35,300 bases of DNA from the NCBI GenBank assembly GCA_900299295.1, contig OMJH01000148.1, forward strand, positions 1 through 35,300. The letters run 5' to 3'. This stretch comes from Bacteroidota bacterium (lineage in GTDB: Bacteria; Bacteroidota; Bacteroidia; B-17B0; Aurantibacillaceae). The position numbers and the translations under genes were made by a program. The notes beneath the pieces were generated by a model. It did no database searches. It saw nothing but the letters and a program-made list of their open reading frames with translations, and had not been told where the DNA came from. Each line of letters starts with the position of its first letter. The stretch's first letter is position 1. Below are positions 1 to 35,300 of this stretch, piece by piece.

Positions 1-952
1 ATTTTTTTTTTAGTTCCGCAGAATTCCAAAATGAAAAAGCTTTCCATCCCAGATTGGTATTCCCACATATGTCATAAAAAATTCTTCCAAGTACATAGGC
101 AAAATCTGACTCATCAAAAGCTTTAATGGAACCATTTTGTAATCTGAGTTGATTTAACCAGCTTAAAATTTCTGCTAATAGCTGAATTGATTGGACTGAT
201 TTGCCGGAAGAGATAAAATTATGCAATTCAAGTTCGGCTTCTTCAAAATGAAACCCCATTCGAGCAAGATAAGAGCGCTGAATTTCCTTACTCGCTCTTA
301 ATTGTTCGTTTCGGGAAACCTGACTAACCTGAGCCTCATGATGTCGGTAAAACAACAAAGGTGCGCCTAAATTTTCAAGCTCGGAATGCATTGCAAAACG
401 CGTCCAAAGCTCATAATCCTCAACATAACGAAATGCATCATCGTATGCTAAATTATGCATCCTTATTGTTTCAGAACGCATCATAACCGAAGGATGACAA
501 ATCGAAGTTGTAAAAAGCAACCATGCCTTAATAATTCCTGATTTTTTTAAGGTATAACAATGCTGAGAGAAAGTATCGGAAAAATTAATGTAATCCGACC
601 CTGTTAATCCGATTTGCGGATTTGCCTCCATAAATTCATATTGAGCAGCCAATCGGTTAGGCGCGCACCGGTCATCAGCATCCATTCTTGCGATGTATTT
701 GCCACGGGAAACTGAAATTCCTTTATTTAATGAAAAAATCAATCCCCTGTTGGAGTGATTTTCAATCAATACAATCCTTGCATCCTTAAATTCAGCAATA
801 ATTGATGAACTTTCATCAGTGCTACCATCGTTAACAATAATAAACTCGAAATCAGTAAACGATTGATGCAAAACACTCATAATTGCTTCACGCAAGTAAA
901 GTTTACCGTTGTAAACAGACATTAAAACAGATATTTCAGGAGTTTTGCCCAA
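1..952 (-). CDS. Glycosyltransferase family 2 (partial, 3' end cut by the window edge)
   Basis: The frame is open from a TTG at 952 down to base 1 with no stop, so about 317 codons are visible and the C-terminus is missing. The N-terminus shows a GT-A fold: ISVLMSVYNG, then VNDGSTDESSS, then the DXD-like ARMDADDR metal and nucleotide-sugar site near residue 95. The first ATG (922) lies inside the first beta strand, so the TTG at 952 is the better start. It overlaps the end of the upstream GT14 gene by 17 bases, which suggests translational coupling. The N-terminal half closely resembles the GT2 at 4894-5910, so the two are probably paralogues. It likely adds one sugar to the glycan made by this cluster. 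Donor and acceptor cannot be read from sequence. Confidence 0.88.
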   Translation of the reverse strand, partial: MGKTPEISVLMSVYNGKLYLREAIMSVLHQSFTDFEFIIVNDGSTDESSSIIAEFKDARIVLIENHSNRGLIFSLNKGISVSRGKYIARMDADDRCAPNRLAAQYEFMEANPQIGLTGSDYINFSDTFSQHCYTLKKSGIIKAWLLFTTSICHPSVMMRSETIRMHNLAYDDAFRYVEDYELWTRFAMHSELENLGAPLLFYRHHEAQVSQVSRNEQLRASKEIQRSYLARMGFHFEEAELELHNFISSGKSVQSIQLLAEILSWLNQLRLQNGSIKAFDESDFAYVLGRIFYDICGNTNLGWKAFSFWNSAELKKK

Positions 953-1814
953 TGTATGTTATCAATTTATTAAGAACAGATCCATCAATTGTTGAATCAA
1001 ATTTTCTAGCAAAAAACTTTTCGCTGTAGGTGACAATTTTTTCAAAATCTTCTTCCCGAATTATCCTTGGAAATTCAGGTCCGGAAGACCAGTCAATATA
1101 GCGCAAATCTGCTGAAACAACGGAATCACGGAATCGAGAATTAAGTAACATGGATTGCACAAACATTTCATCCGCGCATCGTGTATTTTTAAACGAATTC
1201 AAATATTCAGGATGGTCTTTAATATAAGTTACCATGTATTCCAGAGCATCAAAATTTATATTAAACCAATTAGATCCGCCATATTGTTCAAAATAAACTT
1301 TACGTTTAAAACCTGAGTAAATGTGCAGTCGTTCAATAGCGGAATTCAGCTTATTTGAAAACCAGGGTCTTCCCGGAATATCAAAACTGAAATGCGACAA
1401 ACGATTCAAACCACCATCACGCCATTGAGAATCGGGTAATTTAAAATTCATCACAAATTGTTTTTCTTTATTTTCCGAGATAAATGAAATCAACGCTGAC
1501 GGTGATTTAATCAAAAAATCTTGTCCGCTCAACAACATAAAATAATCTTCAGTTCTGCTTTCGAAAGCAGATTTCATCAATGCGAAAGTTGCCCGTATCT
1601 GATTGAAACTTCCCCAATACACCCGATAACGATTGCCAATAAAGCGGACACGGTTGTTGAACGAAAACTCAGCGGAAATCTCATCAAATAATTCGTTAGA
1701 TTTTTTATCGACATGAAGATAAATCCTGGAATCATTTACCAAAAGCAAGGAACGAATCAATTGTTTCAGTTGATTGGGATATCGATGTGCAAGTATGAGA
1801 AATCCAATTTTCAC
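936..1814 (-). CDS. Core-2/I-branching-type beta-N-acetylglucosaminyl/xylosyltransferase (GT14 family)
   Basis: A 292-residue protein starting with GTG at 1814; no ATG lies before the conserved first strand (KIGFLILAHRYPNQL). The family pattern is clear: an N-terminal LAH with a following Leu-rich helix, IYLHVDKKS, then VYWGSFNQIRAT, then the LLSGQDFLI motif near residue 95, and a late GSNWFNI-type segment. Bacterial members transfer a sugar to form branches on surface glycans, and this fits a cluster full of glycosyltransferases. It lacks a signal peptide and should be cytosolic. It follows the epimerase gene by 24 bases and its end overlaps the next GT2. The family call is firm; the linkage formed is unknown. 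Confidence 0.85.
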   Translation of the reverse strand: MKIGFLILAHRYPNQLKQLIRSLLLVNDSRIYLHVDKKSNELFDEISAEFSFNNRVRFIGNRYRVYWGSFNQIRATFALMKSAFESRTEDYFMLLSGQDFLIKSPSALISFISENKEKQFVMNFKLPDSQWRDGGLNRLSHFSFDIPGRPWFSNKLNSAIERLHIYSGFKRKVYFEQYGGSNWFNINFDALEYMVTYIKDHPEYLNSFKNTRCADEMFVQSMLLNSRFRDSVVSADLRYIDWSSGPEFPRIIREEDFEKIVTYSEKFFARKFDSTIDGSVLNKLITYIGQNS

Positions 1815-1838
1815 TTCACTAATAAGTTGTACTCCAAA

Positions 1839-2771
1839 TCATTTTGCTGAATTTAAGCTAAGCTGCTGCTTTATATGAAGAAAAGTTGATAAAACAGCTT
1901 GATCGAATTCGGTAAACGTGAAACCCGGAAAAGCAGACATGAGTTTTGAATTATCGATATCAATTGCAGTATTATCGCTTGAACGGGCATGCAAATAGTT
2001 AAAGGTAAAGTCAACCGGTAACAAAACTTTCATACGTTCAATCACCTGATTTATAGTAAATGAATCCATTGAAGCCAAGTTCCAAATATTTGATACACTT
2101 TTATCGGCATTAAGTGATAAAGACAAAAGTCGAGAAACATCCTTAACATAGATATAGTTTCTTAAATTACTTCCATCGCCAAATACATTTACACTCCCCT
2201 GCCGAATTATGTCCTCTATAAAAATATTAATAAGTCCTAAACCCTTTGCCGTATTTTGACCTTCTCCGAAAACATTCGAAACCCGAAAAATGTCATAATT
2301 CAATCCACATTTTCTGCGATAATACTCAAGAAAATTTTCCATTGAAAATTTAATGATGCCATGCGGTGAAAACGGACGTTTGTCTGCATCTTCTTTAATT
2401 TTATTAGCTGATGGTCCATAAATCGTACCGGCACTGGAAATAAAAACAACTTTTTTAACTCCGGACGAAGCAAAAATTTCAAGAAAATTAAGAAACGGCG
2501 AAAGATTAGTTTCTATTTCGATGCCCGGATTACTCCAACTAGAAGCAGGGATGCTGGAAGAGGCCAAATAATATACAAGATCAACCGATGAAAAAATTTC
2601 CTTTAACTGTTCGTTGGCTAAAGATGAAGTTGAAAAATAATTCGGTATAGTTTTGTTTTCGAATACGGGCTGACGACCAAACAAGGATAATTGCAAGTCG
2701 GATTTTGAAGACAGCGATTCTGCAAGATGCGAACCAATAAACCCATTTGCGCCAATTATTCCAATGTGCAT
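1839..2771 (-). CDS. NAD-dependent epimerase/dehydratase (extended SDR) with His in place of the catalytic Tyr
   Basis: A 310-residue extended short-chain dehydrogenase. The Rossmann motif GANGFIGS is at residues 7-14, the mid-domain strand VVFISSAGTIYG carries the usual Ser, and the C-terminal half has the sugar-nucleotide-binding layout (DIFRVSNVFGEGQ, GDGSNLRNYIYVKDV). Such enzymes make or interconvert nucleotide sugars, for example at C4 of a UDP-hexose. The expected YxxxK catalytic pair reads SPHGIIK here: His137 with Lys141, so the general-acid Tyr is absent although the Lys and fold remain. The codon is CAT at 2361-2363 on the complement. The enzyme may use another acid/base or be impaired. 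A 64-base gap separates it from the fucosyltransferase, so it may have its own promoter. Confidence 0.87.
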   Translation of the reverse strand: MHIGIIGANGFIGSHLAESLSSKSDLQLSLFGRQPVFENKTIPNYFSTSSLANEQLKEIFSSVDLVYYLASSSIPASSWSNPGIEIETNLSPFLNFLEIFASSGVKKVVFISSAGTIYGPSANKIKEDADKRPFSPHGIIKFSMENFLEYYRRKCGLNYDIFRVSNVFGEGQNTAKGLGLINIFIEDIIRQGSVNVFGDGSNLRNYIYVKDVSRLLSLSLNADKSVSNIWNLASMDSFTINQVIERMKVLLPVDFTFNYLHARSSDNTAIDIDNSKLMSAFPGFTFTEFDQAVLSTFLHIKQQLSLNSAK

Positions 2772-2792
2772 GAAGTCCCTAATTTATACAAA

Positions 2793-2800
2793 CAAAGTTA
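2793..2800 (-). promoter_or_regulatory. Candidate Bacteroidota -7 box upstream of the epimerase gene
   Basis: On the minus strand this reads TAACTTTG, a perfect match to the Bacteroidota -7 consensus TAnnTTTG. It lies 21 bases before the epimerase ATG, in one of the few real gaps of the glycan cluster. No TTG -33 box is seen at the usual 17-23 base spacing, so this is tentative. It would give a short leader and an internal promoter for the last three genes. Confidence 0.3.
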
Positions 2801-2835
2801 ATGAAACAATTTAAGCCATTTTGGAGAAAAGCCGC

Positions 2836-3720
2836 CTAATGCCGTTTCCATCCTACTGGAACTAAGTCCGGAGAATAAACTGCCGCATCTGCAAACCATT
2901 GCTTCGGAGCAATAACAATTTTATTTTCATTGGAATTTAACCATGCACCCCACCAGCTAAAGCTGCTGTTGGCAATGATATTGTGTTTACAGGCCGACAT
3001 CAACGCAAGATCAAAAACAGCATCTTTGCCCGAATTTTGTTCAACAAAATGCAATGGATAAGAAAATTTTAAATTGGATTTTGCCCATTCCACATCATCA
3101 GAAAAAATAAAAAATTCAGGGTTAACTATTGATTCTTTAATCACGGCGACGGCTTTTTCGTAATAAGACATCGATAAAACACCATGAAACTTTGCTGCCT
3201 GAGGATTGCTGACATAATCCCCACGACGAATATGCAGCGACACACTGTTCACTGATGCAATTTTTGAAATCCATTCCGAATTTGCAGTACTGAATTCCTT
3301 TTTAGGTTTAAACTCATTCAATAATTGAAAACGGATTTTTTTAAAATAGCGTTCGCTTTGCCAATAACCCTCCAGATAAACATTAGCGGGTAGTTTAAAA
3401 AAATTAGTCTGAAAGGCCATACCTGATTCCGCGAAATAAATCTTGCGGAATAAAAAAGAAAACTTACGCTGAAGCCAACGCAGATATGCATTATTGTTCC
3501 TACTCGAATAATCTGAGATTTCATTTTCACTTGCCCAGGACAAATTGACATTTAGTAAATCAAGCTCGACATTGCGCGGTGTAACACCTTCCGGCACAGC
3601 TGATCCAAGAGCGCCTTTATCAAACTTCAACTCCGCCCCGTGCAAGGTGGCCAGTTGTTTGCCGGCAGCGTATTGAAACATCTGATTACCTAAGCCTCCT
3701 GCCAATTTAACGATGATCAT
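2836..3720 (-). CDS. Alpha-1,2-fucosyltransferase (GT11 family)
   Basis: A GT11 protein of 294 residues if it starts at the ATG at 3720, just before the conserved first strand MIIVKLAGGLGNQMFQYAAG. An open frame continues 23 codons upstream but has no family similarity and would run deep into the previous gene. The GDP-fucose-binding motif HIRRGD is at residues 163-168 and a late NSSFSWWGAWL segment is typical of the family. The ATG overlaps the stop codon of the upstream GT4 gene as ATGA (3717-3720), a sign of coupled translation. It should add fucose in alpha-1,2 linkage to the growing glycan in the cytosol. No GDP-fucose synthesis genes are seen in the window. Confidence 0.92.
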   Translation of the reverse strand: MIIVKLAGGLGNQMFQYAAGKQLATLHGAELKFDKGALGSAVPEGVTPRNVELDLLNVNLSWASENEISDYSSRNNNAYLRWLQRKFSFLFRKIYFAESGMAFQTNFFKLPANVYLEGYWQSERYFKKIRFQLLNEFKPKKEFSTANSEWISKIASVNSVSLHIRRGDYVSNPQAAKFHGVLSMSYYEKAVAVIKESIVNPEFFIFSDDVEWAKSNLKFSYPLHFVEQNSGKDAVFDLALMSACKHNIIANSSFSWWGAWLNSNENKIVIAPKQWFADAAVYSPDLVPVGWKRH

Positions 3721-4886
3721 TTCAGTAAATCGGAATAAAGTTGAATATACTGATCGGCAATTGCTTCCCAGGTAAATTTTTCTTGCCATGCCTTTCGTCC
3801 GGAAATTGAAAATTGCTTCCGTCGCGATTCATCCATTAATATTAAACGAAGCTGTTCGCTTGCCTTTTCAAATTTCGGAAAAACAAAACCATTTTTATCT
3901 TTTACAGTTGTCATAATTTCTCCACTCCCGGTCCATTTTGCAATCTCAACAGCATTTCCTACATCTGTGCAAAGAAAAGGCAAGCCGGCAGCCGCAGCTT
4001 CATATAAAACAATCGGGGAACATTCAACCTGACTTGGAAAAAAGAAAAGATCTGATTGAAAATATGCTGCAACGGTTGTTTTGCGATCAGTCTCTGTTAG
4101 TATAATTTGATTTGATCCAAAAAAAGAGAAAAACCATTTAAACAACAAGCCTGGATATTTAAAAATGCTGCGTTTTTTAAAATAGGATGTATTATTACCG
4201 ATCATAAACAGCGTACAATTTTTTAATTTGGAATTCAGAAACAACTGAATAGCCTCCTTATGTCCTTTTCGTCCAGTATAGGAACCCACATGCAATAAAA
4301 TTTTGTGATGTGATGGAATTCCGAATATCTTCCGAATATCTATTGAAGGAGCATGCTCAAACTCGACCTTGGATGCACCATTTGGGATTAAGATAATTTT
4401 TGAAACACCGTTATCACGTGCAAAATTAATATCCCGATATTCATTACTCAGGTAAACGTTCATATCATAATCATGAATCCAATGCTGCATTTGTTTAAAA
4501 TAATCACGGAATTCGTCACGAAAAAGCCCTGAATAACCTGTAGGCACTGAAACTTTTTTAAGCTTAATCTGTTTGAGATGCGGCAGAGCAAAGTTTGTGG
4601 CCCATTGCTGAGCAGCGAAAAAAGTAATTACATCTCCATTCAATTGCAACAAAAACTCAATGTAGCGATGATCCTCGGGCGATACTGGATTGAATGGGTT
4701 TCCTTCAATATTAAATTGGATTATTTTTACACCATTCAATTCCGTGAAATTTCTTTCCGTATGGAATCGTGTTAACACAGTCACCTCATGCCCCAGAAAT
4801 ACCATTCGTTCAGATAATTGCCGTACCACCTCCTGCATACCGCCAACAGAAGGGAAATACGATTCAACTGCGTGGTAAATCTTCAT
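3717..4886 (-). CDS. Glycosyltransferase family 4 (GT-B)
   Basis: A 389-residue GT-B enzyme. The N-terminal acceptor domain begins KIYHAVESYFPSVGGMQEVVRQL, the usual glycine-rich GG loop after the first strand. The C-terminal donor domain opens with KILLHVGSYTGRKGHKEAI and carries the EX7E-type element ECSPIVLYEAAAAGLP, where the two Glu contact the nucleotide sugar. It is probably a retaining transferase that adds a hexose or deoxyhexose to a lipid-linked glycan at the inner membrane. It begins 7 bases after the GT2 upstream (4894) and ends in the ATGA overlap with the fucosyltransferase. Sugar specificity cannot be given. Confidence 0.92.
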   Translation of the reverse strand: MKIYHAVESYFPSVGGMQEVVRQLSERMVFLGHEVTVLTRFHTERNFTELNGVKIIQFNIEGNPFNPVSPEDHRYIEFLLQLNGDVITFFAAQQWATNFALPHLKQIKLKKVSVPTGYSGLFRDEFRDYFKQMQHWIHDYDMNVYLSNEYRDINFARDNGVSKIILIPNGASKVEFEHAPSIDIRKIFGIPSHHKILLHVGSYTGRKGHKEAIQLFLNSKLKNCTLFMIGNNTSYFKKRSIFKYPGLLFKWFFSFFGSNQIILTETDRKTTVAAYFQSDLFFFPSQVECSPIVLYEAAAAGLPFLCTDVGNAVEIAKWTGSGEIMTTVKDKNGFVFPKFEKASEQLRLILMDESRRKQFSISGRKAWQEKFTWEAIADQYIQLYSDLLK

Positions 4887-4893
4887 GCGAACA

Positions 4894-5910
4894 TCAAAAT
4901 TGATGAGACGAATTTAATTGATTAAATCGATGAAAAATCCAACGACGTTTTAATTTCAATACAAATAAACTCAATGCGGATAGTTTAGTTTGACTAAAAT
5001 CATTACGAATTTTTTGCATTTCCATTTTTAATAGAAAACGCTGAAAGACCAATTTCTTTTCATTTTCATTTTCCGAAGTGAAAATTAACTCAATCAAATT
5101 TTTTCCGAGGCTTTTCAGTAATTGCTTTTCTTTTTTAGTTTTGTATCCTGAATGATAAATTTCTGCAAGATGATTAATTTCATTTTCGGAAAAAGAAAAA
5201 TAATACGACAAATTAAGTTTGGTTTGATTCCGTACCTGATCAGAATATTTTTTTTCAGATTTAGACATTCCTGTTCCGACTTCTCGGTAATCAAGTAAAA
5301 CGTTAGGCAAGTTGGCGATTTTATTCGTACGGGAAATCCGCGACCATAAATTATGATCTTCAAAAAAATTATGATTCGCATCATAACCTCCAACGTTAAA
5401 CAACATCTGCTTATTAAATAAAACAGAGGAGTGAACAAACGGATTATCAAAAACCAAATCAAAGCAAAGTTGTGGGGATTTGGTAGCGTGTAAATGCTTT
5501 CGCCCTGTATCAATACCTTGTTCATTAATAATACGGGCCTGAGCACCCACCAAAGCGTAATCAGGATGCTTTTCGAGGAAGTTTACCTCTAGTTTTAACC
5601 GATCAGGATAGGAAATATCATCATTGTCTTGGCGTGCAATATATTTTCCTTTGGCAAGCGAAATTCCTTTATTAAGCGTTTTAGCTAAACCCATATTTGA
5701 ATGCTCAACATAACGAATACGGGAATCAGCAAAAGTATTTATTACCGATGAAGACTCATCTGTAGAACCATCATTCAAAATAATGAGTTCAAAATCAGTA
5801 AAGGTTTGATTCAATACACTTCTAATAGACTCAGCTAAATATTTTTCAGCGTTGTAAACAGGAAGGATGACGCTTACAAGCGGATTAGTTGTTATGCGCG
5901 TTTCTGCCAC
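4894..5910 (-). CDS. Glycosyltransferase family 2
   Basis: A 338-residue GT-A enzyme. Motifs in order are SVILPVYNAEKYL, LNDGSTDESSS, and the metal site ARQDNDD near residue 97, followed by a Lys-rich C-terminal helical region that may sit on the membrane. The start is GTG at 5910 because no ATG precedes the first strand. It overlaps the last 19 bases of the FkbM methyltransferase gene. The first 120 residues are strikingly like the partial GT2 at 1-952, including the shared string NDGSTDESSS, so this is likely a within-cluster duplication with a changed acceptor. The exact sugar is unknown. Confidence 0.92.
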   Translation of the reverse strand: MAETRITTNPLVSVILPVYNAEKYLAESIRSVLNQTFTDFELIILNDGSTDESSSVINTFADSRIRYVEHSNMGLAKTLNKGISLAKGKYIARQDNDDISYPDRLKLEVNFLEKHPDYALVGAQARIINEQGIDTGRKHLHATKSPQLCFDLVFDNPFVHSSVLFNKQMLFNVGGYDANHNFFEDHNLWSRISRTNKIANLPNVLLDYREVGTGMSKSEKKYSDQVRNQTKLNLSYYFSFSENEINHLAEIYHSGYKTKKEKQLLKSLGKNLIELIFTSENENEKKLVFQRFLLKMEMQKIRNDFSQTKLSALSLFVLKLKRRWIFHRFNQLNSSHQF

Positions 5911-6602
5911 AAATTCTCGAGAACAAAAAGTGTATTAATGTTTGTATCTGCATAAACCATATACCCGTTTTCTTTTAGAAATTGAATCATTCCATCATTT
6001 TTGACACCCCTACCCTTTGTAGAAAATGATATCGTCTCCACACAAATTACCTTTGGAGAGTAATTTTTATAGTTAATAGACTTTAAAATCTGCTCATCCA
6101 ATCCTTCCACATCCAGTGAAAGCAAATCTGGAAAGATTCCTTTAGCATATTTCTCAATTATACCATTTAGCGACTGAGTTTTTACTTTCTTGATTTCCTT
6201 TACAAAATAACCCGGATGCTCTTTATTAATTCTTTCCGCCTCTTCTTTTACAAGTGTATTTAAAGTAGGCTCATTAAAAACATAAAAATCCAATTCGCCC
6301 TCATGTTCCCCAATGGCTAAATTTAAATTTGTATCCTTTGGTCTTTCAATAGTAAATTTTTGAAATAATTCCGGATCAGGTTCGATGTTTATTCCCCTTC
6401 CCCCTTTTTCATAAAATAAAAAGGTGTTATTCAAATAATACGGGTGATGAGCGCCAATGTCTATCCAACTTGGCTTTTCAATTTTTAGTTCATGAAGAAT
6501 ATGATGTATGATCAAATCTTCTCCACACTGGCTCCAGGATTTCTTTGCAAAATCCTCAGCGTTTTTTTTGATATTATTTTTCTTAAAAAAATTATTAATC
6601 AT
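5892..6602 (-). CDS. FkbM-family SAM-dependent methyltransferase
   Basis: A 236-residue protein with the FkbM layout: SQCGEDLIIHHIL near the N-terminus, the SAM-binding strand WIDIGAHHPYYLNNT, the acidic end of strand two in GINIEPDPELF, and the late LLSLDVEGLDEQIL motif. Family members O-methylate sugars or polyketides, and in glycan clusters they usually methylate a sugar hydroxyl. The ATG at 6602 overlaps the stop of the upstream GT2 as ATGA, and its 3' end overlaps the next GT2 by 19 bases, so it belongs to the same transcription unit. The methylated position is unknown. Confidence 0.9.
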   Translation of the reverse strand: MINNFFKKNNIKKNAEDFAKKSWSQCGEDLIIHHILHELKIEKPSWIDIGAHHPYYLNNTFLFYEKGGRGINIEPDPELFQKFTIERPKDTNLNLAIGEHEGELDFYVFNEPTLNTLVKEEAERINKEHPGYFVKEIKKVKTQSLNGIIEKYAKGIFPDLLSLDVEGLDEQILKSINYKNYSPKVICVETISFSTKGRGVKNDGMIQFLKENGYMVYADTNINTLFVLENLWQKRA

Positions 6603-7495
6603 TTACTGAGTTTTGACTGAATACTTTTAATAAAATTTAAAACTGAACGGCTTTTAATTATTTTTTTGAATTCCGTTTCAGAAATGAACACATCTTTAAG
6701 GAAAGGCTGCAAATCAAAAATGGATTTAATTTGATATTTTGAAAGTAGGTGAATCAACCGATCCAATACGCTTTGATCTACCAAATCAAGTTCCTTTAAT
6801 TTGTTGTACAGTAAAAAATATTCATACAACTCGGTCTCAGGATTATTGCTGTCTTTTGTCACATTGTGATTTGCATGATTAACGCTAGTGATTAAAGTTT
6901 CATCAATAAAAGTAAATTTCCCCGAAGAATATTTCAGCATGTGAATATAAAAATCTACATCAACCAACCATTTCATTCGCTCATCAAATAGCACAGCAGC
7001 GTTTCTATTGAATAATGTTGAACTTGGTGGACCCAGCAAATTATGCTTAAACAAAACTGCAGGATTAGTTTTGAGATCCTCTAAAAAATCTACTGGAGGG
7101 ATATGATTAAATTTAATATCATCTTTTACATTAAATGAAACAGCGGATGAAAACAAAAAAGAATTGAATTTGGATCCTGCTTGCATGAATTTGTAAAGAG
7201 CATCCTTACCATTCAACCAATCATCGTGATGCAAAATCTTTATCCAGTCGCTTGAGGCAATCTTAATGCAATGATTCCAATTTTTGGCAGGACCAAGTGA
7301 GGGAAAATTCCTAAAATACTTGATTTTAATCTGTGAATCTAGGCTTGAAACCAGTTTTTTTACTTCGTCATTAGTGGAATCATCCGAAACAATAATTTCC
7401 ATTTCGGGATAGTCCTGTTCAATTACAGAAGCAAGCGTCCGCTTCAGGTATTCTGTTTGATTGAAACACGGTATACAAACGGAAACGCTTTTCAT
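6599..7495 (-). CDS. Glycosyltransferase family 2
   Basis: A 298-residue GT-A transferase. It opens SVSVCIPCFNQTEYLKRTL, has VSDDSTNDEV for nucleotide binding and ILHHDDW at the metal-binding position, and VDVDFYIHML near the acceptor site. It is clearly diverged from the other two GT2 enzymes in the cluster, so it probably has a different donor or acceptor. Its ATG follows the TAA of the TylF-like gene directly (TAAATG), and its stop overlaps the next ATG. It is cytosolic, with no signal peptide. Confidence 0.9.
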   Translation of the reverse strand: MKSVSVCIPCFNQTEYLKRTLASVIEQDYPEMEIIVSDDSTNDEVKKLVSSLDSQIKIKYFRNFPSLGPAKNWNHCIKIASSDWIKILHHDDWLNGKDALYKFMQAGSKFNSFLFSSAVSFNVKDDIKFNHIPPVDFLEDLKTNPAVLFKHNLLGPPSSTLFNRNAAVLFDERMKWLVDVDFYIHMLKYSSGKFTFIDETLITSVNHANHNVTKDSNNPETELYEYFLLYNKLKELDLVDQSVLDRLIHLLSKYQIKSIFDLQPFLKDVFISETEFKKIIKSRSVLNFIKSIQSKLSK

Positions 7496-8275
7496 TTACG
7501 GTTTTATTATAATTCCCTGGCAAGTGGGTAAACTTAATACCATTACACCTTTGGAAGCTGCAAATTTATCATGTGCCAATTTTTGATTGAGGCATCCCGG
7601 ATATCCATAATCATCCAGTACAATGATGCCACCGCTAACAAGCTTCGGCCAAAAATATTCCAAGGCTGCCACTTCAGGAATCTCACTGTTCATGTCAATT
7701 GACAAAAAAGAAATCTTTTCGCAATCGGCCTGTGGCAAGGTATCCGGAATCGGACCTTTGATAATTTTTGTTTTAAAATTCTTGAAGGTCTCTTTTACTT
7801 GTGCAAATAAATCAACTTCAGCATAGCCGAGTTTTTTATTTCGCTCCATCTCATAGGAAGAGCTGTATCGGTTGTCCATTCCTGCAAACGTATCCATTAA
7901 GTAATACGTTTTGTTCAGTTTTTGAAAATCGACAAAATGACAAATTGCCCGTGGGGAAAATCCTGAATAAACCCCGCAATCCACAAAGTCACCCTCGAGT
8001 TTGGCGGCATGCGACGCAGCCCAGCACACCACATGTATCCTCCACTGAATATCATAATTATCCAACAGTCTTCCGCCCAGTTGTTTTACCAAAGCGTATG
8101 CTTCCGAAAATTTCTTTTCTCGAATAAAATCAGAATTATGATAGGTGTAAAGCAAATCGTTTGCATAGGAAAGCTCATCCTTTGGAAGTACAAGTACACG
8201 ATCTCTATCGATGTTTCGATTTTTGATCATGTTCACCAGTTTTTTCGGTAAAACTTTTTTCAGAAAATTCTTCAT
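7496..8275 (-). CDS. TylF/MycF-like (macrocin O-methyltransferase-type) methyltransferase
   Basis: The likely start is ATG at 8275 (259 residues, MKNFLKKVLPKKL), one base after the TAA of the ABC gene; a longer open frame runs upstream into that gene and is not needed. The TylF pattern is present: DFVDCGVYSGFSPRAI as the SAM-binding loop, YLMDTFAGMD for the strand-two acid, SFLSIDMNSEIPEVAALEYFWPKL, and GGIIVLDDYGYPG, which in TylF/MycF enzymes supplies metal-binding acids. Known relatives O-methylate deoxysugars. Together with the FkbM gene this gives the cluster two methyltransferases, so the glycan is probably methylated, perhaps at its end. Confidence 0.88.
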   Translation of the reverse strand: MKNFLKKVLPKKLVNMIKNRNIDRDRVLVLPKDELSYANDLLYTYHNSDFIREKKFSEAYALVKQLGGRLLDNYDIQWRIHVVCWAASHAAKLEGDFVDCGVYSGFSPRAICHFVDFQKLNKTYYLMDTFAGMDNRYSSSYEMERNKKLGYAEVDLFAQVKETFKNFKTKIIKGPIPDTLPQADCEKISFLSIDMNSEIPEVAALEYFWPKLVSGGIIVLDDYGYPGCLNQKLAHDKFAASKGVMVLSLPTCQGIIIKP

Positions 8276-8276
8276 T

Positions 8277-9548
8277 TTAATCTCGCTTAGTTTCCCAATG
8301 ACACAGTGGACGAACCATACCTGGAAATCCGAGGGTATACACTCCTCGTGCTGAATCACCACGCATATAATCCACCACCGTAAAATTTACCGCATCCAGT
8401 TCCTGAAAATACACTTCAAAGGGATCAACCGATAAAATTGCTACGCCCACACTTACACCGCCTTCAGAAAGTAAATTCGGAGGTACAACCATCGTTGTTC
8501 GATATATTCCTTTTTGCCTTCTCTCAGAACGAATAGGTGAAACTGTATCGTGCGTGTTAAAAATATTCACCCCTTCCTCATTAAAAAAATTGAAGCTGTG
8601 AGTAAACACAAATCCGTCCTGCAACACTTCATATTCCATAGTAATATAAATCTCAGCGGTCACATCATACGATTCTTTACTTGCTCCCTGTTTATCCTGA
8701 ATTAACACTTCCTTCAATCGAACAACATGATTTCCGGGAGGAGACGGATGATGATGGTAACTCCTGCGGGAGGATCCGCCACCGTCAGATTTCATATACA
8801 TCCGAACCACTTCATCTGCCTTTCCAATCGCTTTTACTTTACCCTGCTCCAATAAAATGCCTTTGTTGCACAAGCGTAAAACCGTCTCCATGTAATGACT
8901 AACAAACAAAATTGTTCTTCCCTGCCCAGCCACATCCTCCATTTTTCCGAGACATTTTTTCTGGAAGGTACTATCACCCACAGCAAGCACTTCATCCACA
9001 ATCAGAATTTCCGGTTCAAGATGCGCCGCAACTGCAAATGCCAAACGCACATACATTCCGGAAGAATAACGCTTTACCGGAGTATCCAAAAATTTTTCCA
9101 CCTCAGCAAAACCAACAATTTCATCGAATTTTTTTCGGATTTCAGATTTACTCATTCCAAGTAGAGATCCATTCAGAAAAATATTTTCACGACCGCTGAG
9201 TTCAGCATGAAACCCGGTTCCTACCTCAAGCAAACTTCCTACACGTCCGTCAATGGTAATTTTTCCGCGCGTCGGACTTACTATACGGCTTAAAATCTTT
9301 AACAAGGTTGATTTCCCCGCTCCGTTTCTACCAATAATTCCAACCCGGTCTCCTGCATTGACTGAAAAATTTACACCTTGCAAGGCCCAGAATTCCGAGG
9401 TTTGTTTACGCTTCGGCAATCGGCCTTTCAACACGTTTTTGAAGCCACCAGAAATAGTATCCCGCAAGGTAGCGTACGAAGCTCCTTTTGTACCCGTTTG
9501 AATAGAATACAATTTGGAAAGATTTTCAACTTGGATAACAGGATTCAT
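8277..9548 (-). CDS. ABC transporter ATP-binding protein, Wzt/polysaccharide-export type, with C-terminal domain
   Basis: A 423-residue ATPase from the ATG at 9548 (a TTG three codons earlier is less likely). The nucleotide-binding domain holds Walker A (GRNGAGKST, about residues 73-81), the KRYSSGM signature (about 159-165) and Walker B (ILIVDEVLAVGD, about 181-192). The short YSSGM signature and long pre-Walker segment are typical of polysaccharide and teichoic-acid exporters. Residues about 255-423 form an extra beta-rich domain like Wzt-C, which in E. coli O8/O9a Wzt binds the modified end of the glycan. It should act at the inner membrane with a Wzm-type permease, but no permease is in the window. 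First gene of the visible glycan run. Confidence 0.92.
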   Translation of the reverse strand: MNPVIQVENLSKLYSIQTGTKGASYATLRDTISGGFKNVLKGRLPKRKQTSEFWALQGVNFSVNAGDRVGIIGRNGAGKSTLLKILSRIVSPTRGKITIDGRVGSLLEVGTGFHAELSGRENIFLNGSLLGMSKSEIRKKFDEIVGFAEVEKFLDTPVKRYSSGMYVRLAFAVAAHLEPEILIVDEVLAVGDSTFQKKCLGKMEDVAGQGRTILFVSHYMETVLRLCNKGILLEQGKVKAIGKADEVVRMYMKSDGGGSSRRSYHHHPSPPGNHVVRLKEVLIQDKQGASKESYDVTAEIYITMEYEVLQDGFVFTHSFNFFNEEGVNIFNTHDTVSPIRSERRQKGIYRTTMVVPPNLLSEGGVSVGVAILSVDPFEVYFQELDAVNFTVVDYMRGDSARGVYTLGFPGMVRPLCHWETKRD

Positions 9549-9630
9549 GAAGCACAAAAATACGGAATTCCCTGCTGGGAGGTATAATCTGTTATCGATT
9601 TTAAACTAACACTGCTTGAGGAAGGAGTTC

Positions 9631-10149
9631 CTACGGATTTATTTCAATCGGAGTTCCAATAGCTACAGCTTCATAAAGTTCATCAACCTCATTGCTTGTA
9701 ACTGCCATACAGCCTTTGGTCCAGTCGAACCAACGATGAAATTTACCAATGTAACTCATGCCATTTTTAAGGCCATGAATCTTTATTTCTCCTCCCGGAG
9801 ATTTGCCGATTTTCTGTGACCGTGCACGATCATTTTCGTTTGGATATGAAACTCCCAAATTTTTATGATAGCCACTGTTGGGATTTTTTGTATTTATGAA
9901 ATAATTCCCTTCCGGTGTCCGGTTATCCCCTTCAAATTGTTTATGGCCTTTTGGATCACCTCCAAGTGAAATTACGTAAGTCTTCAATTCCTTGCCTTTG
10001 AAATAGGCAATTAATTTTCTTTCAGACTTAAAAACTACCAACCTGTCAATTTTCACTCCTAATGGAAGTTTAAACTCCGGATAAAAGTAGTAAACAACTG
10101 GAAAAAGAAGAAATCCGATTGATAAACGAAAAAGCCATTTTCTTACCAT
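9631..10149 (-). CDS. L,D-transpeptidase (YkuD fold, YafK-like)
   Basis: About 172 residues from ATG at 10149; a GTG at 10161, directly after the previous stop, is an alternative. One N-terminal hydrophobic segment (residues about 5-25) should export or anchor it. The catalytic domain shows GNYFINTKNP, IKIHGL with the conserved His, and DWTKGCMAVT with the nucleophilic Cys. The S/T-x-GC surroundings read TKGC rather than the commoner SHGC, as in YafK-type enzymes. It should cut or form L,D-peptide links in peptidoglycan or link proteins to it. It lies just downstream of the 143-residue unknown gene and 82 bases before the ABC gene. Confidence 0.85.
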   Translation of the reverse strand: MVRKWLFRLSIGFLLFPVVYYFYPEFKLPLGVKIDRLVVFKSERKLIAYFKGKELKTYVISLGGDPKGHKQFEGDNRTPEGNYFINTKNPNSGYHKNLGVSYPNENDRARSQKIGKSPGGEIKIHGLKNGMSYIGKFHRWFDWTKGCMAVTSNEVDELYEAVAIGTPIEINP

Positions 10150-10162
10150 AAGGAGCGGCACC

Positions 10163-10594
10163 TTATTTCCTTTTTACGAGCGCGCTGTTCCCGGAAATTT
10201 TTGTTTCCCAGGCATCATCAAAAATCTGTGGAAGATACCTGCGGTATAAATACATTCTCGCATTTTCATTTCCTTCCTTCTCACCCTCACGATCGAGTGC
10301 ATGAAATTCATAACAAACCATTTTCGGATGGACTTTCATAAAGTCCCTAACAATTTCCGAAATCGTTGACATTACTTTGTAAACTTCACCACGATTGGTT
10401 GTAACGTATTCCTCACCTTCAAATTCCTCGTTAACAACACCAAAAACAATTGTAGCATATAAGATATTATCTTGTCGACGTCCAAACCTGACTTCATATC
10501 GTAAACCACTCTCAGTATTGAAATAATAAACTCCGGCTGTTGGTATTGCCGGAAATTCAATCTTGTAAATTCTTTCGGACTTTACGTCTGCCAT
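10163..10594 (-). CDS. Conserved-looking hypothetical protein, 143 residues
   Basis: I do not recognise a named family. ATG at 10594 is preferred over the TTG one codon upstream. The protein has no signal peptide or membrane segment. The first half is beta-rich (IYKIEFPAIPTAGVYYF, YEVRFGRRQDNILYATIVFG), the middle reads TTNRGEVYKVMSTISEIVRDF, likely a strand plus amphipathic helix, and the end has ENARMYLYRRYL. This order (strand, N-x-GE-x-x-KV, helix, then an R-x-x-LYR-type segment) recalls small cytosolic proteins of unknown role in Bacteroidota and their phages, but that is a weak impression. It sits between the IMPase-like and L,D-transpeptidase genes and probably shares a transcript with the latter (1-13 base spacing). 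Confidence 0.75.
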   Translation of the reverse strand: MADVKSERIYKIEFPAIPTAGVYYFNTESGLRYEVRFGRRQDNILYATIVFGVVNEEFEGEEYVTTNRGEVYKVMSTISEIVRDFMKVHPKMVCYEFHALDREGEKEGNENARMYLYRRYLPQIFDDAWETKISGNSALVKRK

Positions 10595-10650
10595 CAATCA
10601 AAAATCAAAGTATAAAAATACAATTTATTTGAATTGGCGTAAAACAGCAT

Positions 10651-11442
10651 TTATTTACAAAATGCCTTTTCAACGGCACTAAAAAAATCGGCATGAATTT
10701 GCTGACCGGAAGCAATAATTCGCCTTCCAAATAACCAATCAGTTCCACCAGCAAAATCGCATACTACTCCGCCTGCATTTTTAACCAATAAGGCACCTGC
10801 GGCTACATCCCATGGTTTTAAATTTACCTCGAAGAATCCGGAGAATCTACCGCAAGCCACGTAACACAAATCCGCTGCTGCAGATCCAATGCGGCGAACA
10901 CCATGCGTATTCCGAACGAAGAATTCAATCGCGTTTTTATATCCTTCTAGCTCATCAAAATAATTAACCGGAAAACCGGTTGCAATCAGGCAATCTTCCA
11001 GCTTATCGGCAGTAGAAACAGAAATAATAGAACCGTTTAAATAGGAAGGGTATTGTTTGCAGGTATAGAAACACTCATCCCGTGCAACTTCCTGAACAAC
11101 AGCAATCAACACCTCTGTATCGCTGGCAAGTGCAACACTGATACAATAAGAGGGAATGGAATGAATGAAATTTGTAGTACCATCCAATGGATCAATTATC
11201 CAATTGTATTCTCCGCGTTTCGTCTCCGTATTTTCTTCGGCGATAAAACCGGCTTCCGGAAAAATTTTTTTTAATCCGTTTACAAGTCTTAACTCTGATT
11301 CGCGATCAACATAAGAAACCAAATCGTTTTTGGCTTTTTTCTCAATGCGTGCCGTGTCAAACTTAAGCTGCTCCTTCCGCACAAAATCGCCGGTTTGTTT
11401 CACTAAATCAACAACCTGATCAAGCATCGCCGGTAGATTCAT
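10651..11442 (-). CDS. Inositol monophosphatase-family protein (SuhB/CysQ-like)
   Basis: A 263-residue protein from ATG at 11442; an earlier TTG at 11475 would overlap the upstream gene and adds no family residues. The Mg-binding residues are visible: AEENTE (Glu69-Glu70), IDPLDGTTN (Asp84, Asp87) and PWDVAAGALLV late in the chain. The family removes phosphate from inositol monophosphate, 3'-phosphoadenosine 5'-phosphate or sugar phosphates. The DPLDGTTNF form is closest to true IMPase/SuhB. It begins 19 bases after the transketolase C-subunit stop, so the two are likely co-transcribed. Cytosolic. Confidence 0.92.
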   Translation of the reverse strand: MNLPAMLDQVVDLVKQTGDFVRKEQLKFDTARIEKKAKNDLVSYVDRESELRLVNGLKKIFPEAGFIAEENTETKRGEYNWIIDPLDGTTNFIHSIPSYCISVALASDTEVLIAVVQEVARDECFYTCKQYPSYLNGSIISVSTADKLEDCLIATGFPVNYFDELEGYKNAIEFFVRNTHGVRRIGSAAADLCYVACGRFSGFFEVNLKPWDVAAGALLVKNAGGVVCDFAGGTDWLFGRRIIASGQQIHADFFSAVEKAFCK

Positions 11443-11461
11443 CTTAATTAATTTAGAAAAT

Positions 11462-12415
11462 CTATTTACGGGCAATAACTTTTAATACGGCGTCAACAAT
11501 ATTTTCTTTTTCAAGACCGTATTTTTTCATCAACTGATCTGGAGTTCCACTCTCGCCAAAGCTATCGTTCACTGCGACGAATTCCTGTGGGGCCGGAAAA
11601 TTACGCGACAATAACTGAGCAATACTGTCACCTAATCCGCCATTCATCTGATGCTCTTCAGCGCTCACCACACAGCGTGTTTTACGAACGGAATCAAGAA
11701 TTGCAGTTTCATCCAATGGTTTAATTGTATGTATATTGATTACTTCTGCGGAAATTCCTTTTTCTTTCAAAATCATCATGGCTTCAATAGATTTCCATAC
11801 TAAATGTCCGGTTGCAAAAATACTTACATCACTACCTTCCTGAATTTTCCAGGCCTTTCCGATTTCAAACTTCTGGTCAGCCGATGTGAATACAGGAACA
11901 GATGGTCGTCCGAAACGAAGATAAACCGGCCCAATCCAATCTGCAATAGCGATGGTCGCAGCTTTGGTTTGATTAAAATCACATGGATTTATGACACACA
12001 ATCCGGGAAGCATTTTCATTAGGCCAATGTCTTCAAGAATCTGATGCGTTGCACCATCTTCGCCTAAAGTAAGTCCGGCATGAGAAGCGCAAATTTTTAC
12101 ATTTTTTCCGCTGTATGCAATACTTTGTCGAATCTGATCATAAACTCGACCGGTGGAGAAATTCGCAAAAGTTCCGGTAAATGGTATTTTTCCGCCAATG
12201 GTTAAACCCGCGGCGATGCCCATCATGTTTGCTTCTGCAATTCCAACCTGAAAAAAGCGATCGGGAAATTCTTTCTGAAAAGCGTCCATTTTCAGAGAAC
12301 CGGTGAGATCCGCGCACAATGCAACTACTTGATTGTTTTTTTTGCCTAGCTCAAGCAATCCTGCACCGAAACCTGATCGCGTGTCCTTTTTTTCTTTTAC
12401 GGTAAATGTTTCCAT
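11462..12415 (-). CDS. Transketolase, C-terminal subunit (split transketolase)
   Basis: A 317-residue protein with the pyrimidine-binding and C-terminal domains of transketolase. Visible motifs are the Asp of VVALCADLTGS, GIAEANMMGIAAGLTIGGK with the catalytic Glu that activates thiamine diphosphate, FSTGRVYDQIRQSIAY, and SHAGLTLGEDGATHQ. It must pair with the N-terminal subunit at 13847-14695 to give the two-carbon transfer enzyme of the pentose phosphate pathway. Split transketolases are common in bacteria. Here the halves are unusually separated by a vWA-protein gene, which ends 4 bases upstream. Confidence 0.93.
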   Translation of the reverse strand: METFTVKEKKDTRSGFGAGLLELGKKNNQVVALCADLTGSLKMDAFQKEFPDRFFQVGIAEANMMGIAAGLTIGGKIPFTGTFANFSTGRVYDQIRQSIAYSGKNVKICASHAGLTLGEDGATHQILEDIGLMKMLPGLCVINPCDFNQTKAATIAIADWIGPVYLRFGRPSVPVFTSADQKFEIGKAWKIQEGSDVSIFATGHLVWKSIEAMMILKEKGISAEVINIHTIKPLDETAILDSVRKTRCVVSAEEHQMNGGLGDSIAQLLSRNFPAPQEFVAVNDSFGESGTPDQLMKKYGLEKENIVDAVLKVIARK

Positions 12416-12419
12416 TTTT

Positions 12420-13838
12420 TTATTGAAATAATTTTATTGATTGGGTTTGACCTGATTTAACTGAAAACTTTTTTTCAATGGTTTTTTCAATATCTGTTTT
12501 ATCTTTTTCGCGATATTCTATTCGGTAATTTCCGGGCTGAAGATAAAATACCTCACTTCTCAACTCAGGATTCAAATTATAAATCCATGTAAATTTTCCT
12601 GTTTCTTCAACATAAAGACTTCCATAACAAATAGATCTTTTTTCAACACTCACCATACCAGAACCAGGAATAGTAATAATTTTTTCTGCACTCTGGGTAA
12701 TTTCAACATTACTTTGCTTAATTCGTGGCAAGGTCAGAATTTCTACATCATATTTCCCGACTAAATATTTTTCTGAAGTGCCAAACGTTTGAACGTTCAG
12801 GGTTTTCATGTCAGCAGATTTTCGAATGATCGCCTGAATTGGTTCTTCACGAAAATCTCCGCTGGTCTGAAATCTAAGGTTACCTTGCGGAGCATCTAAC
12901 ACGATCGTATTATGTTTTCCTTTTTGCAATTTGATTTCGCTTTTTTCTACCGGCGGAATAGTGTGCACGACAAGTTTATATGTGTTATCAGGATTCAAGA
13001 TCAAGGTATCAGGCAATCCTCGATGGTTTAATGTATGCACAAAATTGTATTTAATCCCACCGTTTTTCTCATCGTAAAACGTCATTGCAACATCCGTTTC
13101 AATGGGTTTCTTTGCAATATCATTGAGATTAACCTGAGCTGTAGTCTGTGAAACAGCCTCAGTCATGATATTTTTCAGAACCGTAACAAAATTTGCAGGA
13201 TTGTTTACATTGTAAAACTTTCCTATACAGGAAAATGCATCTACAAAACCATCAATATTACTGATTCCAATTATAAACGGACGTAAAAAAACATTTCGTT
13301 TACGCAGCGCCATTGAAACAGCACATGGATCACCATCGCATTCTTCAACACCGTCGGTAATCAAAATGATAACATTTTTACAATTCGTGCAGGGAGTAAA
13401 ATCATCCGCTGATTTTTCAAGTGAATAGGCAATTGGGGTAGTACCTGTAGGACGTAAACCGGATAGTTTATCTTTTATTCGTTGGCTGTTAATTTTGGGT
13501 CGATCAAACGGGACTTCAAGTTTGGAATCGAAACAATCGTGTTGAGCGTAAGTTGTTTGATGTCCATAAATCCGCAATGCAATTTCAATGTTTGGGGTAC
13601 CGGCAATTGTGTCCATAAAACCGGAAAGGATTCTCCTGGCAACATCCATTCGCGATTCTGAATTGATCCAGGGATTATACATGCTGAAAGAGCAGTCAAA
13701 AATGAAAAGAATTCGTGTTGTTTTACCGATCGGATCTGACCCAAAATCAGTTGCATTTCGTTCAATAGTTTGTTGCGCGAACAAGCGCGAAAAAAGTAGA
13801 AGGAGAACAAACAATAATATGTAAAACGATTTCTGCAC
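12420..13838 (-). CDS. Secreted von Willebrand factor type A (vWA) domain protein
   Basis: A 472-residue protein with a signal peptide (hydrophobic residues about 4-20, cleavage near LFA-QQ). The vWA domain spans about residues 41-240 and has an intact metal-ion-dependent adhesion site: D48-C-S50-F-S52, Thr near 134 (TGTTPIAYS) and Asp162 (LITDGVEE). Cys pairs occur in the domain (CTNC at 150-153, ECDGDPC at 167-172). The remaining 230 residues look like two or three beta-sandwich modules with no family I can name. It should act in the periplasm or at the surface as a metal-dependent binding module. It lies between the two transketolase genes, 8 and 4 bases from its neighbours, so it is surely co-transcribed with them. 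No functional link is obvious. Confidence 0.9.
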   Translation of the reverse strand: MQKSFYILLFVLLLLFSRLFAQQTIERNATDFGSDPIGKTTRILFIFDCSFSMYNPWINSESRMDVARRILSGFMDTIAGTPNIEIALRIYGHQTTYAQHDCFDSKLEVPFDRPKINSQRIKDKLSGLRPTGTTPIAYSLEKSADDFTPCTNCKNVIILITDGVEECDGDPCAVSMALRKRNVFLRPFIIGISNIDGFVDAFSCIGKFYNVNNPANFVTVLKNIMTEAVSQTTAQVNLNDIAKKPIETDVAMTFYDEKNGGIKYNFVHTLNHRGLPDTLILNPDNTYKLVVHTIPPVEKSEIKLQKGKHNTIVLDAPQGNLRFQTSGDFREEPIQAIIRKSADMKTLNVQTFGTSEKYLVGKYDVEILTLPRIKQSNVEITQSAEKIITIPGSGMVSVEKRSICYGSLYVEETGKFTWIYNLNPELRSEVFYLQPGNYRIEYREKDKTDIEKTIEKKFSVKSGQTQSIKLFQ

Positions 13839-13846
13839 CTAATGCA

Positions 13847-14695
13847 TTAATAATCACCAATTGTTTCAGGAAGTTGTGAGAGTGCCTGAGCTAGTTGTTC
13901 ATCATTTGGCGCAACACCATGCCATTTATGACTTCCCATCATAAAATCAACACCTTTTCCCATTTCAGTTTTCATGATGTTGATAACGGGCTTACCTTTG
14001 CCAAGATACGTATTGGCTCGCTTCAGACTTTCGATCACTTCCTGTAAGTTATTTCCATCCTGAATCTGGAAAACTTGCCAGCCAAACGACTCAAATTTGG
14101 CAGTTAAATTTCCCAGTGTTAAAACCTGATCAACATCGCCATCGATCTGCCGTCCGTTATAATCAACGGTGGCAATTAAATTATCTACTTTGTAAGCCGC
14201 GGCATACATGGCAGCCTCCCAAATCTGACCTTCCTGCAACTCACCATCTCCATGTAAAGAGTAAACTACGGAATTGTCATGATTTAGTTTTTTGGAAAGA
14301 GCGGCGCCAATGGCAACGCTCAGACCTTGTCCTAACGAACCGGTTGCAACGCGTACTCCGGGTAAACCTTCATGCGTGGTAGGATGCCCTTGCAGGCGAG
14401 AGTTCAATTTCCGAAAGGTGGAAAGTTCATTTAAATCAAAATACCCGCATCGGGCCATAACGGAATAGAATACCGGAGAAATATGACCATTCGAAAGGAA
14501 AAACAAATCTTGATTTTTGCCATCCATATCCCATTTTTCAGGATGATGTTTCATAATTTCAAAGTAAAGGGCAGTAAAGTATTCAACGCAGCCAAGAGAA
14601 CCTCCGGGGTGCCCGGAATTAACGGCATGTACCATTCGCAAAATATCTCTCCTGATTTGCGTGCAAATTTTTTCGAGCGGGTATTTGTGATTCAT
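13847..14695 (-). CDS. Transketolase, N-terminal subunit (split transketolase)
   Basis: A 282-residue thiamine-diphosphate-binding domain. Motifs: HAVNSGHPGGSLGCVEYFTAL for substrate phosphate, LSNGHISPVFYSVM, GSLGQGLSVAIGAAL, and the GDGELQEGQIWEA stretch followed by NGRQIDG that binds Mg and diphosphate. It forms the enzyme with the C-subunit at 11462-12415. It is the first gene of a minus-strand unit (tktN, vWA, tktC, IMPase-like). The upstream region is shared with a divergent plus-strand gene. Ends 8 bases before the vWA start. Confidence 0.93.
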   Translation of the reverse strand: MNHKYPLEKICTQIRRDILRMVHAVNSGHPGGSLGCVEYFTALYFEIMKHHPEKWDMDGKNQDLFFLSNGHISPVFYSVMARCGYFDLNELSTFRKLNSRLQGHPTTHEGLPGVRVATGSLGQGLSVAIGAALSKKLNHDNSVVYSLHGDGELQEGQIWEAAMYAAAYKVDNLIATVDYNGRQIDGDVDQVLTLGNLTAKFESFGWQVFQIQDGNNLQEVIESLKRANTYLGKGKPVINIMKTEMGKGVDFMMGSHKWHGVAPNDEQLAQALSQLPETIGDY

Positions 14696-14709
14696 ATTAA
14701 GAAGTTGGG

Positions 14710-14717
14710 CAAAATTA
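14710..14717 (-). promoter_or_regulatory. Candidate -7 box of the transketolase operon
   Basis: The minus strand reads TAATTTTG, matching TAnnTTTG, 14 bases before the transketolase N-subunit ATG. That would leave only a very short leader. No TTG -33 element is seen at the right distance, so support is partial. Confidence 0.3.
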
Positions 14718-14782
14718 GGGTTTTAAAAAAAGGCATTTGTTCGTGTTAATAAAGACTGAAAAAGAATAAGGAATTTGATTTT

Positions 14783-14812
14783 TTGATATCCGGTTAATTA
14801 TCACGAAATTTG
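14783..14812 (+). promoter_or_regulatory. Candidate Bacteroidota promoter (TTG-N19-GAAATTTG) of the SPOR-protein gene
   Basis: TTG at 14783-14785 is followed after 19 bases by GAAATTTG at 14805-14812. This fits the TTG-N17-23-TAnnTTTG layout with one mismatch in the -7 box. It ends 19 bases before the ATG at 14832. It is the only site in the window where I find both elements at a proper distance. Confidence 0.4.
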
Positions 14813-14831
14813 AGCACTTTAAAGATTGGAC

Positions 14832-15701
14832 ATGCATAAGATTTTATTATTTCGTATCCTACCCGTTTATTTCAACTTACTGTTATTCTGCGCGAACATT
14901 ACGGCACAAACGGTTAGTGTTACAGCCACCTTTCCCGATAGTATTTCACCTGGCGAATCATTTGAGGTGCCATTTACCATAGAAAAGGGAAGTGTTTCAA
15001 GTTTCGCAAAATTTCAAGTTGACGTCCCGTCGGGTTTTTATGCAAACCCAGTGGATATCCATGGAGGCAACTGGACATTTGAACAATCCAGGGCAAAAAT
15101 AGTGTGGGTTTCCATTCCTTCAGAAACCGGATTTAAACTTAAATTGGGTTTTAAGGCGCTTTCATCGTTGTCAAGCATCACCTCTGTTTCCTTTACTGTA
15201 AAATTCTTTTACCTCGACAACAATGTCAAAAAAGAACTTGATTTAAATCCTTATTCTGTTAAAATCTCAGAAACGTCCGGAAATGCAGTTGCGGCTAACT
15301 CTGTTACAACGTCTACGTCAACAGCCCAAGTAACAACAACTACCAATCCAACTGATGCTGCAACTGATGGTGATAAAAGTGCCACTAAGACAAATACATC
15401 CGTTACGAATGAAACCCAAAAAACAAACGAAAGCAATGTAACAAACTCATCAAAGCCAACTGCTAGCGGAAACATTTTGTTCAGGGTTCAGATTGGTGCC
15501 TTTAGCAATAAACCTCCACAATCCAAATTCGCTGGATTAAAGGATATTTGGATGTATGAAGAAAACGGATTAACAAAAGTAACTACCGGAAAATTTTCAA
15601 CCCTTAAAGAAGCGGAAGACTATAAAAACCAGCTTAAAACAAAAGGTACAGACGGATTTGTCATTGAATTTGACAATGGCATACATGTAAAAATACATTA
15701 A
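14832..15701 (+). CDS. Secreted SPOR-domain protein with an N-terminal cohesin-like beta domain
   Basis: From ATG at 14832 (289 residues). A signal peptide covers about residues 1-26 (LLLFCANITAQ). Residues about 27-140 form a beta-rich domain (VSVTATFPDSISPGESFEVPFTI, then FAKFQVDVPSG) resembling cohesin-like or bacterial Ig folds. A Thr/Ser/Asn-rich linker of roughly 60 residues follows. The C-terminal 75 residues are a SPOR domain: ILFRVQIGAFSNKPP, then the GLTKVTTGKFSTLKEAEDYKNQL core and GFVIEF. SPOR domains bind peptidoglycan stripped of stem peptides, so the protein should sit on the cell wall and present the N-domain. Binding partner unknown. Confidence 0.87.
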   Translation: MHKILLFRILPVYFNLLLFCANITAQTVSVTATFPDSISPGESFEVPFTIEKGSVSSFAKFQVDVPSGFYANPVDIHGGNWTFEQSRAKIVWVSIPSETGFKLKLGFKALSSLSSITSVSFTVKFFYLDNNVKKELDLNPYSVKISETSGNAVAANSVTTSTSTAQVTTTTNPTDAATDGDKSATKTNTSVTNETQKTNESNVTNSSKPTASGNILFRVQIGAFSNKPPQSKFAGLKDIWMYEENGLTKVTTGKFSTLKEAEDYKNQLKTKGTDGFVIEFDNGIHVKIH

Positions 15702-15757
15702 GAAATTTTATTTCTTTCAACTGATTTAGCATCTCTGTCTTTGTTATTTTTACGGCG

Positions 15758-16327
15758 ATGCACAACATTGAACCATTTTTTAATTGGCGACACCTGTATA
15801 CAGCTGAAAGCGATTCACGAAGTTATTTTTATGGTAAACAATACAGTGAATTTGAATTCACCAACCGCATCTACAATTTTGTACTGCATCCGCAATGGGA
15901 TGATTTCGGCTCAGATACTCTTTTTATTAAAATTTTATTTGTTGACTACGATGAAGGCTACTGCATCATCGAAATGATTGGCGAATGGAATGATGCCCTT
16001 ACCAACGACATCATGTTATTTAAGCGCGACATCGCGGAAGACATGATGTATTATGGCGTTAACAAATTCATTTTTGTTGGCGAAAACGTTCTGAATTATC
16101 ACGCAAGTGATGATTGCTACTACGAAGAGTGGTTTGAAGAATTATCTGGGAATGGTTGGATAGCCTTGTTAAATTTCCGTGAACACGTTTTGAAAGAAAT
16201 GACAAACGCAAACCTTGATTATTATTTATTGCACGGAGGCGATTTGAACGATTTCAACTGGAGGAGATTCAGTCCTGGACAACTTTTCGGAAACATCTGT
16301 AAAATAATTAATAAACGTCTTTCTTAG
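15758..16327 (+). CDS. Hypothetical acidic protein, 189 residues
   Basis: I do not recognise a family. The protein is rich in Tyr, Phe, Trp, Asp and Glu, with no signal peptide or membrane segment. Residues about 50-100 look like a compact alpha/beta fold (LFIKILFVDYDEGYCIIEMIGEW, then IMLFKRDIAEDMMYYGVNKFIFVGENV). A YYEEWFEELSGNGWIALLNFREHV stretch follows, and the end is LLHGGDLNDFNWRRFSPGQLFGNI. The many conserved-looking aromatic residues suggest a real, cytosolic protein and not a chance frame. ATG at 15758 lies 56 bases after the SPOR gene stop. Confidence 0.75.
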   Translation: MHNIEPFFNWRHLYTAESDSRSYFYGKQYSEFEFTNRIYNFVLHPQWDDFGSDTLFIKILFVDYDEGYCIIEMIGEWNDALTNDIMLFKRDIAEDMMYYGVNKFIFVGENVLNYHASDDCYYEEWFEELSGNGWIALLNFREHVLKEMTNANLDYYLLHGGDLNDFNWRRFSPGQLFGNICKIINKRLS

Positions 16328-16366
16328 GTTTGTAAATTCGAATCAAATTTCTTTTTCCAACCATTT

Positions 16367-16382
16367 TAATTTTGTAAATTTG
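16367..16382 (+). promoter_or_regulatory. Candidate -7 boxes upstream of the lipoprotein gene
   Basis: Two overlapping-range matches to TAnnTTTG occur here: TAATTTTG (16367-16374) and TAAATTTG (16375-16382). They lie 20 and 12 bases before the ATG at 16395. No properly spaced TTG -33 box is seen. Confidence 0.3.
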
Positions 16383-16394
16383 CTGAATATACCT

Positions 16395-17105
16395 ATGAAA
16401 AAACTTCTGTTGCCTTTTATTGTTGCAGCATTTTTCTCTTGTAAAAAAGACGAAGCTGTTGTTTTAAATGATGTAGGTTATGATTATTTCCCTGCAAATT
16501 TAGGTCATTATGTAACTTATGCTTGTGACAGTATTGTATTCCCTGATATTGGTACCAATTCACAAACCTATAAGTTCAAAATAAAGGAAATAATTGATTC
16601 ATCTTTTACAGATAATTCGGGAAGACCTGCGATTCGAATTGCTCGATATAAAAAATGGGTTCAGTATGATACCTTAGCTGTTTCCGACACCACCTGGCAT
16701 TTACAAGATATCTGGTGGGCGAATATAACTAACACAACTGCAGAAGTTGTTGAAGAAAACGTTCGCTTTGTAAAGCTGGCTTTTCCTGTCGAGCTTTATA
16801 AAGTTTGGGATGGAAACGCGCAAAATTCACTGGGTAAAACAGATTATGAATACACATCGATCGATGAACCTTTAACATTGAATGGAATCAGCTACGAAAA
16901 AACCCTGAACGTTAATCAGAACAATGACATAAACAATCCTTTATTTTATAAAAAAGACGACGAGAAATACGCAAAAGGCGTGGGGATGATTTTCAAGGAG
17001 CAAAAAGATTACACCTGGGAACAAGACAATGGAAATATTCTTGTCGGAACCATAAAATACGGTGTCTGGTATAAAATGGCCGCTATTGAATTCGGAACTG
17101 AATGA
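16395..17105 (+). CDS. Lipoprotein of unknown function
   Basis: A 236-residue protein from ATG at 16395 (a TTG five codons upstream is less likely). The start MKKLLLPFIVAAFFSCKKDE is a typical lipoprotein signal with the lipobox Cys at residue 16 followed by Lys-Lys. The mature part is beta-rich and has many aromatic residues (VGYDYFPANLGHYVTYACDS, WGANITN-like strands and a KTDYEYTSID repeat-like strand). It ends with GNILVGTIKYGVWYKM. No family is recognised. It ends 1 base before the T9SS subtilase gene, so the two are probably translated together. Confidence 0.82.
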   Translation: MKKLLLPFIVAAFFSCKKDEAVVLNDVGYDYFPANLGHYVTYACDSIVFPDIGTNSQTYKFKIKEIIDSSFTDNSGRPAIRIARYKKWVQYDTLAVSDTTWHLQDIWWANITNTTAEVVEENVRFVKLAFPVELYKVWDGNAQNSLGKTDYEYTSIDEPLTLNGISYEKTLNVNQNNDINNPLFYKKDDEKYAKGVGMIFKEQKDYTWEQDNGNILVGTIKYGVWYKMAAIEFGTE

Positions 17106-17106
17106 A

Positions 17107-18768
17107 ATGCGCTCTGTAACCTACCTTGTAATTTTTCTATTTTCTTTTATTCTTTCCGCCCAGAATGAAAAATACCTGGTTTACTTCACGGATAAAAATA
17201 ATTCACCTTACTCCATTGAAAATCCTTCTGCGTATTTAACAGAACGCGCAATTCAACGTAGGGTTCATCAAAACATACCTATAGAAATTTCTGATCTTCC
17301 TCCTAATCCAACCTATATTCAGAAAATAATTGAAACTGGTGCATTGGTTCGTCACCAGTCGCGCTGGATAAACGCAGTGAGCATCACCATTTCCAACCAT
17401 TCCGCGCTTGAGAAAATAGCATCCTTACCTTTTGTGAAAAAAGTTGAGAAAATAAAAACAATTCACAAACCACTTCCCGATGAATACAAAATTACATTTA
17501 ATGGGAATTTCAATGCAAAATCATCGATACAGTTATCTAACGATGTTTATGATTACGGTAATTCCTATGCACAAATTGCACAATTAGGCGGAGTTTGTCT
17601 TCATAACCTAGGGTTCGACGGAAAGAATATGTTGATTTGTGTACTTGATGCAGGATTCGAAAATGCAGATACCTTAACCTGTTTCGATAGTCTACATATA
17701 AAAAATCAAATTTTGGGAACATGGGATTTTGTAGACAACGAAACTGCAGTTTACGAAGATAATGGGCATGGTTCGATGGTTTTAAGTTGCATGGGTGCAA
17801 ACTGGCCTTCACAATTGGTAGGCGCAGCGCCTCAAGCAAATTACTGGCTTTTACGAACCGAAAATGCCGGATCTGAACTGATTATTGAAGAAGATAACTG
17901 GGCGGCCGGCGCCGAATTTGCAGACAGCGTTGGTGCAGACGTAATTAATTCATCACTTGGCTACACCACATTCGATAGCACAAATCAAAATCATAGTTAT
18001 TCTGATCTTGACGGAAATACAGCCATTGCCACCATCGCCGCAGACCTTGCTGCCTCAAAAGGAATCCTGGTTTGCAACAGCGCAGGCAACGAAGGTGCGA
18101 GCTCATGGAATTACATCAGCGTCCCGGCAGATGCAGACAGTATCCTAACCGTTGGTGCTGTGGATGCAAATGGAATTCGCGCAGGTTTCAGTGGCGTTGG
18201 TCCAACTGCCGACGGAAGAACTAAACCTGATGTTGCCGCAAACGGCAACGGAACATATGTGATTGCACCCTGGAACGGAACTGTTACACAATCCGGAGGA
18301 ACTTCATTCTCATCGCCCTTAACAGCAGGAATGGCTGCTTGTTTATGGCAGGCCAACCCAGGTAAAACAAATATGGAAATAATTTCAGCTATAAAAGCTG
18401 CAGGAAATCAGGCAACCAATCCCGATACACTTTTAGGTTGGGGAATTCCAAATTATTGCGTGGCAAATGGAAATCTACATGGCACCGGCATCATCAGCAC
18501 AAAATTTCAGGATGAACTGTTGCACGTTTTTTATGATCCTTCTACTGAAAGTATAGGGATCTACTTTTACTCCGCAGAAGAACATGAAATAGAATTTTCG
18601 CTTACTGACCTGAGCGGCAAAACACTAATGACCGAAAAACGTGAAACCGGAAACAACAGTATTCATTTTTATCGATTGTCTAATGTGAGTTCAATTGCTT
18701 CGGGAATTTATCTTGTTTCCGCGCGCGGAAATGAAAGCATTCAATCGAGAAAGATCATGAAACCTTAA
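17107..18768 (+). CDS. Subtilisin-like serine protease (S8) with T9SS type A sorting domain
   Basis: A 553-residue secreted protease from ATG at 17107, which directly precedes a signal peptide (YLVIFLFSFILSAQ). The pro-region (about residues 20-130) is followed by the S8 domain. The triad is visible: Asp in MLICVLDAGFE, His in DNGHGSMVLSC and Ser in GGTSFSSPLTAGM, with the oxyanion Asn in CNSAGNEGA. The last 80 residues match a Por secretion tail: FSLTDLSGKTLM, GIYLVSARGNES and a final basic SRKIMKP. T9SS should carry it across the outer membrane and remove the tail. It is tightly linked to a lipoprotein upstream and an MFS transporter downstream. Confidence 0.94.
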   Translation: MRSVTYLVIFLFSFILSAQNEKYLVYFTDKNNSPYSIENPSAYLTERAIQRRVHQNIPIEISDLPPNPTYIQKIIETGALVRHQSRWINAVSITISNHSALEKIASLPFVKKVEKIKTIHKPLPDEYKITFNGNFNAKSSIQLSNDVYDYGNSYAQIAQLGGVCLHNLGFDGKNMLICVLDAGFENADTLTCFDSLHIKNQILGTWDFVDNETAVYEDNGHGSMVLSCMGANWPSQLVGAAPQANYWLLRTENAGSELIIEEDNWAAGAEFADSVGADVINSSLGYTTFDSTNQNHSYSDLDGNTAIATIAADLAASKGILVCNSAGNEGASSWNYISVPADADSILTVGAVDANGIRAGFSGVGPTADGRTKPDVAANGNGTYVIAPWNGTVTQSGGTSFSSPLTAGMAACLWQANPGKTNMEIISAIKAAGNQATNPDTLLGWGIPNYCVANGNLHGTGIISTKFQDELLHVFYDPSTESIGIYFYSAEEHEIEFSLTDLSGKTLMTEKRETGNNSIHFYRLSNVSSIASGIYLVSARGNESIQSRKIMKP

Positions 18769-18772
18769 TTTC

Positions 18773-20035
18773 ATGAATGACAAAAATATAACCCATAAAA
18801 TTCTTTCTCCACTCGTAATTGTTGCCGCGCTGGGTTATTTCGTTGATATTTACGACCTCTTGCTTTTCGCTGTTGAACGTGAAGACAGTCTTAAAGACAT
18901 TTTGAAATTGCAATTTGGTAGTTTAACAGATGACGAACTTAAGAATAAAAATGCATTCTACGGAAATCAACTGTTGAACTGGCAAATGGGTGGCATGCTC
19001 TTCGGGGGTATTTTCTGGGGAATTCTCGGAGACAAGAAAGGCCGGCTTTCCGTTTTGTTCGGGTCAATTCTCACCTACTCGATTGCCAATATCTTAAACG
19101 GAATGATTACCTCAGTTGAACAATATGCGACATTGCGTTTTGTTTCGGGATTTGGTTTGGCGGGTGAATTAGGCGCCGGCATAACCCTGGTAAGTGAAAC
19201 CATGTCGAAAGAAAAACGTGGGATCGGAACCATGATTGTTGCGACGGTTGGCGTGTTCGGGGCGGTGGTGGCCGGGTTCATGGGAGATGTAATTCAAAAT
19301 TGGCGACACTCCTTTTACCTGGGCGGCGCAATGGGACTTGCACTTCTTGTTTTGCGCATTGGCGTCAGCGAATCAGGAATGTTTTCCGTTTTGCATCAAA
19401 AAGAAATCAGCAAAGGAAATTTCTTTCTTTTATTTACTTCCACTCAGCGCATAAAAAAATACCTGAGCATTATTTTCGTGGCAGTTCCGGTTTGGTATGT
19501 TATGGGAACACTTGTATTTTTTTCGCCGGAATTGAGTGTTGAACTCGGATTGCAAAAAGGTGAGATAACTCCAGGCAAAGCTATTATGTTTGCGTATACC
19601 GGAATTACGATTGGAGATTTGATTTCCGGATTCATGAGTCAGTATTTGCGCAGTAGAAAAAAAACACTCTTGTTTTTTTTGGTGCTGACAGTAATTGGTT
19701 GCGTTTTATATTTTTTATTCGGTGGCTATTCAAAAAATATCTTTTATGCAATCATTGTGTTTATCGGTTTCGCAACCGGTTATTGGGCAGTATTTATAAG
19801 TACTGCAGCTGAGTTGTTTGGAACTAACATACGTTCGACGGCAACTACTACGGTCCCAAACTTCGTTAGGTCCTCTACAATTTTAATTTCGGTTTTGCTG
19901 GCAGGAATTTCTGCGATTACCTCAAATAAAATAGAAGCAACAATAATTACTGGTGCCATTGTTATTGGAGCAGGACTGTACGCATTATTTCAATTGGAGG
20001 AAACATTTGGGAAGGAACTGGACTACACTGAATAA
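18773..20035 (+). CDS. MFS transporter
   Basis: A 420-residue membrane protein with about 12 hydrophobic segments. The MFS signature loop between segments 2 and 3 reads GDKKGRLSVLFGS, and a second GFGLAGELGAGITLVSE helix resembles the sugar/acid:H+ symporter group. An insert of about 30 residues (REDSLKDILKLQFGSLTDDELK) separates the first two membrane segments. It imports or exports a small solute at the inner membrane; the substrate is not readable. It starts 4 bases after the subtilase stop, so it may take up products released by that protease, but this is only inference. Confidence 0.88.
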   Translation: MNDKNITHKILSPLVIVAALGYFVDIYDLLLFAVEREDSLKDILKLQFGSLTDDELKNKNAFYGNQLLNWQMGGMLFGGIFWGILGDKKGRLSVLFGSILTYSIANILNGMITSVEQYATLRFVSGFGLAGELGAGITLVSETMSKEKRGIGTMIVATVGVFGAVVAGFMGDVIQNWRHSFYLGGAMGLALLVLRIGVSESGMFSVLHQKEISKGNFFLLFTSTQRIKKYLSIIFVAVPVWYVMGTLVFFSPELSVELGLQKGEITPGKAIMFAYTGITIGDLISGFMSQYLRSRKKTLLFFLVLTVIGCVLYFLFGGYSKNIFYAIIVFIGFATGYWAVFISTAAELFGTNIRSTATTTVPNFVRSSTILISVLLAGISAITSNKIEATIITGAIVIGAGLYALFQLEETFGKELDYTE

Positions 20036-20085
20036 ATTTAAGAAGACCAGGAAAAATCAAAGTAAAGAACAAAAAACAGACTTAC

Positions 20086-21129
20086 TTATTTTTTTATAAA
20101 CTCCGACAATTTACATGAAATTGTAAAATGATTGGAGCCGCCTGCTACGTGATAATTAGCATGTGCATACGACAAATGAAATTTATTGATCTTAACTCCT
20201 AATCCAAAAGTAAAGCCTCCCAAAGTTTTACGATCGGGTAATTGAAATTCCATCGAACGAAGAAAATTATACCCTAAACGTAAATTGAAATTTTTGGTTA
20301 ATATTATTTCGGCTCCTGCAACCAGATGACGACCAAAATTATTTACAAAGTCCTTTAATTTATTATCCTTGATTGGTTCACCGGTAAAAGGATCTTCTGT
20401 TGGCGCCGGGTTGGCTGGATCGGAATATTGCAGATTCCATTTTTCCAGGTATTGGTAGGCCAGACTTAAACGAAAAGGAGCTTTTGGTACGCGCTTACAA
20501 ATTGCAATCTGCGATGTTTTATTTAATTCTTCGCGACCATTTCCGCTGAAAGATTTCCATTGGTAACCGAAATTTCGTAAAACCAAACCGAAGGTGAGAT
20601 TTCTTTTCGGAAATCGGTAGGTTAGACCAAAATCGGCGGCACTTCCGACCGAAGTATATCGCTCGTACTTAGAGTAAATCGTTTTCAATGTAAGGCCATA
20701 TGAAATAACCGAATCCAGTTGACGAGCACAACTCAAGTTAAAACTGTAATCAGCCGCTTTAAATGTCCCTTCAATGTTTCCATATTCATCCGCGCTTTGG
20801 AAAGTTCCATAGTTAACAAATTGCATAGAAGCGGCCAGGGTTCCTACTTTCGGTAAGGTGCGGGCATAACCTGTAAAACCGTGACGAATATCCCCGAAAT
20901 AATCTACTATTGAGAACGCTGCCTGATTGGAAACAGAGGGCATAAGCAGTGCCGGATTTTGAAAACTGAGGGTAAAATCATCATCTTGCAATGCAATTGT
21001 ATTTCCGCCCAAAGCCGAGGTTCGTGAAGGAACAGGCAAATCCAGAAACTTGTAAACACCGAGCCCCCCCATCTGAGCATTTGCAAGGATGAAAATAAAA
21101 TTAGTTAAAATGAATAAATTTTTTCTCAC
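20086..21129 (-). CDS. porQ: Type IX secretion system protein PorQ
   Basis: A 347-residue outer-membrane beta-barrel protein. The start is GTG at 21129, as no ATG precedes the signal peptide (FILTNFIFILANAQ). The N-terminus has GVYKFLDLPVPSRTSALGGNTIAL and SFQNPALL, as in PorQ. The rest is alternating amphipathic strands, with a final HFTISCKLSEFI strand. PorQ belongs to the T9SS attachment complex (PorQUVZ), where it helps hold the sortase PorU at the outer membrane. It follows the gamma carbonic anhydrase gene by 48 bases and may be co-transcribed with it. Assignment rests on my recollection of the family's N-terminus. Confidence 0.82.
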   Translation of the reverse strand: MRKNLFILTNFIFILANAQMGGLGVYKFLDLPVPSRTSALGGNTIALQDDDFTLSFQNPALLMPSVSNQAAFSIVDYFGDIRHGFTGYARTLPKVGTLAASMQFVNYGTFQSADEYGNIEGTFKAADYSFNLSCARQLDSVISYGLTLKTIYSKYERYTSVGSAADFGLTYRFPKRNLTFGLVLRNFGYQWKSFSGNGREELNKTSQIAICKRVPKAPFRLSLAYQYLEKWNLQYSDPANPAPTEDPFTGEPIKDNKLKDFVNNFGRHLVAGAEIILTKNFNLRLGYNFLRSMEFQLPDRKTLGGFTFGLGVKINKFHLSYAHANYHVAGGSNHFTISCKLSEFIKK

Positions 21130-21177
21130 AACTAAAATAACGTGAAAATAATCATTTTATTGGCGTGCTTGATTTGC

Positions 21178-21693
21178 TTATTCACGAAACCAACCGGCAT
21201 ACATCGTATAATTGGTTGCAATCCGTTCAACTTCATTCTTCAATAAATCAGGATTAATATCCTTTACTTTTTTTGCCGGTACTCCCGCCCACACAGAACC
21301 GGGCTCTACGTTTGTTTTCTCAAGCAATACGGCTCCTGCTGCGATGATTGAATTACTTCCGATTACACAATTATCCATCACAATTGCCCCCATACCTACT
21401 AAAACATTGTCATGAATTGTGCAGCCATGCACCAATGCATTATGTCCGATTGAAACATTATTCCCGATGTGTGTTTTTGTACGTTGATAAGTACAGTGAA
21501 TTACGGCACCGTCCTGAATATTTACTTTTTTGCCAATTCGTATAGAATTCACATCTCCGCGAATAACGGCATTAAACCAGACACTACAGTCATCACCCAT
21601 TTCTACATCACCCACAACCGTACAGTTCTCGGCCAGAAAACAATTTTTACCCATTTTAGGATGAATCCCGTTAACCGATTTAATTAGCGCCAT
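21178..21693 (-). CDS. Gamma carbonic anhydrase-family protein (hexapeptide-repeat, YrdA/PaaY-like)
   Basis: A 171-residue left-handed beta-helix protein made of imperfect hexapeptide turns (VIRGDVNSIRIGKKVNIQDGAVIH and similar), ending in a short helix. His residues at the expected metal sites are present: the HCTYQRTKTHIG region and the SIGHNALVHG pair, which would bind Zn or Fe across a trimer. Family members are gamma-class carbonic anhydrases or relatives of uncertain activity. Its ATG begins 3 bases after the stop of the histidine kinase gene, so they share a transcript. Cytosolic. Confidence 0.9.
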   Translation of the reverse strand: MALIKSVNGIHPKMGKNCFLAENCTVVGDVEMGDDCSVWFNAVIRGDVNSIRIGKKVNIQDGAVIHCTYQRTKTHIGNNVSIGHNALVHGCTIHDNVLVGMGAIVMDNCVIGSNSIIAAGAVLLEKTNVEPGSVWAGVPAKKVKDINPDLLKNEVERIATNYTMYAGWFRE

Positions 21694-21696
21694 GTG

Positions 21697-22767
21697 TTAT
21701 TGATTTGATTTTTGAGTGAATCCTGATACCAATCCAAATGTAAAAGTTGTGCCTTCCCCAACTTTACTTGAAACTTTTATCTGCTGATGATGTGCTTCAA
21801 TGATATGCTTTACAATGGCTAATCCTAGACCTGATCCACCCTGCGCCCTACTGCGTCCCTTGTCAACGCGATAAAAGCGCTCAAACAATCGGGGCAAATG
21901 AACCTCTTCTATACCAATTCCATTATCCGAAACAAAAACTGAAACATTATTATCCTTATCCAAAAAATCAATGCTGATTTTTCCGGTGTCTTTCCCGTAC
22001 TTTATAGCATTCGTGATAAGATTAACCAGTACCTGACGAATGCGAAATTTATCAGCATAAACCAAGATATTTATCATGTTCGGGTTTAACATTTCTAAAT
22101 AAATCTGTCGTGATTTTGCCTGAATCTCAAGCGAAGTAAACACATCCCGCACTAATTCGGTGATGTCGAATATTTCGTAATCGAGTTCAAGTACGCCACT
22201 TTCGAGCTGAGAAATTTGTTCCAGATCTCCAACAATATGTATCATGCGATCAACACTTTTATCCGCTCGTTTCAAATAGTCAATATTAATGGACTCATCA
22301 TAAATTCCACCATCGATCAATGTACTCACGTAACCCTGAATATTGAAAATTGGAGTTTTAAGCTCATGCGAAACATTCCCCAGAAATTCCTTCCGATGAT
22401 TTTCGAGTTTTAGTAATTTTTCAATTTCTTGTTGCCTTACCGATTCCAGGTGATTAATCTCATTATCAAGTTCCAGTAGCGGATCTTGTTTTTCTTCCGG
22501 TAAATTCACCAGAATTTGTGGCGGATCTTTTTCTCTTTTACTCAACAACTTTACGCGATCAGTAATATTTTTTATTCGTCTATTCAAACTCATCTCATAA
22601 GAGAAATAAAAAAACAGCCAGGACAAAACAAAAGAAACAAAAAGAAAAAGGAAAAGAAATCCAAAATCATATTCAAGTTCAGCAATACGAGCAATGAAAT
22701 AAATTAAAAGGGAACTGATCAGACTGAAAAGCAAACTTACAAGAGCAATATGAACAGACCTGTGCAT
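21697..22767 (-). CDS. Sensor histidine kinase (PhoR-like, HisKA-HATPase, no extracytoplasmic sensor domain)
   Basis: 356 residues from ATG at 22767 (a TTG two codons upstream also possible). Two membrane segments (about residues 6-26 and 34-56) are separated by only about 6 residues, so no sizeable periplasmic domain exists. A linker with a coiled coil (EINHLESVRQQEIEKLLKLE) follows. The H-box is FLGNVSHELKTPIFN with phospho-acceptor His134. N-, G1- and G2-type boxes are LVNLITNAIKYG, VSDNGIGIEE and GGSGLGLAIV. No response regulator gene lies in the window, so the partner is elsewhere. Sits between the TonB receptor and the gamma carbonic anhydrase. Confidence 0.93.
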   Translation of the reverse strand: MHRSVHIALVSLLFSLISSLLIYFIARIAELEYDFGFLFLFLFVSFVLSWLFFYFSYEMSLNRRIKNITDRVKLLSKREKDPPQILVNLPEEKQDPLLELDNEINHLESVRQQEIEKLLKLENHRKEFLGNVSHELKTPIFNIQGYVSTLIDGGIYDESINIDYLKRADKSVDRMIHIVGDLEQISQLESGVLELDYEIFDITELVRDVFTSLEIQAKSRQIYLEMLNPNMINILVYADKFRIRQVLVNLITNAIKYGKDTGKISIDFLDKDNNVSVFVSDNGIGIEEVHLPRLFERFYRVDKGRSRAQGGSGLGLAIVKHIIEAHHQQIKVSSKVGEGTTFTFGLVSGFTQKSNQ

Positions 22768-22770
22768 GCT

Positions 22771-22778
22771 CAAAGATA
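22771..22778 (-). promoter_or_regulatory. Candidate -7 box upstream of the histidine kinase gene
   Basis: The minus strand reads TATCTTTG, a perfect TAnnTTTG match, immediately upstream of the ATG at 22767. Transcription from here would give a nearly leaderless message. No -33 TTG is seen, so this may be chance. Confidence 0.25.
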
Positions 22779-22822
22779 AAAAACGACCTTAACTTGAAGG
22801 AAAAAATCCCGATTAAGATTTT

Positions 22823-25177
22823 CTAAAGTTTAACGCTTAGTTGTAACGCAAAGGTCCTAGGAGACATCAGCAGACCTGGTCTGGCGGCATATTCTTTATT
22901 AAAAGCATTGTTAACAATAATAGCACATTTCAGGTATTTTGAAACATCATAAGAAAATCGCAGGTCATTAACCCAAATGCCTTTAGGTTCATGCGCACGG
23001 AAATTCTTAAGACCAGGCAGAATATAAACTTTTAATCCAGGCATAAAATCATAAAGTAAAGTTTCTTCAAAACGTTTATCAATATTATCCATTCTGCTGG
23101 TGTAACGAATACTCCATCCAAAAGAAAACCCTTTCCAATCTAACTGAATATCGTTTTTAAACAAGTGACGGGTGCGGTATTTAAGCCTGTTTGAAAGGCT
23201 GTCGGTACCAGGGGAGATTGTATCTGCAGCCGCTTGGTACTTGGGATTAATTGCATTGGAAAAAGTATATCCTCCAAAAATGGTCATATCCACTTTACCG
23301 ATTTTACCTTTGCCTGTTACCGACAAATCAATACCAGAAATTTTTGCCTGCTCTATGTTTTTTGATTGGAAACCTGCATAATTAAAATAATCAGAAAAAG
23401 TTGGAGTTCCAATACTCGAAGGGAAATAATAACCAAAAACGAATTCAATCATGTCACGGTATTCCGTATAAAATCCCGCCACATCAAAAAATCCTTTGAA
23501 TCCGCCAATTTTAAATCCTTGTTTGACTCCCAATTCTAAACTACTTCCATATTCTGGTTTCAATGAAGGATTTGGAAAAATTTTAAGTGAACTTACGCTT
23601 GTACTGATGAATTTTTCGGCGATTGAAGGGAAACGATAGCCCTGTCCAAATGAACCACGTAAAAAAGTAAACTTAGCCAACTGATAATTCATCCCTAACC
23701 GCATAACCGGCTGAAAAGGCAAATCGGTTTTCTTTATTCCTGCCACTAATAGTTGTCCTTTCGTCGCCGCAGTATCCACCTGATAATATTCGCCTCGCAA
23801 ACCCAGAGAGACGGTAAGTTTTTTAAAGAATTTGTTATCAAATTGTGCATACATTGCGCGATTTAACCCTTTGTGGGTCCCGTAAACGCTATCGCTGTAA
23901 ACCAATTGTTGCATGGCAACAATTCCTGAGGTAAACGTTAAATTTTTTTGGAATTTTTTCTGAAACTGATATTCTCCATAAAACAATTCAGCAAGCGCTC
24001 CTTGATTTTTGTCATTGATATTATTGGTTCTGAAATAGCGTGTACGCAGGCTATGCTTACCCGCCTTTTCAGTATGATAAACAATAAAGGGATCAACATT
24101 CAATCGATAATTTCTGTAGGTCTGAAGAGTGCCATCAGCCGGTACGTAAGCCGCAGTGTCCGATTTCCATAGAAAAAATAATCCTCCATGCGTTTCCATT
24201 GAATTCAGATTTACTCCTGCAGATAAACCTTTTACTTTTTTAAAGCGATAACGAAAATTCATATTGGCTCGTTTACGGATTTCAGTTTCTCCCTGACGAA
24301 ATCCTTCATCATTGAAATAATGTCCGCCAAGAACAAGGTCAATTTGTCCGAGCTTTTGAGAATGAGTAAAATTTAAACCGTCATAGCGTGGATTTGTGCT
24401 CCCACGCCAATACCAAAGACGAGCGTCCATGGGACGATCATAAATTCCGCTATAAACTGTAACAGAAGTTGAGGGTTTATCTTTGGGATAAGCGGTTCTG
24501 AAATTAATTACGCCATTTAAGGCAGACGAACCAAACAAGGCAGAAGCAGCTCCCTTTAGCACCTCTACTTGTTCCATATTTTCGATTGGCAGGTAATTCC
24601 ATTTAACATCTCCGGCGTCAGCAGGAATCATTGGCAACTCATCGACAAGAATCAAGACACGACTTCCTGCGCCGTATGAAAATCCGCTCCCGTTTCGAAT
24701 TGAAATCTGCCCATCGTAGGTATTAACACTTGGAACCTGATTCATGAACATTTGCATATTAGTGGTATTCTTGTTTTCAATTAATGCCGGCTTTATAACA
24801 TCCATACTTACGGTTACATCCGATAATTTTTGTTCAAATTTCCCTGCAGAAACAACCACCTCATCAAGAATCTCATTCATTCCTTTGAGCAAAATATTTT
24901 TTCTAATTGTATCCGCCATCGGAAATACAATTGAAAGTTTTGTCTTTTCATAACCAATGTACTCCATCTCAATAGTTAAAGATGAACCTGCAATTCCGGA
25001 AATAAAAAATTCACCATTGAAATCAGTAACCGTTCCGGTTGCTGAATAGCGAACTGCAACGCCGGGCAATAGTTCTTTAGTCTTTTCATCTGAAACAATT
25101 CCTCGAAAAACCGTGTTTTGAGAAAAAAGCATTGTTGATAAAAAAAACAAGATGGCGGAGGGGAGCAATAACCTCAT
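22823..25177 (-). CDS. TonB-dependent outer-membrane receptor with CarboxypepD_reg-like N-domain
   Basis: About 784 residues from ATG at 25177, which precedes a signal peptide (LPSAILFFLSTMLFSQ). An upstream open extension of 28 codons overlaps the divergent dprA start and is unlikely to be translated. Residues about 22-100 are a carboxypeptidase-regulatory-like domain (FRGIVSDEKTKELLPGVAV, TVTDFNGEFFISGI). The plug follows, with VLILVDELPMIPAD and IENMEQVEVLKGAASALFGSSALNGVINF. A 22-strand barrel makes up the rest, ending in an aromatic/hydrophobic strand (RTFALQLSVKL). It should import a siderophore, cobalamin, metal or other ligand using TonB. No SusD-like partner is adjacent, so it is not a classical SusCD pair. 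Confidence 0.93.
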   Translation of the reverse strand: MRLLLPSAILFFLSTMLFSQNTVFRGIVSDEKTKELLPGVAVRYSATGTVTDFNGEFFISGIAGSSLTIEMEYIGYEKTKLSIVFPMADTIRKNILLKGMNEILDEVVVSAGKFEQKLSDVTVSMDVIKPALIENKNTTNMQMFMNQVPSVNTYDGQISIRNGSGFSYGAGSRVLILVDELPMIPADAGDVKWNYLPIENMEQVEVLKGAASALFGSSALNGVINFRTAYPKDKPSTSVTVYSGIYDRPMDARLWYWRGSTNPRYDGLNFTHSQKLGQIDLVLGGHYFNDEGFRQGETEIRKRANMNFRYRFKKVKGLSAGVNLNSMETHGGLFFLWKSDTAAYVPADGTLQTYRNYRLNVDPFIVYHTEKAGKHSLRTRYFRTNNINDKNQGALAELFYGEYQFQKKFQKNLTFTSGIVAMQQLVYSDSVYGTHKGLNRAMYAQFDNKFFKKLTVSLGLRGEYYQVDTAATKGQLLVAGIKKTDLPFQPVMRLGMNYQLAKFTFLRGSFGQGYRFPSIAEKFISTSVSSLKIFPNPSLKPEYGSSLELGVKQGFKIGGFKGFFDVAGFYTEYRDMIEFVFGYYFPSSIGTPTFSDYFNYAGFQSKNIEQAKISGIDLSVTGKGKIGKVDMTIFGGYTFSNAINPKYQAAADTISPGTDSLSNRLKYRTRHLFKNDIQLDWKGFSFGWSIRYTSRMDNIDKRFEETLLYDFMPGLKVYILPGLKNFRAHEPKGIWVNDLRFSYDVSKYLKCAIIVNNAFNKEYAARPGLLMSPRTFALQLSVKL

Positions 25178-25186
25178 GGGGTGGAG

Positions 25187-25194
25187 TATTTTTG
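25187..25194 (+). promoter_or_regulatory. Candidate -7 box of dprA in a divergent 58-base intergenic region
   Basis: TATTTTTG matches TAnnTTTG and lies 41 bases upstream of the dprA ATG. The gap of 58 bases (25178-25235) between the receptor and dprA must hold both promoters. No -33 TTG is visible at the proper distance. Confidence 0.25.
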
Positions 25195-25235
25195 TTTGAA
25201 GTGGAAAAGTAGAAAAAACAATTGGCAAAAACAAT

Positions 25236-26342
25236 ATGTACCCAAAAGACCTTATTTTCAAGATAGGCCTAACGATGGTTGATGGAATTGGTGATGTGCT
25301 TGCAAAACATCTGGTTAACCATTGTGGATCTGCAGAAGCTGTTTTTAAAGAAAATAAAAGGTTTCTGGAAAAAATTCACGGTCTAGGAAAAATAAAAAGC
25401 GCCTTGCTAAATACCAAAGAATGGATGAAGCGAGCTGAAGAAGAATTAAAATTTATTGAAAAAAATAAGCTTGATGTTTATTTTTTTACGGATACCGATT
25501 ACCCGTTTCGATTACACCACTGCCATGATAGTCCTGTATTACTTTATTACGATGGAAATACGAAATTAAATTCGGATAAAATAATTGGAGTAATTGGCAC
25601 GAGGTCGCCTAGTGAAAATGGTAAACGATTCACTCAAACATTTATAGAAGATTTACAACATGAAGATATCGTAGTTGTAAGTGGATTAGCCTATGGAATA
25701 GACGGATTAGTTCATGAGGCATGTATAAATGCAGGAGTGAAAACGATTGGCGTGCTCGGGCATGGCCTTGACCGGATTTATCCTTATCAAAATGCCCACC
25801 TGGCGAAGCGAATGAAAAATCAGGGCGGTATATTAACGGAATTTTCAAGTAAAACTAATCCAGACCGAGAGAATTTTCCGAAGCGAAATCGTATTGTAGC
25901 AGGAATGTGTGATGCGATAATTGTTATAGAGAGCAAAACCGAAGGCGGTTCAATGATAACAGCCAGCATTGCTAACTCCTATAACAAAGATGTATTTGCT
26001 GTTCCCGGAAAACCCGGCGATGAAAAAAGCACAGGATGCAATTTCCTAATTAAAAGCAATAAAGCTGGGTTAATTGAAAACTTTTCAGACCTTATTCATC
26101 ACATGAATTGGGAACCACGAAAGAATAATAAAAAAAACAATCAATTCAGTTTACCCATTAACTTGTCAGATGATGAGAAATGTATAATAAATGTGCTCAA
26201 CAAAAATGGCAAAACACACATCAATCAACTCGTGTCGATTTGTAGTATGCCGGTAAGCAAAATTTCCGCATTGTTAATGGATTTGGAACTTGACAATCAT
26301 GTAATATCCCATCCCGGCAAATTTTTCACTTCAAGCACATAA
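25236..26342 (+). CDS. dprA: DNA-processing protein DprA
   Basis: A 368-residue DprA/Smf. The N-terminal region has a helix-hairpin-helix-like GIGDVLAKHL and GLGKIKSALL (about residues 18-55). The Rossmann-like core holds GVIGTRSPSENG, VVSGLAYGIDGLVHEACI, IGVLGHGLDRIYP, ENFPKRNRIVAGM and SKTEGGSMITA, all typical. A winged-helix-like C-terminal domain follows (KCIINVLNKNGKTHINQLVSIC). DprA binds single-stranded DNA and loads RecA during natural transformation. It is divergent from the TonB receptor and is followed by a tRNA gene. No other competence gene is in the window. Confidence 0.95.
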   Translation: MYPKDLIFKIGLTMVDGIGDVLAKHLVNHCGSAEAVFKENKRFLEKIHGLGKIKSALLNTKEWMKRAEEELKFIEKNKLDVYFFTDTDYPFRLHHCHDSPVLLYYDGNTKLNSDKIIGVIGTRSPSENGKRFTQTFIEDLQHEDIVVVSGLAYGIDGLVHEACINAGVKTIGVLGHGLDRIYPYQNAHLAKRMKNQGGILTEFSSKTNPDRENFPKRNRIVAGMCDAIIVIESKTEGGSMITASIANSYNKDVFAVPGKPGDEKSTGCNFLIKSNKAGLIENFSDLIHHMNWEPRKNNKKNNQFSLPINLSDDEKCIINVLNKNGKTHINQLVSICSMPVSKISALLMDLELDNHVISHPGKFFTSST

Positions 26343-26395
26343 AATTTTCTGTCTCGTTAGAAAATATTTAACCTCAAAATTTAAGGAAGATTTTT

Positions 26396-26403
26396 TAGCT
26401 TTG
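26396..26403 (+). promoter_or_regulatory. Candidate -7 box of the tRNA-Arg gene
   Basis: TAGCTTTG matches TAnnTTTG and ends 21 bases before the 5' end of the tRNA, which would give a short 5' leader. A TTG -33 box is not present at 17-23 bases; only a TTA is found, at 25 bases. Confidence 0.4.
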
Positions 26404-26424
26404 CATCCCTAAATTATTTTTACC

Positions 26425-26498
26425 GGTCCCGTAGCTCAACCGGATAGAGCAACAGCCTTCTAAGCTGTAGGTTCCGCGTTCGAGTCGCGGCGGGATCA
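26425..26498 (+). tRNA. tRNA-Arg (anticodon TCT)
   Basis: A 74-base cloverleaf. The acceptor arm GGTCCCG pairs with CGGGATC with one G-T pair, followed by discriminator A. The D arm is GCTC/GAGC. The anticodon arm ACAGC/GCTGT has loop CTTCTAA, giving anticodon TCT (reads AGA/AGG). The T arm CCGCG/CGCGG has loop TTCGAGT. The 3' CCA is not encoded, as usual in Bacteroidota. AGA is a frequent Arg codon in AT-rich genomes. Confidence 0.97.
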
Positions 26499-26592
26499 CA
26501 ATTCGTCGATATTTCTTACCCTGTTCATCTAAATCTTTATTTACATCTATCAACATGTTTTCCAATTTAGGATTACAGATTGAAAAGTTTTC

Positions 26593-26600
26593 TATATTTG
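26593..26600 (+). promoter_or_regulatory. Candidate -7 box of the giant PKD-protein gene
   Basis: TATATTTG is a perfect TAnnTTTG match 22 bases before the ATG at 26623. A purine-rich AAAGGA (26605-26610) lies between and could aid ribosome binding. A TTG occurs at 26580-26582 but the 10-base gap is too short for a -33 box. Confidence 0.4.
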
Positions 26601-26622
26601 AGATAAAGGACTTATCTTTTTT

Positions 26623-29600
26623 ATGGAATTTTTTCTCAGGAATTCAAGATATTCGATTTTGACCATTGTTTGGCTAATGACTTCCATTGTTTATGGCAAT
26701 GTCAGTCCTTCTTGCCCTATTAGTATCACAACTACCTCCACAAGTATTTGTTTTGGCTCCTCAATCAAACTTCACGCAAACGGAGGCTCCAATTACTTAT
26801 GGAGCACAGGAGCAACCACGGATTCAATAACTGTAAGTCCGACCACCACCACAACTTACAGTGTAACCGGAATATGCAACGGGAATCCTGATACAGCTTT
26901 TATCACTATTACTGTTAATCAATTACCCAATACTAACTTTACATCTTCACCTAGCTCACAATGCGCCTTAACTCCTATTCAGTTCACAAATACCAGTTCA
27001 GGCACCGGCTTAACCTATTCATGGAATTTTGGCGACCCTGCCTCCGGTTTCCAAAATAACACCTCCACTTTAATTAACCCTAGCCACACCTATTCCTCTG
27101 CAATAGGAACAGGCAATCAAACATTTAACGTGGTACTCATTGCTACCAGCAGTGATGGCTGTTCTAAAACCACAATAAAACAAGTAACTGTTAAGCAAAT
27201 ACCAAGCGCTGTGTTGTCTGACTTTACCAGTTCAATACCCTTTACGAATTGTGGAAGCACAACATTTACCCTCGAAGTTACAAACACATCATCTACAGCC
27301 TCAACAAATACTAGCTATACAATTTCTTGGGGAGATGGATCACCAAATTTCACTTCAACTAATTGGCCTTTAAACAGCACAGAAAATCACACATATAATA
27401 ATCTTGGCTTTTATCCATTATTACTAACTGTTAACGGACCAAATGGTTGTTTTGATACTACAACCTACTCGGTATACAACGGAAGTAATCCTGCGGTTGG
27501 CTTAGGCAATCCCGGCGGAACAGTAAATATTTGTACCCCCGCGGCCCTTACTTTCCCAATTACCGGAACTTCCGGAAATGCCCCAGGAACCACGTATATA
27601 ATTACCAGCAACACCGGGCAGGCACCTATCAATCTTAATCATCCACCACCTTCAAGCTATTCATACACTTTCACTACAACCTCCTGTGGTGTTTTCGGCG
27701 CGAACACTCCCAATGCCTATTTTATCCGAATTAAAGCAATCAATCCTTGCGGTTTTACTGAAAGTACTGTTGAACCCATCACAACTTCGATTAAACCGGA
27801 GGCTAAAATGACTGTTTCACCAGACACAATAATTTGCAAAGGATCCTCATTTACTTTTTCAAATACTTCAGACTACGGTATTGCTGTGAACAGTGCAGGA
27901 TTTTGCGATACCTTGAATAAATTTAATTGGAAAATTAGTCCATCTACCGGCTGGGGACCCCCAAGCGGCAGTAACAATGTAATCAGCCCGGGAAACCAAT
28001 TGGGCAGCAACACACCGAACAACAATCCTGCAACGTGGGGATCAAAAAACCTACATGTTACATTTACGCAAGCAGGCCAATACACTGTAACTTTGGTTGT
28101 AGGAAACTCCTGTGGAAATGACACAGTTCAAAAAGTTGTTTGTGTTGAAGATCCGCCTTCGCCCGGATTCAATATTTCCGCGCAAAGCGGATGCGCTCCG
28201 TTTATTCCTACCATTACAAATACATCAAGTTTTCAATTCCTTTGTAAACCAGTTACAATTCAATGGACGGTTACAAAATTAAGTTCTACATGCGCAATTG
28301 ATTCTGTTGTAAATTTCAGGTTCATCAACAACACAACTTCAACTTCAGCAACTCCTTCAATCCGGTTTAATAATCAGGGTTTTTATATTGTAAAACTCTC
28401 TCTAACCAATAAATGCGGGACCTTCAATTTCTCCGACACTATAGAAGTAAAACGTAAACCTACTATCTCCATTACTAAAATACCCGGAAGTTGCGGACCG
28501 GTAACTGTAACCCCCACCGCAAACGTTACGAATTGCGGAGTTAGTGCACTAACCTATCAATGGAATTTCAGTGGAGGAACACCCGCTAGCTCTACCTCAG
28601 CTTCGCCGGGTAGCGTTTCATTTTCTTCTTTAGGAACGCATACCGTTTCATTAACATCAGGAAACGAATGCGGTACAACAACGATTGATTCCACCTTTTT
28701 AATTTCACAGCCACCTACAGTTTCGGCCGGAAACAGTACTTCGGTTTGTCTAGGTACGACGGTCAATCTTCAAGGCAGTATTATTTCCGGAACCGGGCCA
28801 TTCCAGTTTTCATGGACAAGTAATCCAACAGGATTTACCTCCAACCTGCAAAACACCACCGCTACTCCAACTGCCACTACAGTTTATTCACTCACCGTAT
28901 CAGATGCCGCTTCATGCTCATCCACAGTAAACGTAACCTACACAGTAAATCCGCTTCCGAATTTAGGAGTTAGCTCCACCTCAATTTGTATCGGACAATC
29001 CGCGACTTTAACTGCGAGTGGTGCAAATCAATATTTATGGAACACGGGATCAACCTCCCCATCGATTGTGGTTACCCCAACCGTCAGCACAAATTTTTCA
29101 ATCACAGGAACAAATACACTTACAACATGTTCTAAAACTGACACAATTTTAGTTCAAGTAAATTCATTACCTGTGGTAAACGCTGGCCCTGGTCTTACTT
29201 TTTGCAACCAGCCTATTCCCACTCAAATTACAGGAAACACTCCCACGGGCGGAATATGGTCCGGACAATTTGTTAGTTCAGGTGGGATTTTCACGCCTGG
29301 TGCAATTGGAAATTTCCTTCTCACCTACACCTTTACCGACAACACGACCGGATGCGCTAATTCTGATACCCTGACCGCAAGCGTAATAAATGCGCAACAA
29401 GCAAACGCCGGTACCGGATTCACGCTTTGCCAAAATGCGAATCCTGTAACCTTAGTAGGAATAAGCCCTGCAGGCGGTAGCTGGTCAGGTCCCGGAGTTG
29501 CAAATAACATTTTTACACCTTCTGTAGCAGGTGCCGGCATCCAAGTATTAAATTATTCTTTTGGAAACGGCTCCTGTTTGAGCATCGACACCATACATGT

Positions 29601-32600
29601 AAATGTTTTAGCTACTCCCAACTTAACCGTTAATTCTCCAACCATCTGTGAAGGACAAAGCACAACCCTAACCGCCAATGGAGCGGATACTTATGTTTGG
29701 AGCACCGGAAGTACCTCTCAACAAATAACAGTAAATCCGAACTCCACCAGCCAATTTACCATAACCGGAACTAATACATCGAATGGTTGCACTCTTTCGC
29801 TCACTTCCACAGTAACCGTTAACCCATTACCGGTTGTAAACGTTGGCCCGCCTCAAGTTTTCTGCAACCAACCCATCGCAGATACGCTTGGCGGTTATTC
29901 TCCGGTTGGAGGGATATGGACAGGTACCGGTGTAACATCCAATGGTGTTTTCACTCCATTTGCCAATGGAAATTTTCAATTGGTTTATACATATACTGAT
30001 TCCGGTTCAGGTTGTTTCGATACAGATACGCTTGATATAACGGTTGTGACACCGCAAACTATTAACGCAGGAACAGGATTCAGTCTTTGTCTTAATAGTC
30101 CAACGGTAGCGCTTTCTGGATTTTCACCCATCGGGGGCAATTGGTCAGGACCCGGTATTACAGGAAATAATTTCACCGCTTCAGTTGCAGGAGTTGGCCC
30201 GCATGTCTTAACCTATGCATTTGGTACGGGTACCTGCTTCGGAACCGATACACTTCAGGTTTTTGTTATTGGCCTGCCAAATTTATCGGTTGGAAGTGCG
30301 GTAATTTGCGGCGGTCAATCTACCACATTAACCGCAAGCGGCGCTGATACTTATTCATGGAGTACCGGCGACACTACTGCTTCCATTTCAGTCAGTCCGG
30401 CGTTTACTGCAGGTTTTACAGTAACAGGAACGAGCACAATAACAGGTTGCTCAACAAGTGCAACGGGTTCTGTCAGCGTAAACCAATTGCCTGTTATAGC
30501 TTACAATCATGTGGCCATTGGTTGTTCGGGGAGCTCAATTGCCTTTACTAATCAGACCACCGGTGCTTCAAGTTATCTATGGAATTTTGGCGATAATAAT
30601 ACATCAAACTCCTCGGCACCAAACCACACTTATTCCAATGTTGGAACTTACACTGTCAGCTTGATAGCCATAAGCCCGGCCGGTTGTTCGGATACTTTGT
30701 CTGATACAATTTTAATTGTTGATCCACCCGTTCCCAATTTTACTGCCTCTCCGGACTCAGGATGTGCTCCGCTGGATGTTTATTTTACCAACAATTCCAC
30801 CGGAACAAATGTTTCTTACTTCTGGGATTTCGGAAACGGTGATACTACCTCGATTGCTTCACCGGACACAATTACATTTCAGCAAGGCATGAACGATACT
30901 ACCTACATTGTCACACTTTCCGCAACTAATTTGTGTGGCATAACCACATTTTCCGATACAATATTTGTTCGACCGCAACCGGTTATCAACTTCGGAACCA
31001 ATGTCAATTCCGGATGTTCTCCGTTGCCGATTTTCTTCATTAATTTATCAGCTGGAAATCCAACACAATATATTTGGGATTACGGTGATGGTTCACCAAC
31101 CTCCAATGCCGTGCAGTCGGGACCGCATACCTATTTCACTGGAACAAGTGATACTACTTACTACGTTTCTCTAATAGGAATAAATTCCTGCGGAAGTGAT
31201 ACATTGACAAAAAGCATACTTGTACATCCCAATACGGTAACTTCATTTTTTAATACTTCGGTAACCTCCGGGTGCGGTCCCTTATCCGTCACTTTCACCA
31301 ACTTCTCCACCGGCGGATCCTTTTTCTCATGGGATTTCGGCGACGGGAATGTTTCAACTGCACAATCCATCACTCACGTTTATCAAAACGCGGGTACATA
31401 TACTTGTTCACTCGCTGTAAATAACGGATGCAGTTATGACACCAGTACGATTACCATTACCGTATTTCCAGGGCCACAACTATCGTTCAGCTTGACCACG
31501 CAGCCGGCATGTGCAGAGAATCCGGTTCAATTTACAAACACCTCCAGCAGCAGTGTAAATTACGAATGGGATTTTGGCGATGGAGATACTTCGGTTTTAA
31601 CCAACCCGATTCACACCTATCTAACCGGTGGAACATTTTCGGTTTCATTAATTGGTACCTCTTCAACTAATGGTTGCCTTGATACGTTGATACAAATAAT
31701 TTCTATAAACGATCTCCCCGTTCCACTATTTTCAACAGACACTTTAATAGGATGCACTCCTTTTGTTGTGCCCTTTAACAATACAACTCAAAATGGAAAT
31801 TTTTACAGCTGGGATTTTGGTGACGGAAACACGTCTGCTGTCATTTCACCTGTGCACGTATTTACCCAGGTTGGTAATTCGCATGTAGTTTTGATTGTAG
31901 AAAATCTTGCTGGGTGTATTGATTCACTTTCCACAAACATCACCACTTTACCCGTTCCCACTTCTGCATTCAGTCTTGTAAATATTTCCAGTTGCTTTGT
32001 TCCGATTACTGTAACGCCGCAAAATACCAGTACGGGCGCAATTTCATACGAGTGGGATTTTGGAAATGGAGACACCTCCTCACTGAACAATCCGTCTGTC
32101 ACTTACACAACTTTTGGGATCGATACAATTCAGTTGGTAACAATGAACAGCTTCGGATGTACAGATACTGCAGTAGCGGTTTTTTATCCGACTCAACCAC
32201 CGGAAATTAATTTTTCAGCTGACACAACATCAGGTTGCAAACCATTACAAGTAAATTTCATTAACCAAACTCAATTTGCCACAAACTATTCTTGGTCCTT
32301 CGGAAACGGTGATAGTTCTGTTTTTTCCAATCCACTCTACACCTTTCAAAATGAAGGTTTATATGATATAACGCTAATCGCTTCGAACCAATTTTGCAGC
32401 GACACACTTACAAAAAATGATTTCATTGAAGTTTTTCCACGGCCAATAACTGACTTTACATTTAATCAGGTTATGGTGAACGGAGTCAGCAACGGTACAG
32501 TTGAATTTATTAATAACACCCAAAACGCCGTCTCTTATGTTTGGGATTTTGATGATGGCACAAGTAGTCAGGATTTAAATCCATCTCATCAATTTCCTGC

Positions 32601-33015
32601 CGCTTCGAATTATTTTGTTATTCTGACAGCCTTCAATGAGTATCAGTGCAGTGACACTGCGGTGCGGTTAGTAATACCGGATTATTTTGAAAGTCTATTT
32701 ATTCCCAATGCTTTCATGCCCGGGAATCCACATGGTGGAGAATCCCGTTTATTTCTACCAAAAGGTAAATCCATTAAGGAGTATAAACTTGAAATTTATA
32801 ACACATATGGAATCAAGATTTTTGAAACCACCAAACTAGATGAGAGCGGCTGCCCATCTGAAGGCTGGGATGGAACCCATAACGGCACACTTTGTCAGCA
32901 AGATGTTTATGTTTGGAAGATTTCTGCAATATTTTTGAGTGGTAAAATATGGGAAGGAGTCGAAACGAAGAACGGAAAACTAAAAAATGCCGGAACAGTC
33001 ACCTTAATCAAGTAA
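26623..33015 (+). CDS. Giant PKD/Ig-like repeat surface protein with gliding-motility (T9SS type B) C-terminal domain
   Basis: A 2130-residue secreted protein. A signal peptide covers about residues 1-26 (ILTIVWLMTSIVYG). The order is: an Ig-like module (about 30-92), two PKD-like modules (to about 290), about 500 residues of Cys-bearing PKD/Ig-like modules, two colinear 220-residue composite units starting at 787 and 1007, a third partial unit at 1227, then nine PKD modules. The nine carry W-x-F-G-D/N-G turns at residues 1320, 1401, 1485, 1570, 1649, 1730, 1811, 1891 and 1974. The end (about 2027-2130) has IPNAFMPGNPHGG, LEIYNTYGIKIFE, GWDGTHNG and DVYVWKI, the gliding-motility-associated tail. 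T9SS should export it as a fibrous adhesin. The PorP/SprF-like gene starts one base after its stop. Confidence 0.94.
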   Translation: MEFFLRNSRYSILTIVWLMTSIVYGNVSPSCPISITTTSTSICFGSSIKLHANGGSNYLWSTGATTDSITVSPTTTTTYSVTGICNGNPDTAFITITVNQLPNTNFTSSPSSQCALTPIQFTNTSSGTGLTYSWNFGDPASGFQNNTSTLINPSHTYSSAIGTGNQTFNVVLIATSSDGCSKTTIKQVTVKQIPSAVLSDFTSSIPFTNCGSTTFTLEVTNTSSTASTNTSYTISWGDGSPNFTSTNWPLNSTENHTYNNLGFYPLLLTVNGPNGCFDTTTYSVYNGSNPAVGLGNPGGTVNICTPAALTFPITGTSGNAPGTTYIITSNTGQAPINLNHPPPSSYSYTFTTTSCGVFGANTPNAYFIRIKAINPCGFTESTVEPITTSIKPEAKMTVSPDTIICKGSSFTFSNTSDYGIAVNSAGFCDTLNKFNWKISPSTGWGPPSGSNNVISPGNQLGSNTPNNNPATWGSKNLHVTFTQAGQYTVTLVVGNSCGNDTVQKVVCVEDPPSPGFNISAQSGCAPFIPTITNTSSFQFLCKPVTIQWTVTKLSSTCAIDSVVNFRFINNTTSTSATPSIRFNNQGFYIVKLSLTNKCGTFNFSDTIEVKRKPTISITKIPGSCGPVTVTPTANVTNCGVSALTYQWNFSGGTPASSTSASPGSVSFSSLGTHTVSLTSGNECGTTTIDSTFLISQPPTVSAGNSTSVCLGTTVNLQGSIISGTGPFQFSWTSNPTGFTSNLQNTTATPTATTVYSLTVSDAASCSSTVNVTYTVNPLPNLGVSSTSICIGQSATLTASGANQYLWNTGSTSPSIVVTPTVSTNFSITGTNTLTTCSKTDTILVQVNSLPVVNAGPGLTFCNQPIPTQITGNTPTGGIWSGQFVSSGGIFTPGAIGNFLLTYTFTDNTTGCANSDTLTASVINAQQANAGTGFTLCQNANPVTLVGISPAGGSWSGPGVANNIFTPSVAGAGIQVLNYSFGNGSCLSIDTIHVNVLATPNLTVNSPTICEGQSTTLTANGADTYVWSTGSTSQQITVNPNSTSQFTITGTNTSNGCTLSLTSTVTVNPLPVVNVGPPQVFCNQPIADTLGGYSPVGGIWTGTGVTSNGVFTPFANGNFQLVYTYTDSGSGCFDTDTLDITVVTPQTINAGTGFSLCLNSPTVALSGFSPIGGNWSGPGITGNNFTASVAGVGPHVLTYAFGTGTCFGTDTLQVFVIGLPNLSVGSAVICGGQSTTLTASGADTYSWSTGDTTASISVSPAFTAGFTVTGTSTITGCSTSATGSVSVNQLPVIAYNHVAIGCSGSSIAFTNQTTGASSYLWNFGDNNTSNSSAPNHTYSNVGTYTVSLIAISPAGCSDTLSDTILIVDPPVPNFTASPDSGCAPLDVYFTNNSTGTNVSYFWDFGNGDTTSIASPDTITFQQGMNDTTYIVTLSATNLCGITTFSDTIFVRPQPVINFGTNVNSGCSPLPIFFINLSAGNPTQYIWDYGDGSPTSNAVQSGPHTYFTGTSDTTYYVSLIGINSCGSDTLTKSILVHPNTVTSFFNTSVTSGCGPLSVTFTNFSTGGSFFSWDFGDGNVSTAQSITHVYQNAGTYTCSLAVNNGCSYDTSTITITVFPGPQLSFSLTTQPACAENPVQFTNTSSSSVNYEWDFGDGDTSVLTNPIHTYLTGGTFSVSLIGTSSTNGCLDTLIQIISINDLPVPLFSTDTLIGCTPFVVPFNNTTQNGNFYSWDFGDGNTSAVISPVHVFTQVGNSHVVLIVENLAGCIDSLSTNITTLPVPTSAFSLVNISSCFVPITVTPQNTSTGAISYEWDFGNGDTSSLNNPSVTYTTFGIDTIQLVTMNSFGCTDTAVAVFYPTQPPEINFSADTTSGCKPLQVNFINQTQFATNYSWSFGNGDSSVFSNPLYTFQNEGLYDITLIASNQFCSDTLTKNDFIEVFPRPITDFTFNQVMVNGVSNGTVEFINNTQNAVSYVWDFDDGTSSQDLNPSHQFPAASNYFVILTAFNEYQCSDTAVRLVIPDYFESLFIPNAFMPGNPHGGESRLFLPKGKSIKEYKLEIYNTYGIKIFETTKLDESGCPSEGWDGTHNGTLCQQDVYVWKISAIFLSGKIWEGVETKNGKLKNAGTVTLIK
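28981..29640 (+). repeat. Composite 660-base repeat, unit 1 (220 residues, coding)
   Basis: Encodes residues 787-1006 of the giant protein. It contains three modules: an Ig-like one starting SICIGQSATLTASG (787-850), and two GG-x-W-S-G modules (851-923, 924-998). Unit 2 starts exactly 660 bases later and aligns with no visible gap. Confidence 0.85.
29641..30300 (+). repeat. Composite 660-base repeat, unit 2 (220 residues, coding)
   Basis: Encodes residues 1007-1226. It begins TICEGQSTTLTANG and has the same three-module order as unit 1, including FCNQPI, GGIWTG and AGTGFSLC. The DNA is clearly diverged from unit 1, so the duplication is old or was kept by selection on protein length. Confidence 0.85.
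30301..30525 (+). repeat. Composite repeat, partial unit 3 (Ig-like module only)
   Basis: Begins VICGGQSTTLTASG exactly 660 bases after unit 2, and keeps the Ig-like module to about residue 1301 (VNQLP). It then passes into the PKD array, so the two GG-x-W-S-G modules are absent. The end coordinate is approximate. Confidence 0.75.
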
Positions 33016-33016
33016 A

Positions 33017-34126
33017 ATGAAGAGAGTCGCATTATTATTTTTGATTTTTGCTCTTTCCAGATACGGATTTGGTCAGGATCCTGTCTCTTCACAATTTTTC
33101 TTCAATGAACTTTACATGAACCCTGCATTTTGCGGTCTAAAACGTGATGCACGGATTGGATTAGACTACAGAAGGCAATGGTTGGGTGTTCCCGGTAAAC
33201 TTGAAACCTATGATTGCTGGGGAGATATCTATAGCAACATTTTTAATGGCGGTTTAGGATTTATGGCATCTCAGGACGTTTCAGGAGATGGATTATTAAA
33301 AACAACCTCAGCCGGGATTATACAGTCGTTCGAGTATACAATTCCGAAAGTGATTCGTATCCGTGCCGGGTTTAATGTTAACGGAGTTCAGAAACGCATC
33401 GATTGGAGCAGATTGATTTTCAGCGACCAATTAGATCCTAGCCTTGGTAACATTTACGAATCCAACGTTGACCGGCTTTACAACAAAGTAAGAACCTACG
33501 CAGACTTTGGAGCTGGAACCATGTTAGATTTCAAAATGATCAAGACACATCATTTAAACATAATGAATACGGCAGGATATTCTTGTGCCCACCTTACTCA
33601 ACCGAATGAGGCACTGAGCGGAGCCGAAAACAAAAACCTTCCGAGAAGGCATACGTTTCATCTGACAACAACGCTTGAATTTGTTGGAAATGGAACAAAC
33701 GAACACAAATGGTATATTTCACCTAACATTGTTTATGACCGGCAAGGAAATGGATCCGGGAAAGGAGTTTTTCCTTTCGCTAAACAAGCACAATTTTCAG
33801 CGTTTAACATTGGTTCTTACGTAATGTATTCCCCTACAATTGTTGGATTTTTTTACCGCAAAAAAAGTGCATTAAATTTTGTTGACAACGATTGTTTCAT
33901 CCTTTTCCTTGGACTGAGACAGGAGATCGCCGAAAAAACAATTTTAAAGTTCGGATACAGCTACGACTTCACAATCAGTGGAATTTCAGCTAACACTTTA
34001 GGTTCCCACGAAATTAGTTTATCCATTGAATTTAAAGGTAAAACTCTCAAACTAAAGGCAAAACACCATATTTTCAGAAATAATATTGATTGTGAAGATT
34101 TTGGACAGCGTTCCTTTATTTTTTAG
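33017..34126 (+). CDS. PorP/SprF-family type IX secretion outer-membrane protein
   Basis: A 369-residue protein with a signal peptide (ALLFLIFALSRYGFGQ). The mature N-terminus carries the family hallmark QDPVSSQFFFNELYMNPAFCG, followed by RIGLDYRRQWLGVPG, then beta-barrel-like strands to the end (LGSHEISLSIEF). In Flavobacterium johnsoniae SprF is needed to secrete SprB, a giant protein with a type B tail. SprF-like proteins are commonly paired with such cargo. Here the gene starts one base after the 2130-residue cargo with a type B tail, so this is very likely its dedicated partner in the outer membrane. The last 15 residues (NNIDCEDFGQRSFIF) are unusual for a barrel end. Confidence 0.92.
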   Translation: MKRVALLFLIFALSRYGFGQDPVSSQFFFNELYMNPAFCGLKRDARIGLDYRRQWLGVPGKLETYDCWGDIYSNIFNGGLGFMASQDVSGDGLLKTTSAGIIQSFEYTIPKVIRIRAGFNVNGVQKRIDWSRLIFSDQLDPSLGNIYESNVDRLYNKVRTYADFGAGTMLDFKMIKTHHLNIMNTAGYSCAHLTQPNEALSGAENKNLPRRHTFHLTTTLEFVGNGTNEHKWYISPNIVYDRQGNGSGKGVFPFAKQAQFSAFNIGSYVMYSPTIVGFFYRKKSALNFVDNDCFILFLGLRQEIAEKTILKFGYSYDFTISGISANTLGSHEISLSIEFKGKTLKLKAKHHIFRNNIDCEDFGQRSFIF

Positions 34127-34502
34127 AACTTAATTTCTGAAGCAATAATTTTTCGGTTTCCACACATTATCCAAAAACTAAAATTTTCATTTCGGTTTGA
34201 ACTTAAAATCGTTCAACTTGATAGTATTGCTCAATTAAGTAGTGATTTAGTTATTGCCAAAAAATTTTCCAATTCAGCTCTTTTGTAAAAGGATTACTTC
34301 TTGAAAATAATTAAGTTGAAAAAAGATAATTCACAATTTCATATGCTTTCAAATTAAAAATTCGAAAATTTATTCAATTTCTACTATCTTAGCTTTATTT
34401 TTTAATCATTAAAAAAATGTTACTTAAATGTGTTTAATAACATTTAAAAGGCCATAAAAAATGTTTTGTCTCAATAACTTTTAAAATTACATTAGCGTTT
34501 TA
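34127..34502 (+). other. AT-rich intergenic region without a recognised gene
   Basis: A 376-base gap between the PorP/SprF gene and the glycine-rich gene. It is very AT-rich, with runs of A and T. No open frame of note, no clear hairpin terminator and no RNA gene were seen. The TATCTTAG at 34385-34392 is one base from the -7 consensus and could serve the downstream gene, though the leader would be about 110 bases. Confidence 0.6.
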
Positions 34503-35300
34503 ATGATTACTATTTTTCGTACAAGATTTTTTTTTAACGCAATACTTATTTTTGCGAGTTTCTTCTCAGTAATTAAATCTCAGACGCTCGTCACCTTTAA
34601 TTTTACCGGATCTGTTCAAAGTTTTACGGTTCCCCCATGTGTAACCACCTTAACGGTTAACGCCAGAGGTGCGCAAGGTGGAGGAACGAATGGCGGCTTG
34701 GGAGCAATTGTTACGGCAACGATGGCTGTAACACCGGGCCAAATTATCCAAATTCGGGTTGGCGGACAAGGAAATTGCCCCGCAGGTGGATATAACGGAG
34801 GAGGAAACGGGGCTAATGGAAGTGCAGCTTCTTGCGGAGGCGGCGGAGCTTCTGATGTCCGTATTGCACCATACGGTTTAGCCAACAGGGTTATTGTGGC
34901 AGGAGGCGGTGGCGGAAAAGGCGGAGGTTCTCAAAATGTAGGCGGAGGCGGAGGCGGTTGTTTAACTGGTGTTGCCGGTGTTGCATCTTTTGGTGGTGGT
35001 GGTACCGGTGGAAGTCAAGCAGCCGGCGGAGTCGGAGGAATCGCTTGGGGGGGTGGATCAGCCGGACAAGCAGGAAGTTCAGGTCAAGGTGGCAATGGCG
35101 CAGCTGATCCATGTTATGGAACTTGCCCGGGTGGTGGCGGTGGCGGTGGATATTTCGGCGGTGGTGGCGGCGGAAGTGATTGTTTTGCCTCTCCGCCTAA
35201 CGGCGGCGGGGGGGGGGGGGGGGGGGCAAAGTTTTTTTCCAATTGGGGGGGCCTCCCCCCAAGCCCCCAAACTTGGAAAGGGAAAACGGGAAAGCCCCAC
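34503..35300 (+). CDS. Glycine-rich secreted protein (partial, right edge; last ~95 bases unreliable)
   Basis: The frame from ATG at 34503 stays open to the window end (266 codons). A signal peptide covers about residues 1-28 (FNAILIFASFFSVIKSQ). The mature part starts TLVTFNFTGSVQSFTVPPCV, then becomes glycine-rich (GARGAQGGGTNGGLGA, VAGGGGGKGGG and similar), a pattern found in some Bacteroidota surface proteins whose later parts often hold PKD or T9SS domains. From about 35208 a run of 19 G and further homopolymers look like sequencing error, so the frame there cannot be trusted. The real C-terminus is outside the window. Confidence 0.8.
   Translation, partial: MITIFRTRFFFNAILIFASFFSVIKSQTLVTFNFTGSVQSFTVPPCVTTLTVNARGAQGGGTNGGLGAIVTATMAVTPGQIIQIRVGGQGNCPAGGYNGGGNGANGSAASCGGGGASDVRIAPYGLANRVIVAGGGGGKGGGSQNVGGGGGGCLTGVAGVASFGGGGTGGSQAAGGVGGIAWGGGSAGQAGSSGQGGNGAADPCYGTCPGGGGGGGYFGGGGGGSDCFASPPNGGGGGGGGAKFFSNWGGLPPSPQTWKGKTGKPH

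What the first reader, a model, noticed from the sequence alone, without database searches (positions are those of the whole stretch)
26623..34126. A 2130-residue type B T9SS cargo paired with its own PorP/SprF-like protein
The cargo has a signal peptide, dozens of Ig/PKD-like modules and a gliding-motility-type C-terminus. The PorP/SprF gene follows after one base, and a perfect TAnnTTTG box precedes the cargo. Type B cargo such as SprB of F. johnsoniae needs a SprF partner (established), so this is probably a dedicated two-gene adhesin system. The module order, with 220-residue composite units inside the PKD protein, is not one I recognise.
Basis: partly seen in the sequence, partly recalled or inferred. 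Interest (0 to 1): 0.6.

Follow-up and report, generated by a model that had tools for sequence, protein, structure and literature searches.

The report
Giant surface protein with dedicated anchor
A Bacteroidota bacterium encodes a 2,130-residue surface protein next to the outer-membrane carrier that should export and hold it; such pairs are routine, but this one belongs to an undescribed subtype whose export signal lacks the usual motif and whose carrier has a conserved tail cysteine that may hook the protein to the cell's moving gliding track.

Summary
In detail: a 2,130-aa secreted PKD/Ig-repeat protein (26623-33015) followed after one base by a PorP/SprF protein (33017-34126). The partner is a clear PorP/SprF (TIGR03519 182.7 bits, cut-off 90.55). 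The cargo C-terminus is the surprise: it is below both curated cut-offs (TIGR04131 21 bits of 35; CHU_C 22 of 27). It is not a random tail but belongs to a conserved subtype without the canonical P-N-G-D-G-x-N-D motif (0 of 32 subtype CTDs, against 65 of 72 canonical ones). The subtype co-occurs with one PorP clade: in 197 genomes, all 15 with a high-scoring clade PorP also have the CTD subtype, adjacent or unlinked. That clade (SH-aLRT 100) has a C-tail cysteine in 64 of 65 members (C359 here). In F. johnsoniae, tail cysteines of SprF bind GldK and couple the adhesin to the gliding track; this genome's GldK keeps the reactive Arg-Gly-Cys, and GldJ is present. Best reading: a SprB/SprF-like export/anchor pair, probably track-tethered. 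Pairing itself is ordinary (13 of 16 PorPs in this genome sit next to a CTD gene). New variant of a known kind; tethering is inferred, not shown.

The parts
26593..26600 (+). TATATTTG, match to the Bacteroidota -7 promoter box TAnnTTTG, 30 nt before the cargo start codon; no -33 TTG at the usual spacing
   Evidence: consensus match only
26623..33015 (+). cargo gene: 2130-aa secreted repeat protein (57 Cys, Thr/Ser/Asn-rich)
   Evidence: collinear orthologues in L127 and L126 at 34-43% identity
26623..26697 (+). probable Sec signal peptide (about residues 1-25)
   Evidence: sequence inspection only
28960..29619 (+). first 220-residue composite unit of Ig-like modules (residues about 780-999)
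   Evidence: lag-220 and lag-440 self-matches; boundaries approximate
29620..30279 (+). second 220-residue composite unit (residues about 1000-1219); a partial third follows
   Evidence: boundaries approximate
30481..32655 (+). run of PKD domains (residues about 1287-2011), about 80 residues each
   Evidence: Pfam PKD_4 364.7 bits in 14 stretches over the whole protein
32686..33012 (+). C-terminal secretion domain of the non-canonical type B subtype: no P-N-G-D-G-x-N-D motif, 'RLFLPKG' instead, extra residues before the final G-x-VTLI
   Evidence: AlphaFold2 with the preceding PKD domain: mean pLDDT 93.8
33017..34126 (+). PorP/SprF-family outer-membrane shuttle, predicted 14-stranded barrel
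   Evidence: TIGR03519 182.7 bits, PF11751 131.9 bits; model; PDB fold hits FadL and the T9SS barrels 8gl6_F and 6h3i_F
34037..34123 (+). C-terminal tail of the shuttle after the last strand (residues 341-369), low confidence/disordered, expected in the periplasm
   Evidence: pLDDT under 50 at 349-362 and 364-369
34091..34093 (+). codon of Cys359, invariant in a 44-sequence alignment of related shuttles; candidate for a disulfide with GldK

Best explanation
The two genes encode a type IX secretion cargo and its own carrier. The cargo passes the inner membrane by a signal peptide and crosses the outer membrane through SprA. The PorP/SprF barrel takes it from the translocon by its C-terminal domain and holds it on the surface. 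The carrier's flexible periplasmic tail carries Cys359, which most likely forms a disulfide with the reactive cysteine of GldK, so that the adhesin is coupled to the mobile track rather than to peptidoglycan. Shown: the gene pair, family membership of the carrier, the CTD subtype, co-occurrence of subtype and carrier clade, the conserved tail cysteine, presence of SprA, GldM-like, GldJ and GldK with its RGC motif. Inferred: secretion, pairing specificity, disulfide tethering and movement.
For: Carrier: TIGR03519 at twice its cut-off; 14-strand model and T9SS-barrel fold hits. Machinery: SprA 2447.9 bits, GldM-like, GldJ at its cut-off near PorU, GldK whose C434 aligns with the PorG-reactive C356 of P. 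gingivalis PorK in an R-G-C motif. Pairing: collinear orthologous pairs in G013 and G019; in 197 genomes all 15 with a clade PorP of 340 bits or more also have the subtype CTD, which occurs in 27 (hypergeometric 1.5e-15, seven families, kinship not removed); of the 12 other CTD-bearing genomes seven have a complete adjacent PorP and one a partial one. Tree: the clade of 65 holds all 30 subtype pairs included and no canonical pair. Tail Cys within the last 20 residues: 31 of 32 subtype pairs against 12 of 71 canonical pairs; all 8 complete linked shuttles found by the CTD search and not in the first set have it. Peptidoglycan anchors (fused SPOR/OmpA or nearby OmpA gene): 0 of 32 subtype pairs, 32 of 71 canonical. 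Literature: SprF tail cysteines bind GldK C343 and are needed for gliding, and a single tail Cys is essential in P. gingivalis PorG (PMC12635249); cognate CTD/shuttle pairs are required for secretion (PMC12618676); SprF binds SprB (PMC9143113).
Against: SprF has Cys-x-Cys, this carrier a single Cys in a different tail sequence; with one Cys the bond-exchange mechanism proposed for SprF cannot operate as published. Tail cysteines also occur in 13 of 71 canonical pairs (last 25 residues), and over all PorPs tail Cys and peptidoglycan anchors are not significantly exclusive (p 0.14). Gliding of this uncultured organism is unknown. The gene after the pair is cut by the contig end, so a PorE-like gene further on cannot be excluded in this genome. 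In the same-genus genome G001 (78% complete) the shuttle orthologue stands without a detected CTD of the subtype. Four CTD-bearing genomes (G076, G116, G144, G217) have no carrier of the clade found.
Confidence: 0.6

Rival explanations
1. Same exporter/carrier pair, but static: the carrier holds the adhesin still on the surface, and Cys359 serves stability or another bond.
For: Static type B pairs exist: Fjoh_3952 with Fjoh_3951 and a PorE homologue (PMC12618676), PG1035-PorP-PorE (PMC9143113). Seven PorPs with a tail Cys in the census also have an OmpA-type gene near. Only one Cys is present.
Against: No OmpA/PorE-type gene or fused SPOR/OmpA domain in any of 32 subtype pairs. The tail cysteine is nearly invariant in a tail that otherwise varies.
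Confidence: 0.27
2. The carrier is not dedicated: it serves several cargos, and adjacency reflects co-expression only.
For: In G039 and G045 one solo carrier of this clade co-exists with three and two unlinked cargos of the subtype. In F. johnsoniae Fjoh_1677 serves three orphan cargos (PMC12618676).
Against: In this genome only one CTD of the subtype was found (146.9 bits; the next is 69.9 bits) and it is the adjacent one.
Confidence: 0.08
3. The cargo is not a T9SS substrate and the adjacency is accidental; the C-terminus is only a degenerate domain.
For: The C-terminus fails the curated cut-offs of TIGR04131 and CHU_C.
Against: 29 related C-termini align at 37-59% identity and the fold is predicted with high confidence. 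Adjacency recurs with either gene order in many families, and co-occurrence holds when unlinked.
Confidence: 0.03

Closest known systems
SprB/SprF of Flavobacterium johnsoniae
   Same: Giant repetitive adhesin followed by its PorP/SprF carrier; no PorE gene next to the pair; carrier with conserved cysteine in the periplasmic C-tail (PMC12635249, PMC9143113).
   Different: Carrier here has one tail Cys, not Cys-x-Cys. The cargo is built of PKD/Ig modules with 220-residue composite units; no SprB repeat was found by Pfam. Whether SprB/SprF lie in the clade found here was not tested.
[quoted passage not shown]
   Same: One shuttle, several unlinked cargos with similar CTDs (PMC12618676), as in G039 and G045 here.
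   Different: Sequence relation to this clade not tested.
Fjoh_3952/3951/3950 and PG1035-PorP-PorE (static type B complexes)
   Same: Type B cargo plus PorP carrier.
   Different: These have a PorE-type peptidoglycan anchor; none was found in the subtype pairs.
TIGR04131 / PF13585 CHU_C type B sorting domain
   Same: Same position and detectable homology (E 2e-4).
   Different: Below the curated cut-offs; lacks P-N-G-D-G-x-N-D; extra residues before the final G-x-VTLI.
GhpA grappling-hook protein of Aureispira (PDB 9flp)
   Same: Giant repeat protein with related PKD/Ig modules and a weakly similar C-terminus (27 bits).
   Different: 5,898 aa; similarity is at domain level only.

Membership tests
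PorP/SprF family (TIGR03519, PF11751) | profile score over the curated cut-off | tested here: met
   182.7 bits (cut-off 90.55) and 131.9 bits (22.3)
PorP/SprF family (TIGR03519, PF11751) | 14-stranded FadL/PorV-like outer-membrane barrel | tested here: met
   14 strands in the model; Foldseek hits to FadL and T9SS barrels 8gl6_F and 6h3i_F
PorP/SprF family (TIGR03519, PF11751) | required for secretion of its cargo | not testable with these tools
   needs genetics
T9SS type B sorting domain TIGR04131 | profile score over 35 bits | tested here: not met
   20.7 bits, 21.4 bits
CHU_C PF13585 | profile score over 27 bits | tested here: not met
   22.1 bits
Type B T9SS cargo (functional sense) | linked to or co-occurring with a PorP/SprF carrier | tested here: met
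   adjacent here; co-occurrence
Type B T9SS cargo (functional sense) | canonical P-N-G-D-G-x-N-D motif seen in this genome's other CTDs | tested here: not met
SprF-like track-tethered carrier | conserved cysteine in the periplasmic C-tail | tested here: met
   C359
SprF-like track-tethered carrier | Cys-x-Cys pair as in SprF | tested here: not met
   single Cys in the tail; no C-x-C tail in 201 PorPs
SprF-like track-tethered carrier | GldK with the reactive Arg-Gly-Cys in the same genome | tested here: met
   C434 of GldK (L245) aligns with PorK C356; motif stated in PMC12635249
SprF-like track-tethered carrier | disulfide adduct with GldK and movement of the cargo | not testable with these tools
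   needs non-reducing blots and tracking
PorE-anchored static type B complex | PorE-like (OmpA/PD40) gene in the operon | tested here: inconclusive
   none in this window, but the contig ends one gene downstream; none within three genes in 32 related pairs

The most novel reading that the evidence does not exclude
The CTD subtype is an address label: cargos that lack P-N-G-D-G-x-N-D are routed only to PorP carriers with a tail cysteine and so to the moving GldK track, while canonical CTDs go to carriers anchored otherwise, including PorP-SPOR and PorP-OmpA fusions. Sequence alone would then predict which surface proteins of a Bacteroidota cell move, including in families not known to glide.
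Probability: 0.3. Interest if true: 0.72.

Novelty: new variant of a known kind. Interest (0 to 1): 0.5.

Why it matters
If right, it extends the SprF-GldK disulfide linkage, published in 2025 for one species, to a broad PorP clade in Bacteroidia, and ties it to a CTD subtype that current family models miss. That gives a sequence rule for carrier choice and for mobile versus static surface proteins, testable with one point mutation. It also means that annotation with TIGR04131/CHU_C cut-offs overlooks some giant adhesins.

Tried and rejected
Exclusivity of tail cysteine and peptidoglycan anchor over all PorPs: tested and not supported (p 0.14; among paired PorPs p 1.0); a contrast holds only between the subtype pairs and the canonical pairs. 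C-x-C tails as in SprF: none among 201 PorPs. A sequence relative of the carrier in the PDB: none. TIGR00864 polycystin hit: only PKD repeats, far below its cut-off. Looking for SprB/SprF itself: F. johnsoniae could not be named in the held genomes; a try through one other, unnamed family gave CPTF/CPDF-tailed PorPs with intermediate CTDs, not SprF. DNA-level repeats in the cargo are weak (copies about 60-72% alike), so no recent repeat expansion.

Full report
What is there. The window is a whole contig (G000:C148, 35,300 bases) of a draft Bacteroidota genome of 2.8 Mb. Two same-strand ORFs lie at the stated place: a 2,130-aa secreted repeat protein (26623-33015) and, one base after its stop, a 369-aa protein (33017-34126). 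The second is a PorP/SprF protein without doubt (TIGR03519 182.7 bits against a cut-off of 90.55; PF11751 131.9), predicted as a 14-stranded barrel whose best structural matches include FadL and the barrels of the T9SS structures 8gl6 and 6h3i. The cargo carries many PKD modules and a real 220-residue composite period. The TAnnTTTG box is present and such boxes are modestly enriched before genes in this window, but no -33 element accompanies it.

The C-terminus. It fails the curated cut-off of TIGR04131 (20.7-21.4 bits of 35) and of CHU_C (22.1 of 27), and is the weakest of 36 hits in its own genome. The reason is visible: nearly all other CTDs read in this genome carry P-N-G/N-D-x-x-N-D; this one does not, and it has extra residues before the terminal G-x-VTLI. 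It is nevertheless a conserved domain: 29 relatives align at 37-59% identity, and the fold is predicted with mean pLDDT 93.8.

How ordinary is the pairing? Of 16 PorPs in this genome 13, this one included, sit directly next to a CTD gene, as in F. johnsoniae, where 9 of 12 type B cargos are adjacent to a shuttle gene (PMC12618676). Adjacency is therefore not the finding.

What is special. Loci fetched with the carrier sequence alone show that relatives of this carrier, when next to a CTD, are next to the same non-canonical CTD subtype: 32 subtype pairs, no canonical pair. None of these 32 CTDs has the canonical motif, against 65 of 72 canonical CTDs in an unselected census of all PorPs of 15 genomes. 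In a tree of 201 PorPs a clade of 65 (SH-aLRT 100) holds this carrier and all 30 subtype pairs included in the tree, and no canonical pair. Gene order varies: cargo first in this window and in Bacteroidales loci, carrier first in Saprospiraceae, divergent in G107. Elsewhere the partners are unlinked: G039 and G045 have one solo carrier of the clade and three and two cargos on other contigs.

Co-occurrence. In 197 Bacteroidia genomes the CTD subtype (about 100 bits or more; gap between 105 and 90 bits) is in 27, and a clade carrier of at least 340 bits in 15; all 15 have the CTD (hypergeometric 1.5e-15; seven families; shared ancestry not removed). Of the other 12, seven have a complete adjacent PorP and one a partial adjacent PorP; four (G076, G116, G144, G217) have no partner near the CTD. 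The carrier threshold was set after looking at score gaps, and the profiles include sequences from some of these genomes; both favour the result. One contrary case, G001 of the same genus, has the carrier but no detected CTD of the subtype and is 78% complete.

The tail cysteine. Cys359 lies in the disordered C-tail and is invariant in the alignments; 64 of 65 clade members have a tail cysteine (exception L164). Within the last 20 residues: 31 of 32 subtype pairs against 12 of 71 canonical pairs. Eight complete linked carriers found through the CTD, and not in the first set, all have it. In F. johnsoniae the SprF tail cysteines form a disulfide with GldK C343 that is needed for gliding but not for SprB export, and a single tail cysteine is essential in P. 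gingivalis PorG (PMC12635249). This genome's GldK has the reactive Arg-Gly-Cys (C434, aligned with PorK C356), and GldJ scores at its cut-off (458.1 of 458.2 bits). Neighbours of the clade in the tree include PorPs encoded between PorU and GldJ, also with a tail cysteine.

Test that failed. I expected tail cysteines and peptidoglycan anchors to exclude each other. Over all PorPs they do not (7 of 40 with Cys have an anchor, 29 of 91 without; p 0.14). Between groups a contrast holds: 0 of 32 subtype pairs against 32 of 71 canonical pairs have a fused SPOR or OmpA domain or a nearby OmpA gene (p 4e-7). The neighbourhoods compared differ in length, and some contigs end near the pair.

Verdict. 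Most likely this is a SprB/SprF-like export and anchor pair of an undescribed CTD/carrier subtype, probably coupled to the GldK track through C359. Pairing is supported by comparative evidence; secretion, disulfide and movement are inference. By the rule on membership it is not filed under TIGR04131 or CHU_C; it works like a type B signal. The carrier is filed under PorP/SprF.

Noticed in passing
L241 (G000:C53:1186-12082), 3210-9953: A solo PorP with tail ...CPSF lies between PorU and GldJ; the same PorP type with the same tail recurs beside PorU-sized genes in many Bacteroidia genomes of the census.
   Followed up: partly
L243 4982-6334 (own genome, C194) and L278, L300, L324, L327, L331, L335, L338, L332, L345: PorP proteins with a fused C-terminal peptidoglycan-binding domain: SPOR in eight (two just below the Pfam cut-off), OmpA in two; all paired with canonical CTD cargos.
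   Followed up: partly
window 34503-35300: Start of a secreted glycine-rich protein (ALK_LTK_GRD 46.6 bits), cut by the contig end; the last 80 bases or so (poly-G, poly-C) look like low-quality assembly.
   Followed up: no
window 26425-26499: tRNA-Arg(TCT) between dprA and the cargo gene, itself preceded by a TAnnTTTG box at 26396.
   Followed up: no
G118:C4:402991, G039:C2:23172, G110:C13:41490: Open frames of 7,612, 6,252 and 5,625 codons that end in the CTD subtype; in G118 and G039 the clade carrier is on another contig.
   Followed up: no
L109 and L116: The solo carriers with tail NCYNFNGP/NCYNWHGP lie beside rimO in two families (rimO and bshC identified by profile in L109; the same order by sequence in L116), a conserved neighbourhood without a cargo gene.
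   Followed up: no
L400-L429 (family of G050): PorPs with CPTF/CPDF tails, several paired with CTDs of intermediate type (GG-rich insertion before NDVFLP), neither canonical nor of the subtype.
   Followed up: no
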